A DNA stretch of 64,000 nt from positions 1,488,001 to 1,552,000 of the forward strand of contig NC_019792.1 in assembly GCF_000230715.2 (NCBI RefSeq), written 5' to 3'. The DNA is from Natronobacterium gregoryi SP2. Lineage in GTDB: Archaea > Halobacteriota > Halobacteria > Halobacteriales > Natrialbaceae. Every line of letters begins with the position of its first letter. Position 1 is the first letter of the stretch. A program made the position numbers and the translations under genes. A model generated the notes under the pieces. That model made no database searches, was not told where the DNA came from, and saw nothing but the letters and a program-made list of their open reading frames with translations. Shown one piece after another: positions 1 to 64,000 of this stretch.

Positions 1-88
1 GAGTCGGCAACAATCGATGGACAGATGCTGAATCGCCAGAAGTGGCGTGGAGCAGGGAGAACCTACTCGTGTGGATGGCTAGTGCCAG

Positions 89-3000
89 TTATCCTGCCAG
101 AGCAGGAGCCACCTCTTGTTCTTCAGGTTCGAAACCGGGATGATCAGGTTCGGTGATGTGTTGCAGGATAGCGGTCACGTCGGCAGATGTCACGTCGCCG
201 TCCTGGGTCACGTCACCGTAGGTTTCGACCGCTTCGGGGTCGACCGGGATGTCCTGGCCAGCCAGGTACGCCTGGACTACGACAGCGTCACCAGCGTGGA
301 TCTCGCCGTCGCCGAGCACGTCACCGAGCTCGCGGTCGAGCGACTTGATTTCGCCCCAGTCTAGGTCAGTCTTCAGTTTCTCACCCATCTCGTCGGTCAC
401 GACGCTGTCGTCCTCGAGGTGGAGTTCGGTCGTCTCTCCCTCCTCGAGACCTGACGCGTTGAACTCGATCTTTGCCAGGTCAGGGTCGTCGTACCCTTCG
501 GCTTCGGCACCGGCCACGTACAGCCAGCCGTCGTCGTTGTCGATCTGGTACTCTACGTTGATGTCCTGTTCGATGACGCTCTCGATGGAGACGTTCTCAG
601 GATCGAAGTCGATGAACGACTGGAAGCCAGCGATGTCATCGTCGGAGTCCGAGTAGACCGTCGTCCAATCTTCCGGGTAGTCCTCCGAGACGTTCGCGTC
701 CTCGATCGACATGCTAGCTACCGCTTCGGGCTCTTCGGCATCCATGAAGTACTCGATCGAGTTAGTCAGGACGTCGACACCGTCGTCGGTGTGATCGCCA
801 GGGGAAATCCAGCCGAATCCAACCGACGTCAAGAGCACGTCGTTACGATCGTAATCGACGGCAACACCGTCGTCACCGTCTGCCTGTTCGGCGACGACGT
901 CAGCATCCGTGCCGCTGAACGAAGCGCCGTCACCGAACGTGTCGGTGTGTACCGTTATCTCGTCGCCTGGCTCTGCAACGTCTTCGAAGATCGGGTGTGC
1001 TTCCTCGACGTGCCAGGTCGCAAGGTCCGTGCTCCGGACGACGTCAGCCGGGTCGTCGATCACATCAGATCGAGTGTCTAACGAGTCAGGACCGATGTTC
1101 TGAGACGTGTAAACGGTCGAAACGTCGTCAGTCACATCGAACCACTCCTCGGCGTTGCCGTCGTCGAGGGAGTGGACGAAGTACGAATCGTACGCGTCGA
1201 CATCGTCCAGCGCGTCACTAGAGTCGACCGAGTCGACCTCGTACACAGCAGGATAGTAGTCCTCGAGTTTGTCTGCCCAATCGTCTCCGTAGGTTGCCAT
1301 ATCGTCGATAACAGCAACCTGGAAGAACTCGTCGAACGCTTCCGTCGGACCGGTCGTCGCGACGAGTTCGTCACCAGCGCCTTCGAAGGTGTGTTCGAGT
1401 TCGATTTCGCCGGCAACGTCGTCTTCGGTGTCGACCGTGATCTCGACTTCGTCGGACCAACCGTCGAGGTCGAGTTCGACAGCTTCGCCGAATGCAACTT
1501 CCTCACCGTCGACGGACAGCGTCACGTTGCCCTCGTAGTCGGCAACCTCCTCGACGGTCACGTACTCCGCGTGTGCGGGATAGACAGTGACGGAGACGTC
1601 ATCGCCAGCTTCGATCGTCTCTGGCTGGTCCTCGAGCAGTTCGAGGTCGAGTTCGGCGTCAAGTTCGAAGTCCTGTTCGGCGGTTTCGTTCTCTTCGAGG
1701 TCGACGGTCTCGGTCTGGGCAGCGTGGCCGAAGGCGTCAGCGGTCACGTCCCAGGTTCCGTCTTCGTGGATCAGCGTGTACGAGCCGTCCGCCTCGGTCG
1801 TGGCAGCGAAGCCGGTCTCTTCGACTTCGACTTCGGCACCCTCGAGGCCGTTATCTGTCGCATCGTACACCGTCCCTTCGATCTCCTGGTCGTGTGCGAC
1901 TTGCTGGACGGCGGCGTGGCTATCGATGATACCGGCACCGTAGATCTGGTCGTCGCTCGGCTCCCAGGCCGTGTCTTCGATGATCTCCTGGAACTGTTCG
2001 TTGTCGGTGTCACCCATTGCAGACGCCATCAGCGCGAACGTTCCCGCTTTGTGGGGTTGCGACATCGACGTTCCAGACAGGTCGTCGTATCCGCCGTCGA
2101 GGTAGGAGCTCAAGACGCCAACTCCTGCCGCGGACGCGTCGGGTGACACGTACTCGTCTGGCCACCACTCGGGCGCTTCATCGCCCCAGGTCTCTTCGGG
2201 GTCAATCTCGTCGTAGACTGCGAACGACGCGGGCTCGGCGGCTTCGTCGACTGCCTGACTACCGAACGAGGAGTAGTAGTAACCCGGCGTACTCGGCGTG
2301 TTGTTTCCGTTCGACGCCGACACGATCGTGCCAGCGTCGTGGGCGTTCTCGGTCGGCTCGATCAGCGCTTCCTGACCGAGCCCACCACCGAGGCTCAGCC
2401 CCATCACGTCGGCTTCAACCTCGTCGACTGCCCACTCCATTCCGGCAGCAATCTGTTCGAAGGAACCGCTACCGCCGGGGATCACGTTCCCGTGATAGAT
2501 GTCTGCGTCGGGGGCAACCCCGTACTGTGGGACGTCACCAGCGGGATCGGCTGGACCGGCGATGGTGCCGGCTACGTGCGTCCCGTGACCGCTCGTGTCT
2601 GTTGGCTCGGTGTCTATCGGCTCGCCGTTCTCGTCCCACTCCTGGAACTTCTCGTCAGGCACGCGGTCTTCCCAGTCGGGGTGGTCGGCGTCGATCCCCG
2701 TGTCCAGGCTCGCGACCGTCGCGCCAGCACCGGTGATGCCCATCTCGTGGACGTCCGTCACGTTATGCATGTCGAGCCCGTACGTGACATCGTCTTCGTC
2801 GGGCGCTTCACCGCTCGCTTGTGGCTGCTCGAGTTCGTACTCGTAGCTCTCGTGGATCCATACGACGTTGTCGTGTGCGGCCAGTCGGTCGAGACTTACT
2901 TCGTCTGTGCGGACGTCGACCGAGACGGCGTTAGCGAGCCAGAAGGTCTGTTGGACCTGCACCGCGTCTTCGCTCTCTGCAAAGGACAGGAAGTCGTCCT

Positions 3001-3277
3001 GAGTCGCCTCAGCATGCTGCTGAAGCGAATCGACGGCTGCATCACGATCGGCAGCTACGTCTAATCGATCGTCGTCGATCTCATCGAATCGTACGACCGC
3101 GCGTACGACGTCTTCCTCCTCGGCGTCGGCGACGAGAGAGGAATCGATCTCGACGTCATTGACAGTCTGTACATCTGCAGTCGTTGAACCGGGGACAGCC
3201 GCCCCCATACCGACCATCGATACCGCCATGACGACGGCAAAGACGATGGCAAATGTTTTCGACGTGAGTTCTCTCAT
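89..3277 (-). CDS. Secreted S8 subtilisin-like protease with cohesin-like and dockerin-like C-terminal modules
   Basis: The protein is about 1,062 residues from the ATG at 3277; an in-frame start at 3331 exists but would put 18 residues before the signal peptide. An N-terminal hydrophobic signal is followed by an I9-like propeptide (about 50-145) and a peptidase S8 domain. The catalytic triad is visible as Asp192 (in SLDTGID), His231 (in SGHGTHVAG) and Ser404 (in LSGTSMSQP). A carboxypeptidase-regulatory-like beta domain follows at about 465-540. Residues about 850-980 look like a cohesin fold, and 984-1040 hold two dockerin-type calcium loops (GDVLGDGEIHAGD, YGDVTQDGDVTSAD). Subtilase activity outside the cell is well supported; the role of the end modules is inference. 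Confidence 0.93.
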   Translation of the reverse strand: MRELTSKTFAIVFAVVMAVSMVGMGAAVPGSTTADVQTVNDVEIDSSLVADAEEEDVVRAVVRFDEIDDDRLDVAADRDAAVDSLQQHAEATQDDFLSFAESEDAVQVQQTFWLANAVSVDVRTDEVSLDRLAAHDNVVWIHESYEYELEQPQASGEAPDEDDVTYGLDMHNVTDVHEMGITGAGATVASLDTGIDADHPDWEDRVPDEKFQEWDENGEPIDTEPTDTSGHGTHVAGTIAGPADPAGDVPQYGVAPDADIYHGNVIPGGSGSFEQIAAGMEWAVDEVEADVMGLSLGGGLGQEALIEPTENAHDAGTIVSASNGNNTPSTPGYYYSSFGSQAVDEAAEPASFAVYDEIDPEETWGDEAPEWWPDEYVSPDASAAGVGVLSSYLDGGYDDLSGTSMSQPHKAGTFALMASAMGDTDNEQFQEIIEDTAWEPSDDQIYGAGIIDSHAAVQQVAHDQEIEGTVYDATDNGLEGAEVEVEETGFAATTEADGSYTLIHEDGTWDVTADAFGHAAQTETVDLEENETAEQDFELDAELDLELLEDQPETIEAGDDVSVTVYPAHAEYVTVEEVADYEGNVTLSVDGEEVAFGEAVELDLDGWSDEVEITVDTEDDVAGEIELEHTFEGAGDELVATTGPTEAFDEFFQVAVIDDMATYGDDWADKLEDYYPAVYEVDSVDSSDALDDVDAYDSYFVHSLDDGNAEEWFDVTDDVSTVYTSQNIGPDSLDTRSDVIDDPADVVRSTDLATWHVEEAHPIFEDVAEPGDEITVHTDTFGDGASFSGTDADVVAEQADGDDGVAVDYDRNDVLLTSVGFGWISPGDHTDDGVDVLTNSIEYFMDAEEPEAVASMSIEDANVSEDYPEDWTTVYSDSDDDIAGFQSFIDFDPENVSIESVIEQDINVEYQIDNDDGWLYVAGAEAEGYDDPDLAKIEFNASGLEEGETTELHLEDDSVVTDEMGEKLKTDLDWGEIKSLDRELGDVLGDGEIHAGDAVVVQAYLAGQDIPVDPEAVETYGDVTQDGDVTSADVTAILQHITEPDHPGFEPEEQEVAPALAG

Positions 3278-3874
3278 GCTGGTTTTGCACACCCGTAATA
3301 GGGCAGACGGTACGACCAGACAATTTATCATAAGTACACTCCAATTGAAAAGTAAGAAAGTATAACTTGGCTAGGAAAGGAAAGAGACAGTGAGTCAAAC
3401 CCTACCCGTGTCCAGTAGAACGAGGAGGCAATGCAGTATGTGAAGGCAGCCTCGTCACGACTCGCATCGACTGCACTTCTTTCGCTACACAGCCCAACGA
3501 CAGTCGGTGTAACGTGTGCCACGGTGACGTCAAAGGGAGAAATTGATCGCATCCGGCGGGCCAAATATCGTATTAGATTCGTCGCGATCTCCACGATCAC
3601 CGACCGCCAGGAATCTAACAGCGCTTACGCGATTCACTCCCGCCTTGTTCGCTCCTCGGTACCGACTGAGCGTCGGAACACTCGTCACTCACGGGAAGGC
3701 GGGATTCTCTCGCTGAATCAAGAGAGTCGGCCTCGGATCTGGCGATCACCGATACATGGTTCCAGTGATCCGTCTCACACGCAACTCGTAGTGAAGTAGA
3801 CCGAACCGGTTTCGGTACCCGTGTCCCGCCGGCCACAGATGCCGATCGGCTAGTCGACGACAGCCGCTTGGCGC
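3278..3874. other. Gene-free stretch between the subtilase and orc genes
   Basis: About 600 bases with lower GC than the neighbours near 3320-3370. The open frames here lack haloarchaeal codon bias and acidic composition. The AT-rich part just upstream of the subtilase start probably holds its promoter, but no single TATA element stands out. I looked for repeated origin-recognition boxes because an orc gene is adjacent and saw none. Confidence 0.5.
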
Positions 3875-5017
3875 TCACTCGAGTCGCTCTAACACTGCAT
3901 CTCTGTCGTAAGACAGCGACAGCGACCGCGAGCGGCCACGACCGTCGACGTCGGTGTATTCGGCGTCGATCAGTCCGAGTTGGTCGAGTTTGTTGACGAT
4001 TTCGGAGTAGCGAGTGTAGCCGAGATCGGTTCGCTCGTGGAACGCGTCGTAGACGTCGCCAGCCTGGTCGCCGTCGTTGTGGGCGATCACCTCGAGCAGC
4101 GCTCGTTCGTTGTCGGTCAATCCCGAGAGATGCCGCGAGAGGTTGACGTACTTCGAAGTCTCGTAGGCGTCTTCGACGTCCTCGCGTTCGACGGTGCGGC
4201 TAGCGCGCATCTCGGCGTTTAGTCCTGCTCGTCGCAGGAGGTCGATCCCGACCCGTAGGTCACCGCTCTCGCCGGTCAGTTCTGCGACGTACTCGAGGGT
4301 GTCACGGGCGATGACACCGTCGTTGAAGCCGCGTCTGATGCGTTCGTCGAGGATGTCGACGATTTCGGGAGCGTCGTAGACTGGGAAGTAGACGTCTTCG
4401 GGTCGGAACACACTCTGGACGCGAGAGTCGAGTTCGTCGATGACGTCCAAGGCAGGATCGGAGGAGACGACGATGACGCCGATTTTCGCGCCGGGGTGTT
4501 CCTCGTGGGCACGCAACAGCGAGTACAGGGCGTCGCTTGCCTCGTTTTCGTAGAACAAGTAGTTGACGTCGTCCAGCGCGACGACGAGAGTTCGATCCTC
4601 TTCGACGAGTTTCTCCGCGATCTGGCGGAACAGCTTCTTGAACGAGATGCCCGAAGACGGCGGTTCGTAGTCGAACGTGCCTTCGAACAGCCGGGAAAAT
4701 ACGGAGTACCGGGTCGAGTTGACTTGGCAGTTGACCTGAATCGTCCAGACGTCGCTCGTCTGTGCGCCGACCTCGTCGAACAGTTTCTGGATGGCTGTCG
4801 TCTTCCCCGTTCCAGGTGGGCCACGGACCACCACGTTCAGCGGTCGCGACCCTCGAACCGCCGGGCGCAGCGCGTACGTGAGCGTCTCCATCTGCCCCTC
4901 GCGGTGTTTGAACGTCTCGGGAACGTAGTCGATTTCGAAGACGTGCTCGTCTCTAAAGACGGATTCGTCCCACGACAACATCCCCTCGTCGGGGTCGTCT
5001 GCCATTACTTTCACCAC
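3875..5017 (-). CDS. orc: Orc1/Cdc6-family replication initiator ATPase
   Basis: An AAA+ ATPase of about 380 residues that binds origins and loads the MCM helicase in archaea. Walker A is GPPGTGKTT near residue 64, and Walker B is VVALDDVNYLF near 145. The C-terminal 90 residues form a winged-helix domain (TDNERALLEVIAHNDGDQ onward), as in the Orc1/Cdc6 family. Length fits the family (about 370-420). Met5 at 5005 (MADDPDEG) is an equally good start. Haloarchaea carry many orc paralogues and only some sit by an origin; no origin boxes are evident in the short flanking gaps, so this may be a non-origin paralogue. Confidence 0.93.
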   Translation of the reverse strand: MVKVMADDPDEGMLSWDESVFRDEHVFEIDYVPETFKHREGQMETLTYALRPAVRGSRPLNVVVRGPPGTGKTTAIQKLFDEVGAQTSDVWTIQVNCQVNSTRYSVFSRLFEGTFDYEPPSSGISFKKLFRQIAEKLVEEDRTLVVALDDVNYLFYENEASDALYSLLRAHEEHPGAKIGVIVVSSDPALDVIDELDSRVQSVFRPEDVYFPVYDAPEIVDILDERIRRGFNDGVIARDTLEYVAELTGESGDLRVGIDLLRRAGLNAEMRASRTVEREDVEDAYETSKYVNLSRHLSGLTDNERALLEVIAHNDGDQAGDVYDAFHERTDLGYTRYSEIVNKLDQLGLIDAEYTDVDGRGRSRSLSLSYDRDAVLERLE

Positions 5018-5100
5018 GCTTGCGGAACCACTTAGTAGTTCGCAGACGACAGGTTACGCGGGCTCGATCTGTCTCACCCCGTGTTCGAGATTCGCCGTCT

Positions 5101-5220
5101 CTATTCTCCCCTGTTGACCATGCGGGCGTGTGCTCGAGCGAGTCGGTTTAGCTCCTTGGCGCTACTCGAGCGAACGAGAAACTCACAGTTGGCCCGCAAA
5201 CGTTCGAACAGGTATGCCAT
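5101..5220 (-). CDS. Possible 39-residue basic small protein
   Basis: A short frame between orc and the amidohydrolase gene, starting MAYLFERLRANCEF and ending in MVNRGE. It is arginine-rich, unlike the acidic proteome, and has no recognised family. Third-codon positions are only moderately G/C. It could be a chance frame or a remnant; kept because its composition is protein-like and it fills most of the gap. Confidence 0.25.
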   Translation of the reverse strand: MAYLFERLRANCEFLVRSSSAKELNRLARAHARMVNRGE

Positions 5221-5299
5221 ACTGTAACGGACTCTGCGCGGGTAGAAGGCGTACGCCTTGCAGACGACGGGCACTCGTGCTCGAAGACATCGCCAGCGA

Positions 5300-6724
5300 T
5301 CAGAGCCAGCCGTTTGCGACGCGGTCGACGAGCACCGAATCGGCACTCTGCCAGTTGTCGCTCGCCCGCTCGAAGACGGCCGTCGCTCGCTCGGTGGCGG
5401 TCTCGAGGATCTCGTGCTCGTCGGCTGTCTGCAACGTCGCGTCCTCGAGGACGACTTCGCCGTCGACGACGACCGTCTCGACGAGTTCTCCCGACGCACC
5501 GTAGACGAGGTTCGGGACCGCGGTGTGTAGCGGTTGGGAGACGATCGGTGCGACCGAGGGATGTTCGAGGTCACAGACTACGAGATCAGCGCGTTTGCCC
5601 TGCTCGAGCGAACCGACGCGGTCGCCGATCCCGAGCGTGCGAGCGCCCTCGATCGTGCCGACGCGAAGCGCGGCCCACGCGGGGAAGGCGGTCGGATCGG
5701 TGCGTTTCGTCTTCGCGAGCAGCGCCGTCGTCCGGAGTTCCCGCAGGAAGTCGTGTCCGCCCGGTCCCGGTGCCTGGTCGGTCCCGACACCGGCGACGCC
5801 GCCGTGCTCGCGATATTCGACGGTCGGTGGCGTGATTCCGTCGATAGCGGCGATCGAGCTCGGGTTCGCGGCCATCCGGACTCCTGCCTCCGCCAGTCGA
5901 CGGCGTTCCTCCTGGGTCGCCCCGTGGAGGTGAGCCGCAAGCAGTCGATCGGAGACGATATCGAGGTCCTCGAGGACGCTCACGGTCGTCTCGTCGCTCC
6001 CGTAGCGGGCTTCGATCTGGCGCTGCTCGCGTTCGCCCTGTGCGACGTGCATGTGGATTCCGCGGTCGCGGTCCGCGGCGCGGTCGCGAATCTCCGCGAG
6101 CAGTGCCGGCGGCACCATGTCCAGCGCCTGTGGCCCGTAGAGACAGGAGATGCGGTCGTGGTCGGCGTAGGCGTCGAACAGGTCCTCGTTGCGCTCGAGT
6201 CCTGCTCGTCCCCGTTTGTCGTCCAGCGGATACGGCTGGTCGGGTCCGAGGTCGGCCGCCGCGTCGTCGACGGCGTTGATCGTCTCCGCGGCGACGACGC
6301 GGGCACCCAGGGGTTCGTGGGCCGTACCGACGATCCGGCGTGCATCCTGCGTGTACTCGCCGACCGTCGTCACGCCCGATTGGAGCGCCTCGAGGACGCC
6401 CAGCCGTGCGCCGGCGACGCGGTCCTCGTGGTCCATCGCCGCCGAGAGCGGGCCGAGCGTGCGATTCATCCACTCGATCTCGGGGACGTCCTGTGCGCCA
6501 CCCCGGAGCAGCGTCAGGTCGGTGTGGGTGTGGACGTTCACCAGCCCGGGCAGCGTCACCCGACCGGTGCCGTCGATCGTCCGGTCGGCGTCGCCCTCGA
6601 ACTCGCTCGTCGGGCCGACGAACGCGATTTCGCCGTCGTCGGCGGCGATCGTCGCGTCCTCGAGGATACCGAGTCGGTCGTCGGCCATCGTAAGCGCGAG
6701 CGTGTCGGTGATCGCGAGATCCAT
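5300..6724 (-). CDS. Amidohydrolase, ATZ/TRZ-like (MTA/SAH/5'-deoxyadenosine deaminase type)
   Basis: A 474-residue metal-dependent hydrolase. The sequence shows the signature metal ligands of the superfamily: HTH after LPGLVNV near residue 61, a conserved His in MHVAQGERE near 210, another in LAAHLHG near 246, and Asp in GVGTDQAPG near 295. The C-terminal beta-sandwich returns with the GSLEQGKRADLVV motif. Relatives deaminate S-adenosylhomocysteine, methylthioadenosine or 5'-deoxyadenosine, or hydrolyse triazines. A nucleoside-salvage deaminase is the likeliest archaeal role, but substrate cannot be fixed from sequence. It is transcribed alone, divergent from the ASCH-like gene downstream. 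Confidence 0.85.
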   Translation of the reverse strand: MDLAITDTLALTMADDRLGILEDATIAADDGEIAFVGPTSEFEGDADRTIDGTGRVTLPGLVNVHTHTDLTLLRGGAQDVPEIEWMNRTLGPLSAAMDHEDRVAGARLGVLEALQSGVTTVGEYTQDARRIVGTAHEPLGARVVAAETINAVDDAAADLGPDQPYPLDDKRGRAGLERNEDLFDAYADHDRISCLYGPQALDMVPPALLAEIRDRAADRDRGIHMHVAQGEREQRQIEARYGSDETTVSVLEDLDIVSDRLLAAHLHGATQEERRRLAEAGVRMAANPSSIAAIDGITPPTVEYREHGGVAGVGTDQAPGPGGHDFLRELRTTALLAKTKRTDPTAFPAWAALRVGTIEGARTLGIGDRVGSLEQGKRADLVVCDLEHPSVAPIVSQPLHTAVPNLVYGASGELVETVVVDGEVVLEDATLQTADEHEILETATERATAVFERASDNWQSADSVLVDRVANGWL

Positions 6725-6827
6725 ACCGACTGGTCGGGATAGAGAGACGTAAAGTCACCTCGAGCGCGCTGGCGGCGTTGTTAACCCCACCAGTAGAGTT
6801 ACTAACGTCCGGCCGTTCCACTCGAGT

Positions 6828-7139
6828 ATGGGGACGATCGACGCCGACGACCTGCTTCCCGCCGAACGGCTCCGGAAGAGTGCTCTCGAGGGCGAAATCA
6901 CACAGATTCACCGTGGCGATCCACACGCATCCGAAGGCGACACCTTCGAAATCGACGAGACGACGTTCGAGGTCGTAACGGTGATCGAGCGCCGCCTGGG
7001 TGACCTCACCGACGAGGACGCTCGTGCCGAGGGGTCGCCGGATCTCGCGGCGTACAAACGGCGAATCGAACGAACCCACGACACCGAGTGGGACGACGAG
7101 CACACCGCGTTTCTCCACCGGTTCGAACCGCTCGAGTAG
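6828..7139 (+). CDS. ASCH/PUA-like small protein, copy 1
   Basis: A 103-residue acidic protein. The core GEITQIHRG, DTFEIDETTFEVV and RRLGDLTDEDARAEG matches the pattern of small ASCH (PUA-like) RNA-binding domains. A paralogue of exactly the same length lies at 39724-40035 on the other strand and shares QIHRG, the DTF...TTFEV strand, LGDLTDEDA-AEG and the terminal HRFEP. The family is inferred from these motifs; function is unknown, perhaps RNA binding. No operon partner; the start follows a short gap after a divergent gene. Confidence 0.75.
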   Translation: MGTIDADDLLPAERLRKSALEGEITQIHRGDPHASEGDTFEIDETTFEVVTVIERRLGDLTDEDARAEGSPDLAAYKRRIERTHDTEWDDEHTAFLHRFEPLE

Positions 7140-7218
7140 GGAAACGAGCGACGCGAGCGAAACTGGCCAACCGACCGATCAGATAGTATTGATAGTCTCG
7201 ATAGTATCTACAGTTACG

Positions 7219-7229
7219 TTATTATAACC
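7219..7229 (+). promoter_or_regulatory. TATA-like box of the HTH regulator
   Basis: TTATTATAACC lies 37-47 bases before the ATG at 7266, in an otherwise GC-rich stretch. The spacing fits an archaeal promoter with a short leader. Confidence 0.5.
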
Positions 7230-7265
7230 AAAGTGTTGACACTACGGTGGCGAGAATGTGAGAGT

Positions 7266-7601
7266 ATGTCACGATACACGTCTCCGCGAGTGGATGACTC
7301 TACCGACAACGGGACGATTCTCGGCCTCCTCAGCGACGACTACGCTCGCGAAATTCTGCAGGCACTTTCCGAGGACCCAGCCACGGCAGAGGAGTTGACC
7401 GATCGGTGCAGCGGATCGAAAGTGACGGTCTACCGGCGACTCAACGACCTCGAGGAGAACAGTCTCGTGAGCGCGACGACCGACATCAGTCGCGACGGCC
7501 ACCACTGCAAGGTCTATCGAAACGCCCTCAGCGAAGTGACGGTGTCGATCACCGGGGACGGGCCAGAAGTAGAAGTCGTTCGAACGGGCGGCAGACAGTA
7601 A
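7266..7601 (+). CDS. ArsR/winged-helix type transcriptional regulator
   Basis: A 111-residue protein starting MSRYTSPRVDD. Residues about 20-85 form a winged helix-turn-helix: ILGLLSDDYAREILQAL is the first helix pair, AEELTDRCSGSKVTVYRRL is the recognition-helix region, and the wing follows in SATTDISRDGHHCKVY. This pattern is common in haloarchaeal ArsR-like regulators. No metal-binding cysteine motif is visible, so metal sensing is unlikely. The target is unknown; the divergent-convergent arrangement with a lipoprotein gene gives no direct clue. Confidence 0.82.
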   Translation: MSRYTSPRVDDSTDNGTILGLLSDDYAREILQALSEDPATAEELTDRCSGSKVTVYRRLNDLEENSLVSATTDISRDGHHCKVYRNALSEVTVSITGDGPEVEVVRTGGRQ

Positions 7602-7648
7602 CTGGCGGTTTTTCGGTTGAGGCGGTCGGTCACATCCCGTGCGGGCGA

Positions 7649-8170
7649 CTACTCCTCGACGTACTCCCCGATGTCGGTGAACTCCTGGATCACGACGACC
7701 GATATCGGATCAGGTGCTCCGTCCGCACCGAGCAAAACTGCGACGTGGTCCTCCTCGACGTCGGTAATCTCGACGGTCTCGTCGGCCGTCCGTTCGCCGT
7801 CAATCTCGCTGCCGTCGTCGAGTTCGATCGAGACGACGTACTCACCGTCGTCAGTGAACACGTCTCCATACACTTCGCCCGAGTCCTCGTTTACGTCGTC
7901 ATCGTCGTCGTCATCGTCGGGAACGACCTCGAATCGCTCCTCGAGGACGACCGTCTCGTCGGGATCGGTGACCTCGATCGAGCCGGAGAGTTCCCGTTCA
8001 GTACCGTTGAACACGTTCACGTCGTCGAGAATCATGTCCGCGAGGAAGTTGGCGACCGACGCACAACCGGCGAGAGCCACCGTCCCGGCACTCGCACCGA
8101 GCACCAGGAACCCTCGACGGTTACGTGATTGATCGCCAACAGCTCCGGTGAAATCGAAAGCGTTCGTCAT
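7649..8170 (-). CDS. Tat-exported lipoprotein-like protein, function unknown
   Basis: A 173-residue protein from the ATG at 8170. RRGFLVLGASAGTVALAGC combines a twin-arginine motif, a hydrophobic stretch and a lipobox cysteine, so it is likely anchored outside the cell. The rest is short beta-rich sequence with an acidic run of eight aspartates in VVPDDDDDDDDVN. The pattern of a strand repeat ending in VVLEERFEV and VVIQEFTDIGEYVEE resembles small Ig-like extracellular proteins. No known family recognised. It converges on the HTH gene. Confidence 0.7.
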   Translation of the reverse strand: MTNAFDFTGAVGDQSRNRRGFLVLGASAGTVALAGCASVANFLADMILDDVNVFNGTERELSGSIEVTDPDETVVLEERFEVVPDDDDDDDDVNEDSGEVYGDVFTDDGEYVVSIELDDGSEIDGERTADETVEITDVEEDHVAVLLGADGAPDPISVVVIQEFTDIGEYVEE

Positions 8171-8244
8171 CGAACCGAGATTAGACGAGAACACCTATAG
8201 CACCCACGCCGCGGTTTCTCGGCTGGAAAATCCGAGCCACCGGC

Positions 8245-10278
8245 TCACTCGAACTTCTCGAGCAGTCGATCGTAGAATGCGGGCGAAGCGGCCGTCTCTT
8301 CGCCGCCGTTGGTCGCCGCTTCGTCCGCGTCCGTCGCCAACTTCTCGACGATCAGTTCCGGCGTCGACCGCGCGAGGTGGTCTTTGACCGGCGATCGGTT
8401 CACCTCGAGTTCGCCGTCGATCAGTCCGACGGCCTCGATCCCGTCGACGGTCACGTCGAAGGCGGCCATCTCCCGGATCTCGCCCGCGAGGTGGGAAACG
8501 AACACTGCGGTCGCGTCGTTCTCGGAGAGTGCCTCCAAGATGCCGGCGATGATCTTCGCGCTGGCACCGGGTTCGGTGATGCTCTCGAGTTCGTCGACGA
8601 GGACGAGCGATCCCTCGCCGCTCTGGGCGAGATCCGCAAACTCCCGGACGGTCGACTCGAACGCACCGGCGTCCAGCGTTCCCTGTGTCTTGGCGTGGTA
8701 GTGGAGGTCGTCGAACCGCCGCAGGCGGGCGTCGTCGGCCGGCACGGGTAGTCCCATGTGGGCCAGTACGACGGCGCTTGCGATCAGATCCAGCAGCGAG
8801 GTCTTCCCACCGCTGTTGACCCCCGACAGGAGGGTGACGCCGGAGACCTCGTAGTCGACAGGATCGATCTCCTCGAGTGGTTCCTCAAGCACCGGCGACT
8901 GGCCGCCGTCGATCGCAAATCCGGTGTCGGCCTCCCAGTCGAACTTGGGCATCGTACACGCGAAGTCCTCGGCAAAGCGGGCGACGGCGAGTTCGACGTC
9001 GAGTTCGAGTGCCTCCCGGACGAGCGTGCGTGCGGTCTCGCGCTGGTCGGCGAGGTCGGCGGCGAGTTCGCGTTTGAGTCGACCGGCGCGTCGTTCTTTC
9101 GCCGCGGTGAGTTCCTCTCGCAGTCGATTCACGACGTTCTCGTCCCGTTCGACCGGGAACGTCGGCTCGTCGCCGAACGCACGGCGAGCGATCTCGGCCT
9201 CACCCGTGTCGAGATCGAGCGCGTCGGCCAGGTGGTCGCGGGCGTCCTCGACGGCGACAGCGTACTCGTCGGCGAGTTCCCGCGAGAGCAGCGAGTCGAT
9301 GCCTGCACCCCGTTCGACCAGCGAGAGCAGGTCAGCGCCCTCGATGGTAACGTCTTCCTCGCCGATCGCTTCCCGGAGACGGTCGTTGGCGATGCTCTCT
9401 GCCGTACTCGCGGCCGCCTCGAGGTCATCGAGTGCAGTCGTCAGCCGGTCGAGTTCCGCGTCACCGGCGACAGTGCCGTCCTCGCCGAGTTGTGCGAGCC
9501 CCGCCTCGAGCGCATCGAGGTCGGCGTCGGTGTCGGCGTCGGCCTCGAGGCCGGCGACACGGTGAACCTCGATCGCCGCCTGGATGCGATCCCGATTACG
9601 TGCAAAGAAGGCAAGCGGGCGCTCGGGGACGATCTCGGCGGGAGTCTCGAGGGCGTCGGGTCTGACCTGGACGTCGCCCTCGATCGTGACGCCCGAGAAC
9701 GACTCGTCGATCGCGATCACCGTCGAGTAGCCCCGGGCAAGTTCAGCGAGTCCCTGTGCGTCCTCGACGATTTCGACGGAAAGTTCCGGGATCGCCTCGC
9801 GAGCCTCGCTGTAGCGTTCGGCGTCGGCCGTTGCCAGGCAGCGCTCGCGGACGCGGACGTCGCCGGGCTGGGCCAGTGGTTCGACGTCTGCCAGTGCCGT
9901 GAGAACCTCGGCACTGGCGTCGCGATCGACGGCGTCGCTGGTAAACTCTCGGACCTCCTCGATCCGTGGTCGGCGCGGGCTCGGATAGAACGTCTCGACG
10001 CGCTGGGCGGCGTAGTCGGTAACCGTCCGCTCTTTGAGCAGGCCGAGGACCTCCCGGTAGATTTCTCGCGCGCGATCGGTCGCGAGGAAGCCGCCAGGAT
10101 CGTCGTGTTTCGCCCGGATCGCTCCGCGGGCGATGCGGACGGCTCGACCCTGGTTGATACCGGGGGCAGTCGCGATCGTCGCGACGTCTCCCTCCCGGAG
10201 CGCGCGCTCGGGGTCGTCGAGTTCCGACAGTGCCCTGGCGGTCTTCTCGCCGACGCCCGGGATCGACTCGAGGTCCAT
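8245..10278 (-). CDS. MutS-related ATPase with N-terminal helix-hairpin-helix
   Basis: A 677-residue protein starting MDLESIPGVGEKTARAL; that start begins with a helix-hairpin-helix DNA-binding motif, while the frame upstream is low-complexity and not protein-like. A long helical centre contains coiled-coil-like stretches. The C-terminal ATPase is of MutS/ABC type: Walker A is GVNSGGKTSLLDLI, the signature region follows, and Walker B is GSLVLVDELESITEPG. It lacks the mismatch-recognition domain of MutS1, so it is closer to MutS2-like or structure-specific family members that act on branched DNA. Mismatch repair is not implied. Confidence 0.85.
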   Translation of the reverse strand: MDLESIPGVGEKTARALSELDDPERALREGDVATIATAPGINQGRAVRIARGAIRAKHDDPGGFLATDRAREIYREVLGLLKERTVTDYAAQRVETFYPSPRRPRIEEVREFTSDAVDRDASAEVLTALADVEPLAQPGDVRVRERCLATADAERYSEAREAIPELSVEIVEDAQGLAELARGYSTVIAIDESFSGVTIEGDVQVRPDALETPAEIVPERPLAFFARNRDRIQAAIEVHRVAGLEADADTDADLDALEAGLAQLGEDGTVAGDAELDRLTTALDDLEAAASTAESIANDRLREAIGEEDVTIEGADLLSLVERGAGIDSLLSRELADEYAVAVEDARDHLADALDLDTGEAEIARRAFGDEPTFPVERDENVVNRLREELTAAKERRAGRLKRELAADLADQRETARTLVREALELDVELAVARFAEDFACTMPKFDWEADTGFAIDGGQSPVLEEPLEEIDPVDYEVSGVTLLSGVNSGGKTSLLDLIASAVVLAHMGLPVPADDARLRRFDDLHYHAKTQGTLDAGAFESTVREFADLAQSGEGSLVLVDELESITEPGASAKIIAGILEALSENDATAVFVSHLAGEIREMAAFDVTVDGIEAVGLIDGELEVNRSPVKDHLARSTPELIVEKLATDADEAATNGGEETAASPAFYDRLLEKFE

Positions 10279-10414
10279 AGCTCTCGAGGGTCGTATCAAA
10301 CCGAAGCGAGAAAAAGTTCCCGCCCTACAGCCAGCGTCGTGGTACCGAATACCACTCTCGAGCACGTGCGTGCTCCGGCCACGCCGGTATCCCGTCGGTA
10401 CAGCAAGGTCAGAT

Positions 10415-10645
10415 ATGGCACTCAAACGACTCCGCGGCTCGAGCACAACCCGGTCGCTGACGGTCTTTTCGGTGCTCAAGGAAGCCAAACGAGCGTTCGA
10501 ACGGAACAACCGGACTCGTGGCCTCCTGTTGCTCGGCGTCGCCGTCCTCGCCTGGAAGTGGGCGGTCGTCGGCCTCGTCGCACAGGGCGTCGTCATACTG
10601 CTTCGCGGCGGGCGGTCGTCGACCTCGGGGCCACAGCCCGCGTAG
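10415..10645 (+). CDS. Small single-pass membrane protein
   Basis: A 76-residue protein starting MALKRLRGSS. The N-terminal half is basic (KEAKRAFERNNRTRG) and is followed by one hydrophobic segment at about 36-63 (LLLLGVAVLAWKWAVVGLVA). The basic side before the helix suggests the N-terminus faces the cytoplasm. No family recognised. It lies in a divergent gap upstream of the MutS-like gene and about 65 bases before a YIP1-like gene, so it may be expressed with it. Confidence 0.6.
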   Translation: MALKRLRGSSTTRSLTVFSVLKEAKRAFERNNRTRGLLLLGVAVLAWKWAVVGLVAQGVVILLRGGRSSTSGPQPA

Positions 10646-10711
10646 CGATTCGGTTCGACCACCACCCCTCGTGTCAGCAAAATATTTACTTCACGAGTCT
10701 GACGGTCGAGT

Positions 10712-11440
10712 ATGCTCGATGCCGCCCGCCAGTTCCTCCCCGACTTGCTGGTCCGTCCCTCGCAGTTCTTCGAGGAGCACCGCCCCGCCGAGACGCTTCC
10801 GATAGCGATCGGAATCGTGGTCGTCCTGGCTATCGTCTGCGTCGCGGCCGTCTTTCTGATCGGATCGATGCTCGCCGGTGCTGTCGCAGGGACCGTAACG
10901 GTCGACAACCCCGACCGACCGCCAGAACCGTTCTGTAACGGAGCCGGAGCGGCAATTGGGGGCGACCGCGGCTGTGACGAACCCGAGACGATCGAACGCG
11001 ACGCCGGCGAACTCATTCAGGACGAAGTGACCGAATACGTCGGATACGCGCTCCTCGCGCCGTTTCTCATGTGGGTGCTCGGCGGCGTCGTCCTCTTTGG
11101 CGCGGTCCGACTGGCGAACGGAGCCCCATCACTCTCTGGAGCGTACGCACTCGCCGGCTGGGCAGCACTGCCGGAACTCGTCAGGGTCCTCGCCGGGCTG
11201 GCTGTCATCCAGTACGTACTGTCCGACCTGACGATCACCACCCTCGAGAGCGCGCCCGCGATTCTCGAGTCGGCGCTCGCGCCGTTTGGACCGGTTCTCG
11301 CAATCGCGACGCTGCTCGTTACTCTCTGGCAGTGGTTCCTGCTCACCGGCGGTCTCGAAGCCGACGCCGACCTGTCGCGAACCGCGGCGGCGGTCGCGGC
11401 CGGCGTTCCGCTGGCGATACTGCTCGTTGCCTCGTTGTAG
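10712..11440 (+). CDS. YIP1-family integral membrane protein
   Basis: A 242-residue protein with about five hydrophobic segments (near 28-55, 110-133, 143-165, 185-207 and 220-242). The N-terminal PSQFFEE followed by alternating membrane segments resembles the Yip1 family of archaeal and bacterial membrane proteins. A short loop between the first two segments carries two cysteines (FCNGAG, RGCDEP) that could form a disulfide outside the cell. Function in haloarchaea is unknown. Confidence 0.7.
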   Translation: MLDAARQFLPDLLVRPSQFFEEHRPAETLPIAIGIVVVLAIVCVAAVFLIGSMLAGAVAGTVTVDNPDRPPEPFCNGAGAAIGGDRGCDEPETIERDAGELIQDEVTEYVGYALLAPFLMWVLGGVVLFGAVRLANGAPSLSGAYALAGWAALPELVRVLAGLAVIQYVLSDLTITTLESAPAILESALAPFGPVLAIATLLVTLWQWFLLTGGLEADADLSRTAAAVAAGVPLAILLVASL

Positions 11441-11454
11441 ATCGCGGCCTGATC

Positions 11455-11566
11455 TCAACTCGACACGGCCGACTCGAGCGCGAACGCCGCGTCCAGCACC
11501 GTCGCGTCGTCGAACTGCGAGCCCACCAGCATCAGGCCGACCGGGGGGCCGTCGACCGCTTCGGTC
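11455..11566 (-). pseudogene. Remnant of an amidase C-terminus
   Basis: Reading the minus strand, DGPPVGLMLVGSQFDDATVL and then LDAAFALESAVSS followed by a TGA at 11455-11457 matches the usual end of amidase-signature (GatA-like) enzymes (GLPVGLQLIG type). Nothing upstream resembles the amidase catalytic core. The reading frame breaks at about 11566 into a fragment of another gene, so this is a decayed remnant. Confidence 0.6.
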
Positions 11567-11606
11567 GGAACGATCTACACCGGCTACGCGATCGGGTACT
11601 TCGAGC
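11566..11606 (+). pseudogene. About 40-bp fragment of the DUF4397 gene
   Basis: The sequence around 11568-11606 matches positions about 12953-12991 inside the DUF4397 gene with only three or four changes (core CTACACCGGCTACGCGATCG). It sits next to an amidase remnant on the opposite strand. This looks like a recombination scar and cannot code alone. Confidence 0.6.
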
Positions 11607-12296
11607 CGCGCCTCCAGGTTGTACGACCGCATCGTCTCGTAGGCATTTACCCGTCGCTGAGCCATCTCCCGGAAGAACTCGAGTGCCTCGCCGGTCAACT
11701 CGAGGGACAACTGCTTTCCGAGTTCACGACGATTGCCCGCCGTTGGCTCGGATCGGCATGTCGAGACAGTCACGGCAGCACCGAAAAGCCCTATTCGATG
11801 GCAACGTGACTGTCGCCGCCGGACGACAGTTCCCCGCGAAACGCAGCGGTCGACGGCTCGACGAACACTGGCCCCATCCCTCACCGCGGGACTGGTGATC
11901 GACGACCATCCCACCGACAGGCTGCTCCACGGACGAGAGAGTCATCCAGTTTGCTGCCAGTCAGTTCCGGTGCGACCGCAGGAGCTCGCGGTCGCGCCGG
12001 CACATCGGTGCCACAGACCGTATTAATCGTTGGCCGAGCACAAGCCACGTCTTGCCTGCGGATCTCACCGGGGCCAGAGAAACGCCACCTTACAGCAGTG
12101 TACGCTGTCTTTACCAGTCGCTGACGGCCGGCGGGCGTTCGATCGGTCCGATCTCCGGACTCCGTCCCTTGTATCAGGGGATCGATACAGAATTTCATTC
12201 TGGTATTGTCGACGCGAGGTCGCCGTAAACGCCGGAAAAACCACGGATACTGACTACTGGGTTTTTCAGAACACGGCCCTCCTACCCTCACGTATC
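11607..12296. other. Gene-poor scar region upstream of the DUF4397 gene
   Basis: No intact gene seen. A minus-strand frame at about 11610-11730 still reads protein-like (LELTGEALEFFREMAQRRVN) and may be a piece of another broken gene; its family is not recognised. A degenerate copy of the dispersed hairpin element lies at 11945-12022. The AT-richer part near 12180-12290 probably contains the promoter of the DUF4397 gene. Confidence 0.5.
11945..12022. repeat. Dispersed hairpin element, copy 1 (degenerate)
   Basis: Shares TTTGCTGCCAGTCAGTTCCGG, the GTCGCGCCGG core and the right end ACAGACCGTA with the intact copies at 43357 and 60448. The left end is altered (TCCAG instead of TACGG) and flanking direct repeats are not clear. 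It is about 78 bp. Confidence 0.75.
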
Positions 12297-13157
12297 ATGC
12301 CAGTATCACGACGAACGGCGCTCAAGACGATCGGTTTCGCAGGCGGCTTCACGGTCGCCAGCGGAACCGCATTCGCCAAGGAACACGACGACCATCCGAA
12401 AGAAAAGCCAGAAGAGCCAGTCAAAGACGACCGGCCGGTCGACGCGGCGTTCGTTCGCGTCGCCCACTTCTCGCCCGATGCACCGAACGTTGACATCTTC
12501 GTCGACGGCGCACCAGTACTCCGAGACGTCGCGTACAGCGATATTTCGCCGTACCTCGAGCTCGAGCCCGGGACGTACACGGTCGCGATCACGGCTGCTG
12601 GAGACCCCGACACCGTCGTCTTCGAGGACGAGGTCGCAGCCGAGGCGGCGTTCTACACGATCGCGGCGATCGGCGAACTCGAGGCCGAGACGTTCCGACC
12701 GGAGATTCTCGTCGACGCGGACCCGCTCCCAGAAGACGGCGAGGACGCGGCGTTCGTCCGGGTCGCACACTTCTCGCCTGATGCGCCAGCCGTCGATGTC
12801 TGGGCCGACGACGCGCCGCTAGTCGAGAACGTCTCCTTCGGCGACGTCTCCGGGTATCTCGCGGTTCCCGCCGGCTCGTACACCCTCTCGATCCGGCCCG
12901 CGGGTGATCCCGACACGATCGTGGCGTCGTTCGATGTCGACCTCGCGGCCGGAACGGTCTACACCGGCTACGCGATCGGCTACCTCGAGTCACCCACGGA
13001 CGTCACCGATCGGGACTTCACCGTCGAATTGGCGGTCGACGGGGAGCCGTCCGTCGACGAGAAAGAGCCAGCCGACGAACCGAAAAAAGACCCCGAGCCG
13101 GACGAGAAGGCGGCTGTCGACGACAAAGAGAAGGCGACGACCGAGAAGCAGTGTTAG
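12297..13157 (+). CDS. Tat-exported protein with two DUF4397 domains
   Basis: A 286-residue protein from the ATG at 12297. SRRTALKTIGFAGGF is a twin-arginine signal with cleavage likely after AFA. Two DUF4397 repeats follow, each opening with AFVRVAHFSPDAP (about 47-150 and 152-255) and each carrying a VDxxxDxAPVL-type strand. The C-terminal 35 residues are a charged Lys/Glu/Asp/Pro tail. DUF4397 domains occur in exported proteins of unknown function in bacteria and archaea. The start is chosen because it begins the Tat signal; the long upstream frame has no haloarchaeal bias. Confidence 0.85.
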   Translation: MPVSRRTALKTIGFAGGFTVASGTAFAKEHDDHPKEKPEEPVKDDRPVDAAFVRVAHFSPDAPNVDIFVDGAPVLRDVAYSDISPYLELEPGTYTVAITAAGDPDTVVFEDEVAAEAAFYTIAAIGELEAETFRPEILVDADPLPEDGEDAAFVRVAHFSPDAPAVDVWADDAPLVENVSFGDVSGYLAVPAGSYTLSIRPAGDPDTIVASFDVDLAAGTVYTGYAIGYLESPTDVTDRDFTVELAVDGEPSVDEKEPADEPKKDPEPDEKAAVDDKEKATTEKQC

Positions 13158-13393
13158 TACCGCCCACCCGACGACTGCTGGGTCGACCTGATCACGGGGA
13201 TCGGCTCGACCCAACGGCTCGGGGTAGGGCCGTCACTACTCACGATAGCTGTCGACCCGCTCCCGGGTGAACGCTACTCGAAGATTCCTTTTTCCAGGGA
13301 GACGCCAGTCGGCAAGAGACGATGCGGTCGATCGCTGATAGGTGCGGTCGTCGATGCGAGCGCGTCAAGTGCCTCGAGTCCCTGAACCCGATA

Positions 13394-15451
13394 ATGAGTG
13401 ACTCTCGAGGGCCGCTACAGCCGGACCGTCCCGACATCGACCGTCCGTTCGAGGTCGATGCGCCGTTCGAGCCGGCGGGCGACCAGCCCGAGGCGATCGA
13501 ACAGCTGGCCGAGGGCTTCCGGCAGGGGATAGACAAGCAAACCCTGCTAGGCGTGACCGGCTCGGGCAAGACCAACACCGTCTCGTGGACGGTCGAGGAG
13601 ATCCAGCAGCCGACGCTGGTGATCGCTCACAACAAGACACTCGCCGCCCAGTTGTACGAGGAGTTCCGGAACCTCTTCCCCGAGAACGCCGTCGAGTACT
13701 TCGTCTCCTACTACGACTACTACCAGCCCGAGGCCTACGTCGAACAGACCGACACCTACATCGACAAGGACGCCTCGATCAACGACGAGATCGACCGCCT
13801 TCGCCACTCGGCGACCCGTTCGCTTCTCACCCGGGAAGACGTCATCGTCGTCGCCTCGGTGTCAGCCATCTACGGGCTCGGTGACCCACGCAACTACGTC
13901 GACATGTCCCTGCGCCTCGAGGTCGGCCAGCAGGTCGGCCGTGACGAACTGCTAGCGCGGTTGGTAGACCTCAACTACGAGCGCAACGACGTCGACTTCA
14001 CGCAGGGCACGTTTCGCGTGCGAGGCGACACGATCGAGATTTATCCGATGTACGGCCGCTATGCGGTGCGTGTCGAACTGTGGGGCGACGAGATCGACCG
14101 CATGGTGAAAGTCGATCCGCTCGAGGGGACCACCCAGGGCGACCAGCAGGCCGTCCTCATTCACCCGGCGGAGCACTACTCGATTCCGGAGACGAAACTC
14201 GAGCGGGCGATGGAGGAGATTCGCGACGATCTGGACGAGCGCATCTCCTATTTCGAGCGCCAGGGCGACATGATCGCCGCCCAGCGCATCGAGGAGCGGA
14301 CGACGTTCGACCTCGAGATGATGCAGGAGACGGGCTACTGTTCGGGGATCGAGAACTACTCCGTCTACCTCTCGGATCGTGAGTCCGGAGCAGCTCCGTA
14401 CACCCTGCTCGATTACTTCCCCGACGACTTCCTCACCGTCGTCGACGAGTCTCACCAGACGATCCCCCAGATCCGCGGCCAGTACGAGGGCGACAAGTCA
14501 CGCAAAGACTCGCTGGTCGAGAACGGGTTCCGGCTGCCGACGGCGTACGACAACCGCCCGCTGACTTTCGACGAGTTCGAGAAAAAAACCGACCAGACGC
14601 TGTACGTCTCCGCGACGCCGGGCGACTACGAGCACGAGCACAGCGATCAGATCGTCGAACAGATTGTTCGACCGACACACCTCGTCGACCCCGAAATCGA
14701 GGTCTCGCCGGCCAGCGGCCAGATCGACGACCTGATGGACCGCATCGACGAGCGCATCGAACGCGACGAACGCACGCTGGTGACGACGCTCACGAAACGA
14801 ATGGCCGAAGACCTCACGGAGTATCTCGAGGAGGCCGGCGTCGACGTCGAGTACATGCACGACGAGACCGACACGCTCGAGCGCCACGAGATCATCCGGT
14901 CGCTCCGATTGGGAGAGATCGACGTTCTGGTGGGGATCAACCTTCTGCGGGAGGGTCTGGACATCCCCGAGGTCTCGCTGGTGGCGATTCTCGACGCCGA
15001 CCAGGAAGGCTTTCTCCGCAGCGAGACGACCCTCGTCCAGACGATGGGCCGAGCAGCGCGAAACGTCAACGGCGAGGTGATCCTCTACGCCGACGACCCC
15101 TCGAACGCGATGGAGTCGGCTATCGAGGAGACCCAGCGACGCCGGAAAATCCAGCAGGAGTACAACGAGGAACACGGCTTCGAACCGACCACGATCGAGA
15201 AGGAGGTCGGCGAGACGAATCTCCCCGGCAGCAAGACCGAAACAACGCAGGTCTCCGGACGTTCGATCGACGACGAAGACGAAGCCGCCCGCTACGTCGC
15301 CGAACTCGAAGACCGGATGGAAGAGGCCGCGAGCAACCTCGAGTTCGAACTCGCGGCCGACATTCGGGATCGGATTCGGGAAGTGCGTGAGGAGTTCGAC
15401 CTCGAGAGCGAGGCAGACGACGGGATCGCACCGCCGACCGAAGAGTTCTAA
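13394..15451 (+). CDS. uvrB: UvrABC system protein B
   Basis: A 685-residue helicase-like subunit of the UvrABC excision nuclease that verifies DNA damage and recruits UvrC. Walker A is [10 protein letters not shown] near residue 53. The damage-probing beta hairpin is seen as [12 protein letters not shown] near 110. Later motifs include [18 protein letters not shown] and the GRAARN motif VI. The UVR domain that contacts UvrC closes the protein ([18 protein letters not shown]). Full length and motifs agree with bacterial-type UvrB that haloarchaea acquired. Start MSDSRGP is preferred to an earlier in-frame ATG. Confidence 0.97.
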
Positions 15452-15815
15452 CGGCAGGTTCGGAAAGTCGATGGTCACCCCGCACCGTGACCGAAGACGG
15501 TTCGAGTCTTGCTGACGGGGACACGAGACGACTCGAGGTGTGTCTCGAGCAGGTTGGCTCTCGGAGTCCCGATACTCTCCGGTTCGGGACGCCAGAGTAT
15601 CGCCTCGGTTCCGCCGTGAGAGAGAGAGAGCGCACCCGTCAGACGGTCCAGCAATCCGTCTCACTCGAGGACGGTCACCGGTTCCGACGTCCGTTCGACG
15701 ACTGACGCCGCGACCCCCCGACCAAGGAATCGGCGCCATCCGTTCTAGTTTAGCAGATCACGGTATCCAGAGACCGCAAGCTAGAATCGTCAGTAACTAG
15801 GAATGTGAGAATCCG

Positions 15816-17144
15816 GTGGAGAGTGTGTACAACCCACCGGACTCAGTAGTTGTGAACCGAATTCAAAGAGCGTTTCCATCCGATGAGTTGCGCGAGCGTG
15901 CTCGCGCAACGAATCTCATCCAGCGAGAGCGGAAACTCGACGTCGTCGCCCTATTTTACACGCTTTCCCTCGGCTTCGCTGCCGGATCTGATCGATCCAT
16001 TCAGGCGTTTCTCGAACGCTACGTCGAGATGGCTGACTGTGACGAACTCTCGTATGCAACGTTTCACGGCTGGTTCAAACCGGGATTCGTTGCACTCCTT
16101 CGAGAGATTCTCGATGACGCCATCGAGAATCTCGACACGGGCCAAACCGAGCTGACCGGACGTCTCGAACGATTTCGAGACGTCCTCATCGTTGATGCGA
16201 CGATCATCTCGCTTTATCAAGACGCCAAAGATGTCTACGCACTCGATGACGACCGAGCCGGGGCGAAACTCCATCTCACCGAATCGCTCTCGACGGGGCT
16301 TCCGACGCGATTCCAAACAACCGACGCGAGCACTCACGAACGGAGCCAGCTACCCACCGGCGAGTGGGTAGCTGGCGCCCTCATCCTGTTCGATCTCGGC
16401 TACTACGATTTCTGGCTGTTCGACCGCATTGACGCCAATGGCGGCTGGTTCGTCTCTCGCGTCAAGGAAAATGCAGACTTCGAGATTGTCGAGGAACTCC
16501 GTACGTGGCGCGGCAACAGCATTCCGCTAGAAGGCAAGTCGCTGCAGGCCGTCCTCGACGACCTGCAGCGACAGGAAATCGACGTACAGATCACGCTCTC
16601 GTTCGACCGCAAACGAGGGTCGGGCGCCAGCACGACCCGAACCTTCCGATTGGTCGGCGTTCGCAACGACGACAGCGACGAGTACCATCTGTACCTGACG
16701 AACCTGGACAGAGAGGACTACCGCGCGCCCGATATCGCACAGCTCTATCGGGCGCGCTGGGAGATCGAACTGCTGTTCAAAGAACTTAAATCACGGTTCG
16801 ATTTGGACGAGATCAACACGACCGACGCTTACATCATCGAGGCGCTGATCATCATGGCAGCACTCTCGCTGTTGATGAGCCGGGTTATCGTCGACGAACT
16901 CCAAAAACTGGACGCAACCCAGCGAGACCGCGCCGACGACGCCGCGGCGTCGTCGACGCGGCTCCCTCGACGACGCTGTTCACACGCCGTCGAACGGCAC
17001 GCGCACCTGATCCAGTTGTACCTGATGCTTGATCTGGGGTACGAACTACCGGATCTTGATTCGTTGTTGCTGTGGTCGTCACGAGATCCAAATCCACATC
17101 GTCCGAGGTTACGTGAACAGGTAGAGTCAGGCGAGTTCTGGTAG
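15816..17144 (+). CDS. IS4-family transposase
   Basis: A DDE transposase of about 442 residues. The catalytic core shows Asp in VLIVDATIISLY, Asp in LILFDLGYYDFW, and the YREK-type signature YRARWEIELLFKELK that supplies the Glu. Start is a GTG at 15816; a second GTG further in (VVNRIQRAF) is possible and would shorten the N-terminus. Several perfect inverted repeats lie inside the coding sequence (see findings). The reading frame is unbroken. Confidence 0.9.
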   Translation: MESVYNPPDSVVVNRIQRAFPSDELRERARATNLIQRERKLDVVALFYTLSLGFAAGSDRSIQAFLERYVEMADCDELSYATFHGWFKPGFVALLREILDDAIENLDTGQTELTGRLERFRDVLIVDATIISLYQDAKDVYALDDDRAGAKLHLTESLSTGLPTRFQTTDASTHERSQLPTGEWVAGALILFDLGYYDFWLFDRIDANGGWFVSRVKENADFEIVEELRTWRGNSIPLEGKSLQAVLDDLQRQEIDVQITLSFDRKRGSGASTTRTFRLVGVRNDDSDEYHLYLTNLDREDYRAPDIAQLYRARWEIELLFKELKSRFDLDEINTTDAYIIEALIIMAALSLLMSRVIVDELQKLDATQRDRADDAAASSTRLPRRRCSHAVERHAHLIQLYLMLDLGYELPDLDSLLLWSSRDPNPHRPRLREQVESGEFW

Positions 17145-17158
17145 AGAACTCGCCTGAC
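17126..17158 (+). terminator. Hairpin spanning the transposase stop codon
   Basis: A perfect 14-bp stem (GTCAGGCGAGTTCT with its complement) and a 5-base loop enclose the TAG stop at 17142-17144. It could end transcription or protect the mRNA 3' end. No T-run follows, so a classical archaeal terminator is not proven. Confidence 0.4.
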
Positions 17159-17868
17159 GAGACGGCCTGGATCGCTCGGCCTGATCAGCGACGGCTCTGG
17201 ACCGGCGGCGCACTCACGACCGCGAGTGCGCCGCCTTCGACGGGAGACTTGGTCGAACAGTAGCTGGTCAACCGGAGCAGCAGCGATCTCAGTATGATTA
17301 TGATCAGACTCGATCCAATTTCGGCGTGATCTTCGTCTCAGGAGGCCACTAAGCTAGAACGGATGGAATCGGCGCATAAAGCTGCTCGTCTCCACTCCGT
17401 GGCCGTACATGACGACGTGGTCGACGTTCTCGGCGCTTGCGTATTTCGGGACGACGGTGCCGGGCCGTCCCTCGACGGTCTCGAGGTGGACCCGCTCCCG
17501 GGCAGGGGTGTCGATCGACTCGAGCAGGTCGTTCGAGTGGCGTCGCGCCCGCCTCGTCCGTTTCTCGTCGCGCTCGAGAACACCGCCTTCGCTGAGGGGA
17601 GCGTCCAGCGGTGTCACGACGGTAAGCAGCGTGACGGCAGCGTCTGGGAACGTCTCGAGGGCGTAGGCGAGCGCTTTGTCTTCGTTAGGCCGGCCGAGCG
17701 TCGGCACGAGGACGTGGTCCGGATCGATCACGTGACTGGATTCGGTCGCGACGCCTATCGGTCTATTGCCACGCAAGCGCCAGTTGAACCAGACGCAACG
17801 ACCACGCTGTCTCAAGCGCGAATCGATCGGCCGTTCGTTGCTACCGTCTAGTGACGGGCCAAGCCTGA

Positions 17869-17948
17869 TACGGTTTACTGTAAGTCATTTTCGGCACAAC
17901 CGCGACCCGGGCGGCGGTTGCGCCGGTAAATCGTTACAGTAATCCGTA
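17869..17948. repeat. Dispersed hairpin element, copy 2 (80 bp)
   Basis: Begins TACGGTTTACTGTAAGTC and ends TTACAGTAATCCGTA, so it can fold as one long hairpin with a GC-rich inner stem. Flanking direct repeat TGA at 17866-17868 and 17949-17951. It lies in the gap between the stress protein gene and hel308. Confidence 0.85.
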
Positions 17949-18092
17949 TGAACTGATGGGTCGAATCTGGCGGTGTCGCTCGATTCGACCCGTCAGTCGA
18001 CGGTTGGGACGCTACTAGCTGTCGTTTCCGACCGGTCGGTCGAGCGACCGGGAGACGACAGTTTAAACCACGGGACGCGCCAAACCCGGGTA

Positions 18093-20447
18093 ATGAACGT
18101 CGAGGAGCTGTCGGGGCTCCCGCCTGGGGCAATCGAGCACTTCCGACAGGAGGGCATCGAGGAGCTTTACCCGCCACAGACAGCCGCCGTCGAGTCCGGT
18201 GCGACGGCGGGTGAGAACCTCGTCGCTGCGGTCCCGACCGCAAGCGGGAAGACGATGATCGCTGCCCTCTCGATGCTGTCGGCGATCGAGCGCGGCGGGA
18301 AGGCGCTCTACATCGTCCCCCTGCGGGCCCTGGCCAGCGAGAAAAAGGCCGAGTTCGAAGCCTACGAGGGGTTCGGGATCACGGTCGGCGTAACGACCGG
18401 CAACTACGAGTCGACCAGCGACTGGCTCGCCACGAAAGACATCGTCGTCGCGACCAGCGAGAAAGTCGACTCGCTCGTCCGAAACGGCGCAGACTGGCTC
18501 TCCGATCTCACCTGCGTCGTCAGCGACGAGGTCCACCTCATCGACGACCGAAATCGTGGGCCGACACTCGAGGTAACGCTGGCCAAACTCCGACAACTCA
18601 ACCCGAATCTCCAGACCGTCGCGCTGTCGGCGACCGTCGGCAACGCAGACGAGATTGCAGCGTGGTTAGACGCCGAACTCGTCGATCGAGACTGGCGACC
18701 GATCGACCTCAAGATGGGCGTCCACTACGGCAACGCCCTGAACTTCGACGACGGCTCGACCCGCGAAGTCCCAGTCGAAGGCTCCGAAAGACAAGAAGCC
18801 GCGCTCGTCCGGGACATCCTCCAGGAGGGTGGCTCGTCGCTCGTGTTCGTCAACTCCCGGCGAAACGCCGAGGCCGCGGCGGATCGACTCGGTGGCGTCG
18901 CAAAGACCGGACTGACCGCCGACGAGCGGACGGCTCTCGACGAGATCGCCGAGCAGATCCGCGACGACAGCGACACCGAAACCAGCACAGACCTCGCGAA
19001 CTGCGTCGAACGCGGTGCCGCGTTCCACCACGCCGGCCTCTCGAGCACCCAGCGCTCGCTCGTCGAAGACGCGTTCCGCGATCGACTGCTGAAAGTGATC
19101 TCGGCGACGCCGACGCTCGCGGCCGGCGTCAACACGCCCGCTCGCCGAGTCATCGTCCGCGACTGGCGACGGTTCGACCCGACGGCCGGCGGAATGACAC
19201 CACTGGACGTCCTCGAGATCCACCAGATGATGGGGCGTGCCGGCCGGCCGGGACTCGACCCCTACGGCGAGGCCGTCCTCGTCGCGAAGAACCACGACGA
19301 GAGCGAGGAACTGTTCGATCGCTACGTCTGGGGAGATCCCGAACCAGTCCAGTCGAAACTGGCGGCCGAGCCTGCCCTGCGAACCCACGTGCTTGCCACC
19401 ATCGCCTCCGGGTTCGCCCACACGCGAGAGGGACTGCTCGAGTTTCTCGAGGCGACCCTCTACGCGAGCCAATCGAGCGAGTCGGGCCGACTCGAGGCCG
19501 TCACGGACGACGTGCTGGCGTATCTCGAGCGCAACGATTTCATCGAACGCTCCGGCGGGTCGACCGGCGACGACGGTGGCGCGTTCACTTCAGCAGCAGC
19601 CCTCGCGGAGCAACGCGGCGAAGACGAAACGCTCGAAGCAACCAACCTCGGCCACACCGTCTCGCGGCTCTACCTCGATCCGATGAGCGCGGCAGAGATC
19701 GTCTACGGCCTCGAGGACGCCGACGAGCGCCCGACAGCGCTGGGGCTCTACCAGTTGATCTCGCGGACGCCGGACATGTACGAACTCTACTTGCGTTCCG
19801 GCGAGGACGAGACGTTCGGTGAACTCTACTACGAACGCGAGGCCGAATTGCTGGGCGATGCGCCCAGCGAGTTCGAGGAAGAGCGGTTCGAGGACTGGCT
19901 GGCCGCGCTGAAGACGGGCAAACTGCTCGAGGACTGGGCAACAGAGGACGACGAAGAGCGGATCACCGACCGGTACGCGGTCGGTCCCGGCGACTTGCGG
20001 GGGAAAGTCGACACCGCAGAGTGGCTGCTCGGTGCCGCCGAGTCGCTGGCTCGAGAGATCGACAGCGAGTGGACCGTCGCCGTCCGGGAGGCTCGTGCCC
20101 GCGTCGAACACGGCGTCGGCGAGGAGTTGCTCGAACTCGTCAGCGTCGGCGGCGTCGGTCGCAAGCGCGCCCGGCGGCTCTACGACGCCGGTATCGAAGA
20201 GCCGGCCGACCTCCGAACTGCGGACAAAGGCGTCGTCGTGAGTGTCCTCAAGGGGAAGAAAACAGCCGAGAGCATCCTCGAGAACGCCGGCCGGGAGGAC
20301 CCCTCGATGGACGGCGTCGAGCCGGCAAGCGAGGAGGCGGCGGTCGATTCGACCGGCGAAAGCGACGAAGACGAAAACACGGCTGAGGCAGCACGAACCG
20401 ACGCCGCCGACGCCGACGGCAGCCAGTCGAGTCTGGGTGATTTCTGA
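18093..20447 (+). CDS. hel308: Hel308-type ATP-dependent DNA helicase
   Basis: A 784-residue superfamily 2 helicase that unwinds stalled-fork and recombination intermediates in archaea. The Q region is [10 protein letters not shown], motif I is PTASGKT at 48-54, motif II is DEVH at 145-148, motif III is SATV, and motif VI is [15 protein letters not shown]. The C-terminus has a helix-hairpin-helix region ([22 protein letters not shown]). The last 60 residues are acidic and low complexity. A TATA-like TTTAAACC at 18062-18069 lies about 24-30 bases before the ATG, predicting a leaderless message. The stop overlaps the cgi121 start by one base. Confidence 0.96.
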
Positions 20448-20959
20448 TGGAGCTACTCGAGTGTACCCTCGCGGTCGACGACCTCGATTCGTTCGTGACC
20501 GACCTCGGCGAACTCGGCGACCGCTACGGGACGACGATCCAGGCGTTCGACGCCCGCTACGTCGCTGATCGGCGTCATCTCGAGCGTGCAGTCGCCTTTG
20601 CCGACCGCGCGATCGAGCGCGGCGAGAACGTCGCTCGCGACCGAGCGGTCGAAATCCTGTTGTACGCTGCCGGTCGCCGGCAGATCGACCGAGCGCTCGA
20701 GATGGGCGTCGACGACGGCAAACAGGACGCTGTCGTCCTCGTCGACGCCGAAAACGGCGACAGAGATGCCGAACAGGACGCCCTCGAGGCCGTCAAAGAA
20801 CTCGAGGCCGCCAGGGAACGAACGCCCACGCTCGAAGGCGTAGACGAGGACCGGCTATGTGCGTTCTTCGAGATCACCGACGCCGAGCGAGAGGCGACCG
20901 ACGCGACACTCGGCGACCTGGTCGGCGAACGAGTTGCCTTGCTCGAGGTCGAGAAGTAA
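20447..20959 (+). CDS. cgi121: KEOPS complex subunit Cgi121
   Basis: A 170-residue protein matching the Cgi121/TPRKB family, a KEOPS subunit that binds tRNA for the universal t6A37 modification. The family features are the N-terminal strand-rich domain (LECTLAVDDLDSF), a run of helices with RDRAVEILLYAAGRRQIDRA, and the C-terminal FFEITDAER. The ATG overlaps the hel308 stop, so the two are co-translated; the pairing of Hel308 with Cgi121 recurs in haloarchaea. Confidence 0.88.
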   Translation: MELLECTLAVDDLDSFVTDLGELGDRYGTTIQAFDARYVADRRHLERAVAFADRAIERGENVARDRAVEILLYAAGRRQIDRALEMGVDDGKQDAVVLVDAENGDRDAEQDALEAVKELEAARERTPTLEGVDEDRLCAFFEITDAEREATDATLGDLVGERVALLEVEK

Positions 20960-21020
20960 CCCGATCGAGACGGGGGAGATCGAGGGATGGGCGGTCATCA
21001 CGCCACCGTGAGTTCGCTTC

Positions 21021-21608
21021 TCACCCCGGCAAGAAGATATTGAGCACCGTCACGACGATTCCCGCGAGCCCCATCCGGACGGCGGCGACGTACCACCGCT
21101 GTCTGGACAGCGTCGAGAGGTAGATGCCGAACGTCGAGAGGATCGCGACCCCGACGGCGATCGACGCGGCGACCGCCTGGAGCATCGTGAAGACGACACC
21201 CTCGAGCGCGAGCGGCGAGAGGGTAAGCAGGATGGCGAGGATCGGACCCGACGCGCTCGCGGTCGCGTGGACGATCTGTGCGGCGCGGTTCTCCCGCTGG
21301 ATTCGCGTGTCCTCGAGTTCGGTGAGCATCGCCTGCTCGATTCGGTCCTGTTTGGCCATCGCTTCGGCGCGTTCGATCTCCCAGACGCTCCAGACGCCGG
21401 AGGTCCCGAGACCGACGGCTGCGCCGAGACCGATGGCGATCGCAGTGAGGCCGTCGCCGATCCCCGAGAGATAGGCACCGACGACGACGCCGATGCTGGT
21501 GAGCGTCCCGTCGAAGCCGTTCGCGATGAAGTACCGCCGAGAGATCGACCGGACGTCGTCTTTCCCGAGGACGCGCCACAATCGCTCGAGTCGGGCGACG
21601 ATCGACAT
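21021..21608 (-). CDS. VIT1/CCC1-family membrane protein
   Basis: A 195-residue protein from the ATG at 21608. About five membrane segments are visible: near 32-50, 53-75, 128-150, 153-170 and 178-195. RRYFIANGFDGTLTSIGVVVGA is the characteristic first motif of VIT/CCC1 iron and manganese transporters. A charged segment between helices 2 and 3 (RAEAMAKQDRIEQAMLTELE) corresponds to the cytosolic metal-binding loop. Substrate probably Fe2+ or Mn2+. The start overlaps the upstream DUF211 stop. Confidence 0.82.
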   Translation of the reverse strand: MSIVARLERLWRVLGKDDVRSISRRYFIANGFDGTLTSIGVVVGAYLSGIGDGLTAIAIGLGAAVGLGTSGVWSVWEIERAEAMAKQDRIEQAMLTELEDTRIQRENRAAQIVHATASASGPILAILLTLSPLALEGVVFTMLQAVAASIAVGVAILSTFGIYLSTLSRQRWYVAAVRMGLAGIVVTVLNIFLPG

Positions 21609-21892
21609 TAGCGTCCGAGCCAGGGATCTTCGACCGTCCGCTCGCCACAGGCGACCTGGTCGATCGAGTGAACCGATGCACTCAGGTCCTGGATCTCCTC
21701 GCGGACGGCCTCGAGGCTGAGATCGTCGCCCTCGAGTGTCACCCGTAGCGTCTTGACGGTCTCGTCGACTTCGACGACCGTCGCGGTAGCCGCGTCGGCG
21801 CACTCGAGATCGCCCAGTTGCGTCGTGAACGTGACGACGCTCGGGTCGTGCGGTTTCAACACGTCGAGCACGAGTCGCGTAATCGGAGCCAT
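21608..21892 (-). CDS. DUF211-domain protein
   Basis: A 94-residue protein starting MAPITRLVLDVLKPHDPS, the signature opening of the archaeal DUF211 family. The ferredoxin-like beta-alpha-beta pattern continues through VVEVDETVKTLRVTLEG and the helix AVREEIQDLSASVHSIDQV. The stop codon overlaps the start of the VIT gene by one base, so the two are one operon. DUF211 structure has been described, but function is not established. Confidence 0.88.
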   Translation of the reverse strand: MAPITRLVLDVLKPHDPSVVTFTTQLGDLECADAATATVVEVDETVKTLRVTLEGDDLSLEAVREEIQDLSASVHSIDQVACGERTVEDPWLGR

Positions 21893-21970
21893 ACTCGTTC
21901 GGACGGCAGACGAAGTAAAATGTCTACGGCTGACGGACATCCTCTTGTACGATCCCGTGATACTCCGCGT

Positions 21971-23299
21971 ATGGCTCCCCTCGAGGACCCACTCGAGATC
22001 GGCGGCGTTGAGGTCCCGAATCGGCTCTATCGTGCACCGCTGCTCGAGTGTGCGGGCACCGGCCCCGACGCGGTCGAGACGCTGATCGACGATCTGGAGC
22101 CGGCCGCGGAGTCCGGCGTCGGCCTCATCTGCCAGGGTGCGACGATCGTCCGCGGTGAGGGCGGCTGTGCCGCGCCAGGGATGACCCGCGTCCACGACCC
22201 GGAGTTCGTCTCGCAACTGTCCGGGCTGACCGAGCGCGTCCACAACCACGGCGGCCGGATCTTCCTGCAACTGGAACACGGTGGACTGCGGAGCATGGAG
22301 ACCTGGCATGCCGAACGTCGGCGGCAGCACCCGGACCTCGAGCAACTTGCCGTCTCAGAGCCACCCTGGCAGTTGCGGGTATTGGATCGACTCGGCTTCC
22401 TCTCGTACGACCCGCACGTCCTCTCGGCCGAAGAGGTGTACGCCCTCGCGGAAGACTTCGGCCGTTCTGCGGCGTATGCCGTCGACGCCGGCTACGACGG
22501 CATCCACATCTCCGGGGCGAACATGGGTATCGTCCAGCAGTTCCTCTCGCCGTTTTACAACCGCCGCGAAGACGAGTTCGGCGGGAGTCCCGAAGCACGC
22601 CTGGAGTTCCTCGCGGTCGTCCACGACGAGATCCGTGACCGGGCCGGCGACGTCCCCGTGATCACGAAGGTCCCCGCCGAGACCCCCGCGCCGCCCGCTC
22701 CCGTCGTCCGGCGAAAGCTCTCGCTCGAGGACGGCGTCGAGATCGCCCGACGACTCGAGAAGATCGGCTACGATGCCGTCGTCCCGGTCCGGGCGTCGGT
22801 CGTCTGGGACATGAGCATCGTCCGCGGAGAGTACCCGGAACGGGCGTGGAACAGCGAGACGCTTCACGAGGAGTACGACGCGGCCTTCGGCGGATCGGGC
22901 CGGCGGCGACTCGTCGCCCTCGGGAACTGGCTCGAGTCGCTGCAGTACGACTTCGAACCCGCCTGGAACGAGGACTTCTGTCGACGAGTCCGCGAAGAAA
23001 CCTCGATCCCCGTCCTCGCCGAGGGCGGAATCCGCGACCGAGAGCGGATTGATCGGCTGCTGGGTGATTCCGGCGAAGCGCCGGCCTGTGATATGGTCGG
23101 GATGGCCAGACCGTTCTACGCCGAACCGCGACTGGGCGCACGCCTGCTCGAGAACGACGACGCTACGCGGGTCCTCTGTGAGAGCTGTAACAACTGTACC
23201 ATCCCGCAGGCGACCGGCGCACCTGGGATCTGCCGGACACCCGACGTATTGCGGAAACGAGGGGAACTCGAGCAGCAGGGTGCGTACGACCGGGCGTGA
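21971..23299 (+). CDS. NADH:flavin oxidoreductase (Old Yellow Enzyme family)
   Basis: A TIM-barrel flavoenzyme of 442 residues. The FMN-binding start PLEIGGVEVPNRLYRAPL and the GLICQGATIV and GMTRVHDPE strands match OYE proteins. The catalytic segment DAGYDGIHISGANMGIVQQF corresponds to the HxxH/N region, followed by FYNRREDEFGGSPEAR and a barrel end with VGMARPFYAEP. The C-terminal CESCNNCTI holds cysteines like those that bind an Fe-S cluster in dienoyl-CoA-reductase-type relatives, but no full second domain follows. An earlier start at 21920 is possible. Confidence 0.85.
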   Translation: MAPLEDPLEIGGVEVPNRLYRAPLLECAGTGPDAVETLIDDLEPAAESGVGLICQGATIVRGEGGCAAPGMTRVHDPEFVSQLSGLTERVHNHGGRIFLQLEHGGLRSMETWHAERRRQHPDLEQLAVSEPPWQLRVLDRLGFLSYDPHVLSAEEVYALAEDFGRSAAYAVDAGYDGIHISGANMGIVQQFLSPFYNRREDEFGGSPEARLEFLAVVHDEIRDRAGDVPVITKVPAETPAPPAPVVRRKLSLEDGVEIARRLEKIGYDAVVPVRASVVWDMSIVRGEYPERAWNSETLHEEYDAAFGGSGRRRLVALGNWLESLQYDFEPAWNEDFCRRVREETSIPVLAEGGIRDRERIDRLLGDSGEAPACDMVGMARPFYAEPRLGARLLENDDATRVLCESCNNCTIPQATGAPGICRTPDVLRKRGELEQQGAYDRA

Positions 23300-23386
23300 G
23301 ATGGGCGTTCAGATAGACCCCTTCGTTTCAGGTGGAGATCGAGAGCCGACGCTGGGGGATCTTTCCAGGCGAAGTTATAAGAGAAG

Positions 23387-23459
23387 TAGTCCATCCTGGA
23401 TTCGAACCAGGGTCGAAGCCCCCAGAAGGCTTCAGGATTGGCCACTACCCCAATGGACT
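23387..23459 (-). tRNA. tRNA-Gln (anticodon CTG)
   Basis: Read on the minus strand, the acceptor AGTCCAT pairs with ATGGACT, and the T arm is CCTGG-TTCGAAT-CCAGG. The anticodon stem AAGCC/GGCTT encloses the loop TTCTGGG, so positions 34-36 are CTG, with U33 present. The discriminator is A and CCA is not encoded. No intron is seen. Total length is 73 nt. Confidence 0.92.
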
Positions 23460-23534
23460 ACGACAGCATCAGGTCGTAATCGACGTTCGTATTAGAGTGT
23501 TACGAACTCGGTTGCTGTGAGCGGTCGAGACGCG

Positions 23535-23933
23535 CTATCTATTCTCTAGGTGCGCCAGCGCCGTCCGTCGTTTCTCGACGACCGACTCGATCCGGTCTTT
23601 CTTGTCCTCGGAGTCCTCGAGTCCCTCGAGCCAGTACAGCGAGCTATAGAACGCCACGACGTCGCCGATCTCGTCTTCCGAGAGCAGTCCGAGGTCGTCG
23701 GCCGCGGACTCGTAGATCACGGGCGGTTCGACGCGTTCGGTCACCTGCTCGTAGCCGCCGTCATCGACCAGTTCGTCGACGTACTCGTAGGCTCGAAGCT
23801 CCTCGGCGAACGCACGCCGGAGTCGGCGGGTCGCGTCGCGTTCCCGCTTCCAGTAGAGCAGGGACGAGCCGGCTGCCGTGGCGATCGCGCCGATGATCGC
23901 TCCGAGGACGAACCCGACGGCGGTCTCGACCAT
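23535..23933 (-). CDS. Small membrane-anchored protein, function unknown
   Basis: A 132-residue protein starting METAVGFVLGAI-type sequence (MVETAVGF). One N-terminal hydrophobic segment (VGFVLGAIIGAIATAAGSSL) anchors it, then a charged alpha-helical domain follows (ERDATRRLRRAFAEELRAYE), with acidic stretches and a basic C-terminus. The helical region (residues 30-130) may form a coiled coil. No family recognised. It lies between tRNA-Gln and the hairpin element downstream of sufU. Confidence 0.65.
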   Translation of the reverse strand: MVETAVGFVLGAIIGAIATAAGSSLLYWKRERDATRRLRRAFAEELRAYEYVDELVDDGGYEQVTERVEPPVIYESAADDLGLLSEDEIGDVVAFYSSLYWLEGLEDSEDKKDRIESVVEKRRTALAHLENR

Positions 23934-23992
23934 ACGGGTTCCAGACGAAACGGGCGGGTAAAGCTGCGGCCGGCAGTGGAGAAGCGAGTTCG

Positions 23993-24072
23993 TACGAACT
24001 ACTATAAGTCGTTTCCGGCGCAGCCGCGACCCGACCTGCGGTTGCATCAAGAAACCGTTACAGCACTCCGTC
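23993..24072. repeat. Dispersed hairpin element, copy 3 (80 bp)
   Basis: Runs from TACGAACTACTATAAGTCG to GTTACAGCACTCCGTC, with the shared GTTTCCGGCGCAGCCGCGACCC core. Flanking triplets TCG and TCA are similar but not identical. It abuts the sufU stop codon (24073-24075), which forms part of one flank, so this copy ends the gene or supplies its 3' end. Confidence 0.8.
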
Positions 24073-24498
24073 TCAGTCTTCGGTCGTCGTCTTGTCGACC
24101 TCGAGTTCGCCGCGATAAATCTCTGCGCCGTCCTGGGCGACTTTCTCCGCGAGGACGGCACACTTGACCCGCATCGGCGAGATGTCGACGCCGAGCATGT
24201 CGGTCACGTCGTCGCGATCCATCTCGAGCAGTTCGTCGACGGTCTTGCCCTGCAGTTCCTTCGAGAGCATGCTCGCGCTGGCCTGGCTGATCGCACAGCC
24301 GTCGCCGGAGAAGGCGACGCGTTCGATCCGTTCCTCGTCGCCCTCGTCGTCGAGGACGACATCCATCCGAATTTCGTCACCACACATCGGGTTCTCGCCG
24401 ACGTGGGTAAAGGTTGGATCCTCGAGTTGCCCGTAGTTGCGGGGGTTCTTGTAGTGGTCGAGGATCTGCTGTCGGTACATGTCCGAGCCCAGTCCCAT
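24073..24498 (-). CDS. sufU: SufU/IscU-type Fe-S scaffold protein
   Basis: A 141-residue protein starting MGLGSDMYRQ. The three metal or sulfur ligands are visible as Cys in NPMCGDE, Cys in GDGCAISQAS and Cys in RVKCAVL, with Asp in GDGC; this is the set shared by IscU and SufU. It assembles or relays sulfur for Fe-S clusters and probably works with the cysteine desulfurase at 25716-26960. The C-terminal KCAVLAEK loop suggests SufU. It is transcribed on its own; a frameshifted gene and an HD gene lie upstream before sufS. Confidence 0.9.
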   Translation of the reverse strand: MGLGSDMYRQQILDHYKNPRNYGQLEDPTFTHVGENPMCGDEIRMDVVLDDEGDEERIERVAFSGDGCAISQASASMLSKELQGKTVDELLEMDRDDVTDMLGVDISPMRVKCAVLAEKVAQDGAEIYRGELEVDKTTTED

Positions 24499-24646
24499 CG
24501 TTACACTCGAATAGATTAGTGAGTTGTAAAAGGGTTCCGGGGGTCCGAGTGGGACGGTATCGAAATCGGTTACGTCGGCTGGTGGACGAGAGCAGTCGAG
24601 TCGCGGTTGCACACTGCGGCGTGGAAACGGTTGGTGGTCGATGCCG

Positions 24647-24891
24647 CTACGTCGACCCCTGGTCGATGGGCGGGTTGAGATAGCAGGCGTCGACGACGAA
24701 CACGCCGATGGTCGCTGCGACGAACATCGCTTGTCCCATCGACACGTTCGCCACGGTTGCGATGACCAGTGCAACCGCAAAAACGACCGGGACGGTTCCG
24801 AGCAAAACAGCGTACCGGTCGACGCGGTGGGAACGTCGGCCAGGGCGTCGAACAGGTCCCGTCGGGGACGGCCGATGGGCTTCTCGTGCAC
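24647..24891 (-). pseudogene. Frameshifted two-helix membrane protein gene
   Basis: A GTG at 24891 opens MHEKPIGRPRRDLFDALADV, which then loses sense. One base off, the downstream frame reads RYAVLLGTVPVVFAVALVIA and QAMFVAATIGVFVVDAC and stops at 24647 (QGST). The two membrane segments are clear. The downstream frame has no start codon before its hydrophobic part, and the span is 245 bp, one base short of a whole number of codons. A single-base deletion near 24821-24826 explains both halves. A sequencing error cannot be excluded. Confidence 0.75.
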
Positions 24892-24964
24892 AGTCTCACC
24901 TCGGCGGTACCAACTAGGGACAGACGGTTCAAAAATTCTCCATCAGTTTGTCGTTGGTTTCCAG

Positions 24965-25603
24965 TCACCGATCGCCCGCAACTTCCGCGTCGAACTGTCT
25001 CACGTACTCCTGGACGAACTGCGTCCGGTCGTCGGCGAGTTCCCCGCCGACGTCGGTGTACATGCGGTCTGCGAGCTGGAGGATCTTCTCGTGAACGTGT
25101 GCGTACTGACTCACGTCGTCGGCGTCTGTCGGATCAGTTTCGCCAGGCAGAACCGACGGCCCGTGGATCGGCGAGCCACTCTCGCCGCCGTAGGCGAAGA
25201 CGCGTGCGATCCCGACTGCCCCGAGCGCATCCAGGTTGTCGGCATCCGAGAGCAGTTTCGCCTCGAGCGTCTCGGGCTCCGGACCCGTCGAGAACCGGTG
25301 GGAGCGAACGCAGTGAGAGACGCGTTCGACCGTCGCCGCCGACGCACCGACGTCCTCGAGGAGTCGTTCGGCTTCCGTCGCACCCCAAGCCGAGTGATCG
25401 TCGATCCCGCCGCGATCCTCCTTCTCCCGTCCGATGTCGTGCAACAGAACCGCGAGCCGTAGTACCTCGCCGTCGGCCGATCCCGGATGGCGTTCGAGTA
25501 ACGTCTCCGCGAGCGCCTCGACGCGCTGGACGTGCTGCCAGTCGTGTGCCGGCGACGCATCCTCGAAGTACGAGCGAGCACCGCGGCGAACCTCGTCGAT
25601 CAT
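24965..25603 (-). CDS. HD-domain phosphohydrolase
   Basis: A 212-residue protein starting MIDEVRRGARSY. The HD metal-binding residues are visible as HDWQHVQRVEALAE near residue 20, HDIG near 55 (AVLLHDIGREK), and Asp in LSDADNLDALGAVG near 121. It likely hydrolyses nucleotides or metabolite phosphates; small HD proteins of this type resemble YedJ/YpgQ-like hydrolases. No operon partner is obvious. Confidence 0.82.
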   Translation of the reverse strand: MIDEVRRGARSYFEDASPAHDWQHVQRVEALAETLLERHPGSADGEVLRLAVLLHDIGREKEDRGGIDDHSAWGATEAERLLEDVGASAATVERVSHCVRSHRFSTGPEPETLEAKLLSDADNLDALGAVGIARVFAYGGESGSPIHGPSVLPGETDPTDADDVSQYAHVHEKILQLADRMYTDVGGELADDRTQFVQEYVRQFDAEVAGDR

Positions 25604-25715
25604 AGGCCCGACTTTCCCGGAAACGTGAATAAGCGACGCGGTTCGACGCGACGGTGCGCTCGGACGACCCACTCGGTAAACGGCCGGACGAAAAGCCGCT
25701 TTCGGTCGTGACGGA

Positions 25716-26960
25716 TTATGCGAACAGCTCTCGAGCGTCCTCGAGGGCCGCCACCAGCTGCTCCACCTCTTCTCGCGTATTGTACACGTAGAACGACGCT
25801 CGAGTCGACGCCGGAACGCCGAGTTTGTCGTGTAGCGGCTGGGTACAGTGGTCGCCCGCACGAACGGCGACCGCGTAGTCGTTCAAGATCGAGGTCAGAT
25901 CGTGGGCGTGGACATCCGCGAGGTTGAAACTGACCAGGCCGCCGCGGTCGGGACCCGGTTCGGGGCCGTAAATCTCGACGTCGTCTTCGGCCTCGAGTTG
26001 GTCGTAGGCGTACCGGGCCATCTCTTCCTCGTGCGCCTGAATGCGATCCATGCCGATCTCCTCGAGCCAGTCGATCGCCGTGTGAAGACCGACTGCTTCG
26101 GCGATCGGCGGCGTCCCGGGTTCGAACTTCCAGGGGAGGTCGCCCCACGTCGACTCCTCGAACGTGACCTTGCGGATCATTCCGCCGCCGTAGAGGTAGG
26201 GTTCCATTGCCTCGAGCAATTCTTGTTTCCCGTAGAGAACGCCGATCCCGGTGGGGCCAGCCATCTTGTGTCCCGAGAAAGCATAGAAGTCCGCACCGAT
26301 TTCCGTCACGTCGACGGGCCGGTTCGGGACGGCTTGTGCACCGTCGATAAAGGAAAACGCGTCGCATTCGTGGGCGAGATCGGTGAGTTCACCGACGGGA
26401 TTGACCGTCCCGAGCGTGTTCGAGACGTGAACCGCCGAGACGATGGCGGTGTCGTCGTCGATCAGTTCGCGAGCGTGATCCATGTCGAGACGGCCCGTCT
26501 CGTCGACCCGGATGTACTCGACGTCGGCCCCTGTCCGCTCCCCGATCTGTTGCCACGTCACCAGCGAGGCGTGGTGTTCCATCTCCGTGAGGACGATCGT
26601 GTCGCCGGGACCGAGTTCGTTCAGCCCCCACGAGTAGGCGACGAGATTCTCGCTTTCGGTCGTGTTCTTCGTGAAGACGACTTCCTCGCGACCGTCAGCG
26701 CCGATAAAGTCAGCGACGCGGTCGTGAGCCTGCTCGTAGGCGAGCGAGGCCTCCTGGCTGAGATGGTGGATGCCGCGGTGGACGTTCGCGTTATACTCGC
26801 GGTAGTAGTCACTCATCGCGTCGACGACCGAGTCCGGCGTCTGGGTCGTCGCCGCGTTGTCGAGGTAGACGACCTGCTGGCCGTCGAACTCCCGCTGCAG
26901 GATGGGGAACTCCTCGCGGATCGCCTCGACGTCGAGCGACTCGAGTTCCTGTTGGCTCAT
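25716..26960 (-). CDS. sufS: SufS-type cysteine desulfurase
   Basis: A 414-residue pyridoxal-phosphate enzyme that moves sulfur from cysteine to SufU or other acceptors. YLDNAATTQTP opens the class V aminotransferase fold, the PLP histidine is in LTEMEHHASLV, and the Schiff-base lysine is in FSGHKMAGPTG. The active-site cysteine loop is RAGDHCTQPLH near residue 370, as in SufS. Length fits SufS. Its gene is about 1.2 kb from sufU, with HD and a frameshifted gene between. Confidence 0.94.
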   Translation of the reverse strand: MSQQELESLDVEAIREEFPILQREFDGQQVVYLDNAATTQTPDSVVDAMSDYYREYNANVHRGIHHLSQEASLAYEQAHDRVADFIGADGREEVVFTKNTTESENLVAYSWGLNELGPGDTIVLTEMEHHASLVTWQQIGERTGADVEYIRVDETGRLDMDHARELIDDDTAIVSAVHVSNTLGTVNPVGELTDLAHECDAFSFIDGAQAVPNRPVDVTEIGADFYAFSGHKMAGPTGIGVLYGKQELLEAMEPYLYGGGMIRKVTFEESTWGDLPWKFEPGTPPIAEAVGLHTAIDWLEEIGMDRIQAHEEEMARYAYDQLEAEDDVEIYGPEPGPDRGGLVSFNLADVHAHDLTSILNDYAVAVRAGDHCTQPLHDKLGVPASTRASFYVYNTREEVEQLVAALEDARELFA

Positions 26961-27045
26961 TACGTGACTACAGGGACCGCACACAAAACACTCCTTCGGT
27001 TCCGCCAGTTCAGCAGGCAAGGGGGTCGAACGACGGTGTTTCCTG

Positions 27046-27930
27046 TCAGGTCGAAACCTCGAGAAGTCGCGCCTCACACGCCTCGCAGGTGATCGCATAC
27101 ACCTGATGGGAGCGACAGCAGGATTCGACCGTCTCCTCGTCGAGCGAGATCGATCCCCCACAGCCGGGACAGGACTCGACGAACGTCCGAAGACCGCTGG
27201 CGAGCTGGCTCCGATTCTCCAGGGAGAGTCGATCCCAGTTCGGCAGCCGGTTGGCGAGCACCTCGGCTGCAGCGAGATCCGCAAGGAGGGCCGCCTCGGA
27301 CTCCCAGAACGCAGCCTGCCGGCCGTCGACGCGGGCGATTGCCTGCTCGCCAGAACACTCGAAGTCGAGAGCCGCCGGATCGATCTCGAGAAACGTGGCG
27401 ACCTGCCGCCGGCGGTCGCCGTCGCGGATCGCCTCGAGTTCGGCTTGCCAGTCCTGCCGGACGGCGGCGGTGAGACAGAGGTCGTCGTCGGGACCGTCGG
27501 CACCCGCGACCTCCTCGCAGGGGGCGACGACTCCGTGCTCGAGGAACTGCCGTTCGGGATCGACGCGGTCGGGGATCAGGTCGTCGTCGGAACCAGGTTC
27601 GTCGGGTACGGCCGCGTCGGCGTCGTTCTCGAGTGCCGTTCCCCTGGTGGCGGGCGCCTTGTCGAACTTCGCGAGCAGCCAGTCGGGGAAATAGCGTTTC
27701 GTCAGCGTCGGTGTTCCCGGAACCAGATAGCCACGGACGTAAATCGCGGCGAGCGAGAGTCCAAAGACGATCGGTGCGGCCGGCAGCGAAACGACAGCGA
27801 CCGCAATCGCGAGAACGACCGCGATGACGACGTTGACTGCGGTACAGGGAATGCAGCGATTTTCACCCGTGTACTCGGGCTGTCGGAGTCGCTCGAGGAC
27901 GCTCGACTCGTTCGGTCGTTCGGATTCCAT
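27046..27930 (-). CDS. Membrane protein with C-terminal zinc-ribbon-like domain, unknown function
   Basis: A 294-residue protein. It opens with a pair of cysteines (NRCIPCTAVN) followed by two hydrophobic segments (VVIAVVLAIAVAVVSLPAAP and the next 20 residues). A soluble acidic middle leads to a C-terminal zinc-ribbon-like pattern: CPGCGG, CCRSH and CEACEA. The arrangement suggests an integral membrane protein with a metal-stabilised cytoplasmic domain. Not recognised as a named family. MESERP at 27930 is chosen because the longer frame adds only a short Pro-rich piece. Confidence 0.7.
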   Translation of the reverse strand: MESERPNESSVLERLRQPEYTGENRCIPCTAVNVVIAVVLAIAVAVVSLPAAPIVFGLSLAAIYVRGYLVPGTPTLTKRYFPDWLLAKFDKAPATRGTALENDADAAVPDEPGSDDDLIPDRVDPERQFLEHGVVAPCEEVAGADGPDDDLCLTAAVRQDWQAELEAIRDGDRRRQVATFLEIDPAALDFECSGEQAIARVDGRQAAFWESEAALLADLAAAEVLANRLPNWDRLSLENRSQLASGLRTFVESCPGCGGSISLDEETVESCCRSHQVYAITCEACEARLLEVST

Positions 27931-28014
27931 ACCCGGTGGAACCAGGGCAGTCGGCAAAAAGGTACGGTCCGTGACGTGTTTCCGGGCGATTCGGACCAGT
28001 GGCTCGCAGCGAGT

Positions 28015-28530
28015 CTATCGGCCGGAATATTCGGATTCGCGCTCGTCGTCTCGCTCACGAATCTCGTCGACGATGTCGGCTCGAGCGGCGACACGTTCGT
28101 CCGTCTCCGAAAGCACCGCCTCGAGTTCGCGTTCGAACTCCGCTTCCGACAGTTCACCACGCTGGTACTGGGATTTGAGTCCGTCTGTCGGGGACGGCGT
28201 AGACTCGGTCTCGGACTCGCTCGAGTAGGCGTCGGGCGAGTAGGCGTCGGACGCATCGATGTGGCCGATCAGCGAGAGATAGATCGGCCACAACGTCACG
28301 AGGGTGAGGAGAGTCAGGAAGACACCGGCGACTGCTGCCCCTGGAACGAGCAACAGGGAACCGATCCAGGGGTTGACGAGGAATCCGAACGCGATCATAA
28401 GCGAGTAGATTCCGACCAGGCCAGCGACCGCTGCCAGTCCGAGCCGTCCGCGCGTTCCATCGGGCGTGTACGTTTCGACGAGGCGATGGAGGCCGGCGCG
28501 GATCGACTCCCACCGAGGGGAACTGGGCAT
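28015..28530 (-). CDS. SHOCT-domain membrane protein
   Basis: A 171-residue protein with two membrane segments near 28-50 (LGLAAVAGLVGIYSLMIAFGF) and 57-80. The C-terminal 45 residues contain a SHOCT-like helix (YQRGELSEAEFERELEAVL), common at the ends of short membrane proteins in archaea and bacteria. Function unknown; perhaps oligomerisation. It precedes DUF424 and the TPR gene on the same strand with gaps of about 70 bases. Confidence 0.75.
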   Translation of the reverse strand: MPSSPRWESIRAGLHRLVETYTPDGTRGRLGLAAVAGLVGIYSLMIAFGFLVNPWIGSLLLVPGAAVAGVFLTLLTLVTLWPIYLSLIGHIDASDAYSPDAYSSESETESTPSPTDGLKSQYQRGELSEAEFERELEAVLSETDERVAARADIVDEIRERDDERESEYSGR

Positions 28531-28600
28531 GCGACGACGTACGTATCACTACTCCATCAGTATACTGCTCGTACGGGTCGCCGATCGAAGACGAACCGAC

Positions 28601-28894
28601 CTAGTACAGCCGTAACAGCTGCGCGTGTCGCGTCGACCCCACCTCGAGGACGTTCGCCTCGTCGATAAAGCCCTCCTCGATGGCGAGGTCGACCGCTCGC
28701 GTGCCGACGATGTTGGCGATGTCTGCACGGGCGAGACTGTCGACGACGGCGTCCTCGTCAACCTCGTCGCCGCCGTAGAACTCCTCGGTAACGGTCAGCG
28801 AGATTTCATCGGACTCGAAACGCTCACCGAGGACGTCCGTATCACAGACGGCGACGAGTAACCCCTCCTGGGTCTCGCGTTCGTTGACGATCAT
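28601..28894 (-). CDS. DUF424-family protein
   Basis: A 97-residue protein starting MIVNERETQEGLLVAVCDTD, with FGGD-like YGGDEVDEDAVVDSLARADI and the end GFIDEANVLEVGSTRHAQLL. This order of a small alpha/beta core matches the archaeal DUF424 family. Some reports link the family to translation or tRNA metabolism, but this is unproven. The stop-start gap to the upstream TPR gene is only two bases, so they are probably co-transcribed. Confidence 0.85.
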   Translation of the reverse strand: MIVNERETQEGLLVAVCDTDVLGERFESDEISLTVTEEFYGGDEVDEDAVVDSLARADIANIVGTRAVDLAIEEGFIDEANVLEVGSTRHAQLLRLY

Positions 28895-28896
28895 CG

Positions 28897-29790
28897 CTAC
28901 TCGAGTTCGAACTCGCGGTCGTGCTCGGGGGTCTCCTCACCGGTTCGGCGGCCGGGGTCCATGATCCCACCTTCCTCGCCCTCGAACGGGCGACCGGGCT
29001 CCTCGAGACCACCGGCACCCCCCGCGCCGCCAGCCTGTCCGCGCCCGTCCATCCGATCCTCCATGACCTGCTGTTCGGCCTGCTCGAGCATCTCGTTTGC
29101 CTCCTCTGCGATCTGCTCGGCCTCGTCGTACTCGCCGAGTTCCTCGAGAATCTCGGCTTTCTCCTCGAGCACTTTCGCGTTGCGCAGGCCGAGTCGAATC
29201 GCGTTGTCGATACAGTGCAGGGCCTCCTCGGCCAGCCCGCGCTCGGAGAGGAAGAAGGCGCGGTTGAACCAGCCCTCGGCGAACCGCTCGTCGATCTCGA
29301 CGGCGCGTTCGGCGTGCTCTAGGGCCTGGGCAGTCTCGCCGAACTCCCAGAGGGCGTAGGCGAGGTTCGTCTCGGCGGTCGCGGCGTGTTCGCTCTCGTC
29401 GTCGATCCGCAGCGCCTCGCGGTGGGCACCGATCGCCTCGTCGTACTCCTCGAGTTCGGCGTGAGCGACACCTTTGTCGACCCACGCCTCCTGTTCGACG
29501 CGGTCGTCCTCGGCGAAGTTGGCTGCCCGCTCGAAGGCCTCGGTGGCCTGCTCGTAGCGGTTGATCTGCATGTAGTTCAGCCCGACATCGACCAGCTCGC
29601 TCGCGTCGACGACGTCCGTGTCGACGTTGTGCTGGTCTAGCGTGTCGGTGACGACACGGGAGTCGACAGGATCGACCTTCGCCGGATCGACACCGAGTTC
29701 CGGCGGGTCCAGGTCGAACTCGTCGTACGAATCGTCGAACCCCTCCCCTTCGGAGAAGCTGTGGTCACGATCGTCCGCTGGGTCGGTCAT
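28897..29790 (-). CDS. Tetratricopeptide-repeat protein
   Basis: A 297-residue acidic protein. Residues about 65-245 form TPR repeats: LVDVGLNYMQINRYEQATEA, WVDKGVAHAELEEYDEAIGA, TNLAYALWEFGETAQALEHA and WFNRAFFLSERGLAEEALHC. A glycine-rich tail (GQAGGAGGAGGLEEPGRP) follows. It probably serves as a protein-interaction scaffold. The gene directly precedes DUF424 in an operon. MTDPADD at 29790 is chosen; the longer frame is less protein-like. Confidence 0.85.
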   Translation of the reverse strand: MTDPADDRDHSFSEGEGFDDSYDEFDLDPPELGVDPAKVDPVDSRVVTDTLDQHNVDTDVVDASELVDVGLNYMQINRYEQATEAFERAANFAEDDRVEQEAWVDKGVAHAELEEYDEAIGAHREALRIDDESEHAATAETNLAYALWEFGETAQALEHAERAVEIDERFAEGWFNRAFFLSERGLAEEALHCIDNAIRLGLRNAKVLEEKAEILEELGEYDEAEQIAEEANEMLEQAEQQVMEDRMDGRGQAGGAGGAGGLEEPGRPFEGEEGGIMDPGRRTGEETPEHDREFELE

Positions 29791-29980
29791 TGGCGGAATG
29801 TGGCGGCGAGGACTGTTAAGGTCTGCGACCTGTGGAGTGGGATTCGCGAGACGCTCGAGGCGTACCATTCGCTATCGATCGGAAGCCGCTCGAGGAGGCT
29901 GTGGACTGCTCGAGTGATCGACTCTCTGCGCCGATACCCTCGAGCAGAATATAAAGCTCGAGTCTCTCGTCGTCGTGAAA
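29791..29980. other. Intergenic stretch before IS1595 copy A
   Basis: 190 bases between the TPR start and the first IS. It ends in GTCATACTA, the direct repeat of the IS at 29981-29989. No gene seen. Confidence 0.5.
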
Positions 29981-29989
29981 GTCATACTA

Positions 29990-30989
29990 CGCTCTTGTGA
30001 AGGACATTGTTGGTGAGTCAGAGAACAGTTCGAACGATGTCTTTCAGGGCTTTTCGACCGGGTTTGCGTAGGATTTTCCGACGAAATTCGAAGAGTCTGA
30101 GATACGTGGTGAGTTTGTCCTTCGAGATACCTCGATGCGGCGAGAGCCACCGTCGCGCCAGCGACGCGTGGCTCTCGCACGTATTCACGTGTACATCTCC
30201 ATCAACGTACTCTCCCTCGCCGTGAATAACCGCTTCTCGCTGGTACGTTTCGTCCGTCTCTAACGGGTCGTAGGCACGAAAGCCGTCGGTATAGACTGTC
30301 AGCGACTCCTCCTCGTGGGAATCGAGGAGGAGTCGCACAGCCGATTCGTCGGCGGATTTCGACGGGATGACGTATCGCTGATCGCTACCGCGATCAACGA
30401 GGACAAACACAGGTGGCTTGTCTTCGTCGTAGTTTCCTCTGCCACGTTTCGAGAGACCACGCGAGCGCGACTCCTGGTCGCGCTCGCGGCCTTTCTTTCC
30501 GGCAGAAACGTAGAACTCATCGATCTCGACGGGGCCAACGAGATCGAGCTGAGGCGCGTCGAGCGTTCTGGCGAAACGCTCGACGCGCCGGTGAAGCGAT
30601 CGGTAGGAGACGTCAATTTCAGCGTCTAACTGGCGGATACTCGTGTTGAATCGGAGCAACGAGTAGAACGCGAACAACAGCTTGTCAAGGCCGATCTTCG
30701 CGTGCGCGAAGATCGTGCCGGTCTTGTCGTTGAACGTGCGTCCACAATTTTTACAGCGATACCGCTGATACTCTCGATAGCTGCCGTACTTGATCACCGA
30801 TTCAGACTGGCAGCGCGGGCACTGGAGGCCCTCGCGCCAGCGAACCTGCTCCAGCAGGTTCGCGGCGCTCGCCTCTGAGCGAAACACTTCAACTGGGAAC
30901 ATAGTCGGGTGATGCTGACGCATCACCCTTGCCCGCTACGCTTTCACAGCGCCAGCTCTGTTCGACCAACAATCTGCTTCCGAAGAGCG
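29990..30989 (-). mobile_element. IS1595-family insertion sequence, copy A (1,000 bp)
   Basis: Ends are imperfect inverted repeats CGCTCTTGTGAAGGACATTG and (right, complement) CGCTCTTCGGAAGCAGATTG. Flanking direct repeat GTCATACTA at 29981-29989 and 30990-30998 (nine bases by this boundary). It contains one intact transposase gene reading leftwards. Its own direct repeats show it inserted independently of copy B. Confidence 0.92.
30018..30902 (-). CDS. IS1595-family transposase, copy A
   Basis: A 294-residue transposase, like copy B, so the start at 30902 (MFPVEVFRSE) is preferred to 30926. An N-terminal zinc ribbon (CPRCQSES ... CKNCGRTF) precedes an ISXO2-like DDE domain: VGPVEIDEFYVSAG, LTVYTDGFRAYDPL and NTCESHASLARRWLSPHRG. 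The two copies share about two thirds of residues by eye. Confidence 0.93.
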   Translation of the reverse strand: MFPVEVFRSEASAANLLEQVRWREGLQCPRCQSESVIKYGSYREYQRYRCKNCGRTFNDKTGTIFAHAKIGLDKLLFAFYSLLRFNTSIRQLDAEIDVSYRSLHRRVERFARTLDAPQLDLVGPVEIDEFYVSAGKKGRERDQESRSRGLSKRGRGNYDEDKPPVFVLVDRGSDQRYVIPSKSADESAVRLLLDSHEEESLTVYTDGFRAYDPLETDETYQREAVIHGEGEYVDGDVHVNTCESHASLARRWLSPHRGISKDKLTTYLRLFEFRRKILRKPGRKALKDIVRTVL

Positions 30990-30998
30990 GTCATACTA

Positions 30999-31114
30999 AA
31001 ACAGAAATTGCATACCATCACCATTCGACGGTGTTGACAAGCGAGCCGCCGCCGAGCAGCGGGAAGTCAGAACGGAATAAGTCACTCCCGCTGTGATCCG
31101 TCTCGCCCGACGCT
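30999..31114. other. Short spacer between two IS1595 elements
   Basis: About 116 bases of sequence between the two elements' direct repeats. No gene seen. Its left side begins where copy A's repeat ends and its right side precedes the repeat TAATCGTT of copy B. Confidence 0.5.
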
Positions 31115-31122
31115 TAATCGTT

Positions 31123-32123
31123 CGCTCTTCTGTAGGAGATTGTTGATACCGCTCAGCTGTCGCTGTAGAATCGAAGAGAGCAAGGACACCGCGTTAGCGG
31201 TGTCCGTTAGGCATGATCCCGCTAGATGTGTTTGGGTCGGAATCGGTCGCAGCGGACCTGTTAGAGCAGGTTCGCTGGCGTAACGGTGTTACTTGCCCTC
31301 GCTGCCGTTCTGACCTGACGGTCAAGAACGGCAGCTATGGGCACTTTCAGCGCTATCTCTGTAAGAATTGCGACCGCACGTTCAACGACAAGACCGGCAC
31401 AATCTTCGCCCATTCGAAAGTCGCACTCAGAAAGTGGCTGTTCTCGATTTACGCGTTTCTCCGGTTTAACACGAGTCTTCGTCAACTTCAGATAGAGATC
31501 GACGTCCAGTACAAAACGATCTACCAGCGCGTCGAGCGCTTCACGAAGGCGCTTGATGCACCTTCGCTTGACCTTGTCGGACCGGTCGAAATCGATGAAG
31601 TCTACGTTTCTGCAGGGCTGAAAGGCCGCGAGCGCGACCAAGAGTCGCGCTCGCGTGGCCTGTCCACGCGTGGGCGAGGAACGTACGAGCAGGACAAACC
31701 GCCGGTGTTTACGATCGTCGATCGTGGCACCGGCGACCGATACGTGATCCCAGCGAAATCAGCCGACGAATCGACGATTCGGCTCCTTCTCGAAAACCGT
31801 CAGAAGGAGCCACTGACCGTCTATACTGACGGATTTCGTGCCTACGATCCACTGGCCGAGGACGACGCATTCGACCGCGAATACGTCGTCCACGGCGACG
31901 GCGAATACGCCAACGAAAACGTACACGTCAACACCTGCGAGAGCCACGGATCGCTGCTGCGACCGTGGCTCTCGCCTCATCGAGGCATCTCAAAAGACAA
32001 GCTCACACAGTATCTCCGAGCGTTCCAACTTCGACGAAAGATACTGCGGAAACCAGGGAGAGAAGCGCTCAAACACGCTATCAAAGCGACGCTATGAGAT
32101 CAACAAAGTGCTACACAAGAGCG
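31123..32123 (+). mobile_element. IS1595-family insertion sequence, copy B (1,001 bp)
   Basis: Starts CGCTCTTCTGTAGGAGATTG and ends with the complement of CGCTCTTGTGTAGCACTTTG. Flanking 8-bp direct repeat TAATCGTT at 31115-31122 and 32124-32131. Single intact transposase. It lies 133 bases from copy A, in the opposite orientation. Confidence 0.93.
31213..32097 (+). CDS. IS1595-family transposase, copy B
   Basis: A 294-residue transposase starting MIPLDVFGSESVAADLLEQ. The zinc ribbon is CPRCRSDL ... CKNCDRTF, and the DDE core is VGPVEIDEVYVSAG, LTVYTDGFRAYDPL and NTCESHGSLLRPWLSPHRG. Reading frame intact; its product could act on both IS copies' similar ends. Confidence 0.94.
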   Translation: MIPLDVFGSESVAADLLEQVRWRNGVTCPRCRSDLTVKNGSYGHFQRYLCKNCDRTFNDKTGTIFAHSKVALRKWLFSIYAFLRFNTSLRQLQIEIDVQYKTIYQRVERFTKALDAPSLDLVGPVEIDEVYVSAGLKGRERDQESRSRGLSTRGRGTYEQDKPPVFTIVDRGTGDRYVIPAKSADESTIRLLLENRQKEPLTVYTDGFRAYDPLAEDDAFDREYVVHGDGEYANENVHVNTCESHGSLLRPWLSPHRGISKDKLTQYLRAFQLRRKILRKPGREALKHAIKATL

Positions 32124-32129
32124 TAATCG

Positions 32130-32882
32130 TTAATATTCCTCAAGTCCCGCTTGTTCGTCCCCATCGGTAGTCCCTATGGCCGCATTTTTATCCACTTTCC
32201 GGTCAGACATTCCGTCTGTTAGCTTTCCAATTGGGGGAACGGAATCGGAGACACCGTCATGCTCCACGACTACGACCTCAATAATCCCGTTCTCTACCTC
32301 GTGAGCAAGTGATTCCCAAATTACAAAGTATGGCACAAGTTCACGGTAGTTCCCGATACGGTCGGTCAGGTAGTAGTACAAATCTCTGTTCGGTAAAACG
32401 ATTAAACCACCATGTATTATTCCAGACATCAATCCGAGTGTGATTCGGTTCAATGATCGGTGACTCGAGGAAATATTTCCAGTCTCCCATTCCGCTACGA
32501 TCAAGCCCTGCTCTCTCTCCATCTCGACCTCCTTCATGGCGTCAAACCATGGACTGGATAGGAAATCCAGCGGGTCGTCGTAGTACTCCCCCATTTTTTC
32601 CAGCGTCTCGTCAAGTATCCCGCGTTCTTCAAGCAGGCCGCTCAACCACTTCCGGCCCGTAGACTCCCAATTCGACTTCTTGTCCAAATTCGCCTCGAAC
32701 TGTTCGGTTATTGGGTTGACTCCGTTCTCATTTTCCTCTGGATATACGAGAAATTCATCGTTCCTCGGTGGCCAGTACACGTCTCTAACGGAGTCTAATA
32801 CGTCCTCACGACCCTCACTCCAAATGGCCGTGTTGGGAAATTCTCCTTCGTCGAGAATTGTGTACGTATGGCTAATTTCCAT
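32130..32882 (-). CDS. Putative type II restriction endonuclease (BamHI/BglII-like)
   Basis: A 250-residue protein starting MEISHTYTILDEGEF. Asp114 (WFDAMKEVE) and Glu131-x-Glu133 (LIVAEWETGN) match the D..ExE/ExQ active-site pattern of BamHI and BglII-like nucleases. The segment after it (RITLGLMSGIIHGGLIVLP, then LTDRIGNYRELVPYF) resembles the BglII-family helix-strand-helix order (LP-x-KEL ... GISYYEGEL). GC content is well below its neighbours. It is on the same strand as a wHTH gene (overlap 11 bp) and divergent from a methyltransferase, so this is most likely the restriction half of a type II system. The match is by motif, not by alignment. Confidence 0.72.
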   Translation of the reverse strand: MEISHTYTILDEGEFPNTAIWSEGREDVLDSVRDVYWPPRNDEFLVYPEENENGVNPITEQFEANLDKKSNWESTGRKWLSGLLEERGILDETLEKMGEYYDDPLDFLSSPWFDAMKEVEMEREQGLIVAEWETGNISSSHRSLNRITLGLMSGIIHGGLIVLPNRDLYYYLTDRIGNYRELVPYFVIWESLAHEVENGIIEVVVVEHDGVSDSVPPIGKLTDGMSDRKVDKNAAIGTTDGDEQAGLEEY

Positions 32883-33105
32883 TGTTGAAGAACCAACGAT
32901 AATTCCCAGCCACTTTCTCCGAGTCGATCCGGCCCTCTGCGGCAAGTTCCGTCAGACGCCGGTATGCAAGGTCAGACGAGCAACCTACGTCGTCGGAGAC
33001 GTCCGAAGTCGAGCAAGATCCCAGCTTTTTAACTGCACGGATGAAATCCTCATCAGAGTATTCCTGGCTGAACCGACCACTGTACTCGTCCCGGTCGCGG
33101 TCCAT
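32872..33105 (-). CDS. Winged-helix regulator of the restriction gene
   Basis: A 77-residue protein starting MDRDRDEYSGRF. Residues about 18-75 fit a winged helix: FIRAVKKLGSCSTSDVSDDV, then SSDLAYRRLTELAAEGRI and the wing DSEKVAGNYRWFF. Its 3' end overlaps the start of the endonuclease gene by 11 bases, so they are translated together. It probably plays the role of a C (controller) protein that delays or limits endonuclease synthesis. That role is inferred from position, not sequence identity. Confidence 0.72.
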   Translation of the reverse strand: MDRDRDEYSGRFSQEYSDEDFIRAVKKLGSCSTSDVSDDVGCSSDLAYRRLTELAAEGRIDSEKVAGNYRWFFNNGN

Positions 33106-33130
33106 TGATTAACGAATGTCTTCAACCAGC

Positions 33131-33138
33131 AAATATTT
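33131..33138 (-). promoter_or_regulatory. TATA-like element for the wHTH-endonuclease operon
   Basis: AAATATTT lies 26-33 bases before the minus-strand ATG at 33105, the spacing for an archaeal TATA box with a leaderless transcript. It is in the divergent gap with the methyltransferase promoter. Confidence 0.55.
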
Positions 33139-33174
33139 GTACCGAAGAAGCCCACCTTTCTCTGGATAGTGAAA

Positions 33175-33184
33175 GGTTTATAAG
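33175..33184 (+). promoter_or_regulatory. TATA-like element for the methyltransferase side
   Basis: GGTTTATAAG lies 27-36 bases before a plus-strand ATG at 33211. It would place the start of transcription next to that ATG, giving a leaderless short frame before the methyltransferase. Confidence 0.55.
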
Positions 33185-33210
33185 TGACTGTGCTACAATA
33201 CAGAATTACA

Positions 33211-33273
33211 ATGGGCAACACTTCTATATTCACAAACAGACGGCCCAACCAAGAAAGAGAGGCTCACGTATGA
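33211..33273 (+). CDS. Possible 20-codon leader peptide before the methyltransferase
   Basis: ATG at 33211, reading MGNTSIFTNRRPNQEREAHV and a TGA at 33271-33273. The stop overlaps the methyltransferase ATG (33270) as ATGA. No start exists in the methyltransferase frame between the TATA box and 33270, so translation would need to reinitiate or be coupled. It could regulate methyltransferase yield; conservation has not been checked. Confidence 0.35.
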   Translation: MGNTSIFTNRRPNQEREAHV

Positions 33274-34532
33274 CAGGATTATTATTCCGCTCGGCGGGCG
33301 ACGTCGTGAGTCAATTACGTCGTCAGCGAGAACTCACAGATAACGAACTAGCAAAAGAGGCGGGACTCCGCGTCGGTACACTCCGAGAGATAGAAACAGG
33401 CGTTCCGCCTACTGACGATCAAATCGAGAAACTCGGCGAAGCTCTCAACGTATCTCCAGACGCCATTCGACTCGTCGCCGGCGAGTTTCCGGAGGAACTT
33501 CATTCGGAACTCTTGGAAAATCCCAACCGGGCATTGAATGTTCTCCAAAATGCGTTTGATACTGAACCCACCACTTCGGAGGAAGAAGTTAGTTTACCCG
33601 ATCCCGTTTTCACCACCGGCCAGGGTAAACTCTACAATGCCGATTGCCGCGAGATCCTTTCCGAACTTGAAGACGAATCGTTTGATCTGATCTTTGCCGA
33701 TCCTCCTTTCAATCTGGATAAGGACTACGGCGAAAAAAACGGGGACGACCTAGCCGAGGACGAGTATCTCCGTTGGTCTACCGAGTGGATCGACCAAGCG
33801 GTTGATCTACTCAAACCTGGTGGTGCGTTTTTCCTCTACAACCTCCCGACCTGGAACACCCATTTCGCCCACTATATCTCTCGCCGACTCAACCTACGAC
33901 ATTGGATTGCCGTCGACATCAAGTTTGGTCTTCCCATCCCAAATCGACTATATCCTTCGCACTATTCACTTCTCTACTTCGTTAAGGGGGATTCGCCGAA
34001 AACCTTTGATCCCGACCGTCTACCCATAGATACCTGCCCCCATTGTGGAGGTGAACAAAACGACTACGGTGGTTATAAATCGAAAATGAATCCTAAGGGC
34101 GTGAACCTGACCGATGTGTGGGACGACGTACCACCTGTTCGGCACAACAAGTATCTCAATCGGGATGCCAATCAGCTTAGCCTAAAGCTCCTGCACCGAG
34201 TAATCGGAATGGCCTCTGAGGAAGGGGATCGTGTGCTAGATCCCTTTGGTGGAGCAGGCACAACCTACGCCGCCGCCGAGATCATGGGCCGCGAATGGGT
34301 AGGAACAGAACTTCACGATTGCTCTCCGATTATCGAACGATTTGAGAATCTCGACCAAGATAGAGAATACATAGCGGAAATCGAGGAAGATTTGAACCTA
34401 CTGTTCACTGAAGACGCTCTGAAAAATCGAATGAAGTACAAGGACGAGTTCAATTTCAATTTCGACGACTACGACCTCAGCGAAAGCATGAACGGATCTG
34501 TTCAACAGAGACTTGGCTCCTACGAGGAGTGA
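33270..34532 (+). CDS. XRE-domain-fused type II DNA methyltransferase (N6-adenine or N4-cytosine, beta class)
   Basis: A 420-residue protein starting MTGLLFRSAGDVV. Residues about 10-70 are an XRE/Cro-like helix-turn-helix (LRRQRELTDNELAKEAGL, then VGTLREIETGV). The methylase part has motif IV DPPF at 144-147 before motif I DPFGGAGTT at 324-332, the order of the beta class. CPHCGG at 256-261 supplies part of a possible zinc site in the target-recognition region. The fusion suggests the enzyme represses its own or neighbouring promoters. Low GC compared with the core genome suggests recent transfer. Confidence 0.85.
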   Translation: MTGLLFRSAGDVVSQLRRQRELTDNELAKEAGLRVGTLREIETGVPPTDDQIEKLGEALNVSPDAIRLVAGEFPEELHSELLENPNRALNVLQNAFDTEPTTSEEEVSLPDPVFTTGQGKLYNADCREILSELEDESFDLIFADPPFNLDKDYGEKNGDDLAEDEYLRWSTEWIDQAVDLLKPGGAFFLYNLPTWNTHFAHYISRRLNLRHWIAVDIKFGLPIPNRLYPSHYSLLYFVKGDSPKTFDPDRLPIDTCPHCGGEQNDYGGYKSKMNPKGVNLTDVWDDVPPVRHNKYLNRDANQLSLKLLHRVIGMASEEGDRVLDPFGGAGTTYAAAEIMGREWVGTELHDCSPIIERFENLDQDREYIAEIEEDLNLLFTEDALKNRMKYKDEFNFNFDDYDLSESMNGSVQQRLGSYEE

Positions 34533-34629
34533 CGGAAGAGCGGTATCGCAGGATAATACGGCCGACGCGCGGCCACACAACACCGTCGATATGAATGATC
34601 AACCACTGGAATTGTGACCTCTGGAACGG

Positions 34630-36279
34630 TCAGGCTCGTCCGCCGAGGCGTCTGGTGAGCGATCGCACAGACTGCGTGACTTCAGCGGGATGGGGGAGTC
34701 CGAGCCGGTACCGGATTCGATCCTGTCGTTTGAACGGCTCGAACGCCGTCGGCTCGCTCAACTCCCAGACCTCGGCCGGGGCGTAAGAGGAGCTGGCGTG
34801 ACACTCGAGCACGGCGTTTGCTGCACGCCGCCCTGCTTCGTTCGCCGACTCCATCGAGGCCAGATCCGAGTTCGTCCGCACGTAGTCGGCCGCCAGCGTC
34901 AGGTTCGCAACGTCGACATCCGCCGGCGGCCGGTTGCGCAGGGAGCCGACGGTGTTGATCAACAGCGGGGACTGGTTCCCGACGCCCTCCTCTGTCTCGA
35001 CGATCGCCGGATCGAGGAACCAGTCGACGAGCAGGTCGTCCGAGAGCGTCGTTCCGGTCACGTTCAGGTGCGCCTTTAGCTGTGTCCAGATCTCCGTTGT
35101 GATCTCCTCTCGAGTACACTCCCGTGCGGGTTTCCGGTAGACGATCCCGGGGGTCTCCCAGTCGGAGGCGATCACCGAGAGCACGCCCTCGACCGCGTCG
35201 GGGCCACGCTCCCCGACGTCGTACTCGTCGTCGGGCCAGAACTGGCGCTGGGAGATCGACGTCAGCGCCCACGGCGAGTCGGTGTAGACCTGGTGCCCTC
35301 GCGTCAGTTCGACATCCTCGGTCAGGTAGAACTGGATACCGTTCATCCAGGCCGTCTCGAGGCGTTCGATCCGCCCGAGTTCCGGTGCGGCACGGGCGAG
35401 TTCGGGCGTGACGAGCGTCGGGGCGACCTCGACGGGGACTGCGAGGACGTACTCCTCGGCAGAGACCGTCTCTCCGTCGGCCAGCACGACGCCGGTGATT
35501 CGCCGGCCGTCGAACTCGAGTCGTCGCACCGGTGCGTTCGACCGGAGGTCGGTGCCGAGACGCTCGAGGTAGTCGAGCCAGGGAGCGATCCAGGCGACGC
35601 TGGTCGGCGCGTTCAGGACGTGTTCGGTCGGCCGCGTCGGGTCGAGTTGGCCAAACAGCAACTGCAGGTAGATGGTTCCGATTGTCCGGGCGCTGCCAGC
35701 CTGCGGGCGGAGCGCGACCAGCGCCTGCGTGGCGTAGGCGAGCCGGTCGCGAAACTCCGGCGAGCGGTTGTCGGCGTCGATAAAGGACCACCAGGAGATG
35801 TCGTCGAGTTCCTCCTCGCGGCGGGCCTCGCAGGCGGTTAGCAGATACAGCAGGCGCTCGAGCAGGAAGCGAACGTCGTCTGCGGGCAAGTCCTCGGCGA
35901 ACGCCGGTCGGATCGCCTCGAGCCAGCCGCGCAGCGAGTCGGGGGTTCGGGTGTCGGCGATCTGTCCGGGTCCGTCGACGGACGCGATGAGTGTCGCGTC
36001 GGTCTCGACCAGGTTGTCCGCGACGGTGTCGTCACCGTCGGGAATTCGCTCCATCGTGTCGATTACGTGGCGGTAGAACGCTGGGAAGAACCGAAAGCCG
36101 TGTTCGCCGTGCAGCGGCGGGGTTTCCGTCTCCGGTGTGGCGGGCATCGACCGGGCTTTGCCGCCGAAGCGGTCGTTGGCCTCGAGGACGGTCACGTCGA
36201 AGCCACGTTCGGCGAGTTCGTGCGCTGCGGTGAGCCCGCCGATTCCACCGCCGACCACGGCAACGTCGGTGTCGACCAT
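34630..36279 (-). CDS. FAD-dependent oxidoreductase (phytoene-desaturase-like)
   Basis: A protein of about 549 residues from the ATG at 36279; an in-frame ATG at 36306 would add nine residues. It opens with the FAD Rossmann motif [20 protein letters not shown] and RFGGKARSM. The fold is that of amine-oxidase/carotenoid-desaturase relatives: a middle helix-rich domain and the C-terminal FAD segment [20 protein letters not shown]. Haloarchaea use related enzymes for carotenoid and isoprenoid dehydrogenation, but substrate is not decidable here. It is divergent from thpR. Confidence 0.82.
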
Positions 36280-36371
36280 TAGCATAGCCAGGCGCTTGCT
36301 CGACATAATAGGTGCCCCTAACGACGTACGAGACCGGTATCGTTGAGTGGCCCGCTCACGAACCGTCGTTT

Positions 36372-36929
36372 ATGCGACTGTTCGTCAGCGTTGACCTTCC
36401 CGACGACCTCGCTGAGCAGGTCGCCGACCTCCAGGAAGTGTTCTCGGAGGCAAGCGGTCTCGACTTCACCAACCCCGAACAGGCCCACGTCACGCTGAAG
36501 TTCCTCGGCGAGGTGGACGAGGAGCGACTCCCCACCCTCGAGTCGACACTCGAGGCCGCCGTCGAAGACGCCGATGTCTCGCCGTTTACCGTACGCTTTG
36601 GCGGCCTGGGAGTGTTTCCGGACCTCGAGTACATCAGCGTCCTCTGGCTCGGGACCGAGACCGGCGGCGACGAGTTGACGACACTCCACGAAGCGATCGA
36701 GGAGCAAACGACCGCGATGGAATTCGACGCCGAAGCTCACGACTTTACACCACACGTCACTCTCGCGCGGATGAACCACGCCGGCGGGAAAGAACTCGTC
36801 CAGGACCGCGTTCGAGAGCGAGACCCGACCGTCGGAGAGACGACTGTCGACGAGGTGCGACTGACCGAGAGCACGTTGACGGACGAGGGACCGGTGTACT
36901 CGACGGTCGAACGGTTCCCGCTCGAGTAG
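36372..36929 (+). CDS. thpR: RNA 2',3'-cyclic phosphodiesterase (2H superfamily)
   Basis: A 185-residue enzyme with two HxTx catalytic motifs: HVTLKFLG near 40 and HVTLARM near 131. These are the paired histidines of the 2H family, which opens 2',3'-cyclic phosphates at RNA ends. [17 protein letters not shown] is the typical start. The ATG at 36372 is chosen because it opens the first strand; the frame continues upstream without sense. Confidence 0.93.
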
Positions 36930-36982
36930 TCGGGCCTCAGATGGACAAGATTTTAAGCCACCGTGGGCTACGTCCGGCTACT

Positions 36983-37135
36983 ATGGGTAAGAAATCGAAG
37001 GGCAAGAAGAAGCGTCTTGCCAAACTCGAGAACCAGAACAGCCGCGTTCCGGCCTGGGTCATGATGAAGACGGATATGGAAGTCACCCGGAACCCGAAGC
37101 GACGCAACTGGCGACGCAGCGACACTGACGAGTAA
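36983..37135 (+). CDS. rpl39e: 50S ribosomal protein L39e
   Basis: A 50-residue, very basic protein starting [16 protein letters not shown], with [20 protein letters not shown], the fingerprint of L39e that lines the exit tunnel. A TATA-like TTTTAAG at 36951-36957 is 26-32 bases before the ATG, suggesting a leaderless transcript and the promoter of the whole cluster. The stop is two bases before rpl31e. Confidence 0.97.
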
Positions 37136-37137
37136 CT

Positions 37138-37416
37138 ATGAGTGCAAGCGACTTCGAGGAACGCGTCGTCACCGTTCCGCTGCGCGATGTCAAGAAAGGG
37201 GCCAACCACGAGGCCGCGGACCTCGCGATGCGACTCGTCCGCGAACACCTCGCGAAACACTTCGCGGTCGACGAGGACGCCATTCGCCTCGATCCGTCGA
37301 TCAACGAGACGATCTGGTCGAACGGCCGATCCAATCCACCACGGAAACTCCGCGTCCGCGCGGCCCGCTTCGAGGAAGAAGGTGAGGCCGTCGTCGAGGC
37401 CGAGGTCGCCGATTAA
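37138..37416 (+). CDS. rpl31e: 50S ribosomal protein L31e
   Basis: A 92-residue protein starting [17 protein letters not shown], with the archaeal L31e core [17 protein letters not shown]. It sits on the large-subunit surface near the exit. It is the second gene of the L39e-L31e-aIF6 group, two bases after rpl39e. Confidence 0.97.
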
Positions 37417-37418
37417 AC

Positions 37419-38084
37419 TTGCAACGTCTCGCCTTCGCCGGGTCGGCCTACGTCGGCGTCTTCGCCCGCGCGACCGACTCGTGCGTGCTCGTTCGCCGTG
37501 ACGTCGACGAAGACATCGTCGCCGACCTGACCGACGAACTGGAGGTGCCGGCCGTCGAGACGACGGTCGGTGGCTCCTCGACGGTCGGTGCGTTAGCGAC
37601 GGGTAACGAGAACGGCCTTCTCGTCAGTTCTCGCGTCCTCGAGTACGAACGCGAGCGACTCGAGGAGGCAGTCGACCTCCCCGTCGCGGAACTGCCAGGT
37701 AGCATCAACGCCGCCGGCAACGTCGTCCTCGCGAACGACTACGGGGCCTACGTCCATCCGGACCTCTCCCGGAAGGCGATCCAGATCGTCAAGGACACAC
37801 TCGACGTGCCGGTCGAACGCGGCGACCTCGCAGGCGTCCGCACTGTCGGCACCGCCGCGGTCGCGACCAACGCCGGGGTGCTCTGTCACCCCAAGGCGAC
37901 CGACGAAGAGTTAGACGTTCTAGAGGACGTCCTTGACGTCCGGGCCGACGTCGGCACCGTCAACTACGGCGCGCCACTCGTCGGGTCGGGGCTGGTCGCC
38001 AACGAGGCCGGTTACGTCGTCGGCGAAGACACGACTGGACCGGAACTAGGCCGGATCGAGGACGCGCTGGGTTACCTCGAGTGA
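37419..38084 (+). CDS. eif6: Translation initiation factor aIF6
   Basis: A 221-residue pentein-fold factor that keeps the large ribosomal subunit from joining too early. The fold repeats as [57 protein letters not shown] and [20 protein letters not shown]. The frame opens with TTG at 37419, two bases after the L31e stop; no ATG precedes it in frame with sense. In haloarchaea rplX, pfdA and ftsY usually follow directly; here they are 3 kb further on. Confidence 0.96.
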
Positions 38085-38274
38085 CGCGGCTGTTTGGCCG
38101 CATCCGTCTTTCTACCGGCTCTTTCACCCCTTCTGTGTCAGCAGCAGTTGCCTCCTGCAGATCGACGTCTCGAGGAGGGACCGGCGGGGAGAGTCGATCG
38201 CAATCGAGGGCGGACGGTTGGACGAACTGTTCCGAAATCGGAACGCTTGAGATTGCCTGCTGGGAAGAGCGGCT

Positions 38275-39435
38275 GTGAGCCGCGCTCGTCTCTTCGCCTC
38301 GCTGTGTGGTCTGGTCTTTCTCCTCAATCTCGCCAGAATCATCTTCGCGCCGCTGCTGGACGTGATTATCGTAGAGTTTTCGATCGGTGAGGCGGCCGCG
38401 GGGCTGCTCGTGACGCTGGCGTGGGTCGGCAGTGCCTCGCCCCGATTGCCGACGGGCTGGCTCCTGACGAAGGTGCCGCGTCACTACGTCGTCATCGGCT
38501 CTGGCGCGATTTTGGCCGTCGCAGCCGCATTCGCCGCGACGGCGGCGACCGTCGAACACCTCATGGTCGGAGCCTTCCTGATGGGGATCGCTTCCGGCGT
38601 TTACTTCGTCTCGGCGAACCCGTTTCTCAGCGAACTCTACCCCGAACGGATCGGACACGTCATGGGCGTTCACGGGGCCGCAAACCAGGTCGCCGCCGTG
38701 CTCGCAGCGCCGCTTGTCGCCGTGACGGTCGTCGTCGACTGGCGACTGTCACTGTGGCTGATCGCCATCGGTGCCGCGCTCGTGACGGTCTACACGGGAC
38801 TCGCTGCGAAACGGACCAAGTTGCCTCGAGCGGGCGCAGAAGACAAGAACTTCCTCGCTGGCGCACTCTCGGAGTGGCGCATCATCGTCACTGCGCTGGC
38901 GCTCGTTGGCCTCGCCTCGTTCGTCTGGCAGGGCGTGTTCAACTTCTACGAACTGTACATGCTCGAGTCGAAGCGGCTCTCGTCGGAAGAGGCGAGTATG
39001 ATGCTCACCATCGTCTTCGCTGCGGGCATTCCCGCCTTCTACTTCGGGGGCGACCTCGCCGACAGGCTCCCGCACGTCCGCTACCTGCTTGGTATCGTCG
39101 GCTCGTTCTCGGTGAGCCTGCTCGTGTTGACCGCGGTCGACGGGGTCCTCGGGCTGATCGTCCTCTCGGCCGTCGTCGGTTTCGTCATCCACGCGCTGTT
39201 TCCCGCAACCGACACGTTCTTGCTGGATACACTCCCCGACGCGACGCGTGGCAGTGCCTACGCCGTGTTCAGTTCCGTGTGGATGCTCACGCAGTCGCTT
39301 GGCTCGTTCGTACTCGGACTCTTCGTCGAAGCCGGCTACAGTTACGACCTGGTGTTTCGCACCGGTGCCATCGTCCTCGCCGCAGTGGTCGTCGTCCTCT
39401 TGCTTCTCGAGCGAACGGACCGACTCCCGATCTGA
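38275..39435 (+). CDS. MFS transporter
   Basis: A 386-residue protein starting with GTG. About twelve hydrophobic segments are visible, with a basic loop in the middle (AAKRTKLPRAGAEDK). The first cytoplasmic loop has WVGSASPRLPTGWLLTKVPR, an MFS motif-A-like signature, and segment 5 has GAANQVAAVLAAPLVA. A possible 12-helix drug or metabolite exporter; substrate cannot be told. It interrupts the ribosomal/secretory cluster. Confidence 0.85.
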   Translation: MSRARLFASLCGLVFLLNLARIIFAPLLDVIIVEFSIGEAAAGLLVTLAWVGSASPRLPTGWLLTKVPRHYVVIGSGAILAVAAAFAATAATVEHLMVGAFLMGIASGVYFVSANPFLSELYPERIGHVMGVHGAANQVAAVLAAPLVAVTVVVDWRLSLWLIAIGAALVTVYTGLAAKRTKLPRAGAEDKNFLAGALSEWRIIVTALALVGLASFVWQGVFNFYELYMLESKRLSSEEASMMLTIVFAAGIPAFYFGGDLADRLPHVRYLLGIVGSFSVSLLVLTAVDGVLGLIVLSAVVGFVIHALFPATDTFLLDTLPDATRGSAYAVFSSVWMLTQSLGSFVLGLFVEAGYSYDLVFRTGAIVLAAVVVVLLLLERTDRLPI

Positions 39436-39437
39436 CA

Positions 39438-39710
39438 CTATCGAATGCTGAACTGATCGGACTCTCCCTCGGCAAGTGTCGCTTTCTCTCGCAGTTTTAC
39501 GATCCGCCCCGTCGAGGTCGACTCGATGTCGGCCGCGGCGTCGACGTGCTCGAGAGTACCGAGCAACTGCGCTCGTGGAGGGTTCTGGGCCGCGCCGCAG
39601 TCGTAGATGGTGAGGAGGCCACGGTCGCTGTCCTCGCGGTCGTAGACGACGACGTGGGCGTGGTTCGGAAGCCGCCACTCGTCGTCGCCGGTGGGTGGAA
39701 GGTGGTTCAT
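39438..39710 (-). CDS. Small conserved-looking protein, function unknown
   Basis: A 90-residue protein starting MNHLPPTGDDEWRLPNHAHV. The pattern of WRLPNHAHVVVYDREDSDRG, IYDCGAA, a second strand pair and an acidic end looks like a small alpha/beta domain. It converges with the MFS gene and is next to the ASCH-like gene on the same strand (13 bases apart), so the two are likely one unit. Confidence 0.65.
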   Translation of the reverse strand: MNHLPPTGDDEWRLPNHAHVVVYDREDSDRGLLTIYDCGAAQNPPRAQLLGTLEHVDAAADIESTSTGRIVKLREKATLAEGESDQFSIR

Positions 39711-39723
39711 ACCCGAAGTCCGC

Positions 39724-40035
39724 TCACTGCGGTTCGAACCGATGGAGTACGACTTCGCTGTCGTCGTTCCACTCGAACTCGTCGTGAGAGCGCTCGAGCA
39801 GTCGGCGGTACCCCTCGAGGTCGTCCATCCCCTCGGCCTGAGCGTCTTCGTCGGTGAGATCGCCGAGGGTTCGCTCGGCCACCTCTCGCACTTCGAAGGT
39901 GGTGTCCTCGATGGTGAACGTGTCGCCCTCGTCGGCGTACTGGTGCCCACGGTGGATCTGGGTGACCTCGCCCTCGAGGGCCTGCTGTTTCGTGCGGTCG
40001 TTCGGCAGGAGTTCGCCGGGTTCGATGTCGGCCAT
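39724..40035 (-). CDS. ASCH/PUA-like small protein, copy 2
   Basis: A 103-residue protein starting MADIEPGELLPN. It has the same length and motif order as the protein at 6828-7139 (GEVTQIHRG, DTFTIEDTTFEV, LGDLTDEDAQAEG, HRFEP). Small ASCH-like domains bind RNA in other organisms. The same-strand gene downstream is a short unknown protein. It lies inside the 3-kb insertion in the ribosomal cluster. Confidence 0.75.
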   Translation of the reverse strand: MADIEPGELLPNDRTKQQALEGEVTQIHRGHQYADEGDTFTIEDTTFEVREVAERTLGDLTDEDAQAEGMDDLEGYRRLLERSHDEFEWNDDSEVVLHRFEPQ

Positions 40036-40133
40036 AGTCTGTGGTCGGACGCCGGGAGCAAAACCGTTTGGTCCGGACCCAAACGACGAACCGGTCGGCA
40101 AGACTTATGACACGTGGCAAATAGGTCTCGGGT

Positions 40134-41084
40134 ATGGTCTTTCAATCCGCGATCGCTCGACTCCGGACCGGATTCGCGATCGCGAAAGCATCGTTCGGCG
40201 TTCTCCGCCGCGAGAAGTGGTTGCTCGCGTTCCCGATCCTGTACGGTTTCGCTGTGATCGTCGGCCTCGTCGGCTTGCTTGCCGGACTCGTGGTCGTCGT
40301 CTTCGGCTCCGCGATCGGCGTCGCTGCTCTCGAGAGCGTCGCCGTCGACGTCGGCGGCAGCGAAACCGTCACAGCGGTGCTCGGACTCGTCGGCTCCTTT
40401 CTCTTTCTGTTCGCTGCGACCGCGGTTGCGACGTTTTTCAGTGCCGCACTCGTTCACTCGGTGGGGAAGTTGTTCGCCGGCGAGCCGACCGGCGTGCGTG
40501 ACGGGCTGGCCGGTGCCTGGGAGTCGAAGCGGACGATCTTCGCGTGGGGCTTCGTCGGGGCCGCCGTCGGAATGGTGTTTCGTGCCCTCGAGAGCCAGGA
40601 GGGGAAACTCGCCGCGACCGTCAGAGCGATCGCCGGCTTCGCCTGGTTCGCGATGACGTTTTTCATCGTCCCAGTGATCGTCTTCCGGGATAGCGGCGTC
40701 CGCGAGTCGATGCACGACAGCGTCACCCTGTTCCGTGAGACGTGGGGCGAGGTCGGCGGGATCAGCCTCGGAATCGGCCTCGTCACGATAGCAGCCGCGA
40801 TCCCGGTTCTCGGTCTCGGGATCGGCGCGCCCGTGTTCTTGCTCGAAACGCCCGGCACAGTGCTCCCGTACACGATCGGCCCGACCGTCGCGTTGCTGGT
40901 CGGCATCGCGCTCGTCCACAACGCTGCGACTGCGATCGCAAAGACCGCGCTGTATCGATACGCCGATGCCGGCGAGCTACCACCGGCGTTTGACGGCATC
41001 GATCCCGACGACCTCGTGCGGTCCAGACGCCGCTCTCGAGCGACGATGGGCGGAGGGCAGGGCAGCCAGCCGGGGAAGATATAG
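40134..41084 (+). CDS. DUF6159-like multi-pass membrane protein
   Basis: A 316-residue protein. The basic start MVFQSAIARLRTGF is followed by about six hydrophobic segments (near 32-60, 78-100, 132-150, 160-180, 205-232 and 240-265). The loop motif AWESKRTIFAWGFVGAAVGM and FFIVPVIVFRDSGVRESM resembles the DUF6159 type of archaeal membrane protein. Function unknown. It lies in the insertion in the ribosomal/secretory cluster. Confidence 0.72.
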   Translation: MVFQSAIARLRTGFAIAKASFGVLRREKWLLAFPILYGFAVIVGLVGLLAGLVVVVFGSAIGVAALESVAVDVGGSETVTAVLGLVGSFLFLFAATAVATFFSAALVHSVGKLFAGEPTGVRDGLAGAWESKRTIFAWGFVGAAVGMVFRALESQEGKLAATVRAIAGFAWFAMTFFIVPVIVFRDSGVRESMHDSVTLFRETWGEVGGISLGIGLVTIAAAIPVLGLGIGAPVFLLETPGTVLPYTIGPTVALLVGIALVHNAATAIAKTALYRYADAGELPPAFDGIDPDDLVRSRRRSRATMGGGQGSQPGKI

Positions 41085-41158
41085 CCCGACCCGCAAGCGC
41101 GGTCCCGGTCTCCCGACGGAAGGGAAGATTCTTCCGACTGCCCGCCGGATGGATAGCC

Positions 41159-41332
41159 ATGAGCCAATTTACGGTGACCGGTCAGTTCAAGACCCGCGAC
41201 GGCCACGCGGAGTTCGAGAAGACGATCGACGCCGAAAACGAGAACGTCGCCCGCGAGCACATCCTCTCGCAACTCGGGAGCCAGCACGGACTCAAACGCA
41301 CCGAGATCGATCTCGAGGAGGTCGGCCAATGA
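41159..41332 (+). CDS. rplX: 50S ribosomal protein LX (L18a/L20a)
   Basis: A 57-residue protein starting MSQFTVTGQFKTRDGHAEF and ending KRTEIDLEEVGQ, a full match to the small archaeal LX domain. It binds the large subunit near the exit. Its TGA overlaps the prefoldin start as ATGA at 41329-41332, so they are translated together. Confidence 0.95.
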   Translation: MSQFTVTGQFKTRDGHAEFEKTIDAENENVAREHILSQLGSQHGLKRTEIDLEEVGQ

Positions 41333-41784
41333 GCCAGCAGCAACTCCAGCAGCTCTCGCAAGAACTCCAGGAGATCCAACAGCAGATCGAGGCCCTCGAA
41401 ACCAGCGTCGAGGAGATTCAACAGGAGAAAGTCGAAGTCGACGAGGCAATCGAAGCTCTGGGCACCCTCGAGTCGGGTTCGACGGTGCAGATGCCGATCG
41501 GCGGTGGCGCGTACCTCCGGGCCACGATCGAGGATATCGACGAAGCGATCGTCGAACTCGGTGCCGACTACGCCGCCGAGTTCGAAGAAGACGACGCCGT
41601 TTCCGCCCTCGAGAACAAGAAAGAACACCTCGACGACCAGATCTCAGAAGTCAACGAGGAAATCGCCGAACTCGAAAGCGAAAGCGAGAAACTCGAACAG
41701 CAGGCCCAGCAGCTCCAACAGCAGACGATGCAACAGCAGATGCAGCAGATGGGGCAGGGCCAAGGCCAGGAACCGGACGAATAA
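41329..41784 (+). CDS. pfdA: Prefoldin subunit alpha
   Basis: A 151-residue protein that forms the six-armed chaperone jellyfish with prefoldin beta. Long N- and C-terminal coiled coils are visible (QLSQELQEIQQQIEALETSV and ELESESEKLEQQAQQLQQ), joined by the beta hairpin region GSTVQMPIGGGAYLRATIED. The Gln-rich tail may extend the arm. It follows rplX by overlap and precedes ftsY by 67 bases. Confidence 0.95.
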   Translation: MSQQQLQQLSQELQEIQQQIEALETSVEEIQQEKVEVDEAIEALGTLESGSTVQMPIGGGAYLRATIEDIDEAIVELGADYAAEFEEDDAVSALENKKEHLDDQISEVNEEIAELESESEKLEQQAQQLQQQTMQQQMQQMGQGQGQEPDE

Positions 41785-41851
41785 GCCCCACTCGCAGCGA
41801 CGACGTCGACCACTTTCGTCACGCTAGTAACCGCGATCCACACCACGAGTC

Positions 41852-43024
41852 ATGTTCGACAACCTGAAAGACAAGCTCGGGAGCTTCCGCAAGGACGCCG
41901 AAGAAGCCGCCGAAGAGAACGTCGAAGAAGTCGACGAAGAGTCAGCCGAAACGGACGAGCCGTCCGAGACAGCAGACGGGGCTGGTGTGGAAGAGACGGG
42001 AGTCAACACCGCAACCGGCGTCGAGGCCGCCGGTACGGGTGCCGAACTCGAGTCGGAGTCGGCAAAGACACCGGAGCCGGACGAAAAACCGGAAGCGGTC
42101 GACGCGACGACCGATATCGGCGACGACGATCCCGGCTTCGGCCACAAGGCCAAATCCCTCGTGACGGGTAAGTTCGTCATCGAGGAGGAGGAACTGGAGG
42201 ACTCTCTGCACGAACTCGAGATGGCGTTGCTCTCGAGTGACGTCGAAATGAGCGTTGCCGACGAGATTCTCGAGAACATCCGGGAAGAACTGGTCGGCGA
42301 AACGCGGACGTTCACGACCTCGACAGGAGAGGTCGTCGAAGAGGCTCTGCAAGAGGCGATCCGGGACGTGATTAGCGTCGGCCAGTTCGACTTCGACGAG
42401 CGGGTTGCCGTCGAGGACAAGCCCGTCACCATCGTCTTCACCGGCGTCAATGGCGTCGGCAAGACCACCTCGATCGCGAAGATGAGCCGGTACTTCGAAC
42501 AACGGGGCTTCTCGGCAGTGATGGCAAACGGCGACACCTACCGCGCCGGGGCCAACGAACAGATCCAGGAACACGCCGACGCCCTGGACACGAAGTGCAT
42601 CAGTCACGAGCAGGGCGGCGACCCTGCCGCTGTGCTCTACGACGCCGTCGAGTACGCCGAGGCCAACGACGTCGACGTCGTCCTCGGCGACACCGCCGGT
42701 CGCCTGCACACCGACGAAGGGCTGATGGATCAACTCGAGAAGATCGACCGGGTCGTCGGTCCCGACCTGACGCTGTTCGTCGACGAGGCGGTGGCGGGCC
42801 AGGACGCCGTGAACCGCGCCCGCGAGTTCAACGACGCCGCCGAGATCGACGGCGCGATCCTGACGAAAGCCGACGCCGACTCTAACGGCGGTGCAGCGAT
42901 CTCGGTCGCTCACGTCACCGGCAAACCGATCCTGTTTCTCGGCGTCGGCCAGGGCTACGACCACCTAGAGCGGTTCGACCCCGACGAGATGGTCGAACGA
43001 CTGCTTGAGTCCGACGAAGAGTAG
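41852..43024 (+). CDS. ftsY: Signal recognition particle receptor FtsY
   Basis: A 390-residue SRP GTPase that docks ribosome-SRP at the membrane. A long acidic A-domain (residues 10-80) is followed by the N domain and then the G domain with G1 GVNGVGKTTSIAKM, insertion DTYRAGANEQ, G3 DTAGRLHTD and G4 TKADADSNGG. It works with SRP54 (53353-54744). Its TAG stop is directly followed by the hairpin element at 43025. Confidence 0.97.
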   Translation: MFDNLKDKLGSFRKDAEEAAEENVEEVDEESAETDEPSETADGAGVEETGVNTATGVEAAGTGAELESESAKTPEPDEKPEAVDATTDIGDDDPGFGHKAKSLVTGKFVIEEEELEDSLHELEMALLSSDVEMSVADEILENIREELVGETRTFTTSTGEVVEEALQEAIRDVISVGQFDFDERVAVEDKPVTIVFTGVNGVGKTTSIAKMSRYFEQRGFSAVMANGDTYRAGANEQIQEHADALDTKCISHEQGGDPAAVLYDAVEYAEANDVDVVLGDTAGRLHTDEGLMDQLEKIDRVVGPDLTLFVDEAVAGQDAVNRAREFNDAAEIDGAILTKADADSNGGAAISVAHVTGKPILFLGVGQGYDHLERFDPDEMVERLLESDEE

Positions 43025-43101
43025 TACGGGTTGTTGTAACTGGTTCCGGTGTAACCGCTTCGGGTTGCGGTTGGGTCGAAAATGGCGTGCCGGAAACCGT
43101 A
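43025..43101. repeat. Dispersed hairpin element, copy 4 (77 bp)
   Basis: Opens TACGGGTTGTTGTAACTGG right after the ftsY stop and ends GCCGGAAACCGTA. Three bases shorter than the intact form, and the flanking triplets (TAG, TCG) match only in part, so it is an older copy. Confidence 0.75.
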
Positions 43102-43255
43102 TCGAGCAGTGTCGAGGTGTTCCGGCCAGTCGAGTCGCGCCAGACATCTCGCTTTTTGCGTCGATCGATCCCCAAACTCGAGCGACAGCCGTCGGGACGG
43201 TCGAGTGCCACGGCCGTTAGGGCGTGCTGTCGGCGTCGGACATCGCCTGACTGAG

Positions 43256-43352
43256 AGGGATTATCGTAGGAGTTCATAGTTTTTCCGTGACGAACCACGA
43301 CACAGCGTCGAAGGACGGGCTTCGAAACCTCCGATTGGCTACGATAATCCCT
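43256..43352. repeat. 97-bp inverted-repeat element
   Basis: Ends are the perfect 14-bp inverted repeats AGGGATTATCGTAG (43256-43269) and its complement (43339-43352). The centre is unrelated. It could be another miniature element; a copy elsewhere was not seen in this window. Confidence 0.45.
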
Positions 43353-43356
43353 ATGA

Positions 43357-43436
43357 GACGGACTGCGGTACCGATGTCCCGGCGCAACCGAAAGGGGGCT
43401 CGCGGTCGCGCCGGAACTGACTGACAGCAAACCGTC
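43357..43436. repeat. Dispersed hairpin element, copy 5 (80 bp)
   Basis: Starts GACGGACTGCGGTACCGATG and ends CTGACAGCAAACCGTC, with the GCTCGCGGTCGCGCCGG core. Flanking direct repeat TGA at 43354-43356 and 43437-43439. It lies four bases from the end of the 97-bp element, upstream of thiE. Confidence 0.85.
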
Positions 43437-43550
43437 TGAGTCGATCGCGGTCGGTGGCAGGTAACGTCCACTTCGGCGAAAGCGGGTAAAGCCTCCGTCT
43501 GGGGCCGAAACGACCGAAGTCGCTTAGTGGCCGGCGGTACCAGCCCGAGT

Positions 43551-44216
43551 ATGAACCCGTCGAACTGGGAAACCTATCTCGTCACGCAGGAATCGGTCTC
43601 GAGCGGACGCCCGACGCTCGAAATCGTCGCGGACGCGATCGCTGGCGGGGTCGATGTCGTCCAGCTCCGCGAGAAAGAGACCGACGCGCGGCGGCGGTAC
43701 GAACTCGGGCTCGAATTGCGCGAGCTGACCGCGGAGGCGGGTGTCGACCTGATCGTCAACGATCGCGTCGATGTCGCACGGGCGATCGACGCCGATGGAG
43801 TCCACGTCGGCCAGTCGGATCTGCCGGTCTCGGTCGCACGCGACCTGCTCGGTCCAGACACGATCGTCGGCTGTTCGACTTCGACGGTCGAGCAAGCCCG
43901 GGAGGCGGCAGCCGACAGCGCGGACTACCTCGGCGTCGGCACGATCTACGGGACGACCTCGAAAGATGTCGCCGAGGAGAAAGACGGCGTTGGTCCCGAG
44001 CGAGTCGCGGAGATTACCGACGCGGTCTCGATCCCGGTCGTCGGAATCGGCGGCGTCACCGCAGAAAACGCGGCCTCGGTCGTCGAAGCGGGCGCGTCGG
44101 GTGTCGCCGTCATCTCCGAGATCACGACCGCAGAGGACCCACAGACTGCAACCGAGACACTCGTGGAGGCCGTCGAAACGACGAAGGCAGTCGATGACGA
44201 AGGGAGTGAAGAATGA
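43551..44216 (+). CDS. thiE: Thiamine-phosphate synthase
   Basis: A 221-residue TIM-barrel enzyme that joins HMP-pyrophosphate to the thiazole phosphate. Family motifs are VDVVQLREKE, VDLIVNDRVDVARAIDADGV, GVGTIYGTTSK and VVGIGGVTAENAASV. MNPSNWETYLVTQ at 43551 is the start. Its end overlaps thiM by ATGA at 44213-44216, so they form an operon. Confidence 0.96.
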   Translation: MNPSNWETYLVTQESVSSGRPTLEIVADAIAGGVDVVQLREKETDARRRYELGLELRELTAEAGVDLIVNDRVDVARAIDADGVHVGQSDLPVSVARDLLGPDTIVGCSTSTVEQAREAAADSADYLGVGTIYGTTSKDVAEEKDGVGPERVAEITDAVSIPVVGIGGVTAENAASVVEAGASGVAVISEITTAEDPQTATETLVEAVETTKAVDDEGSEE

Positions 44217-45043
44217 CCCACATCGACGTCACGAGTGACGCGCTCGCGGACTCGCTCCAGGCCGTCGCCAACGGCCAGCCGCTAATCCAGGCGCTGACAA
44301 ACGAGGTGACGATGAACGACGTGGCGAACCTCATTCTCCACTGGGACGCACTGCCGGTGATGGCCGACTCGCCCGGTGACGCCGGTGAGATGGCCGATCT
44401 CGCCAGTGCCCTCTTGCTCAACACCGGACAGGTGCCACGTGAGAAAGTCGACGCGATGCACGAAGCTGGCGCGCAAGCGAACGAAACCGAACTCCCAGTC
44501 GTCCTCGATCCAGTCGGCGTCGGCTCGACGCCCACCCGGAAGTCGGTCGTGAAAGACCTACTCTCTGCGATCGACTTCTCGATTATCAAGGGGAACTACG
44601 GCGAGATAAGCGCACTCGCCGGTGTCGACGCCGAGGTCAGGGGCGTCGAATCCGTCGGCGACTACGACGAGATCGAACACGCTGCCAGGTCACTGGCCGA
44701 CTCGAGCGACGCGGTCGTCGTCGCCTCGGGAGTCGAAGATATCGTCGCCGGCAGCGACGGCGTGTACCGACTGACCGCTGGCCACGAGATGCTCGGCGAG
44801 GTCGTCGGCACCGGCTGCATGCTCGGAGCGACCGTCGCGTCGTTTGCCGGCGCGGTCGAGGACGACCACGTGGCCGCCCTCCACGGAACGCTCGCGTTCG
44901 GCCTCGCCGGCGAGCGTGCGGCCGAGATGACCTACAGCGGACCAGGTAGCTACCGAACGAACTTCGAAGACGCCGTCTACGGGTTCACGGCCGAGAACCC
45001 GACGGACACAGACCTCGAGTCGCGGGTCGAACGACTAAACTGA
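44213..45043 (+). CDS. thiM: Hydroxyethylthiazole kinase
   Basis: A 276-residue kinase that salvages thiazole by phosphorylating hydroxyethylthiazole, feeding ThiE. Recognisable parts are LIQALTNEVTMNDVANLILH, the VVLDPVGVGSTPTRKSVVKD loop, KGNYGEISALAGVDAEVRG and the anion-hole segment LGEVVGTGCMLGATVASFAG. Full length. Directly coupled to thiE. Confidence 0.95.
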   Translation: MTHIDVTSDALADSLQAVANGQPLIQALTNEVTMNDVANLILHWDALPVMADSPGDAGEMADLASALLLNTGQVPREKVDAMHEAGAQANETELPVVLDPVGVGSTPTRKSVVKDLLSAIDFSIIKGNYGEISALAGVDAEVRGVESVGDYDEIEHAARSLADSSDAVVVASGVEDIVAGSDGVYRLTAGHEMLGEVVGTGCMLGATVASFAGAVEDDHVAALHGTLAFGLAGERAAEMTYSGPGSYRTNFEDAVYGFTAENPTDTDLESRVERLN

Positions 45044-45108
45044 CTGCTCGAGCGTTCGGTGTCGACGGTGAAAAACGTCTTTTGGTCGACGGTGGAAAAG
45101 CGGCTTTC

Positions 45109-45504
45109 TCACTCCGTCTCGTCGGACGTCACGCCCTGAACGATCAGGTCGAGAAGCATCGCCTTCGGACTCTCCGGTGGCTGTCGCGTATCGATCAGTT
45201 CGTACGCCGTCTCGACGTCGCCTCGGAGCGCACACTGGCGGACGCGACTCGCCGTCCGGAGAAACTCCGATGGTTCGGCAGTCTGGATGAGTTCGGTCGG
45301 TTCGGGGTCGTCATCCTCGAGTGCGTTCTCGCGGATCTCGTCGAACTGCGTCAGTGTCGGTTCGTAGTCGTCTTCGAGTTCGGTGAGTAAGTACTCCACG
45401 GCAAAGCGCTGGAACTCCGACTTGTTGGTAAACTCGCCCTCGTCAGTGTGTGCTTGGACGCGCTCTATCACCTCCGCGGGGAACCGAACCGTCGACTTGA
45501 CCAT
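45109..45504 (-). CDS. Ribbon-helix-helix DNA-binding protein
   Basis: A 131-residue protein. The first 45 residues have the RHH pattern (VKSTVRFPAEVIERVQAH, then EFTNKSEFQRFAVEYLL), and the remainder is an acidic helical domain (DPEPTELIQTAEPSEFLRTA). RHH proteins are dimeric repressors; target unknown. It converges with thiM and diverges from the transglutaminase-like gene. Confidence 0.8.
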   Translation of the reverse strand: MVKSTVRFPAEVIERVQAHTDEGEFTNKSEFQRFAVEYLLTELEDDYEPTLTQFDEIRENALEDDDPEPTELIQTAEPSEFLRTASRVRQCALRGDVETAYELIDTRQPPESPKAMLLDLIVQGVTSDETE

Positions 45505-45610
45505 AGTATCGCCATCTCGTGAGAGAATATTATAAGCTTTGGACGAGGGGACAGGATGACGGAATTGGTAAAAGTAACCATCATACTGCTCGAATTAAAT
45601 TCCCAACTGA

Positions 45611-47038
45611 ATGCGCAGACGGACGTACATCACGAGTTCGGCAGTGGGTCTCTCCGGTATCCTGGCAGGGTGTCTCGACGAGCAGACCGAGGACGACGAA
45701 GAAGACGAGATCGAATCGTACAGCGAGGAACGACTGACAGAAGACGAGATCGAATCGTACAGCGAGGAACGACTGACAGAAGACGAGTACCCCGAAATAG
45801 AATGGGTCGAAGAATGGGTCTCTGGCTCGGACTATCGGCTTTCTGTCTCGGTCGATTTCAACGGTGCTGACGAAATTACCTTTCGAGCAGTTGGTGGAGT
45901 TGTTCTCAAAGAACTCGAGCGGTCCACACACCAAGACGAGAAAGTGCCGATCGCAGGTGAAGACACGAGCTATGGCTTGGTTGAGTCTCCAACGTCGATC
46001 AACGCGGAAGTCGATACGGGCGGCATCTCGCCCATGGAGATACCCGTCGACACGCATATGGTTGGTCTCGATGACCAGCCCTCCCAGCCGTTTCACCTTA
46101 CAGGACTTTCCGGGAATACGTCCCCCGATCTCGACGATGACGAACAGTACGACCGATCGTTCTCGTTCGAGTACGAAGGGACAGAATACCAGCTGTCGGT
46201 CACAATTCCAGAATCTCTCTACAACTACTATACTGAGCGAGTCAGAGTGAACGACCGAGGCGCATACGTGGCCGACCCCTACCAACAACCGTATCTCGGT
46301 ACCCTCGCAGACGAGTTCGGAGACGCTGGCTCACAGGAGACGATCAACAAGATGCTGGCGTTCGTTCAGCAACTCCCGTACACTGAGGACGAAGTGTCCG
46401 CTGGAATTCAACAGTACACCACCTATCCCCTGGAAACGCTGTTCGACGGGGGCGGCGACTGTGAGGACACCGCGATTCTGCTCTTGGCGCTCATGGCGCA
46501 GGCGAACTACGATACAGTCCTCCTCGCTTTCCGGGACGAACAGCACATGGCCCTCGGTGTGGCCGGGGAGGAAGGGATACCGGGAGCCTATTATGAATAC
46601 GAGGGAACTCGCTACTACTATCTGGAGACCACTGCACCGGGCTGGCAGGTCGGTGAGGTCCCACCTGATCTCGAGGGTGCGAAAGCAGAAATTCAAGAAA
46701 TCGATACTCACCCCACGCTCGTCTTTGCGTGGACGACAATGCCCGCGCTCGAGGGTGAAGGAGTCGAGGTGGACATCGTAGTGCAAAACGAAGGTGACGT
46801 TGCTGCTCGAAACACGCAGGTATACGCCTATTTCGAAGAGAAAAGTGGACAAGTAGTTGCATCGGAAGACACGTCTCAGTTCACTATCGACCCCAGCCAG
46901 GACCACGAGGAAACAATTAGTCTCGTACCCCCGGACGACGAGACTCTCCGATGCGTCATGGAGGCGAAAATAGATGCTGAGGTTCACGACCGAGCGAAGA
47001 GCGAATGGCGTGAACCTGACGAATTTATGTCTGAATAG
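45611..47038 (+). CDS. Exported transglutaminase-like lipoprotein
   Basis: A 475-residue protein. SRRRTY-like RRRTYITSSAVGLSGILAGC gives a twin-arginine and lipobox start. A tandem 13-residue duplication follows (DEIESYSEERLTE, twice). The transglutaminase-like core shows Cys in GDCEDTAILLLALM near residue 288 and His in QHMALGV near 314, with a Tyr-rich end YYYLETTAPGWQVG for the third residue. A C-terminal CARDB/Ig-like segment (VDIVVQNEGDVAARNTQVYA) closes it. A protease or amide-hydrolysing role outside the cell is likelier than crosslinking. Confidence 0.8.
   Translation: MRRRTYITSSAVGLSGILAGCLDEQTEDDEEDEIESYSEERLTEDEIESYSEERLTEDEYPEIEWVEEWVSGSDYRLSVSVDFNGADEITFRAVGGVVLKELERSTHQDEKVPIAGEDTSYGLVESPTSINAEVDTGGISPMEIPVDTHMVGLDDQPSQPFHLTGLSGNTSPDLDDDEQYDRSFSFEYEGTEYQLSVTIPESLYNYYTERVRVNDRGAYVADPYQQPYLGTLADEFGDAGSQETINKMLAFVQQLPYTEDEVSAGIQQYTTYPLETLFDGGGDCEDTAILLLALMAQANYDTVLLAFRDEQHMALGVAGEEGIPGAYYEYEGTRYYYLETTAPGWQVGEVPPDLEGAKAEIQEIDTHPTLVFAWTTMPALEGEGVEVDIVVQNEGDVAARNTQVYAYFEEKSGQVVASEDTSQFTIDPSQDHEETISLVPPDDETLRCVMEAKIDAEVHDRAKSEWREPDEFMSE
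45701..45787 (+). repeat. Tandem repeat, 39-bp unit, about 2.2 copies
   Basis: GAAGACGAGATCGAATCGTA begins both full copies (45701 and 45740) with no change over 39 bases; nine bases of a third unit follow at 45779. It encodes the repeated EDEIESYSEERLT in the lipoprotein linker. Because the unit is a whole number of codons, copy number can change without frameshift. Confidence 0.9.
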
Positions 47039-47135
47039 CTATCACTCTCTTCTTCCAACTCCCGACCGACACTGGCGTGTGAACTACCCCACCCTACTCG
47101 CTCACGGCTGACGCCGTTCGCTCCTTGAGGGTAGC

Positions 47136-47320
47136 GTGAGACCGAAGGTCTCACGGACCATGCGAACGGGCGCTTCGCGCCCGTGAGCAGATGGGGCTTC
47201 CTGCTTCCACGACGCGCTTTGCAGGAACCGAGGTGGTTCCCGTAGGGAGCGCAGTCTCCACAGGCGTTCGAAAATCGCTGCGCGATTTTCGCAGCCCATC
47301 AGAATCGCACGGCGATTCTG
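47136..47320 (-). ncRNA. Candidate TnpB guide-type RNA (omegaRNA / sense-overlapping RNA)
   Basis: Four hairpins with 3-base loops follow one another at the 3' end of tnpB and just beyond: 47300-47320 (9-bp stem), 47269-47291 (10-bp), 47166-47184 (8-bp) and 47136-47154 (8-bp). Sense-overlapping RNAs from tnpB 3' ends are established in haloarchaea, and TnpB guide RNAs span this region. The exact ends, and the guide that would extend past the element, are not defined here. Confidence 0.5.
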
Positions 47321-48458
47321 AGGACGTTGATTCGGAGCGTCCCGCTCCTACCTGCTTGATCCCGCGAGAAAGAATGTTCCAGGCCGCGTTCCAGTCCCGA
47401 TCGGCGGTGAACCCGCACGACGGACAGGCGTGTTCGCGGACCCACAGCGGTTTCTCGCTCGACACACCGCAAGCCGCACACTCTTTGGTCGTTCCAGCCG
47501 GATCGACGGCCACGAAGCGCGTTCCCTCGCGTTCGCACTTGTACTCGAGCATCTGAAGGAACGTCCCCCACGCTGCTCCAGCACGGTTCCGAGAGTTGCC
47601 GTCAAGTTCGACCAAGCCTTTTGCGTCAAGGTCTTCGATCGCGACTAGATCGTACTCTCGAGCGTAGTAGTTCGAGAGTTTGTGCAAGAAGTCTCGGCGC
47701 TTGTTCTTCAGGTCGGCGTGACACTCGGCCACGCGACGGCGTTGTTTCTCGTAGTTGTTCGAGCCGTGATCTTTGCGCGAGAGTTTTCGTTGCTCTCGCT
47801 CGAGCCGTTCGCGTTCGTCCGAGAGGTCAACCGATTCGACCGCGTGACCATCGGTGTCGTGGGCGTACTTCAGGATGCCTACGTCGATCCCGACGACGTC
47901 CGTCGGCTGGTCGGGCTTTTGCGGTGGCTCTCGGTCGACTTCGACACCGAAGGTGGCGAACCACTCTCCCGTTGGCTCCTTCTTGAGCGTGACCTGTTTG
48001 AGTGCGGCGTCGTCGGGGATTTCTCGGTGGAGTCGGATCGGAATATCTGCGAGTTTCGAGAGTGACAGGACAGTCTGACCGCCCTTCTTGTCGAGCTTGA
48101 AGCCAGACTGGTTGTACGTGAAACTGCGGAACTCGCGTGGTGGCTTCCACTTGAGTTGGCCGACGTCGTAGCCGTTCTCTTTGAGTGCGGAGAGGCTACT
48201 GAGGTTGTTGAACAGTCGTTCGACGACGGTCTGAAGAACTTTCGAGTACACGTCATTGAGGTCGTCCCACCACTTTTTGAGGCCAGGTAGCTCCGACCGA
48301 AGCGTGGTCATGGACGGTAGTTCGCCGTGGTTCTCTCGGTACTCGTTGAGGCGGTAGCGAGTGTGATTGTATAGTTGCCTACAGATATCGCGCTGGCGGT
48401 CCAACTCCTTGCGTTGGCCGTCAGACGGCTCGAGGCGATACTTGTAGGCGTAGTACAT
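47151..48458 (-). CDS. tnpB: TnpB RNA-guided nuclease (OrfB)
   Basis: A 435-residue protein starting MYYAYKYRLEPSDGQRK. Its RuvC residues are all present: Asp192 (GIDVGILKYAH), Glu275 (LVAIEDLDAKG) and Asp353 (TADRDWNAAWN). The zinc ribbon is C327-x2-C330 and C345-x2-C348. The last 60 residues overlap the candidate guide RNA and lack conserved sense. TnpB cleaves DNA next to a short motif using an RNA from its own 3' end. It overlaps the RHH gene by one base (TGATG). Confidence 0.93.
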   Translation of the reverse strand: MYYAYKYRLEPSDGQRKELDRQRDICRQLYNHTRYRLNEYRENHGELPSMTTLRSELPGLKKWWDDLNDVYSKVLQTVVERLFNNLSSLSALKENGYDVGQLKWKPPREFRSFTYNQSGFKLDKKGGQTVLSLSKLADIPIRLHREIPDDAALKQVTLKKEPTGEWFATFGVEVDREPPQKPDQPTDVVGIDVGILKYAHDTDGHAVESVDLSDERERLEREQRKLSRKDHGSNNYEKQRRRVAECHADLKNKRRDFLHKLSNYYAREYDLVAIEDLDAKGLVELDGNSRNRAGAAWGTFLQMLEYKCEREGTRFVAVDPAGTTKECAACGVSSEKPLWVREHACPSCGFTADRDWNAAWNILSRGIKQVGAGRSESTSSESPCDSDGLRKSRSDFRTPVETALPTGTTSVPAKRVVEAGSPICSRARSARSHGP

Positions 48459-48580
48459 CAGCTCTCGCGTTCCTCGATTAGTTCGTCGAGTTTCTCTTGA
48501 ACGAACGACGAGAGATTCAGGTGGTTGTCCTGAACCCACTCGTGTTGGTCCTCTCGGAGAGTAATTGTGGTCCGTTTCAT
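48458..48580 (-). CDS. 40-residue RHH-like protein coupled to TnpB
   Basis: Starts MKRTTITLREDQHEWVQDN and ends DELIEERES. A ribbon (TTITLREDQ) and two helices (HEWVQDNHLNLSSFVQ, KLDELIEE) fit a minimal ribbon-helix-helix fold. Its stop overlaps the tnpB start. A repressor or partner for tnpB is likely; such small genes upstream of haloarchaeal tnpB recur. Confidence 0.75.
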   Translation of the reverse strand: MKRTTITLREDQHEWVQDNHLNLSSFVQEKLDELIEERES

Positions 48581-49026
48581 CGTATCCAAAATATATACTC
48601 TATGCAAAAACATTTGCGACTCCGTGGGCCTGTGGGCCTGCCATCGAATCGTGTATGAAAACCGTGCGGCGCTGTATCCCCTCCCTGCTCGCGCCTTCGG
48701 CGCTCGCTGAGGAAGGGGCATTAGCGCCTCGATTCAGCTAATCAAAAACCCAGCGTCACCTCGAGCGTGACCCTGCCTCCGTTGTCGGGACCGGTCGAGT
48801 CGATACCGCTGTCAGTTCGAATCCTTCGCTTCTCGAGGGCACGACGAATATCCTCGTCGATCGCCCGATAGGCTGCTGGGCGATAGACGGCCGGCGTTCG
48901 ACGTGATAGAGCTGACTCGCGGAGACAACCTCTTCGCGCATCGGCCTCAGTTCCGTGCCGGGCGAAGTCTCGGAATCAGGAACGGCGACGGTTTTCTCAG
49001 TTTCGGGCCCGCGAGTCGACCGCCGG
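48581..49026. other. Gene-free stretch upstream of the TnpB element
   Basis: AT-rich near 48590-48615 (probable promoter of the RHH-tnpB unit). The rest holds the out-of-frame tail of the decayed zinc-protein gene described at 49027-49123. No other gene seen. Confidence 0.5.
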
Positions 49027-49123
49027 CAGCAATCACACTCCGGGCAGCGGTGGGCACGGTCGCGACCGTCACCGAACACCGTGCGAGCAGAGTGGTGACG
49101 TGACTGCCGCAGTGCTGACAGGT
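49027..49123 (-). pseudogene. Frameshifted small zinc-binding protein (DUF7563-like)
   Basis: In one frame TCQHCGSHVTTLLAR, and one base off VFGDGRDRAHRCPECDCC. Joined, they match the intact protein at 62420-62569 (CDHCDAHVSERFARVFAD ... HACISC). The shift is near 49082-49086 and no start codon is close upstream. A decayed paralogue. Confidence 0.7.
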
Positions 49124-49452
49124 CGAATTCGAGTGCGTCGGTGGCCCAAGGGATAAGTCACGGCGACCACCACCCAGATCGTCCGACAACAGCAACCGCG
49201 ATCAAACGAAGGGGTACGGTCGACAGGCGAACGGGCACCGAATTCTCGGGATTCGACTTGAAAACGCTCCTGCGATTTTCGGCAGTGGCAAGACTCGGGC
49301 GTAATCCGAATAGAGACCCTACGACGGTAGTTTCGAGTAGAATCGATGGGAGTTGAACGACACCCGAGAACCTGCGCTTCGCGCAGAACCTCGGTCTAGT
49401 TCAAATCCATCTCATTGTCTGCCGTCGCTCACGAATTGGGCGCGATAGCAAG
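49124..49452. other. Gene-free stretch before tRNA-Arg
   Basis: No gene seen. Positions about 49347-49412 hold an imperfect inverted repeat containing GGGAGTTGAAC and GTTCAAATCC, which resembles T-arm sequence but does not fold as a tRNA. Confidence 0.45.
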
Positions 49453-49556
49453 CGGGCACGATGGGATTTGAACCCACGACCGTCGGATGTCTTCCCCCAC
49501 CGCAATCCCGGCGGGGATAGAAGTCCGACGCTCTTTCCGGACTGAGCTACGTGCCC
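49453..49556 (-). tRNA. tRNA-Arg (anticodon TCT) with a 29-nt intron
   Basis: Read on the minus strand, GGGCACG pairs with CGTGCCC and the discriminator is G. The T arm has GTGGG-TTCAAAT-CCCAT-type pairing. The anticodon stem TCGGA/TCCGA encloses CTTCTA then an intron at 49489-49517, then A38. Without the intron the loop is CTTCTAA, anticodon TCT. The intron sits between positions 37 and 38, the usual archaeal place. CCA is not encoded. Confidence 0.92.
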
Positions 49557-49651
49557 AAGGCCGTATCGAGTACCTCACTAAGCTTGTAATCGTCAGCCCA
49601 ATTTATACCCTTTGACTGGTTGTTACTGGGCAACTCGACGCGAAGGACCAT

Positions 49652-49870
49652 CTATAGATCGCCCGGACCACAAGCGAGTGTTGGCCGTCCGAACGATCGG
49701 GGCTCCTGGAGCGTCAATACCGTCGGCACGAGGTTGACGGCTTTGACCCCGATCGGTGCGAGGATCACGGTCACGTTCAGCGCCCACGCAACGTTGACCA
49801 CGATGGGTGTCAGCCACCAGCCGACAAGCAGGAACCAGAGCGCACGGACCAGCAGGGATCGCTGTGCCAT
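49652..49870 (-). CDS. YccF-domain small membrane protein
   Basis: A 72-residue protein starting MAQRSLLVRALWFLLVGWW. Two membrane segments contain the YccF pattern: ALWFLLVGWWLTPIVVNVAW, then LNVTVILAPIGVKAVNLVP, then the VLTLQEP end. YccF proteins are small integral membrane proteins of unknown function. The next gene on the strand (49924-50064) also encodes a membrane peptide. Confidence 0.78.
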   Translation of the reverse strand: MAQRSLLVRALWFLLVGWWLTPIVVNVAWALNVTVILAPIGVKAVNLVPTVLTLQEPRSFGRPTLACGPGDL

Positions 49871-49923
49871 ACTCGAGTCGGGGCAGCCACCAGGGATAGG
49901 GATATCGGAACCGAACCGGCGGC

Positions 49924-50064
49924 TCACAACCCGAGAAACCGAAGGAAGAGCCCGACGACCAGGACGGCCGCGCCGATTGCAGCTCCGACGAACGGCGGCA
50001 AGACCGGAATCGGGATCACGATCAGGAGTGCACCGACGACGATCAGTTTCGTGGAGGTTCGCAT
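49924..50064 (-). CDS. Small two-helix membrane protein
   Basis: A 46-residue protein starting MRTSTKLIVVGALLIVIPIP, with helices near 6-22 and 24-44. The hydrophobic content and basic start indicate a membrane peptide. Not recognised as a family. 53 bases upstream of the YccF gene. Confidence 0.55.
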   Translation of the reverse strand: MRTSTKLIVVGALLIVIPIPVLPPFVGAAIGAAVLVVGLFLRFLGL

Positions 50065-50311
50065 AGTGGTGGCACCATCTCGAGGGACAAATCTGTGGGG
50101 CTCGAGACGAGTAGAACTCGAATGATCCTCGAAATCAGCCAAGACCACCACGAAAAGGGCTGTCGGCATCCGGGAAGACGGGGGACGTAGGCACGCGGGC
50201 GGAGCGAGCGCGCGCAGTGAGCGCCTCGACTGGATGCCGGCTGGTTACTCCGAATGCAACTCTCGAGTCGAGACACAGCCCTTATGCGGGTGTCGGTGCT
50301 ATCTCGTCTCG

Positions 50312-50893
50312 ATGCACGTCATCGGAACGGTGGGGCTGCCCGGCAGCGGCAAAGGCGAGGCGGCCACCGTCGCACGCGAGGACGGACTCCCGGTGGTGAC
50401 GATGGGTGACGTCGTCCGCCAGGAGACGGCCGACCGCGGGCTCGAGCCCGCGAAAGACCACGGGAAGGTCGCCCAGGCGTTGCGTGACGAGAACGGGCCG
50501 GCCGCGATCGCAGAGCGGTCGTTCCCGATGATCGAGGATCGCCTCGAGAACGCCGACGCGGTGCTGGTCGACGGCATCCGCTCCGGGACGGAGGTCGATG
50601 TCTTCGAGGAGCGGTTCGGCGACGATTTCACCCTGGTCAGTATCGAGGCCCCGTTCGATCTCAGGGCCGAGCGCCTCGAGAGCCGTGGCCGAGACGCGGA
50701 CGAGGGCGACGGTGGCGAATCGCTGCAGGCACGTGACGAACGCGAACGCGGGTTCGGGATGGACGACGCGATGGAGCGAGCCGACGTCGTCGTCGAGAAC
50801 ACGGGCACGCTCGAGGCGTTTCGCGATCGGATTCGAACGATCGTCCGCGAAGGTGCCGAAGCGGAACTCGAAAGCACGGAGGCAAATCCATGA
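50312..50893 (+). CDS. UPF0200-type nucleoside-kinase-like P-loop protein
   Basis: A 193-residue protein starting MHVIGTVGLPGSGKGEAATV, whose P-loop is GLPGSGKG. Like adenylate and dephospho-CoA kinases it has VVTMGDVVRQET, and later SIEAPFDLRAERLESRGRD. It matches the archaeal UPF0200 family. Substrate unproven. It overlaps the next gene by ATGA at 50890, so the UPF0200-UPF0201 pair is co-translated. Confidence 0.86.
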   Translation: MHVIGTVGLPGSGKGEAATVAREDGLPVVTMGDVVRQETADRGLEPAKDHGKVAQALRDENGPAAIAERSFPMIEDRLENADAVLVDGIRSGTEVDVFEERFGDDFTLVSIEAPFDLRAERLESRGRDADEGDGGESLQARDERERGFGMDDAMERADVVVENTGTLEAFRDRIRTIVREGAEAELESTEANP

Positions 50894-51303
50894 CCGAGGT
50901 CTACCGCGTCGACGTCGAGATCACTGCGCCGGTGTACGACACCGAGGTTACGGATCGGGTGATCGACGCTGTCGCCAACATGTTTCCGAACGCCGATCTC
51001 GAGGAGGAGTTCGGCGAGGTCAGGGGTGAGACACACTCGCTGGAGCACTTCTCGGAGCTGTTGCACCGTCAGGAAATCTTAGATACCGCTCGCGGCGAGT
51101 TCTTCTCGAGCCGGGAGGGCGACACCTTCAGCTTCGCACTGAAGAAACAGGCTGCTTTCCAGGGTCGCGTGAACTTCTCGGTCGGCGAACCGGACGAACT
51201 CGGCGAGATCGGCGTCCGCGTCCGGGTCGAGGAGCCGAGCCTCGAGGAGTACGTCGACCACATTGCGCCGTCGACGGAAAACGGGCGGCCGGTCGACGAG
51301 TAG
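50890..51303 (+). CDS. UPF0201-type RNA-binding-like protein
   Basis: A 137-residue protein with alternating strand-helix pattern: TEVYRVDVEITAPVYDTE, then DAVANMFPNADLEEEFGEV, and later FSFALKKQAAFQGRVNFSVG. This fits the archaeal UPF0201 family. Its pairing with the UPF0200 kinase-like gene is conserved in archaea. Likely nucleic-acid related; unproven. Confidence 0.85.
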   Translation: MTEVYRVDVEITAPVYDTEVTDRVIDAVANMFPNADLEEEFGEVRGETHSLEHFSELLHRQEILDTARGEFFSSREGDTFSFALKKQAAFQGRVNFSVGEPDELGEIGVRVRVEEPSLEEYVDHIAPSTENGRPVDE

Positions 51304-51308
51304 CGGAA

Positions 51309-52223
51309 TCACTCCCTCTGAACGCGGATTTCGGTCCAGTAGATCTCGTTCTCGTACCGGACCACGTACCTGCCGTTCGGCGACGACGGGTTACGTGGAG
51401 AGTCGTTGGGCCGTCGTACCTGTTCTTCGCCCTCGAACTCGGTCGCGACGCGCGCTTCTGTCGCCGATAGTTCCTCGCCGTCGGGGACGCTGTACGTTCC
51501 TCCCTCGATCGCCTGCTCGACGACTGCCGCTGTGTCGTCGTCGAGCGGGCCGAGTTCGAACGCGACGAGGTCCCGAATCTCCCGTCCGTACGCCTCGAGC
51601 GAGTCGGCGACGACCTCGGCGGTGTACTCGTAGGTCTTCAGCGGCCGATCGGTTCCGTCGTCGATCTCGAGACGACCGCGCGTCTCCGGCCAGGCGATGA
51701 CCTCGTACTCCTGGTCGGGAACCAGCACCGAGTCGTCGACGTCGTCCTCGAGGTAGTAGACGGACGCGCCGTAGCCGAGGAACGGCTCGGGGGAGTCCCA
51801 GCGATCCCCGAACGCGTCTCGGTCGACCTCGGGGAGGTCCTCGTAGTGAATCGCGTTCTCGGGGTCGAGGGTCTCGTCCTCGTCGACCGGGTTGATCTTG
51901 TAGCCGAACGACGTTCCCGGGGTCCGGTCGGTGACCGTCGTCTCGGCGACGTAGACGGCCCCGTCGTGGACGTACGGCGACTCAGACGGGAACGGTTCCG
52001 AGAGCCCCTCTGCAGTCACGGTCTCGCCCTCGGCGGCCTCGAGAGCGATCCGGTCGTCTTCGTCGTCCGACTCGAGGGATCTGGTCAATCGATCAGCGAT
52101 ATCGGCGTTCGACGTCGCTTCCATGGAGAGCGAGAGCGACGGCGCGGTCGCACAGCCCACGCAGCCACCGGCGGCTATCGAGGCCAGCGTCGCACCAGTC
52201 GCGAGGAACTGGCGTCGGTTCAT
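51309..52223 (-). CDS. Tat-exported lipoprotein-like protein, unknown function
   Basis: A 304-residue protein starting MNRRQFLATGATLASIAAGG with a following Cys (GGCVGC), a twin-arginine signal with a lipobox-like end. The rest is an acidic extracellular domain with strand-rich blocks (GTSFGYKINPVDEDETL, LGYGASVYYLEDDVDDSV, YVVRYENEIYWTEIRV). No family recognised. It converges with the UPF0201 gene six bases away. Confidence 0.72.
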   Translation of the reverse strand: MNRRQFLATGATLASIAAGGCVGCATAPSLSLSMEATSNADIADRLTRSLESDDEDDRIALEAAEGETVTAEGLSEPFPSESPYVHDGAVYVAETTVTDRTPGTSFGYKINPVDEDETLDPENAIHYEDLPEVDRDAFGDRWDSPEPFLGYGASVYYLEDDVDDSVLVPDQEYEVIAWPETRGRLEIDDGTDRPLKTYEYTAEVVADSLEAYGREIRDLVAFELGPLDDDTAAVVEQAIEGGTYSVPDGEELSATEARVATEFEGEEQVRRPNDSPRNPSSPNGRYVVRYENEIYWTEIRVQRE

Positions 52224-52385
52224 GACAGCACTTGTGGGTGCAGTGACAAATATGCCCGTGTTCGATCGAGTCCTCAAGAGCCGAGGCCGAAACCGACGAC
52301 GGAACCGGTGGCAAAGCGCACAGTCGAACGCTATCGACAGAACAAGGCCGAAAAGTGATACAGTGGCGCGGTGTACGGCGTCGAC

Positions 52386-53324
52386 ATGCACGATACGATC
52401 CCGGTCGCCGAGGTCATGGTTACCGACGTCGTCACCGCACCACCGGACGCAAACGTCACGCGAGCAGCGACGCTGATGCGCGACGAGAGCGTCAGTTCGG
52501 TGGTCGTCGCTCGAGACGAGATCCCCGTCGGAATCCTCACGGAAGGAGACTTTGCGACGCACCTCTGTGAGCGGGCCGACCTCCGCGACCACGAACTGGC
52601 CGACGTGATGTCCGAACCGCTCGAGACGATCGCACCCGAGACGACCATCGTCGAGGCGGTCGACGTACTTCGGACGGACGACCTCGAACATTTACCGGTC
52701 GTCGACGACGGCGAGCTCGTGGGTATCCTCACAACGACGGAACTGTCCTACTATGTGCCACATCTCGCCAATCAGGCTCGTCACGCGAAGGAAAGCGACG
52801 AAAAAGCGGGGTCGCTACGTCGGCAGGTCCGAACCGACACCCAGTACGAACGCGACGAGTGGGAGTTCGAGTACCGCGGCGACGACGAGGAGACCGTCTC
52901 GGTCGGCGACGTCGCTCGGTTTTCGAAGGTCCTCTCGAGCGAGGATGTCGAGGCGTTTGCGGAGAGCAGCGGAGACACGAATCGGCTCCACCTCGACGGA
53001 GGATACGCCGCCGAGACGCAGTTTGGTGAGCGGATCGTCCACGGTGTGCTCGCGACCGGGTTGATCAGTGCGGCGCTCGCTCGGCTTCCGGGGCTGACGA
53101 TCTATCTCTCCCAGGAGAGTAGTTTCCGTGCGCCGCTGTCGACCGGTGACCGGGCCACCGCGACCTGCGAGATCGTCGAGCGTCTCGGCGACGACCGGTA
53201 CCGGATCGAGACCACGGTCACGGACGGAGACGACGCCGTCGTCCTGGAGGGGGACGCTGTCGTGTTGATCGACGAGTTGCCGCCCGAGCCGTCGGCCGGG
53301 ACGGAGTCGGCGACGACCGACTGA
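52386..53324 (+). CDS. CBS-domain pair fused to a MaoC-like hot-dog dehydratase domain
   Basis: A 312-residue protein; MHDTIPVAEVMVTD at 52386 is the start. Two CBS domains fill 5-125 (VMVTDVVTAPPDANVTRAAT, VGILTEGDF, then LEHLPVVDDGELVGILTTTE). After a linker a hot-dog domain covers about 165-300: DVEAFAESSGDTNRLHLDGG, then GERIVHGVLATGLISAAL, the MaoC hydratase signature. The fusion suggests hydratase activity that responds to adenosine nucleotides. Each half is recognisable; the joint role is inferred. Confidence 0.85.
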   Translation: MHDTIPVAEVMVTDVVTAPPDANVTRAATLMRDESVSSVVVARDEIPVGILTEGDFATHLCERADLRDHELADVMSEPLETIAPETTIVEAVDVLRTDDLEHLPVVDDGELVGILTTTELSYYVPHLANQARHAKESDEKAGSLRRQVRTDTQYERDEWEFEYRGDDEETVSVGDVARFSKVLSSEDVEAFAESSGDTNRLHLDGGYAAETQFGERIVHGVLATGLISAALARLPGLTIYLSQESSFRAPLSTGDRATATCEIVERLGDDRYRIETTVTDGDDAVVLEGDAVVLIDELPPEPSAGTESATTD

Positions 53325-53352
53325 AGAGAGTAAAGAAGAGCGAAACGCCGGC

Positions 53353-54744
53353 TCAGAACGGACCCATTCCGCCCATACCACCGCCGCCACCGCCGCCTTG
53401 CTGTTGCATTTGTTGCATCATGCGTTGCATCTCCTGTTCGGAGCCCATCCCCTGGAACTGCTTGATCGTCTTCTCCATCATCTTGTACTGCTGGAGCAGT
53501 TCTCGGACCTCGTCTTCGCTGGTGCCGGAGCCACGCGCGATGCGTTCGATCTGGCTCGCGCCGATCGCTTTCGGATACTCTTTCTCGGTATCGGTCATCG
53601 AGTCCATGATGACGCTGAAAGTGCGCATCCGCTCCTGGGTGACGTCCATCGCGTCGTCGGGAAGCTGATCTTTGACGCCGCTGCCGAAGCCGGGGATCAT
53701 GTCCATCACCTGGTCGAGCGCCCCCATGTTGTTGACTGCCTCCATCTGCTTTTGCATGTCGTTCAGGGTGAAATTGCCCTGCAGCATGTCCTCGGGGTCC
53801 CAGTCGTCCTCCTCGAGGTCCGTCTGCTCCATCGCCCGTTCGACGCGTTCGGCGAGTTGGCCGAGGTCGCCCATCCCGAGTAGCCGGGAGATGAAGCCGT
53901 CGGGCTCGAAGCGTTCGACGTCTTGGACCTCCTCGCCGGTCCCGAGGAAGGCGATCGAGGAGTCAGTCTGGTCGACTGCGGTGAGCGCGCCACCACCCTT
54001 CGCCGTCCCGTCGAGTTTCGTGATGGCGACGCCGTCAATGCCGATCGACTCGTCGAACTGCTGGGCCTGGTCTTTCGCACCCTGACCGATCGCGGCGTCC
54101 AGTACGAGCAAGGAGGTGTCGGGCTCGACGACGCCCTCGATCTGCTCGATTTCGTCGATCAGGTCGTCCTCGAGGGCGTGGCGGCCAGCCGTGTCCACGA
54201 TGTGGACGTCGGCCTCTTCGGTTTCCTCGAGACCCTGGCGTGCGATTTCGACGGGGTCGTCGGCGTCGGGGTCGCCGTAGAAGTCGACTTCGGCGCGTTC
54301 GGCCATCTCCTGGGCCTGGTCGTAGGCACCGGGCCGGAAGGTGTCGGTCTGGATGACTGCCGGACGCAGCCCCTTCGTCGAGAACCACCAGGCCATCTTC
54401 GCGGCGGAGGTGGTCTTCCCGGACCCCTGCAGGCCCGCAAGCAGGATCGTCTGTTCCTCGAGCGGTAGCTCCGTGGAGTCGCCGATGAGATCGACCAGTT
54501 CCTCGTAGACGATGCTGAGGACGAAGTCTCTCGCGGGCGTGCCGGCGGGTGGCTCTTCTTCCAGTGCACGCGCTTCGATGTTGTCCGAGAGCTCCTGTAC
54601 CAGTGCGATGTCGACGTCGGCGGAGATCAGCGAGCGCTGGATCTCCTTGACGATCTCCTCGACGTCTTCCTCGCTGACTCGTGACTTCCCGCGGAGTGTG
54701 TCGAGCGTTCCCCGCAGGGAGCTTCCGAGATCGTCGAGTACCAT
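53353..54744 (-). CDS. srp54: Signal recognition particle protein SRP54
   Basis: A 463-residue GTPase that binds 7S RNA and signal sequences. The N-G domain has G1 [37 protein letters not shown] and [11 protein letters not shown] methionine-rich M domain follows, ending in a Gly-rich [14 protein letters not shown] tail. It partners FtsY at 41852-43024. Full length. Confidence 0.97.
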
Positions 54745-54859
54745 TTACGAGGGATACGGGACGACGGCGTTAAAGGCTTTTTCTACGGCCGACAGGAGAA
54801 GTCGTCGCTCGTTCGGACGCGTCGGAGCGTATTTCACCCGACGGCGACAACGCACGTCT

Positions 54860-55108
54860 ATGAGCGAAGGAGACGTCGAACCCGTCGACTTCGAGGACAT
54901 CGATACCGACCCGACCGAGTACGACGCACTCGCAGATGCAGCGGTGGTGATGCGAGTCAACGAGCACGGCCTCTACATCGTCGACGACGAGGAGACTGCC
55001 GTCTCGAGTCAGGGACAGACGCCCGAGCAGGCCCTCGCGAACCTGGCAGAAGCAGTCGACTCGTACCGGGAGGCAAGCGTCGACGAGACGGGCGACGACT
55101 GGCTGTAG
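54860..55108 (+). CDS. HicB-like small protein
   Basis: An 82-residue acidic protein starting MSEGDVEPVDFEDID. The core VVMRVNEHGLYIVDDEETAV and then GQTPEQALANLAEAVDSYRE matches the HicB antitoxin-like fold (strand, strand, helix). No HicA toxin gene is next to it, so it is an orphan. It lies between srp54 (divergent) and the dehydrogenase gene (57-base gap). Confidence 0.68.
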   Translation: MSEGDVEPVDFEDIDTDPTEYDALADAAVVMRVNEHGLYIVDDEETAVSSQGQTPEQALANLAEAVDSYREASVDETGDDWL

Positions 55109-55165
55109 TGTGGGCCGGCCACAGCACGCGCTCGTTTTACGGCCTCGTCCGTGGTCGCCTCTCGC

Positions 55166-56584
55166 ATGACCGAGTACGACGTCGTCGTCATCGGCGGCGG
55201 ATCGGGTAGCCAGGTCGCGACCGCCGCGGCCGACCGCGGCCTCGGCGCAGCCGTCGTCGAACGCGGGCCGCTCGGCGGTGCCTGTATCACGCGTGGCTGT
55301 ATCCCCTCGAAGGCACTCATCCACCGCGCGGACGTGGTAGAGGAGATTCAGCGTGCAAAGCGAGCAGGAATCGACGCGACGCTCGAGGGCGTCGCCTACG
55401 ACGAGATCACCGACGCGATCTACGACGCCGTCTACGAGAAGGCAGACCGGCAGGCAGAGAGCCTCGAGGAGGCGGAGAACGTCACGCTCTACCGGGGTGA
55501 GGGACGATTCGTCGACGATCGGACGCTCGCGGTCGACGGGAACGACGAGACGCACGAAATCAGCGGCGAACAGCTCGTCGTCGCCGTCGGGAGTCGGCCG
55601 GTGGAGCCGCCGATCGACGGCCTCGAGGATGTCGACTACCTCACCAGCGACGACGCGCTCTACCTCGACGACCGGCCCGACGAACTCGCCATCGTCGGTG
55701 GCGGCTACATCGGGGCGGAACTGGGCTACTTCTTCGGCGCGCTCGGCACCGACGTCTCCATCGTCGGCCGCAGCGACCACCTGATCCCCAGGGAGGACGA
55801 CGAGATACGCAGCCTCGTCACGGGCGCGCTCGCGGAGTACTGCGAGCTGTACACGGGTCACGGGGCGTCGTCAGTGGCAGAGACAGACGGCGATGTACTC
55901 GTCACCGCGGAGCCGAGCGACGACGGCGACGCCGTCGAGATCACCGCCGACGACCTCCTGCTCGCGACCGGGCGCGTCCCGAACACCGACACCCTCGATC
56001 TCGAGACGACGGCCATCGAAACCGACGATTCGGGGTTCGTCGAAACCGACGAACGGCTCGAGACGGCCGTCGACGGCGTCTGGGCGCTGGGCGATGCCGT
56101 CGGTGACGAGCCGTACAAACACGCCGCGGACTACGAGTCGCGGGTGGTGGCGGCGAACGCGCTCGACGCGGACGGGCAGAAAGTGGACTACGACGCCATG
56201 CCACACGCCATTTTCACCTCGCCACAGGTCGCAAGCGTCGGGAAGACGGAGGATGAACTCGAGGCCGGAAATCGCTCTTACGAGTCGGCGACGGTTCCGT
56301 TCGACGTCTCGCCGCTGGGGTCGATCCGAGAGGCCGACGGGCTGGTGAAGGTACTCGCCGCGCCGGACGGGGATATCTTGGGCTGTCACGTCGCCGGGCC
56401 GGAAGCCGCCTCGCTGATCCAAGAGGTCGTCGTCGCGATGGATCGCAGTGGAGGGACCGTCGCGGACGTCGTCGAACCCGTTCACGTCCATCCTGCGCTC
56501 TCGGAGTCGATCTACGCCGCGTTCGACGAACTGGCCGACCGCGAGTTCTCGACGGCTCCGGACTGGCGAGACGGCGGAGATTGA
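55166..56584 (+). CDS. Dihydrolipoyl dehydrogenase-like class I pyridine nucleotide-disulfide oxidoreductase
   Basis: A 472-residue flavoenzyme starting MTEYDVVVIGGGSGSQVATA. The redox-active pair is in GGACITRGCIPSKA (C-x4-C), the NAD site is AIVGGGYIGAELGYFFG, and the FAD end is VDGVWALGDAVGDEPY. The C-terminal HVHPALSESIYAAF has the dimer-interface His and Glu. It could be a lipoamide dehydrogenase or a mercuric-reductase relative; no N-terminal metal domain is present. Confidence 0.9.
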   Translation: MTEYDVVVIGGGSGSQVATAAADRGLGAAVVERGPLGGACITRGCIPSKALIHRADVVEEIQRAKRAGIDATLEGVAYDEITDAIYDAVYEKADRQAESLEEAENVTLYRGEGRFVDDRTLAVDGNDETHEISGEQLVVAVGSRPVEPPIDGLEDVDYLTSDDALYLDDRPDELAIVGGGYIGAELGYFFGALGTDVSIVGRSDHLIPREDDEIRSLVTGALAEYCELYTGHGASSVAETDGDVLVTAEPSDDGDAVEITADDLLLATGRVPNTDTLDLETTAIETDDSGFVETDERLETAVDGVWALGDAVGDEPYKHAADYESRVVAANALDADGQKVDYDAMPHAIFTSPQVASVGKTEDELEAGNRSYESATVPFDVSPLGSIREADGLVKVLAAPDGDILGCHVAGPEAASLIQEVVVAMDRSGGTVADVVEPVHVHPALSESIYAAFDELADREFSTAPDWRDGGD

Positions 56585-56680
56585 TCGAACGCTCTCCGCA
56601 GCGGGCCGGTAACGGTAGTGTTACGTGATTGGTTTCGCGTCCCTGCTACGTTAATACGGCTGCAGTAACATAATGTAACC

Positions 56681-57295
56681 GTGAGCGACGATACTGACGA
56701 CACGACTTCGGACGCATCGGTACTCGTAGTCGGCGGCGGCCCCGCCGGTCTGAGCGCGGCGCTGTTTACCGCGAAAAACGGCCTCGAGACGACTGTCTTC
56801 GACACCGACGAGACGTGGATGCACAAGGCCCACCTGTTCAACTACCTGGGGATCGGCTCGGTCGGTGGCAGCGAGTTCATGGCGACCGCACGCCAGCAGG
56901 TCGACGACTTCGGTGCCGATCGCCGCCAGGGCGAAGAGGTGACGGGTGTCAGCGAGACGGACGACGGGTTTGCCGTCGAGACCGCCGACGGCGGGTACGA
57001 CGCCGACTACGTCATCCTCGCAACGGGTGCGAACCGCGACCTCGCGGCGGAACTGGGCTGTGAGTTCACCGACGAGGACGTCGTCGACGTCGGGGTCGAG
57101 ATGGAGACGAGCGTCGACGACCTCTACGCGACGGGCGCGATGGTTCGCGTCGAAGAGTGGCAGGCTGCGATCGCGGTCGGTGACGGAGCCGCTGCCGCGC
57201 TGAATATCCTCTCGAAAGAGAAGGGCGAACGCTACCACGACTTCGACGTGCCCGCAGACGCCGAACGGGTCTTCGGCGAGCAACTCGCGGAGTAA
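56681..57295 (+). CDS. Thioredoxin-reductase-like FAD oxidoreductase (short form)
   Basis: A 204-residue protein that starts with GTG at 56681. It has an FAD motif VLVVGGGPAGLSAALFTAK and later VILATGANRDLA, and the C-terminal VDDLYATGAM. It lacks the CxxC redox pair and the second NADPH domain of full thioredoxin reductases. Followed two bases later by a VOC gene and then an esterase, so it belongs to a three-gene operon. Confidence 0.82.
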   Translation: MSDDTDDTTSDASVLVVGGGPAGLSAALFTAKNGLETTVFDTDETWMHKAHLFNYLGIGSVGGSEFMATARQQVDDFGADRRQGEEVTGVSETDDGFAVETADGGYDADYVILATGANRDLAAELGCEFTDEDVVDVGVEMETSVDDLYATGAMVRVEEWQAAIAVGDGAAAALNILSKEKGERYHDFDVPADAERVFGEQLAE

Positions 57296-57297
57296 CG

Positions 57298-57930
57298 ATG
57301 TCCGAACCCGACGCAGACGGTGACGAGGTCCCGGTCACGTCCGACCCCCCCGACAGTCCCGTCTACACCACCGGAACCGACCACATCACCATCTGGGGGA
57401 GTAACGCGGCGGACACCATCGCGTTCTACCGCGATCTGCTCGGAATGCCCCTCGTCTTGCGCCAGCCAAATCTGGACGATCCCTCCCAGACGCATCTGTT
57501 CTTCGACACCGGCGACGGCCGCATCCTCACCGTCTTCGTCAGCGACGATCGACCGTCGGCACGCGGCCAGCGCGGCGGCGTCGGCGCGGTCCACCACCTC
57601 TGTTTCAGCGTCGATCCCGAGGAGTACGAGGACGTGATGGCGGCACTCGAGGAGGCGGGACACCAGTACAACGTCTTCGATCGAGGGATCTTCCACTCGA
57701 TCTACACCCAGGACAACAACGGACTGGTGATCGAACTCTCGGCGGACAAGTACGAGATCCCCGACGACCGCCGTGGTGAGGTGCTGGCGAAAGCCCAGCA
57801 ACTCCGTGAGGCGGACGGTGCGGAGTACGCCAAGGACGAACACCTCCGGAACGCCATCGACGAACTCGGCCTCGAAGTCGTCGAACACGACCTGCCCGAT
57901 GCGAGTGCGGGTGTCGGGGGCGTCGAATGA
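57298..57930 (+). CDS. VOC-family (glyoxalase/ring-cleavage-type) protein
   Basis: A 210-residue protein. DHITIWGSNAADTIAFYRDL gives the first metal histidine and FYRDLLGMPL, the second VOC module has GAVHHLCFSV, and the Glu is in LVIELSADKY. The fold binds one divalent metal and acts on catechols, quinones or methylglyoxal adducts. It overlaps the esterase gene by ATGA at 57927-57930. The order of genes is like bacterial mhqO-mhqD. Confidence 0.85.
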   Translation: MSEPDADGDEVPVTSDPPDSPVYTTGTDHITIWGSNAADTIAFYRDLLGMPLVLRQPNLDDPSQTHLFFDTGDGRILTVFVSDDRPSARGQRGGVGAVHHLCFSVDPEEYEDVMAALEEAGHQYNVFDRGIFHSIYTQDNNGLVIELSADKYEIPDDRRGEVLAKAQQLREADGAEYAKDEHLRNAIDELGLEVVEHDLPDASAGVGGVE

Positions 57931-58625
57931 GCCGGCGGGGTCGGAGGGAGGGTCCCGGTTCGGGACACCAGGGCGAGGACCCCCACGGCGACCAGCCGCT
58001 GGTTTCGGCCGGGACGGAACTCGAGGACGCCGAGGCCGCAGTCGTGCTCGTCCACGGTCGCGGTGCGACGGCTCGGAGCATCATCGGGATGGCCGACGAG
58101 ATTCATCAGGCTGGCGTCGCCTTCCTCGCACCCCAGGCAGCCGCAAACACCTGGTATCCGAACTCGTTTCTCGAGCCAGTCGAGCACAACGAGCCTGGTC
58201 GAACGTCGGGCCTGAAAGCAGTCGAGAACGCTATCGGCGAGGCCGACGATGCCGGCATTCCAGCCGAACGCGTACTCGTGCTTGGCTTCTCTCAGGGGGC
58301 CTGTCTCGCAAGCGAGTTCGTCGCGCGTAACCCACGACGGTACGGCGGCCTCGCCGCGCTGAGCGGTGGGCTCATCGGCGACGAACTCGAAGACACCGAG
58401 GCATACGCGAGGGAAGGCAGTCTCGAGGGAACCCCTGCTTTCCTCGGCTGTAGCGACAGCGACCCTCACATCCCCGTTGAACGGGTTCACGAGACTGCCG
58501 ACGTGATCGAGAAGTTGGACGCCGACGTGACGACGCGCATCTACGAGGGGATGGGACACGGCGTGAACCGGGACGAGCTGGCCGCCGTCTCGGAGCTGGT
58601 CGCCAGTCTGCTCGAGGACGAGTAA
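57927..58625 (+). CDS. Phospholipase/carboxylesterase-type alpha/beta hydrolase
   Basis: A 232-residue serine hydrolase. The nucleophile is Ser in VLGFSQGACLAS, the Asp is in GCSDSDPHIP and the His in GMGHGVNRDEL. It belongs to the family of acyl-thioester and small-ester hydrolases and bacterial MhqD. It is the last gene of the flavoprotein-VOC-esterase operon, suggesting cleanup of electrophiles or quinones. Confidence 0.87.
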   Translation: MSRRGRREGPGSGHQGEDPHGDQPLVSAGTELEDAEAAVVLVHGRGATARSIIGMADEIHQAGVAFLAPQAAANTWYPNSFLEPVEHNEPGRTSGLKAVENAIGEADDAGIPAERVLVLGFSQGACLASEFVARNPRRYGGLAALSGGLIGDELEDTEAYAREGSLEGTPAFLGCSDSDPHIPVERVHETADVIEKLDADVTTRIYEGMGHGVNRDELAAVSELVASLLEDE

Positions 58626-58655
58626 CCGGCCAATCCGGTTCGACAGCCGTGACAG

Positions 58656-58934
58656 CTACGACAGCAACCGCTCGTGGAAGGAGGGGACGAGGTCGAACGC
58701 CGCGGCGGCGAGCACCAGACCGAGACCGAGAACGGTTCCGGCCGAGACGTACCCGAGGGTCGACGAGGCGGTAGCAAGCGCCTGGGTACCGGCCCAGACG
58801 AATACGAGTCCCAGACCGAGAAGAACGATCGTGGCGAACACGTCGAGCAGTGCGTCTTTGATCCCTTCTCGAACCGCCAGGTAAATATCGTCCTGGCCGA
58901 GTTCGGTTGTCCCGTCGCCTGTATTCGACTCCAT
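58656..58934 (-). CDS. Small membrane protein with two or three helices
   Basis: A 92-residue protein starting MESNTGDGTTELG. Two hydrophobic segments are seen at 33-57 (VFATIVLLGLGLVFVWAG) and 63-83 (YVSAGTVLGLGLVLAAAAF). No family recognised. It converges with the esterase gene 30 bases away. Confidence 0.62.
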   Translation of the reverse strand: MESNTGDGTTELGQDDIYLAVREGIKDALLDVFATIVLLGLGLVFVWAGTQALATASSTLGYVSAGTVLGLGLVLAAAAFDLVPSFHERLLS

Positions 58935-59002
58935 ACGATCGACCAACACGCATCAATTTAAAAACACGTCGTTCGGCAACAGTCGACGTTGCTCGAACCC
59001 AC

Positions 59003-60397
59003 CTACACCAGCGGCTCGACCAGTTGCTCGCCCGCCTCGAGCAGCTCTTCGACTCGCTTTTCGTCCGTCGCCTCTGCATAGACCCGCAAGACGGGTTCGG
59101 TGCCGCTCGGGCGGACGAGCAGCCACGAGCCGTCGGAAAGCAGGAGTTTGAACCCGTCGTCGGTGTTGACGGTTTCGACCTCCGTTCCGGCGACGGCGTC
59201 GGGAATCCCGTCGTCCAGATCGTCGATCACGCGCGCCTTCTCGTGATCGGGGCAGGCGACGCTTACCTTGTCCTGGACGACCGTGCCGTGGTCCTCGAGC
59301 AGGCGATCGACGCGCTCGTCGAGGGGTTCTTCGGCGTGCATCGCGGCCGCAAGCAGGGCCATCAGGACGCCGTCTTTCTCGCGGACGTGGCCGCGGATCG
59401 TGAACCCGCCCGACTCTTCGCCGCCGACCAGGGCGTCGCCGTCGGCCATCGCCTCGGCGACCCACTTGAAGCCGACCGGCACCTCCCGGACCGACTCGCC
59501 GTGGGCCTCGGCGATCCGGTCGATCAGGTACGTCGTCGAGACGGTCCGGATCGCGGGTCCGTCGGCGTCCTCGAGCAGGTAGTCGTACAGCGCGGCGAAA
59601 AAGCGGTTTTCGTCGAGGTAGCCTCGCTCTGGCGTGACGACGGCGATGCGATCGGCGTCGCCGTCGTTGGCGATCCCCAGGTCCGCGTCGCCGTCTGTCA
59701 CGCGGTCGATCAGCTCCTCGAGGTTCGCCGGCGCTGGCTCGGGCGCGCCGCCGCCGAACTCGGGGTCGCGATCACAGCGCAGACGCTCGACCGCGAGACC
59801 GGCCCGCTCGAGGACGGCGTCGGTCGTCCCGCGGCCGCTGCCGTGCATGGCGTCGTAGGCGACGGTGAGTTCGTCGTCGGCGATCTCGTCGCTGCCTGTA
59901 ACGGATGCGACACGCTCGAGGACAGCGTCGGCGTGTGGCGTCGCGAGGTCGACCTCGCGGACAGTGCCGTGTTCGTCTTCCGGGAGCGGGTCGGGTTCGG
60001 CGAGCCGATCGGCGATGGCGTCGGTCACCTCGGGCAGCGCCGGCGCGCCGTCCCCGGGAATGAACTTCACGCCGTTGTACTCCGGCGGGTTGTGCGAGGC
60101 CGTGATCGCGAGCCCGCCCGCGAGGTCGCGTTCGACGATCGCGTGCGCGATAAGCGGCGTCGGCCGGTCGCGGTCGGGAACCAGGACGTCGAACCCGTTC
60201 GCACACAGCACGCGGGCGAGTTCCTCTGCGAAGCCGCGAGAGGTCTCTCTGGCGTCGTAGCCGATGACGACGTCCTCCTCGAGTCCCTCGTCGGCGAGGT
60301 ACGTCGCCACCGCCTGCCCCACCATCCGAACCCGTGGGGTTGTAAACTCCTCCAAGGTCGCCCGCCAGCCGTCGGTACCGAAACTAATCGTCTCCAT
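59003..60397 (-). CDS. Phosphohexomutase (phosphomannomutase/phosphoglucomutase family)
   Basis: A 464-residue enzyme of the alpha-D-phosphohexomutase superfamily that moves phosphate between C6 and C1 of hexoses or aminosugars. The phosphoserine loop is AITASHNPPEYNG near 97, the metal loop is ANDGDADRIA near 243, the sugar loop is GGEESGGF near 325, and the phosphate loop is VRPSGTEPVLR near 425. Start METISFGTDGWRA. The exact sugar (mannose, glucose or glucosamine) cannot be fixed; archaea use related enzymes for glycan precursors. Confidence 0.92.
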   Translation of the reverse strand: METISFGTDGWRATLEEFTTPRVRMVGQAVATYLADEGLEEDVVIGYDARETSRGFAEELARVLCANGFDVLVPDRDRPTPLIAHAIVERDLAGGLAITASHNPPEYNGVKFIPGDGAPALPEVTDAIADRLAEPDPLPEDEHGTVREVDLATPHADAVLERVASVTGSDEIADDELTVAYDAMHGSGRGTTDAVLERAGLAVERLRCDRDPEFGGGAPEPAPANLEELIDRVTDGDADLGIANDGDADRIAVVTPERGYLDENRFFAALYDYLLEDADGPAIRTVSTTYLIDRIAEAHGESVREVPVGFKWVAEAMADGDALVGGEESGGFTIRGHVREKDGVLMALLAAAMHAEEPLDERVDRLLEDHGTVVQDKVSVACPDHEKARVIDDLDDGIPDAVAGTEVETVNTDDGFKLLLSDGSWLLVRPSGTEPVLRVYAEATDEKRVEELLEAGEQLVEPLV

Positions 60398-60447
60398 ACG
60401 CATTCGCTTCACGTCAGTGGGCAAAAATGCGACGCCGTACGTTCTTA

Positions 60448-60527
60448 TACGGAAGGCTGTACCGATGTACCGGTGCGACCACAGGAGGGCTCGCGGGCGC
60501 GCCGGAACTGGCTGACAGCAAACCGTA
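60448..60527. repeat. Dispersed hairpin element, copy 6 (80 bp)
   Basis: Runs from TACGGAAGGCTGTACCGATG to GCTGACAGCAAACCGTA, with the GCTCGCGGGCGCGCCGG core. Flanking direct repeat TTA at 60445-60447 and 60528-60530. It lies in the gap upstream of the phosphohexomutase gene. Confidence 0.85.
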
Positions 60528-60866
60528 TTAGTCGTCGGCCTTGCGAAGCGACCAGACCTGAATCGAGTAACCGTCCGAGAGCGGTTCATCGGTGAAACCG
60601 ACAGTTACCGAAGCAGGCTCAACGGGGGAGTGGCGTGCTCGAGAACGGCGTCGGCGTGTGGGTGTGGGATCGCGAGGTGGTCCTCTTCGGCGGACACGAG
60701 CGATCCGTCTCGTCTAGACCGTCCTCGGCCATCGGGACGGGGACTCGAGTTAGCGGGAACGTCCCGGTGAGACGGTGGCGACGGCGGTATCCGGGCCAGT
60801 TCGACGCTCCCGGCTGACTCGAGCCCAGACGACGGAGCTTTCAGAATCGAAGTGGTACGTTCGACC
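60528..60866. other. Gene-free stretch before the FMN reductase
   Basis: About 340 bases with no intact gene. On the minus strand about 60640-60690 translates EEDHLAIPHPHADAVLEHA, similar to DLATPHADAVLERVA inside the phosphohexomutase; this may be a broken duplicate of that gene. Confidence 0.45.
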
Positions 60867-61457
60867 ATGACGAAGACGCCGACGGTGGTTGCCGTCTCCG
60901 GGAGCCTCCGTGCCGAGAGCTACACTCGAACCGCCCTCCAGTACGTCCTCGGGGCCGCAGCCGAGGCAGGTGCAGAAACGACGCTGCTCGACCTGCGCGA
61001 GTACGACCTCCCCGTCTACGATCCCGACGTCGACGAGCAGGGCGATGGCCGCGAGGTAAAGCGGCTGGTCCGCGAGGCCGACGCCCTCGCGCTCGGCACG
61101 CCGGTCTACCACAGCTCTTACTCGGGCGCACTGAAGAACGTCCACGACTACTGTGGGTGGGACGAGTACGAGGACACCACCGTCGGACTGCTCGCAACCG
61201 CCGGCGGCGACAGCTACGGCTCGACGCTCGAACACCTCCGTATGACGGTTCGGGGCGTCCACGGCTGGGTGCTCCCCCACCAAGTCGGAATCCGCAACGC
61301 CTCAAGTCGCTTCGTCGACGAGTCGGACGCGATCGACGGCCGGGCGTTCGAGGAGGACGATCTGCAGGAACGCGTCGAGAAGCTTGGTCAGATGCTCGTG
61401 GAGTATGCGTTCATCGAACCCGACGTGAGCACGCCTCGAGCGGAAGCCGACGACTGA
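60867..61457 (+). CDS. NADPH-dependent FMN reductase-like protein
   Basis: A 196-residue flavodoxin-fold protein. The FMN phosphate loop is AVSGSLRAESYTRT, and the flavin-ring segment is LGTPVYHSSYSGALKN, followed by LLATAGGDSYGSTLEHL. These match NADPH-dependent FMN reductases. It could reduce FMN or quinones. MTKTPTVVAVSG is the start. Confidence 0.88.
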   Translation: MTKTPTVVAVSGSLRAESYTRTALQYVLGAAAEAGAETTLLDLREYDLPVYDPDVDEQGDGREVKRLVREADALALGTPVYHSSYSGALKNVHDYCGWDEYEDTTVGLLATAGGDSYGSTLEHLRMTVRGVHGWVLPHQVGIRNASSRFVDESDAIDGRAFEEDDLQERVEKLGQMLVEYAFIEPDVSTPRAEADD

Positions 61458-61514
61458 GTCGACGAGCGATACGAAGTATGGCAATGTTTTGTCAGAAAGG
61501 CTGGGTTTTCTCCC

Positions 61515-62068
61515 ATGGAGATTCGACCGCTCGAGTCGGACGACGTCGAAACGCTGGTCGACGACCGCTGGTTCCCGCTCGCTCGCGAGATGGGCGACTT
61601 CGACGAGTTCAATCGGGTTGCAGACGACGTTCGCGAGGACGCCATCGGCTACCACGAACGGGCGCTGACTGATACGGATTACTGTAACGATTTACCGGCG
61701 CAACCGCCGCCCGGGTCGCGGTTGTGCCGAAAATGACTGACAGTAAACCGTATGACGAGGAGCGAATTATTCTCGTGGCCGTCGAGGACGGGGAGTTCGC
61801 CGGGTTCGTCTACGCGAAACGGGAGCAGACGGTGCCCACGTTCCAGCGGAGCTACGACCTCCACGTCATCGAAGTCTACGTGCGCGAGGCGTCGCGCCAG
61901 CAGGGGGTCGCGTCCGAACTGCTAGCTGCGGTCGAATCCCGGGAGAAAGCACGGGAGTGTGAGTGGGCGTCGGTCGTGGTCCACGTCGACAACCACACAG
62001 CACAGTCGCTGTACGAGGACCACGGGTTCGACGTGAAACGAAAATTCTTCGCAAAACGGCTCGAGTAG
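61515..62068 (+). pseudogene. GNAT acetyltransferase gene broken by an 80-bp hairpin element
   Basis: The 5' part starts MEIRPLESDDVETLVDDRWF and runs to ALTD. The 3' part continues EERIILVAVEDGEFAGFVYA and has the acetyl-CoA loop YVREASRQQGVASELLAAVE and the end YEDHGFDVKRKFF. Removing the element with one TGA copy (83 bases) restores ALTDEERIIL in a single frame of about 157 codons, the usual GNAT size. The 3' half alone would have a new ATG (61724) but lacks the first strands. Confidence 0.9.
61673..61752. repeat. Dispersed hairpin element, copy 7 (80 bp), inside the GNAT gene
   Basis: From TACGGATTACTGTAACGATT to ACTGACAGTAAACCGTA, the inner stem formed by CGGCGCAACCGC and GCGGTTGTGCCG. 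Flanking direct repeat TGA at 61670-61672 and 61753-61755. Insertion into a recognisable gene defines both ends of the element. Confidence 0.92.
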
Positions 62069-62077
62069 TCGTTCTGG

Positions 62078-62338
62078 CTAGTCACTTGTCTCGAGTCCGA
62101 CCAGCCGTTCTTTCTCCCGGCGACTCAGCTGTTTGATCTCGTACTCGCGGGACATCGCCGCCGAGCGACTCTCGTAGCGTTCGTGGTAGACGAGTTCGAC
62201 CGGCGTTCGGCCGCGAGTGTACTTCGCGCCGTCGCCGTCGTCGTGTTCGGCGACGCGTCGCTCGAGGTCGGTCGTGTAGCCGGTGTAGAGGGAACCGTCG
62301 GCACACTCGAGGACGTAGACAGCGTGGTCATCGGCCAT
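62078..62338 (-). CDS. GIY-YIG nuclease-like protein
   Basis: An 86-residue protein starting [48 protein letters not shown] is the GIY-YIG motif pair and RRVAEHDDG gives the catalytic Arg. The Glu is in [20 protein letters not shown]. Small stand-alone domains of this type (UvrC/YhbQ-like) act on nucleic acids, perhaps in repair. It converges with the broken GNAT gene. Confidence 0.9.
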
Positions 62339-62419
62339 CGAGGGGTCGTTACAGGAGGGTGGGCAAAAGCGTCTCGGTGAGAGGGACACGTGGTCGTCCG
62401 AGGTCGATTCGTTTGCGGG

Positions 62420-62569
62420 TTATATGCCGCGAGCACGCTCTCTCGCGACTTCCGCGATCCCCGCATTGGCCGAGCAACTGATACACGCGTGGATCTCGCC
62501 GTGTTCGTCGGCGAACACGCGCGCGAAGCGCTCGGAAACGTGCGCGTCGCAGTGGTCACACTTGGGCAT
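62420..62569 (-). CDS. 49-residue zinc-binding protein (DUF7563-like)
   Basis: Starts MPKCDHCDAHVSERFARVF and ends VARERARGI at a TAA (62420-62422). Four cysteines in CDHC and CISC would bind one zinc. It is too short for usual gene finding, but codon bias and the paired CxxC motifs are strong. A decayed paralogue lies at 49027-49123. A TATA-like GTTTTTAAGC on this strand (62614-62623) is 45-54 bases upstream. Confidence 0.82.
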   Translation of the reverse strand: MPKCDHCDAHVSERFARVFADEHGEIHACISCSANAGIAEVARERARGI

Positions 62570-62933
62570 TGGGCACACCGGCCGGAGCCGGTACTCTCTG
62601 GTATTCGCCGTGTGCTTAAAAACGCTTTCCCAAACAGAGTTTTGATTTTGGGTGTAGGACTAAATCTTTGTTTTCCATTAATCTATTCTCGTCGGCCGCG
62701 TCGACTGGACGGATTACCACGTTGCAGTCGTGAAACCGCGCGAGCATCCACTGTTGGCGCGCGCGAGCCGGAATCGGGGCCAAAACGGTGTGAGGTATCC
62801 GCTCCTTGACTCATCCGACATATACTTTCCGGTAGGTTCGGCAGCCGAAACCGACGGGTCAACCGCTCCAACCCCAGTATCGGAGTCAATAACCACAATT
62901 TTTATATAATGGTGGAAGGAATCGGTGAATCGT
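62570..62933. other. Divergent intergenic region
   Basis: About 360 bases with low-GC patches near 62625-62690 and 62890-62915. It holds promoters for the small zinc protein (minus) and the histone-fold gene (plus). No gene seen. Confidence 0.5.
62901..62910 (+). promoter_or_regulatory. TATA box of the DUF1931 gene
   Basis: TTTATATAAT lies 24-33 bases before the ATG at 62934, an ideal spacing for archaeal transcription starting at or just before the ATG, so a leaderless message is predicted. Confidence 0.75.
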
Positions 62934-63101
62934 ATGGCAGATCTTATCGTCAAAGCCGCCGTTAAGGAAGCGCTCGATGACAAGAACGTCGCTTCGGACT
63001 TCTACGAAGCACTCGACGAAGAGGTTGACGAACTGCTCGAGGACGCCGCTCGACGCGCCGAGGCCAACGACCGGAAGACGGTCCAGCCTCGCGACCTGTA
63101 A
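62934..63101 (+). CDS. DUF1931 histone-fold small protein
   Basis: A 55-residue protein starting MADLIVKAAVKEALDDKNVA and ending ANDRKTVQPRDL. Short helix (LIVKAAVKEAL), long helix (SDFYEALDEEVDELLEDAAR) and the RKTVQPRDL end fit the histone-like DUF1931 family. Its acidic surface argues against wrapping DNA like HMf. Strong consensus promoter suggests high expression. Confidence 0.85.
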   Translation: MADLIVKAAVKEALDDKNVASDFYEALDEEVDELLEDAARRAEANDRKTVQPRDL

Positions 63102-63179
63102 GGACCGGTTCGAGAGATTTTTTATTGCGCCTACGGTCGGTAGCCGCGGCTATCGACTGATGGCAAAACAGAGCACTCG

Positions 63180-64000
63180 CTAGTGACTGCGCTGTTCTAT
63201 GTACTGCTTTGTCCGACCGAGCACGACGTACTCCGTCTCACGGAGTTCGTCGATCGAGGCCGATCCGGTGACGAACATCGCGGTCCGCAACTCGAGTTCG
63301 AGTGTCTCGATCAAATCGACGACTGCATCAGTGCCCTGGCCGGCCGGTCCGAGGAACGGCTTGGCGAGTCCACCCGCCTGTGCTCCGAGGGCGATCGCCT
63401 TTGCGACGTCGAGTCCAGATCGGACGCCGCCGCTGGCGACGACGGTGTCGTGGACCTGCGCGGCCTCGTAGGCGCTGACCGCCGTCGGAACGCCCCAGGC
63501 ACGGAACAGTCGTCCGACCTCCTCCTGTCGATCGGCACCAACCGCGGCGGCGCGATGGGACTCGATGCCCGACCAAGTCGTTCCACCCTGCCCGGCGACG
63601 TCGATGGCGTCGACGCCAGCGTCTGCGAGCCGCTGGGCTGTCTCCCCGGCGATACCGTTGCCGGTCTCCTTGACGATCACCGGGACAGAAAGCCCGTCCG
63701 CAACGCGTTCGATCGCCTCGAGGCAACCGCGAGCGTCGACGTCACCCTCGGGCTGAATCGCCTCCTGGAGGAAGTTGAGATGGACGGCGATGGCGTCGGC
63801 CTCGATCATCTCGACGGCTTCCTCGACATCTGCGACGTCGTACTCGAGCAGTTGGGCTGCACCGACGTTACCATAGAGGAAGGCATCGGGTGCCACGTCG
63901 CGGACGACGGCGTAGGACTCGATTAGCTCCTCGTCGTCTAACTCGAGGCCGGCCCGCTGGCTCCCGACGCCCATCGCGACGTTGGTTTTCTGGGCCGCCT
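63180..64000 (-). CDS. fni: Type 2 isopentenyl-diphosphate delta-isomerase, 3' part only
   Basis: The gene reads leftwards and its 5' end lies beyond the window. Visible are about 273 residues. The flavin-binding barrel shows [61 protein letters not shown]-type [35 protein letters not shown] and AKPFLGPA. It interconverts IPP and DMAPP for archaeal lipids. Confidence 0.93.

Follow-up and report, generated by a model that had tools for sequence, protein, structure and literature searches.

The segment from 32130 to 34532 of the window (the whole 64,000-nucleotide stretch of DNA that was analysed) is a type IIP restriction-modification (R-M) system. In our best explanation, to which we give a probability of roughly 0.7, it is of the BamHI kind, cuts GGATCC, was acquired as a small insert and has had its XRE controller replaced by a haloarchaeal winged-helix protein of 77 amino acids. 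What appears to be new is the controller, an archaeal winged helix in place of the XRE C protein of a BamHI-type system. This novelty is provisional, the literature covered being open-access papers; the main text of two surveys of archaeal or haloarchaeal R-M systems mentions neither GGATCC systems nor controllers. Computation shows the protein families, the fold and the architecture, the conservation of the operator, the gene context and the avoidance of the target site.

Architecture and genomic setting of the locus

The nuclease gene R (32130–32882, minus strand) encodes 250 amino acids. It is preceded on the same strand by the gene of the candidate winged-helix controller (32872–33105, 77 amino acids), which overlaps the start of R by 11 nucleotides (ATGGAAATTAG) and ends within the first codons of R. 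The methyltransferase gene M (33270–34532, plus strand, 420 amino acids) diverges from this pair across a spacer of 164 nucleotides. The order is that of BamHI itself (bamHIR, bamHIC, bamHIM), in which R comes after the gene of a small regulator and a long-form beta-class methyltransferase gene diverges from both, the difference being that the BamHI regulator is an XRE C protein and the one in the window a winged helix. More generally, C-protein-controlled type II systems have a small regulator before R and coupled to it, and M as a unit of its own, as is also the case here. The initial annotation had described three open reading frames, the residues D114 and E131-x-E133 and the domains, all of which were recovered in place, the second motif as E131-W-E133. 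Its reading of the locus as a real R-M system is supported, as is the translational link it drew between winged helix and R. The low GC content it reported was also confirmed, at 0.489 for R, 0.538 for the winged-helix gene and 0.503 for M, versus 0.625 for the window.

The system is contained in a 4.8-kb segment (29831–34628) that is absent from congeners, which have 24–27 nucleotides (G320 and G084) or 388 unrelated nucleotides (G166) at this place. By this sequence comparison the R-M system is an insert, foreign relative to the congeners, as the initial annotation had supposed. Two elements of the IS1595 family are present, both on the left side of the R-M unit only: IS-A (29990–30989, minus strand), flanked by the target duplication GTCATACTA at 29981–29989 and 30990–30998, and IS-B (31123–32123, plus strand), flanked by TAATCGTT at 31115–31122 and 32124–32131. 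Because each has its own target duplication, they are independent later insertions and not carriers of the R-M unit, so the earlier argument that adjacent IS elements mark a mobile defence unit does not hold. A composite, IS-borne transposon was rejected for the same reason and for the one-sided position of both elements. The insertion point of IS-B is precisely the R stop codon, and R remained intact. At another archaeal locus (L007), an open reading frame that reads like a tyrosine integrase adjoins the BamHI-type system.

The nuclease

R matches Pfam family PF02923 with an E-value of 4e-36 and 124.6 bits, exceeding the curated cut-off of 22.8, and PADLOC REase_II with 2e-44. In the PDB it matches OkrAI (3.5e-34) and BamHI (1e-20). 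Homology of this strength goes well past anything chance would give. An AlphaFold2 model calculated with 45 sequences has a pLDDT of 87.8; in a Foldseek search with this model, OkrAI is the best match (TM-score 0.91 by target length, E-value 8e-19) and BamHI the second (0.80–0.86 by target length), with BstYI and BglII far weaker. A PD-(D/E)xK fold had been set beforehand as the structural test, and the match to OkrAI shows the model to have it. By these matches R is a nuclease of the BamHI-type PD-(D/E)xK fold, in the BamHI/OkrAI branch. Of the earlier description as BamHI/BglII-like, the first half is retained, as BamHI/OkrAI-type; an affinity to BglII was rejected, the modelled fold being closer to BamHI and OkrAI.

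Residues D114, E131 and E133, which correspond to the active-site D and E-x-E, are invariant across the alignment. The base-contacting residues of BamHI are N116, S118, R122, D154 and R155; at their positions R has N136, S138, R142, D174 and R175, all invariant in a 14-sequence alignment. Column 75 of R, which probably matches the fourth active-site residue of BamHI, E77, contains a glutamate in at least 90% of the relatives and a threonine (Thr75) in R, with E73 nearby; an insertion beside the column makes the alignment uncertain here. Compared to BamHI, R also has about 20–25 extra residues before D114, and its host is an archaeon. With OkrAI and BamHI it shares nuclease family, fold and predicted target, GGATCC, a prediction backed by genome-wide avoidance of this sequence (see below). 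R is rare, being found in two of 391 Halobacteria genomes. A search of 50,697 phage records for a phage-borne R gave zero matches; relatives are present on seven IMG/VR contigs.

The methyltransferase

The assigned start of M is supported by its orthologues, all of which begin with MTGLLFRSAG. Motif IV (DPPF, residues 144–147) precedes motif I (DPFGGAGT), the order of the beta class (PMC2890505). The product of M.BamHI is N4-methylcytosine (PMC2890505), and the base methylated by M would be m4C or m6A. M matches Pfam N6_N4_Mtase (1e-37) and PADLOC MTase_II (2e-131) and is the kind of methyltransferase that bacterial BamHI-type loci have: it is 45–46% identical, over about 365–390 residues, to the methyltransferases of BamHI-type loci of Desulfocapsa and of a Geobacillus plasmid, both with the same divergent layout as in the window.

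The XRE domain attributed to M was confirmed (Pfam HTH_3, 2.5e-9, residues 15–65, encoded by 33312–33464 on the plus strand). The N-terminal stretch aligns in most of 26 long-form methyltransferases, a set with five archaeal rows, two of them (L002 and L008) from the same genome; Pfam detects the XRE domain in only five rows of the set. An equivalent stretch occurs in the majority of the long-form homologues from bacteria, so by this alignment the N-terminal helix-turn-helix is not a special addition at this locus. The earlier proposal of two separate regulators is supported in part: the winged helix comes with a conserved operator and a conserved gene context, and the N-terminal domain of M is a putative second regulator.

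Avoidance of GGATCC

The expected number of each hexamer was derived from counts of 5-mers and 4-mers in a 400-kb sample taken evenly along the 3.79-Mb chromosome. In this sample GGATCC occurs 14 times versus 107 expected, and its ratio of 0.13 is the lowest among all 64 palindromic hexamers. GATC itself is not depleted, nor are most neighbours containing it, including GGATCG, GGATCT and CGATCC. Evidently, a BamHI cousin has shaped the host genome, from which GGATCC is nearly purged. In the other archaeal carriers the ratio is 0.05 (G345), 0.08 (G396, from 85 kb only) and 1.09 (G395, where avoidance is absent), while five relatives in which the search for R found none have ratios of 0.53–0.87. 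Read most simply, GGATCC has long been restricted in three of the carriers, whereas in the fourth the system arrived recently or was misbinned. At L008 (5001–5786), R has an insertion of about 90–100 nucleotides containing in-frame stops; M is intact and the ratio in the same genome is 0.05. GGCGCC is also strongly avoided (24 observed versus 131 expected in the own genome, 0 versus 79 in G345 and 11 versus 45 in G166), which suggests a further restriction pressure of wider distribution.

The candidate winged-helix controller and its candidate operator

In bacterial and viral-contig relatives, the position of the winged-helix gene is taken by an XRE-type protein, with HTH_3 detected in 51 of 55. 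All four archaeal BamHI-type loci (the window, L007, L008 and L009; L002 and L008 being the same MAG) have the 77-residue winged helix, which, by alignment with one another, overlaps R by about 11 nucleotides in each. HTH_3 was not matched in the 77-residue protein by Pfam, and its winged-helix fold comes from a model, in which residues 44–57 form the recognition helix. At or in this helix, S43 and D45–L51 are invariant between BamHI-linked and Dam-linked proteins. The wider family is present in 287 of 391 Halobacteria genomes, in many gene contexts. The ten closest genes in these genomes (E < 1e-32) all adjoin a DNA methyltransferase gene: two of BamHI type, seven of Dam type (D12; two called by Pfam scan and the other five by the same LKWAGGK start) and one of N6_N4 type. 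A family-wide search for further members of this subclade added none.

The spacer between the divergent genes contains a candidate operator, ACCTTTCTCTGGATAGTGAAAGGT (33154–33177), located 48 nucleotides from the winged-helix start and agreeing at 11 of 12 core positions with the palindrome CCnTTCA-n8-TGAAnGG; 9 of 20,000 spacer shuffles score as high. This palindrome or a close variant is present in the spacers of all 12 winged-helix–methyltransferase loci examined (for example CCGTTCAATGTATATTGAACGG in L106), at 45–56 nucleotides from the winged-helix start except in L107, where the start is uncertain and the site exact. The exact palindrome occurs only 30 times in the 391 genomes, and seven of these sites precede one of the ten genes of the subclade; two of the remaining three genes have a site with one mismatch and the third a site with a 9-nucleotide centre. 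Near members of other subclades of the family the palindrome is absent. An independent member examined afterwards, on a viral contig (L318:2193-3118, IMG/VR UViG_2639762639), has the winged helix, a D12 methyltransferase in divergent orientation and the operator in its exact form; the module thus travels on viruses or proviruses too. Across unrelated methyltransferase contexts the site goes with the winged helix rather than with the methyltransferase, an argument for binding of the site by the winged helix. Ten subclade genes beside methyltransferases, with the same palindrome in the shared spacer, imply a winged-helix controller of haloarchaeal type that has an operator of its own.

Both promoters were read from the sequence. 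On the minus strand, a TATA-like box (CAAATATTTG, 33130–33139) lies 25–34 nucleotides upstream of the winged-helix start and would fit a leaderless transcript of the winged-helix and R genes. The palindrome is upstream of this box, and in the window and three relatives this arrangement is found with the palindrome 48–49 nucleotides from the start. On the plus strand, M has a TATA-like box, TTTATAA (33177–33183), and the BRE expected beside it coincides with the right arm of the palindrome.

Control of the system

In C-protein logic, M is made early, the controller builds up and R is delayed. The genes of C.BamHI-type XRE proteins resemble the winged-helix gene in being small, just upstream of R and overlapping it, and in the conserved site that lies between them and M. 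The winged helix differs in its unrelated fold, in the single palindrome in place of tandem C boxes, and in an operator that is common to unrelated R-M families. In our preferred explanation, the winged helix has replaced the XRE controller of a BamHI-type pair and, probably as a dimer, would bind the palindrome CCnTTCA-n8-TGAAnGG that separates the promoters. On one side this would cover the expected BRE of M, and on the other it would lie directly upstream of the BRE and TATA box of the controller's own leaderless transcript. After entry, M would be produced at once; the winged helix would accumulate, then restrain M and allow or boost its own transcript, and R would be translated by coupling through the 11-nucleotide overlap, so that cutting lags protection. 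Binding by the winged helix, its sign at each promoter and the delay of R are what we infer; by analogy with C proteins, the geometry of the palindrome would suit repression of M together with activation, or at least tolerance, of the winged-helix and R genes. Four observations count against the explanation: the lack of avoidance in G395, the mismatch in the operator of the window, the threonine at the column that probably matches E77, and the lack of a neighbouring nuclease at most Dam-type loci with this winged helix (see below).

The main rival to C-like control is repression of both promoters. The winged helix would be a plain autoregulatory repressor without activation, and any lag of R would have no other source than translational coupling or M's own XRE domain. 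We hold this to be possible, if somewhat doubtful. A palindrome between divergent archaeal promoters, adjoining the BRE and TATA boxes of both, suits dual repression, and the bacterial regulator RptR represses R-M genes (PMC12255303); against it, the site at 48–49 nucleotides from the winged-helix start, upstream of the TATA-like box, is where activators can act. RptR is the nearest recent parallel to the winged-helix controller, being a small regulator other than a C protein, with its own conserved palindrome and genetically tied to R-M genes, although it is bacterial, belongs to type I systems and has TAGCTA as its site (PMC12255303).

An unlikely rival makes the XRE domain of M the true controller and the winged helix incidental. 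M does have such a domain, and M.SsoII is reported to regulate its own system through its N-terminal region (PMC3978073); yet the same operator occurs at D12 loci in which the winged helix accompanies a methyltransferase lacking an XRE domain, and it is absent near other winged-helix subclades. Least probable of all is a relic, in which R is now inactive and the avoidance stems from past activity or from another GGATCC enzyme. In its favour, avoidance is slow to build, yet the locus retains a foreign GC content in an insert missing from congeners, and in G345 the avoidance persists with a broken R. Against it, none of the three reading frames in the window is disrupted, the catalytic and recognition residues are conserved, the genome has one copy each of R and full-length M, and IS-B spared the stop codon of R.

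A proposed controller shared by unrelated systems

In one further locus (L110:1361-3671), the same winged helix and operator accompany a divergent Dam-type (D12) methyltransferase gene, with a DpnII nuclease gene (PF04556, 4.5e-40) downstream on the same strand as the winged helix. Neither enzyme is related to those of BamHI, and the locus is apparently a second R-M system under the same kind of controller. The winged helix may control methyltransferases rather than R, since most Dam-type loci show no adjacent nuclease. On balance, we favour the view that Haloarchaea own a class of R-M controller, a winged helix with a conserved operator, used in unrelated R-M or solitary-methyltransferase loci (BamHI, DpnII and Dam types) and replacing XRE C proteins in the BamHI-type system. 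This suggests a BamHI-type enzyme pair rewired with a native archaeal switch, one switch serving unrelated systems. C-protein incompatibility groups are known in bacteria, in which systems cross-regulate or exclude one another; if the view is true, several archaeal systems could do likewise within a cell, because they share one operator. The timing of R-M genes on entry into archaea, with their TBP and TFB promoters, is poorly known, and the locus offers a candidate that can be tested: its protein and its 24-bp site are defined, and its cutting specificity is predicted.

Genes of other winged-helix subclades are repeatedly found next to two short haloarchaeal genes that form a conserved pair (L117, L119, L121, L124–L126, L135 and L136), one LGEGAATCQVCG-like and the other LYVGLEIDLLAPGDG...VTDRHHASADRYEADD-like; one LGEGAATCQVCG-like gene was scanned against Pfam and matched no family. 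At L132:1291-2093 (reversed), a winged-helix gene of another subclade overlaps by four nucleotides an open reading frame that reads like a PIN toxin. An antitoxin origin of the winged helix would be one reading of this arrangement, which is one among the many contexts of the wider family. The gene has a palindrome of its own, CCATACA-n8-TGTATGG, in a comparable position, which would fit a joint change of operator and recognition helix.
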